DNA of 9,350 nt from Sphingopyxis sp. GTDB taxonomy: Bacteria; Pseudomonadota; Alphaproteobacteria; Sphingomonadales; Sphingomonadaceae. The notes below the pieces were generated by a model. It was not told the origin of the DNA. It searched no databases and worked only from the letters and a program-made list of their open reading frames with translations. The first letter of the stretch is position 1; each line of letters opens with the position of its first letter. Both the position numbers and the translations under genes were made by a program. This document shows positions 1 through 9,350 of this stretch, in pieces. The DNA lies in the NCBI GenBank assembly GCA_012035435.1, contig JAAUPH010000075.1, positions 1-9,350 on the forward strand, read 5' to 3'.

Positions 1-1007
1 GCTGCAGTCGCTTCACGGTCTGAGCCTTGCGCAGACCGCCTACATGGTGCGCGACCGGCTGTCCTGGATGCGGTTCTGCGGGCTGGGACCGGCGGATCGG
101 GTGCCCGACGCCAATACGCTGTGGGATTTTCGGGAGGCGCTGATCAAGGCCAAAGCGCTCGACAAGGTCTTCGCGCGATTGGACGAAGCGATCACGTCGG
201 CGGGTTACCTTCCCATGGGCGGCCAGATCATCGACTCAACGCTGGTTACGGCGCCACGACAGCACAACTCGGAAGACGAGAAGGCCGCAATCAAGGAGGG
301 CAAGACCGCCCGCGATATCTGGCCGGACAATCCGGCCAGGGCCGGACAGAAGGACACATCAACCCGCTGGACCGTGAAGTTCTCCAAGGCCAAACTCAAA
401 GAGGATGGCACCAAGCAGATCGATATCGCCATTCCGACGTTTGGCTACAAGAACCATGTCTCGATTGATCGCAAGCACGGCATCAACCGCCGCCAGATCA
501 CCAGCGATGCTGCGGCCTATGACGGTGCACGGCTGCGCGAGGGGTTGATCGATCCGCGGAACACGGCCTCCAGTGTTTGGGCGGATACCACCTACCGCTC
601 GGCGGCCAACGAGGAATACCTCGAAAACTGCGGCAAGAAGAGCCGCATTCACCAAAAGAAACCGAAGGGCAAGCCGATGCCCAAAGCGATTGCCCGCGGC
701 AATGCTACCAAGTCGAAAATCCGCGCGCGTGTCGAGCATGTCTTTGCCGAGCAGAAGGACAGGATGGGTCTCTTCATCCGCACCATCGGCATCGACAGGG
801 CCAGAGCGGCCATCACCATGGTGAACATGGCCTACAATATGAAGCGGTGGCGGTGGCTCAACAGCCAAGCCATGTCCGCATGAGCCGAAACGCTCCAAAA
901 AGCGCACAGGAAACAGTGAAATCACTGCAAAAACCGCGCGAAACAGGACCGCCAAGAGCCACTTCTGGCGCAAAACGCATCAAACAAACCGGTTTCCGGA
1001 GGTGTCC
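1..1007 (+). mobile_element. IS5-family insertion sequence, right part only
   Basis: The transposase frame is open from the first bases of the window, so the left end of the element lies outside. The right end is most likely at 1007: bases 990-1007 end in ggaggtgtcc, whose reverse complement ggacacctcc is a common type of IS5-family terminus. The 120 bp between the transposase stop and this end hold nothing else recognisable. The exact end is inferred, because neither the partner inverted repeat nor a target duplication can be seen. The element ends about 120 bp before the rhs start codon. Confidence 0.7.
2..883 (+). CDS. IS5-family transposase (5'-truncated by window edge)
   Basis: DDE transposase that would cut and rejoin the ends of its own insertion sequence. 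The frame is open from base 2 and reads LQSLHGLSLAQTAYMVRDRL before continuing into the conserved part, so the ATG at 44 is internal and the true start is upstream of the window. The order of motifs matches IS5 InsH-type enzymes: an N-terminal DUF772-like part (WMRFCGLGPADRVPDANTLWDF), first catalytic Asp in IIDSTLV (codon 233-235), second Asp in ADTTYRS (584-586), and Glu in RARVEHVF (734-736). All three catalytic residues are therefore present. A long Lys-rich insertion sits between the first two Asp residues. The C-terminus is complete and ends with TGA at 881-883. No frameshift is visible in this part, so the element could be active if the left part is intact. Confidence 0.9.
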   Translation: MQSLHGLSLAQTAYMVRDRLSWMRFCGLGPADRVPDANTLWDFREALIKAKALDKVFARLDEAITSAGYLPMGGQIIDSTLVTAPRQHNSEDEKAAIKEGKTARDIWPDNPARAGQKDTSTRWTVKFSKAKLKEDGTKQIDIAIPTFGYKNHVSIDRKHGINRRQITSDAAAYDGARLREGLIDPRNTASSVWADTTYRSAANEEYLENCGKKSRIHQKKPKGKPMPKAIARGNATKSKIRARVEHVFAEQKDRMGLFIRTIGIDRARAAITMVNMAYNMKRWRWLNSQAMSA

Positions 1008-1126
1008 ATCAGTTAAAAATTCATCAAAGCATCATTGCCTTCTGGCTAGCTATGGTTTTTCTTAACCGCGCTTGTAAGGTTGGTTCATCTTCCGGGCGTC
1101 CGAAATCAAACTGATGGGGCTTTTCA
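1008..1126 (+). promoter_or_regulatory. rhs upstream region
   Basis: About 119 bp between the IS5 right end and the rhs GTG. Any rhs promoter must lie here or come from the insertion sequence. I could not find a convincing -35/-10 pair. A G-rich run, atgggg at 1113-1118, is the only ribosome-binding-like stretch near the start codon, and it is weak. No operator or riboswitch-like fold was recognised. Confidence 0.25.
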
Positions 1127-4100
1127 GTGTTTCGACTATTTCAGAATTCCTGGTCCCGCCATGTCAGTATTTTTTTAATGACGCTTGCTGCGGCATTGGC
1201 TTTGCAGTCGGCTTCATTCGCAGCTCCTTTAAGGCAAGATGTTATCCGATGGGGAGTATATGCAGGCCCTGAGCCGTCAACGCCTTGGGTTTCGTCAGCC
1301 GGCGCTTCTTGTTTTCTGAGTTGGCAGTATTATGCTGATCCCAATCCAATATTAGGCACAAAATATGGTCAAAAAGGAGTAGCTGGATGTGATTGGGAGA
1401 CAATACCCGCTGTTCCTGGTCCGACCGTGATATTCGCTGATTGCGGCTATTATGAAAATAATGAGTTTGTTTCTTTAGGATTTCTCGGGAATTTCAAAGG
1501 AGAAAATTGTGATCTGAGCGTAAATACTGACAGATCGCCAGGTCTATGTCGGCCAGATCGCATAGGGACACCAAATCCTGTTATTCTGTCCAGCGGCGCA
1601 AAGTATCGCGACGATGTTGATTTCGTGACTGCTGACGGTTTGATGCGGGTTAAGCGTCATTACCGGAGCAATCAGTTTTCGGACATGCCGTATGCTGGTG
1701 TTGCTTATGGCCCGAACATTGGAGCCGGTTGGTCGTTCGAAAACCAGTGGCGCATTGGGCTTACTGATGATTTTGCTGGCTTTAATGCTGGAGTTTTCAT
1801 CATTCGTAAGGGAGATGGTGGCGAATATAAGTATCAACTCAATGCCAACGGATCAATTGTCCCTGCAATTTCCGAAAATTATGGGGATCGTGATTTTGCA
1901 ATTAGTTTGGTAAGTCCGACGAATTTTTCAGGAAATTATCAAGGAATAATCAATTCGGGTGCACGTTTTCGGATCCGTGACAATGACGGCACAGTCGTTC
2001 TCATGGATCTGTTTGCAAAAGACGGAACGTTCAAGTTCGGGCGGATTCACTCTGTACAGACACCCGAAGGTTATCTGCAAACCTACGCATATTCTGTCGA
2101 GAGCCGCATTAGTACAATTACCGACAGTTTTAGCCGGACTCTGACATTTAATTGGGCAGAGCGCAGCGTTGCAGGTTCAGAAGGGCCGGCAGTTCAATCG
2201 GTGGACATCACTTCAATCGGTCTGCCTGACGGCAATCGGGTTGAATATGTCTATGATACCGTCAACGGAACCGCCGCGCTTCCCGGGACATCTCGGCTTA
2301 AAACTGTGACGATCAAAAGCGCTGCCAATGTGACATTGGATAGTACGACATACCACTATGAGAATGCGGATTATGTTTATGCTTTGACCGGCGTGACAGA
2401 CAACCGTGGCGTTCGGTTCCGGACGTCCACCTACGATGTTTCCGGTCGTGTTTCGATGAGTGAGGGCCCTGCGGGTATCGACCGGCTCACCTTTGTTTAT
2501 GATCAGGTCACTCTGAACAATCAGCTTTATTTCCGTGCCACAACGACAAACGTCAAAGGCAAGACCACCCGCTATCTGTTCCGCTATCTCAGCGATCCTG
2601 CCTATCCGCACAGCAAGGTTTTTGAACGGTTGGAAGGTGACGTGTCGGCCAATTGCCCCGCGACAGTTGGCACCTTTGAATGGCAGTTCATCGGCAATCG
2701 TGAGTATGTTTCGTCATGGACCGATGCCGAGGGTCGTGTGACGTCTTATCTGCGCGACGGCTTTGGCCGCGCGACGAGCGTCACTGAAGGCACTGGCCCT
2801 GCGCAACGCGTAACCACCATGACCTGGTCGGATGTCAACAACCAACCGCTGATTGTCACCGAGCCGGGCCGTCGCACGCAGTTCAATTATGGTACGACGG
2901 GCCGCTTGACCTCGGTGACCCAGACGGATCTGACAACGTCGACGGTTCCCTATTCAACCAATGGGCAGCAGCGGACGTGGACTTATACCTATGGTGCAGG
3001 CGGCCGCGTCACTGCGGTTGATGGCCCGCTGGCTGGTACGGGTGACCGGGTTTTGTATGCCTATGCGGCAAATGGCAACCTGACCTCGACCACCAATGAG
3101 GTTGGTCACATCACAACCATCAATGCCAGCAACAGCCGCGGTCAGCCGACGCGGTCGACGGATCCAAACGGCGTCGTCACCAACTACACCTATGATGGGT
3201 TGGGGCGTCTGGCCTCCATGGTCAACAGTGTCGGCGCAACGCCAACCACAACCAGTTTCACCTATGACGCGGTCGGACTGATCAAGCGCATCACGGTGCC
3301 GGGCGGCGTCTACCTCGATCACACCTATGATGCTGCGCGCCGGTTGATCACAGTCACCAACAGTTCCAATGAGTCGATCACCTACACCCGCGACGCAATG
3401 GGCCAGATTACGAGGACGCAGGTCAGGGCCGGCACTGTTGTCAAAGCACAGCGCGACAATGTCTATGACGAGCTTGGCCGTCTGATGCGCACGGTCGGTG
3501 CATCCAGTGCCAAGAACTGGAAAGTCGGCTACGACAAGACCGACAATATTATTTCGGTGACTGATCCGCGCTCAAAAATCTGGTCCTATGGCTTTGACTC
3601 ACTCAATCGCCTGATATCCGAGACCGAACCTGGAACAGGCACAGTCACAATGGGTCTGAACGGTATTGATGCCGTGACCAGCTATAAAGACCGTCGCAAC
3701 CTGACCACGAGTTATGTGCGCAACGGGTTTGGCGACGTGATCCGGCAGACCAATCCCGATACCGGCATCACCGATTACATTTATGATGCCCGCGGCTTGC
3801 TGATCCAGATCAAGGATGCCCGCAACGTCATCACCAACATGACCTATGATGCCGCCGGCCGCATGCTGACGCGCACCTATCCTGCCGCTACCGCCGAGAA
3901 TGTCACCTTCACCTATGACAGTGTGGCAAATGGCAACAAGGGCAAGGGCCTCCTGACGCGGCTGGCCGATCAGGCGGGGGCATCGGTATTTGTGTATGAT
4001 GTGCGCGGCAATCTGCTGTCGGAAACGCGCACCATTGGCACTGTTGCCTATGCGGTCAGATACACCTACGACGCCGCCGACCGGCTGACCTCGATGACCT

Positions 4101-5842
4101 ATCCGTCGGGCCGGATCGTCACCTATGTGCGCAACGCCCAAGGCAAGATCACCGGTGTGACGTCCAAAGCCAATGCGACGGCTGCGGCGCTGACGCTGGC
4201 GTCGAACGTGGTCTGGCAGCCCAATGTTGCGGGTGCGGTGGCCGGGGAAACAGTGTTCGGCCAGGGCAGTATCGCAACGGCGGTGCAGAGCATGGCTCTG
4301 CCGGGCGATGGCGGCCTCGGGCAGGTCGATCTGCTGCAGTCGCTGACCTATGGCAACGGCCTTGTGCTGTGGAAGAACTTCTCGACCGACAATGAGCTCT
4401 ATCAGCTGATTGTCGAGCAGACGCCGAGCACACCCGCCGGCATCCGCGTCAACCGGTTCCAGAACCGGGCCGACAACACCTTCATCACCGGCATTGTGGA
4501 TGGCGTTACCGCGGCCAATTCCGAGACGTTCACCTACACCGATGCCGGGCGTCTGTCGGGCGCGACATCGGGCGCCGGCTCCTATGGCACGCGGGCCTGG
4601 ACCTATGACAATAACGGCAACCGCCTGTCCCAGACCGCCAATGGCGTGGCCAACACCTACACCTATCCGGCGAACAACAACCGGCTGACCAATGTCAAAC
4701 AGGGCACCACCACCACGCGGGCCTTCCTGTATGATGCCGCCGGCCACATGACCCGCGATACGCGTGGTGCGACGCAATACAACACTGCCATTAACAATGC
4801 CGGCCGCATCCGCACCCTGTCGATCGGCACAACGCTGAAGACAACCTACACCTATGACGGGCTCCAGCGGCTGCGCGTGCGCACGCAGGCCTCGCCCGCC
4901 TCAACCACCCATCTGGTGTGGAACGCGTTTGGCACCATCATCGCCGAGCATGCTGCGGCAGGTGCCGTCCAGAAAGAATACATCTGGCTGGGCGATACGC
5001 CGCTGGCGGTGTTTGAGGGCGCGAGCCTGTATTACGTCCACCCCGATCACCTCGACCGTCCGGTGATGATGACCAACGCCAATGCCGGACAGACCATTGC
5101 CTGGCAGGCCAATTACGATCCGTTCGGCAATGCCGTCACCGTCACGGCCGCACCGGTCAACAACCAGCGCCTGCCCGGGCAATGGTTCCAACTGGAAGAC
5201 GGCCTCTCCTACAACTGGCACCGCACATACGATCCCACCATTGGCCGCTACACCCAGCCCGACCCGCTCGGCTTTGTGGACGGGCCAAGCATTTATGCTT
5301 ATGCTGGCGGGAACCCGCTGGTGTTTAATGACTTTACCGGGTTGGATACACCGGCAATGGGGCCGTACGGACCATGTTATTCAGGTGTCTGCGGAGGCGC
5401 GTACAAGTTGCTAAAATCGCCCAAATATGACTTTTTGGACTGCAATAGCGAGGCAAGAGGAAGGATCAGGTCTTTCACATGCGGAGCGCCGTCGCTCAAA
5501 TGCAATAAATTTGTTTGGGATGCTGCTAGCGGAGCCAACAAGTCTCCAGGACGTATGCCAGATGGCCGGATTCCATCTGCCAGTGAGTGGGGCAATCGAT
5601 CCACTCCAATAGGCGGCTACTATCCTTTGCCTTCAGGTGAGCAGCCACAGCCAGGGGACATTGTTGGTGACGGGCAGCATGTGGGTATTTTTTCACCATT
5701 GACCGGACAAAATGGACCGAATGGGTCTCCGGGCACGATTTCATCGAGATCAAGTCTACCATTTGGCGGGGATAGCGTTGTGCACAATGATTGGGGATTC
5801 CGTCCTGGTCAAAGCCCTGTAATTTGGCGGCCTATAAACTGA
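1127..5842 (+). CDS. Secreted Rhs/YD-repeat polymorphic toxin with papain-like C-terminal tip
   Basis: A 1571-residue Rhs-family protein. Residues 1-32 look like a Sec signal peptide: basic N-region, hydrophobic SIFLMTLAAALALQ, likely cleavage after S-F-A. A unique stretch with five cysteines (62, 89, 106, 128, 141) follows. About 149-212 resembles the DUF6531-type Rhs N-terminal domain (NPV...YRDDVDF...RHYRSNQF...GAGWSF). YD-type repeats (YDGLGRLASM, YDELGRLMRT, YDAAGRMLTR and more than twenty in all) run from about 436 to 1265 and would build the Rhs shell. The core end is typical: YVHPDHLDRPV (about 1303), YDPTIGRYTQPDPLGF (1368-1383), then NPLVFNDFTGLD (1396-1407). The last 165 residues are the variable tip. 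No PAAR or transmembrane pair is visible, so a PAAR-Rhs type VI effector is unlikely. The start is GTG at 1127; the signal peptide right behind it supports this choice. The first 1.4 kb and the tip are AT-richer than the core, a mosaic usual for this family. Confidence 0.9.
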   Translation: MFRLFQNSWSRHVSIFLMTLAAALALQSASFAAPLRQDVIRWGVYAGPEPSTPWVSSAGASCFLSWQYYADPNPILGTKYGQKGVAGCDWETIPAVPGPTVIFADCGYYENNEFVSLGFLGNFKGENCDLSVNTDRSPGLCRPDRIGTPNPVILSSGAKYRDDVDFVTADGLMRVKRHYRSNQFSDMPYAGVAYGPNIGAGWSFENQWRIGLTDDFAGFNAGVFIIRKGDGGEYKYQLNANGSIVPAISENYGDRDFAISLVSPTNFSGNYQGIINSGARFRIRDNDGTVVLMDLFAKDGTFKFGRIHSVQTPEGYLQTYAYSVESRISTITDSFSRTLTFNWAERSVAGSEGPAVQSVDITSIGLPDGNRVEYVYDTVNGTAALPGTSRLKTVTIKSAANVTLDSTTYHYENADYVYALTGVTDNRGVRFRTSTYDVSGRVSMSEGPAGIDRLTFVYDQVTLNNQLYFRATTTNVKGKTTRYLFRYLSDPAYPHSKVFERLEGDVSANCPATVGTFEWQFIGNREYVSSWTDAEGRVTSYLRDGFGRATSVTEGTGPAQRVTTMTWSDVNNQPLIVTEPGRRTQFNYGTTGRLTSVTQTDLTTSTVPYSTNGQQRTWTYTYGAGGRVTAVDGPLAGTGDRVLYAYAANGNLTSTTNEVGHITTINASNSRGQPTRSTDPNGVVTNYTYDGLGRLASMVNSVGATPTTTSFTYDAVGLIKRITVPGGVYLDHTYDAARRLITVTNSSNESITYTRDAMGQITRTQVRAGTVVKAQRDNVYDELGRLMRTVGASSAKNWKVGYDKTDNIISVTDPRSKIWSYGFDSLNRLISETEPGTGTVTMGLNGIDAVTSYKDRRNLTTSYVRNGFGDVIRQTNPDTGITDYIYDARGLLIQIKDARNVITNMTYDAAGRMLTRTYPAATAENVTFTYDSVANGNKGKGLLTRLADQAGASVFVYDVRGNLLSETRTIGTVAYAVRYTYDAADRLTSMTYPSGRIVTYVRNAQGKITGVTSKANATAAALTLASNVVWQPNVAGAVAGETVFGQGSIATAVQSMALPGDGGLGQVDLLQSLTYGNGLVLWKNFSTDNELYQLIVEQTPSTPAGIRVNRFQNRADNTFITGIVDGVTAANSETFTYTDAGRLSGATSGAGSYGTRAWTYDNNGNRLSQTANGVANTYTYPANNNRLTNVKQGTTTTRAFLYDAAGHMTRDTRGATQYNTAINNAGRIRTLSIGTTLKTTYTYDGLQRLRVRTQASPASTTHLVWNAFGTIIAEHAAAGAVQKEYIWLGDTPLAVFEGASLYYVHPDHLDRPVMMTNANAGQTIAWQANYDPFGNAVTVTAAPVNNQRLPGQWFQLEDGLSYNWHRTYDPTIGRYTQPDPLGFVDGPSIYAYAGGNPLVFNDFTGLDTPAMGPYGPCYSGVCGGAYKLLKSPKYDFLDCNSEARGRIRSFTCGAPSLKCNKFVWDAASGANKSPGRMPDGRIPSASEWGNRSTPIGGYYPLPSGEQPQPGDIVGDGQHVGIFSPLTGQNGPNGSPGTISSRSSLPFGGDSVVHNDWGFRPGQSPVIWRPIN
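4352..4950 (+). repeat. Rhs core segment duplicated at 6330-7054
   Basis: These 599 bases, codons 1076-1275 of the intact rhs gene, reappear in the same orientation at 6330-7054. The second copy is 725 bases because of two insertions with a net gain of 126 bases. By eye the copies differ at roughly one base in twenty over the first 259 bases, partly at third codon positions. The two copies flank the toxin tip and the candidate immunity gene, so recombination between them would delete or exchange that cassette. Confidence 0.9.
5345..5842 (+). other. Rhs C-terminal toxin tip, papain-like (NlpC/P60 or CHAP-like) hydrolase
   Basis: Residues 1407-1571, following the Rhs junction NPLVFNDFTGL. Base composition shifts to AT-richer here, as expected for an exchangeable tip. 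The fold guess rests on KCNKFVWDAA (candidate nucleophile Cys1459), then QPGDIVGDGQHVGIFSP, where PGDIV...HVGI is the classic second motif of NlpC/P60 and CHAP amidases with catalytic His1518, and finally VVHNDWGF (His1553, Asn1554, Asp1555) as a possible third polar residue. Such enzymes cut amide bonds in peptidoglycan stem peptides, or more rarely act as deamidases or peptidases on proteins. Four more cysteines (1417, 1422, 1439, 1452) could form two disulfides in an oxidising compartment. The papain-like assignment is fairly secure; the substrate is inference. Confidence 0.7.
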
Positions 5843-5867
5843 TTTTCGTATCATTAGGAATAACATA

Positions 5868-6221
5868 ATGATGAAAGACGGAATTAGTATTGTGATCGCA
5901 TCTTTTGCACTGCCACTTATTTATATTATTTTTCTTACGATTGATCAGTATGGCTATTCCGACTATTATATCGAATTAAATTGGATTAGTAATACATTAT
6001 TATTGCTATTTCTCGGCTCTGTAATTTGTTTATTAATCACTAAAAAATTAGAAATGAAATTAAAGATTATTATAATATTATTTTTCTCTACAATTACATC
6101 TATTATTTATAATAATACAAATCTAATTGCATTTTTTTTCTATACATCTGCTTGTTTTATTTATTATTCTGTAAATCACATGATATTTAGTAAATTAAAA
6201 AAATCAATATTTAGAATTTAA
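5868..6221 (+). CDS. Small four-helix membrane protein, candidate immunity protein
   Basis: A 117-residue hydrophobic protein of no family I recognise. Four membrane segments can be drawn at about residues 5-26 (ISIVIASFALPLIYIIFLTI), 40-57, 65-81 and 86-107, with a basic C-terminus (KLKKSIFRI). The gene begins 25 bp after the rhs stop. AGGAA at 5856-5860 stands 7 bp before the first of two adjacent ATG codons (5868 and 5871); either could be used. Position directly behind an Rhs toxin tip, same strand and close spacing are the usual setting of the cognate immunity gene, and an inner-membrane location fits protection against a toxin acting in the periplasm. The DNA is strikingly AT-rich compared with everything around it, which marks it as acquired together with the tip. 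The immunity role rests on context only. Confidence 0.75.
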   Translation: MMKDGISIVIASFALPLIYIIFLTIDQYGYSDYYIELNWISNTLLLLFLGSVICLLITKKLEMKLKIIIILFFSTITSIIYNNTNLIAFFFYTSACFIYYSVNHMIFSKLKKSIFRI

Positions 6222-6329
6222 TTATACTCAAGCGGCTTTGAGATCTATAATTGAGAATTTTTCATCAATTTAAAATAATTTAAATGAATTTTATTAATTA
6301 GAGAATTAATAGAATGAGATTTCGTCTTC
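6222..6329 (+). other. AT-rich spacer after the immunity gene, weak hairpin
   Basis: This 108-bp stretch is as AT-rich as the gene before it and ends abruptly where the GC-rich rhs fragment begins at 6330. A small inverted repeat, ctcaa/ttgag at 6227-6231 and 6238-6242 with a 6-base loop, lies 5 bp after the stop codon. A T-run follows only about 15 bases later, so it is a poor terminator candidate. No gene was found. Confidence 0.4.
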
Positions 6330-6588
6330 GGCAACGGCCTTGTGCTGTGGAAGAACCTCTCGACTGACAATGAGCTCTATCAGCTGATTGTCGAGCAGAT
6401 GCCGAGCACGCCCGCCGGCATCCGTGTCAACCGGTTGCAGAACCGGGCCGACAACACCTTCATCACCGGCATTGTGGATGGCGTGACGGCGGCCAATTCC
6501 GAGACGTTCACCTACACCGATGCCGGGCGTCTGTCGGGCGCGACATCGGGCGCGGGCTCCTACGGCACCCGAAGCTGGACCTATGACA

Positions 6589-6638
6589 CAGTCTTTGCCC
6601 TGCCCTTAAGCGGCAAGCCGCTGGCGGGGGCCCCGGCG
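6589..6638 (+). repeat. Short GC-rich insertion 1 in the rhs fragment
   Basis: Fifty bases here replace the seven bases ataacgg of the intact gene (after TGG ACC TAT GAC A at 4608-4609). It contains the inverted repeat gcggc-aa-gccgc at 6610-6621 and a ggggcccc core near 6627-6634. Boundaries come from the alignment with the intact copy and may shift by a base or two. No target duplication is evident. It may be a small palindromic repeat element, but only one copy is present in the window. Confidence 0.6.
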
Positions 6639-6876
6639 CAACCGCCTGTCCCAGACCGCCAATGGCGTGGCCAACACCTACACCTATCCGGCGAACAACA
6701 ACCGGCTGACCAATGTCAGGCAAGGCACCACCACCACGCGGGCCTTCCTGTATGATGCCGCCGGCCACATAACCCGTGATACGCGCGGCGCCACGCAATA
6801 CAACACTGCCATTAACAATGCTGGCCGCATCCGCACCCTGTCGATCGGCACGACGCTGAAGACAACCTACACCTAT

Positions 6877-6965
6877 CCTCGCTGCCCTTCGCATGGCTCA
6901 GGGCGTTCGTTGCTCACATCAGTCCACCGGACTGATGTGTCGGCGCTGCGCTCCGTCGCCCCTCA
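6877..6965 (+). repeat. Palindromic mini-insertion 2 with perfect 11-bp hairpin
   Basis: Eighty-nine bases replace six bases (gacggg) of the intact rhs copy. The centre is a perfect inverted repeat, cacatcagtcc and ggactgatgtg at 6915-6925 and 6929-6939 around a 3-base loop acc. Outer parts can pair again through gggcg (6901-6905) and cgccc (6957-6961), so the whole piece can fold as a long imperfect hairpin. This is the build of REP- or RPE-like mobile palindromes that land inside genes. No transposase is encoded in it. Confidence 0.75.
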
Positions 6966-7054
6966 CTCCAGCGGCTGCGCGTGCGCACGCAGGCCTCGCC
7001 CGCCTCAACCACCCATCTGGTGTGGAACGCCTTCGGCACCATCATCGCCGAGCA

Positions 7055-7098
7055 CGGTGAAGAGCGGTTCGCGCAGCGAACGAATTGATCCAGTGGGG
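7055..7098 (+). repeat. Hairpin-bearing stretch between rhs fragment and IS1182 element
   Basis: Homology to rhs ends at 7054. The next bases carry gttcgc-gca-gcgaac (7067-7072 and 7076-7081) and continue with gaattgatccagtgg before sequence that looks like the start of the IS1182-type element. It resembles one arm of another palindromic mini-element. The exact border with the insertion sequence is not determined. Confidence 0.4.
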
Positions 7099-8269
7099 GG
7101 TGTTGAAAAAGCTCCAAGTCTCTGATTCATTTTGTGGATCGCGGGCTGGGAGACGACGATGCTTGGGCGCAAGGAGCGTGGGCAACTGGAATTTTTTATC
7201 GCAGGGTCACTGCGGGATCTGATCCCGGACGACCATGTTCTGGTGAAAATCGATGAGGTACTCGATTTTGGCTGGCTCCGCGCTGAAGTGGCCGACCTTT
7301 ATTGTGCCGACAATGGCCGCCCCGGCATCGATCCCGAAGTCGCCGTGCGCCTGATGCTGGCGGGCTTTTTGCTTGGCTTTGTGCATGACCGACGGCTGCT
7401 GCGAGAAGCTCAGGTCAATCTGGCAATCCGGTGGTTCATTGGCTACGCGCTTCACGAAGCACTTCCTGACCATTCATCCCTGACGCGCATCCGTCAGCGC
7501 TGGGGCGAGGATAGCTTCCGCATGATCTTCACGCGTATCGTGCGCAATGCCAGACCGCCGGGCTTGTGTCGGCTGACACCGTTCACGTTGACGCCAGCTT
7601 GATCCGTGCCAATGTCAGCATGGATTCATTGGTCGCGCGACACCTCGACGCGGTCGAAGATGCCAATGATGCCGAGCGGAACGCGCGCACGAGCGGGATG
7701 TTCAAAAAGCTTTGCCGCACGGACCCCGACGCGACAATGGCAACATCCTCAAAGGCCCCACTGCGCCCGGCCTACAAGCAGCACACGGCGGTGGATGATC
7801 TTGCGGGTATTGTGGTCGATGTGGAAATCGTCACGGGGGAAGAGCACGACGCCAGCCGCTTCACCGAACGTTTGAACGCCATCGAAGAAACACTCGGGAC
7901 AACTCCGGGCCGGATCACCGCAGATACAATATACGGCTTGGGCCGGGTTTATGCCGTCCTCGAAGACCGCAAAATTGATGCCGTCATTCCGCCTCTCCGC
8001 ACTCCACGCAAGAAGGGGGCGCAGGGTTTTGCTACCGAGCGGTTCAAGTATGATCCCCATCATAATGTCGTCCGTTGTCCGGCAAAGAAGCGGCTTACGC
8101 CTCGCAACAAAACCAGATCCGGGCAGTGGTATCGCGCCGAATGGCACGATTGCGCGCAGTGCCCCCTCAACGCGCAGTGCCCGCCTCACGGCACTCGATC
8201 CCGCCGTGTTCACATCGTGACCAACCATGCGGCAATCCTGCGCGCCCGCCGCAGGCGCCTGGCATGGAG
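7099..8269 (+). mobile_element. IS1182-family insertion sequence, 3'-truncated
   Basis: Defined by its transposase remnant. The left end lies somewhere between 7055 and about 7110; I placed it near the ggtgttgaaaaagctcc stretch on general look, without a partner repeat to confirm it. The right end is missing because an IS21-family element begins at about 8270. The copy cannot move by itself. Confidence 0.7.
7159..8269 (+). pseudogene. IS1182-family transposase, frameshifted and truncated
   Basis: Transposase of the IS1182 family (DUF772 N-terminus plus DDE domain). The start is probably ATG at 7159 (MLGRKERGQLEFFIAGSLRD), with tgggag at 7147-7152 as ribosome-binding site. The N-terminal helical domain (RPGIDPEVAVRLMLAGFLLG, HDRRLLREAQVNLAIRWFIG, LPDHSSLTRIRQRWG) is intact. 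Near 7545 the frame changes: cgc aat gcc should read as a Gln-Cys type sequence, and the rest of the domain (LVSADTVHVDASLIRANVS) continues in the frame one base earlier, as after loss of one base. First Asp is at 7590-7592, second Asp (ITADTIYG) at 7923-7925; a Cys-rich stretch (CPAKK, CAQCPLNAQC) follows. The protein breaks off after RRRRLAW, where the IS21 end begins; the expected Glu motif is gone, and the open frame runs on to 8306 in unrelated sequence. No slippery heptamer is seen, so programmed frameshifting is unlikely. Confidence 0.88.
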
Positions 8270-8315
8270 TGCGCATTTCACAAAAGGTGGACAGTCATTT
8301 CACTAAATCCCGGAC
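8270..8315. repeat. IS21 terminal sequence with repeated catttcac motif
   Basis: The 8-base motif catttcac occurs at 8274-8281 and again at 8296-8303, 22 bp apart, which is about two turns of the helix. A related ggaca element appears twice (ggtggacagt and cccggacaac, about 8287-8315). IS21-family ends usually carry several short repeats that bind IstA; these fit that role. Confidence 0.6.
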
Positions 8316-8372
8316 AACGTTCGGTGCCCCGGTTTTGCCCGCTCCTGTTTCGGTTTCATGGGTTTGATTTCG

Positions 8373-9128
8373 TCATTCCGGTTTGGCGTCAAGAGGTGGG
8401 TTCTTCTGTTTGCGCATGCTGTCGCCTTCGAGTTGGATGCGGTGGGCGTTGTGAACGATGCGGTCGAGGATTGCATCGGCGATTGTCGGTTCGCCGATCA
8501 TGTCATGCCAGCGCGCGACGGGCAGTTGCGCAGTGATGAGGGTTGATTTGCGCTTGTAGCGCTCTTCGAAGATTTCCAGCAGGTCGAGCCGCTGCTGGTC
8601 CTTGAGGGTATGTGTCCCCCAATCGTCGAGAACGAGGAGCTGGACACGTGCCAGCCGATCCACCAGCCGGGGGAAGCGGCCATCGAGACGGGCAAGGGCG
8701 AGGTCCTCGAACAGGCGCGGCATGCGGATGTAGAGGACGGAATGGTCGAGGCGGGCGGCCTGTTGACCGAAGGCACAGGCGAGCCACGTCTTGCCCGTTC
8801 CGGTCTGTCCGGTGATCAGCATGTTCTCGTGCGCCTTCAGCCAGGCACCTTGCGCGAGCGACAGGATGGAGCGCCGGTCGAGGCCGCGTCCTGCCGCGAA
8901 GTCGATGTCCTCGATGCAGGCGTTGGCAAAGCGCAGTTTTGCAGCCGACAGTTTGTTGCCGAGCCGCTTGTCGGCGCGAAGGCTCGCCTCGCGGTCGAGC
9001 ATCAGAGCCAGCCATTCGTCGGGGCTGAGGGATTTGTCTGCGCCGCTGTCGTTCATCTCGCGATAGGCGGTCGCCATTCCGGCGAGCCCGAGTGTGCGCA
9101 TCTGGTCCAATGTCGGATGGGTGAGCAT
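8373..9128 (-). CDS. istB: IS21-family helper ATPase IstB
   Basis: AAA+ ATPase that assists the IstA transposase in target choice and strand transfer. With the ATG at 9128 the protein has 251 residues, normal for the family. The N-terminal IstB domain ([19 protein letters not shown]) is followed by Walker A GQTGTGKT at residues 107-114, Walker B LLVLDDWG at 164-171, and the conserved C-terminal part with [11 protein letters not shown] (201-211) and [14 protein letters not shown] (222-235). The chosen start has aaggag 6 bases upstream; a GTG at 9149 overlapping the istA stop would add seven residues but lacks a comparable site. It lies 17 bp behind istA in one operon. No damage is visible. Family and role are certain; activity depends on the unseen rest of the element. 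Confidence 0.95.
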
Positions 9129-9145
9129 GGTGGTCTCCTTATGGG

Positions 9146-9350
9146 TCACTGGTAGTAAGCGCCGCCGCGGATGTTGCGGTGAGTGGGCGCGGGTTTGACG
9201 GGTTCGGCATCCGGCACGGCCTGATCCATGCCTGATCGCAGGATGGCGGCGACCGACGAGTAGGTGATGGCGTTGATCACGAGAGCCCGCTCGCAGGCCG
9301 CTTCCAGACGGTCGCGCGTGTAGCGCCGTGCAAGCGACAGAATGCCGAAG
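9146..9350 (-). CDS. istA: IS21-family transposase IstA, C-terminal part only
   Basis: Reading leftward from the window edge, the last 67 codons give [20 protein letters not shown] at the start, then [20 protein letters not shown], and end [11 protein letters not shown] with TGA at 9146-9148. The pattern of a helical GIL.LA.RY....LE.AC.RAL block, S..SI...G.., and a final NIRG..YY is that of the IstA C-terminus. The catalytic DDE part and the start are beyond the window. It precedes istB by 17 bp and presumably shares its transcript. Confidence 0.92.

Follow-up and report, generated by a model that had tools for sequence, protein, structure and literature searches.

A divergent NlpC/P60-CHAP-like Rhs tip with a probable multi-helix membrane immunity protein in Sphingopyxis sp.

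Results

The window, as we call the whole analysed stretch of 9,350 nucleotides from Sphingopyxis sp., carries on its forward strand an Rhs/YD-repeat open reading frame (ORF) of 1571 aa with a GTG start (1127..5842, +; RHS_repeat, E 2.4e-54; Rhs_assc_core, E 8e-19). The model of the Rhs-associated core stops at residue 1406, and the C-terminal tip is therefore residues 1407-1571 (165 aa; 5345..5842, +). After a gap of 25 bp follows an ORF of 117 aa with an ATG start (5868..6221, +), for which hydropathy, GC content, a structure model and comparison of neighbours point to a multi-helix inner-membrane protein and probable immunity protein. The AT-rich tail of this tip-immunity cassette (6222..6329, +; 22% GC) runs up to a further copy of the Rhs core, displaced and interrupted (6330..7059, +), whose blocks 6330-6588, 6638-6876, and 6966-7059 are 95-96% identical to 4352-4955. 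The locus thus has the layout of an Rhs polymorphic toxin cassette (core, tip and small gene, followed by a displaced copy of the core), and the 117-aa ORF sits between tip and displaced copy as cassette immunity genes do. Both ORFs, the tip motifs and the AT-rich character of the small gene were as described in the original prediction.

The N-terminus of the Rhs protein, read by eye, is basic-hydrophobic and resembles a Sec signal peptide (MFRLF...LAAALALQSASFAA), and the protein (1127-5842) is probably secreted. Pfam and NCBIfam models revealed no PAAR, VgrG or other type VI secretion system (T6SS) domain on it. The DNA of the tip-immunity pair had no match in plasmids, and tblastn searches with the tip of one relative in plasmids and of another in phages gave none either. 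The right-hand flank (6900-9350) gave one plasmid match, over 6%.

Within the tip, Cys1459 lies in KCNKFV (codon at 5501-5503), His1518 in PGDIV...HVGI (codon at 5678-5680), and VVHNDWGF occupies residues 1551-1558, with HND at 1553-1555. In a 72-row alignment (A3) the cysteine was kept in all 71 rows having a residue there and the histidine in 72/72; the GD motif between them retained Gly in 72/72 and Asp in 71/72. Conservation of Cys, His, and Asn1554 (71/72) over these rows argues that the motifs are not due to chance. The order Cys, GD strand, His is canonical and unpermuted. At the position of Ser1539, which is invariant (72/72), a His, or an acid or amide, would be expected as third catalytic residue; Ser1539 and Asn1554 are the candidates for a third polar residue, and the role of either is putative.

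Structure prediction gave a confident papain-like fold for residues 1407-1571 (AlphaFold; pLDDT 89, pTM 0.85). Its best structural matches were peptidoglycan enzymes, and canonical NlpC/P60-CHAP chains headed the VIA-align list; in Foldseek the best E-value was only 4e-3. By sequence, the tip profile scored a non-significant E of 0.39 against 4xcm, and the Cys-bearing piece alone stayed at chance level. Model and motif conservation together support the earlier proposal that the tip is papain-like, of NlpC/P60-CHAP type, with the canonical Cys-His order.

No model in Pfam or NCBIfam matched the window tip, nor was it assigned by PHROGs or by sequence against the PDB. The tip of locus L001 scored 17.6 bits against Pfam CHAP, below the cut-off of 26, while 5 of the 8 distant relatives scanned passed, and sequence bridges connect the tip to Pfam-CHAP proteins. 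We assign the tip at superfamily level, and not to Pfam CHAP (PF05257): judged on its predicted fold, it is a canonical papain-like, divergent branch of the known NlpC/P60-CHAP superfamily. The subgroup motifs are KCN, the invariant Ser and NDWGF; the window tip is moreover fused to Rhs and followed by a predicted membrane protein. The tip had been called undescribed, which holds for the family models; it does not hold for the superfamily, or for papain-like Rhs tips as such, which are in print (PMC3482391).

With tip profile A2, tips were detected in 4/4 locus genomes (seeds included) and in 2/385, 3/369, 7/299, 2/151, 1/2, 1/199, 4/197, 1/40, and 2/339 genomes of further samples, which overlap, include seeds and contain many genomes with only some first-look candidates scored. 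The branch is rare in the sampled genomes. Five named genome loci with these tips belong to Pseudomonadota, and the single distant tip from viral contigs (L010) stops 68 bases short of the end of its contig, too close for its neighbour to be read.

Some relatives of the domain are short proteins that carry the name CHAP (P0065 of Singulisphaera is one), and according to PMC3482391, in the part available, polymorphic toxins also use papain-like domains as processing peptidases. Both points would fit a peptidase that processes its own protein, or a wall-remodelling enzyme domesticated by the producer, with the membrane protein as its anchor or partner. We consider this highly improbable: the domain sits behind the core at the very C-terminus of the Rhs protein, which the same source treats as the toxin and not the processing position, and Rhs-core sequence follows the tip-plus-partner module in five loci (the window, L005, and L013; by eye also L003 and L004), as with exchangeable toxin cassettes.

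The GC content is 60% in the core, 52% in the tip and 21.8% in the 117-aa ORF. A plain hydropathy cut-off gave three strong hydrophobic segments in its product, and a single-sequence AlphaFold model of low confidence (pLDDT 63, pTM 0.40) gave four helices (3-26, 33-58, 63-80, and 83-115). The two approaches agree on a hydrophobic, multi-helix partner behind the tip; the four helices originally predicted are those of the model, one more than the strong segments. No homologue of the protein was found among 5.8 billion proteins searched. Such a result might be expected of an unrelated or chance ORF gained with the cassette, the true immunity gene being missing or elsewhere, all the more as AT-rich DNA tends towards hydrophobic residues and GC falls to 22% exactly at the ORF. 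Yet dinucleotide shuffling of the 487-bp stretch produced an ORF of at least 117 aa in 2 of 3000 trials, all six frames counted. An AGGA lies 8 bases upstream of the ATG, strand and position are right, and the 117-aa frame is the sole plus-strand ORF (minimum 60 aa) to start between the tip stop and the displaced core. Neighbours of like type also follow the related tips, as given below, and we regard a chance ORF as very unlikely. The 117-aa protein is probably the cognate immunity protein of the tip and would protect the producer.

For each related tip, the neighbour was taken to be the longest ORF (60 aa minimum) with its start between -60 and +200 bases from the tip stop, and hydrophobic segments were counted by Kyte-Doolittle hydropathy at 1.6; the calling is mechanical, so single rows are possibly miscalled. 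All seven close-clade tips with readable downstream DNA (7/7, window included) were followed by a small protein with at least three hydrophobic segments; these seven are the readable part of a 68-row group, the neighbours of the other 61 rows being not readable. The control consisted of 80 out of 131 Rhs places, namely the first 87 in listing order after removal of 6 at known tips and of 1 that had an internal stop, and these 80 come from 12 genomes; 3 of the 80 ends yielded no called neighbour, leaving 77. At one control end, L098, the called neighbour is the L021 tip ORF. Control neighbours had no segment in 50 cases, one in 17, two in 4 and at least three in 6 (6/77); all 12 genomes carry a tip of the same superfamily, and the control is therefore not a random sample. 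With the threshold lowered to at least two segments, the comparison was 7/7 vs. 10/77.

Among nine distant superfamily tips, two of which (L017 and L019) are near-copies, the neighbour had at least three segments in one and a single segment in seven, and was signal-like or lipoprotein-like in eight. L013 is counted here; including it in the close set (8/8) would have been circular, as it had been grouped there by its polytopic neighbour. This tip lacks NDWGF and is followed by a four-segment membrane protein, and behind L021, where NDWGF is present, lies a lipoprotein-like ORF with ankyrin repeats; the motif alone is therefore no predictor of immunity type. The L014 tip has a membrane neighbour. 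An alignment of seven immunity candidates (A4) and an L001-L014 family profile revealed no convincing homology to the window protein, and pairwise kinship (window-L013, z 3.0; L002-L003, z 2.9) was too weak to claim. The predicted pairing of tip and neighbour recurs elsewhere in part: since the search found no homologue of the 117-aa protein, the recurring thing is the type of neighbour and not its protein family, and co-inheritance of exactly this tip-partner pair is not demonstrable.

Discussion

We propose, with a probability of about two in three, that the locus encodes an exported, probably antibacterial Rhs toxin directed against peptidoglycan or a membrane-bound precursor, and neutralised on the periplasmic side by a polytopic inner-membrane immunity protein. 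The secretion route, substrate, topology and protection we infer as follows. A Sec signal peptide would take the Rhs protein out of the cytoplasm, and the Rhs shell would enclose the tip until its release. In the periplasm of competing cells the released tip, as a putative cysteine hydrolase of canonical NlpC/P60-CHAP type (Cys1459-His1518), would cleave peptidoglycan or its precursors at peptide or amide bonds. The 117-aa protein would span the inner membrane with both its N- and C-terminal ends cytoplasmic and with a loop at about residues 25-40, acidic and rich in tyrosine, facing the periplasm, and may stop the tip at the membrane face, either during the tip's passage through the periplasm of the producer or on its arrival from kin.

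Polytopic neighbours at 7/7 close tips point to the membrane, and the tip might instead attack membrane lipids, as an acyl hydrolase or transferase, with the immunity protein guarding the bilayer. A parallel is Tox-Act1/Imm-Act1, described in the accessible text of PMC12994826 as likewise an NlpC/P60-superfamily toxin, a phospholipase, with a membrane immunity protein of two predicted transmembrane helices. The core of Tox-Act1 and its lipid-acting kin (LRAT-like) is permuted, however, with His before Cys; this arrangement is absent from the window tip, and the tip's structural matches are canonical NlpC/P60-CHAP enzymes. The neighbours of distant superfamily tips are moreover mostly (8/9) of the signal-like or lipoprotein-like kind usual for wall hydrolases. 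A lipid target is unlikely on this evidence.

Under the wall-hydrolase reading, the close clade could conceivably target a membrane-bound wall component, such as the lipid II stem peptide or nascent peptidoglycan at the synthesis site, and not the mature wall; we put this forward tentatively, as doubtful. If true, it would account for the polytopic immunity of this clade vs. the mostly periplasmic immunity of sister tips. The site of action of a toxin is commonly deduced from the location of its immunity protein (as in the parts available of PMC12669606 and PMC6833914). Membrane immunity tends to be taken as a sign of a pore or lipid toxin. Should the clade consist of wall hydrolases with polytopic immunity, either this location rule is broken or the precursors that these wall toxins act on are membrane-bound. 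Sister tips, with their periplasmic-type neighbours, offer a contrast by which exchange experiments could address the question.

The tip shares with the NlpC/P60-CHAP superfamily (PF05257, PF00877) the canonical, predicted papain-like fold and the succession of Cys, GD motif and His, and differs by the lack of a Pfam match, the KCN, Ser and NDWGF motifs, the Rhs fusion and the membrane neighbour. In the Tae-Tai pairs of T6SS amidase effectors the immunity proteins, such as Tai3 and Tai4, are typically periplasmic, of signal-peptide or lipoprotein type. The window differs from Tae3-Tai3 and Tae4-Tai4 in that its 117-aa protein is a predicted polytopic membrane protein, and in that Pfam and NCBIfam models revealed no PAAR or other T6SS domain on its Rhs protein.

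Papain-like Rhs tips are already known: PMC3482391 lists the Tox-NLPC/P60 class, an NlpC/P60-clade domain with Rhs repeats and predicted cell-wall degradation. Its table, in the part available, places the class in Bacteroidetes and delta-proteobacteria with no immunity family, whereas the present loci are from Pseudomonadota and have polytopic immunity candidates. What looks new is the clade-wide pairing with polytopic neighbours, for which isolated partial precedents are in print. The original prediction held a polytopic neighbour to be unusual for such a toxin, and we found no description of a canonical NlpC/P60-CHAP toxin with a polytopic immunity protein in the accessible open-licence literature.

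Sip4, the immunity protein of Ssp4, likewise has four predicted transmembrane helices and cytoplasmic ends, but Ssp4 is a pore-forming toxin and, unlike the window tip, no enzyme (PMC12669606, accessible text). Four transmembrane helices are also reported in the available part of PMC9846239, there for the protein that gives immunity to an effector predicted to form pores. The DUF3289 effector of Aeromonas jandaei is predicted to be colicin M-like with proposed periplasmic action, and its small immunity protein, with three predicted transmembrane helices, was protective in competition (PMC12135965, accessible text). By inference this effector acts on a lipid-linked wall precursor; it differs in its domain, in being a T6SS effector and in a membrane neighbour found in one case, not clade-wide. 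Among the predicted peptidoglycan-hydrolase T6SS effectors of Acinetobacter baumannii (PMC6833914, accessible text), Tae8 lists a CHAP domain, and signal peptides were predicted for 7/9 immunity groups. Group 23 (Tpe23), which lists LysM and NlpD and not CHAP, has an immunity protein reported with transmembrane domains, whose location could not be predicted. As a predicted peptidoglycan hydrolase paired with such a protein, group 23 is the nearest precedent in print, as far as these sources extend.

Results

The Rhs/YD-repeat open reading frame (1127-5842, 1571 aa) is followed after 25 bases by an ORF of 117 aa (5868-6221). The Rhs core model stops at residue 1406, leaving a tip of 165 residues with Cys1459, His1518 and the motif VVHNDWGF. 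The N-terminus of the protein combines a hydrophobic core with a basic stretch and an AxA-like site; family-model searches of the protein turned up no PAAR domain. Five other non-partial relatives (proteins P0002, P0003, P0005, P0006, and P0007) also have a hydrophobic stretch within their first 60 residues, and from these N-termini we read all six as putative Sec-exported proteins. The KCN-GD-H-NDWGF pattern is common to short 146-aa proteins named CHAP (P0065, Singulisphaera acidiphila), and this branch thus exists outside Rhs proteins too. Mobile-element genes border the toxin locus: an IS5-family transposase (2-883) on one side and, on the other, an IS1182-like transposase split across two frames and under the model cut-off (7132-8306) and an IS21 istB gene (8373-9149).

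For each related tip with readable downstream DNA, the next ORF was called and its hydrophobic segments were counted. Loci L006-L009 and L012 were left uncounted as repeats (of L001, L002, L003, L005, and L004), and the downstream DNA of L010 was unreadable. All seven neighbours in the close clade (the window, L001-L005, and L014) had at least three hydrophobic segments. As a control, 80 of 131 other Rhs ends from 12 genomes were analyzed. A neighbour was called in 77, forming 77 clusters at 40% identity, and 6/77 had at least three segments. The difference was significant (Fisher p = 4e-7), with all control ends coming from genomes that carry a tip of this superfamily and so not a random sample. 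The six control ends concerned were L054, L060, L078, L079, L101, and L122, and their tips matched no Pfam family at cut-off. Among nine distant tips of the superfamily, one neighbour was polytopic (L013), seven had a single hydrophobic segment near the N-terminus, and that of L021 was, by eye, a lipoprotein-like ankyrin ORF. L021 and L098 share one genome region, and the L021 tip, which has NDWGF, is encoded by a reading frame of its own, apart from the Rhs core. A tree of 94 tips, its bootstrap not fully settled, placed the seven close cases in a 68-row group (support 97/97) in which 7 rows only had a readable neighbour; the eight periplasmic-type cases and L013 all fell within the other 26 rows.

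The original prediction asked that such tip-neighbour pairs recur in other genomes. The polytopic type did so, in 7/7 close tips with the window counted among them; a convincing homologue of the window partner was not found. In the L001 partner, one four-segment unit is duplicated in tandem (z = 19); the second half of this protein is similar to the L014 partner (z = 6.7), even though the L001 tip is from a Phenylobacterium MAG and the L014 genome has a tip identical to one named Dyella. Sequence and profile comparisons found no convincing homology among the remaining partners, the window protein included. Thus the same type of immunity comes back with different sequences, in keeping with the rapid change expected of immunity proteins, and this recurrence does not establish that all partners share one ancestor. 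In the Phenylobacterium MAG (L001:3816-9655), the tip gene is an orphan without Rhs core (5644-6435), next to its eight-segment membrane partner (6437-7297). Both lie on the opposite strand between Mur ligase and glycosyltransferase-28 genes, by our reading murC and murG, the latter followed by a gene of the ftsW/rodA family; the pair thus sits among wall-synthesis genes.

The 117-aa ORF has a GC content of 21.8% (tip 52%, core 60%) and an AGGA 8 bases upstream of its ATG; an ORF as long arose in 2/3000 dinucleotide shuffles. Since the AT-rich stretch behind the tip ends at 6329 and a second, interrupted Rhs core copy begins at 6330 (95-96% identity to 4352-4955), the ORF lies inside the tip-immunity cassette. 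Core-model matches were also present downstream of the small ORF in L005 (G004:C47:7538-7741) and L013 (G627:C9:40248-40439), and Rhs-core sequence was seen there by eye in L003 and L004. About 90 bp (6876-6966, fold z = -3.2) with a strong palindrome (6916-6938) interrupt the second core copy and resemble a small palindromic mobile element; another insert, at about 6588-6638, is unstructured. AlphaFold without alignment predicted four helices for the 117-aa protein, with low confidence (pLDDT 63). Positive charges occur at about 59-66 and near the C-terminus, negative ones at about 25-40; under the positive-inside rule of membrane topology, both ends would be cytoplasmic and the 25-40 loop periplasmic.

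Discussion

On our best reading, the predicted pair is an exported toxin, whose tip would act in the periplasm by hydrolysing peptide or amide bonds, together with a polytopic inner-membrane partner that would block the tip from its periplasmic side. The signal-like and lipoprotein-like partners of sister tips suggest that neutralisation occurs in the periplasm rather than in the cytoplasm. If the target were membrane-bound, lipid II for example, the membrane partners of the close clade would be accounted for. A DUF3289 effector, predicted to be colicin M-like, offers a partial precedent: its immunity protein is protective and is predicted to have three transmembrane helices (PMC12135965). The tip might instead attack lipids, as Tox-Act1 does; this is less likely, because Tox-Act1 is permuted (PMC12994826) and the window tip is not.

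NlpC/P60 papain-like tips on Rhs proteins were already reported in 2012 (PMC3482391). Signal peptides are usual on partners of peptidoglycan toxins: in one T6SS class the great majority have them (PMC12135965), as do 7/9 immunity groups in Acinetobacter baumannii (PMC6833914). The novel feature is a separate KCN/NDWGF branch in which every readable neighbour is polytopic; searches of open-licence papers turned up no description of such tips paired with polytopic partners. In Tpe23, a predicted peptidoglycan-hydrolase group of A. baumannii, the immunity protein has transmembrane domains (PMC6833914), so individual wall toxins with a membrane partner do have precedent.
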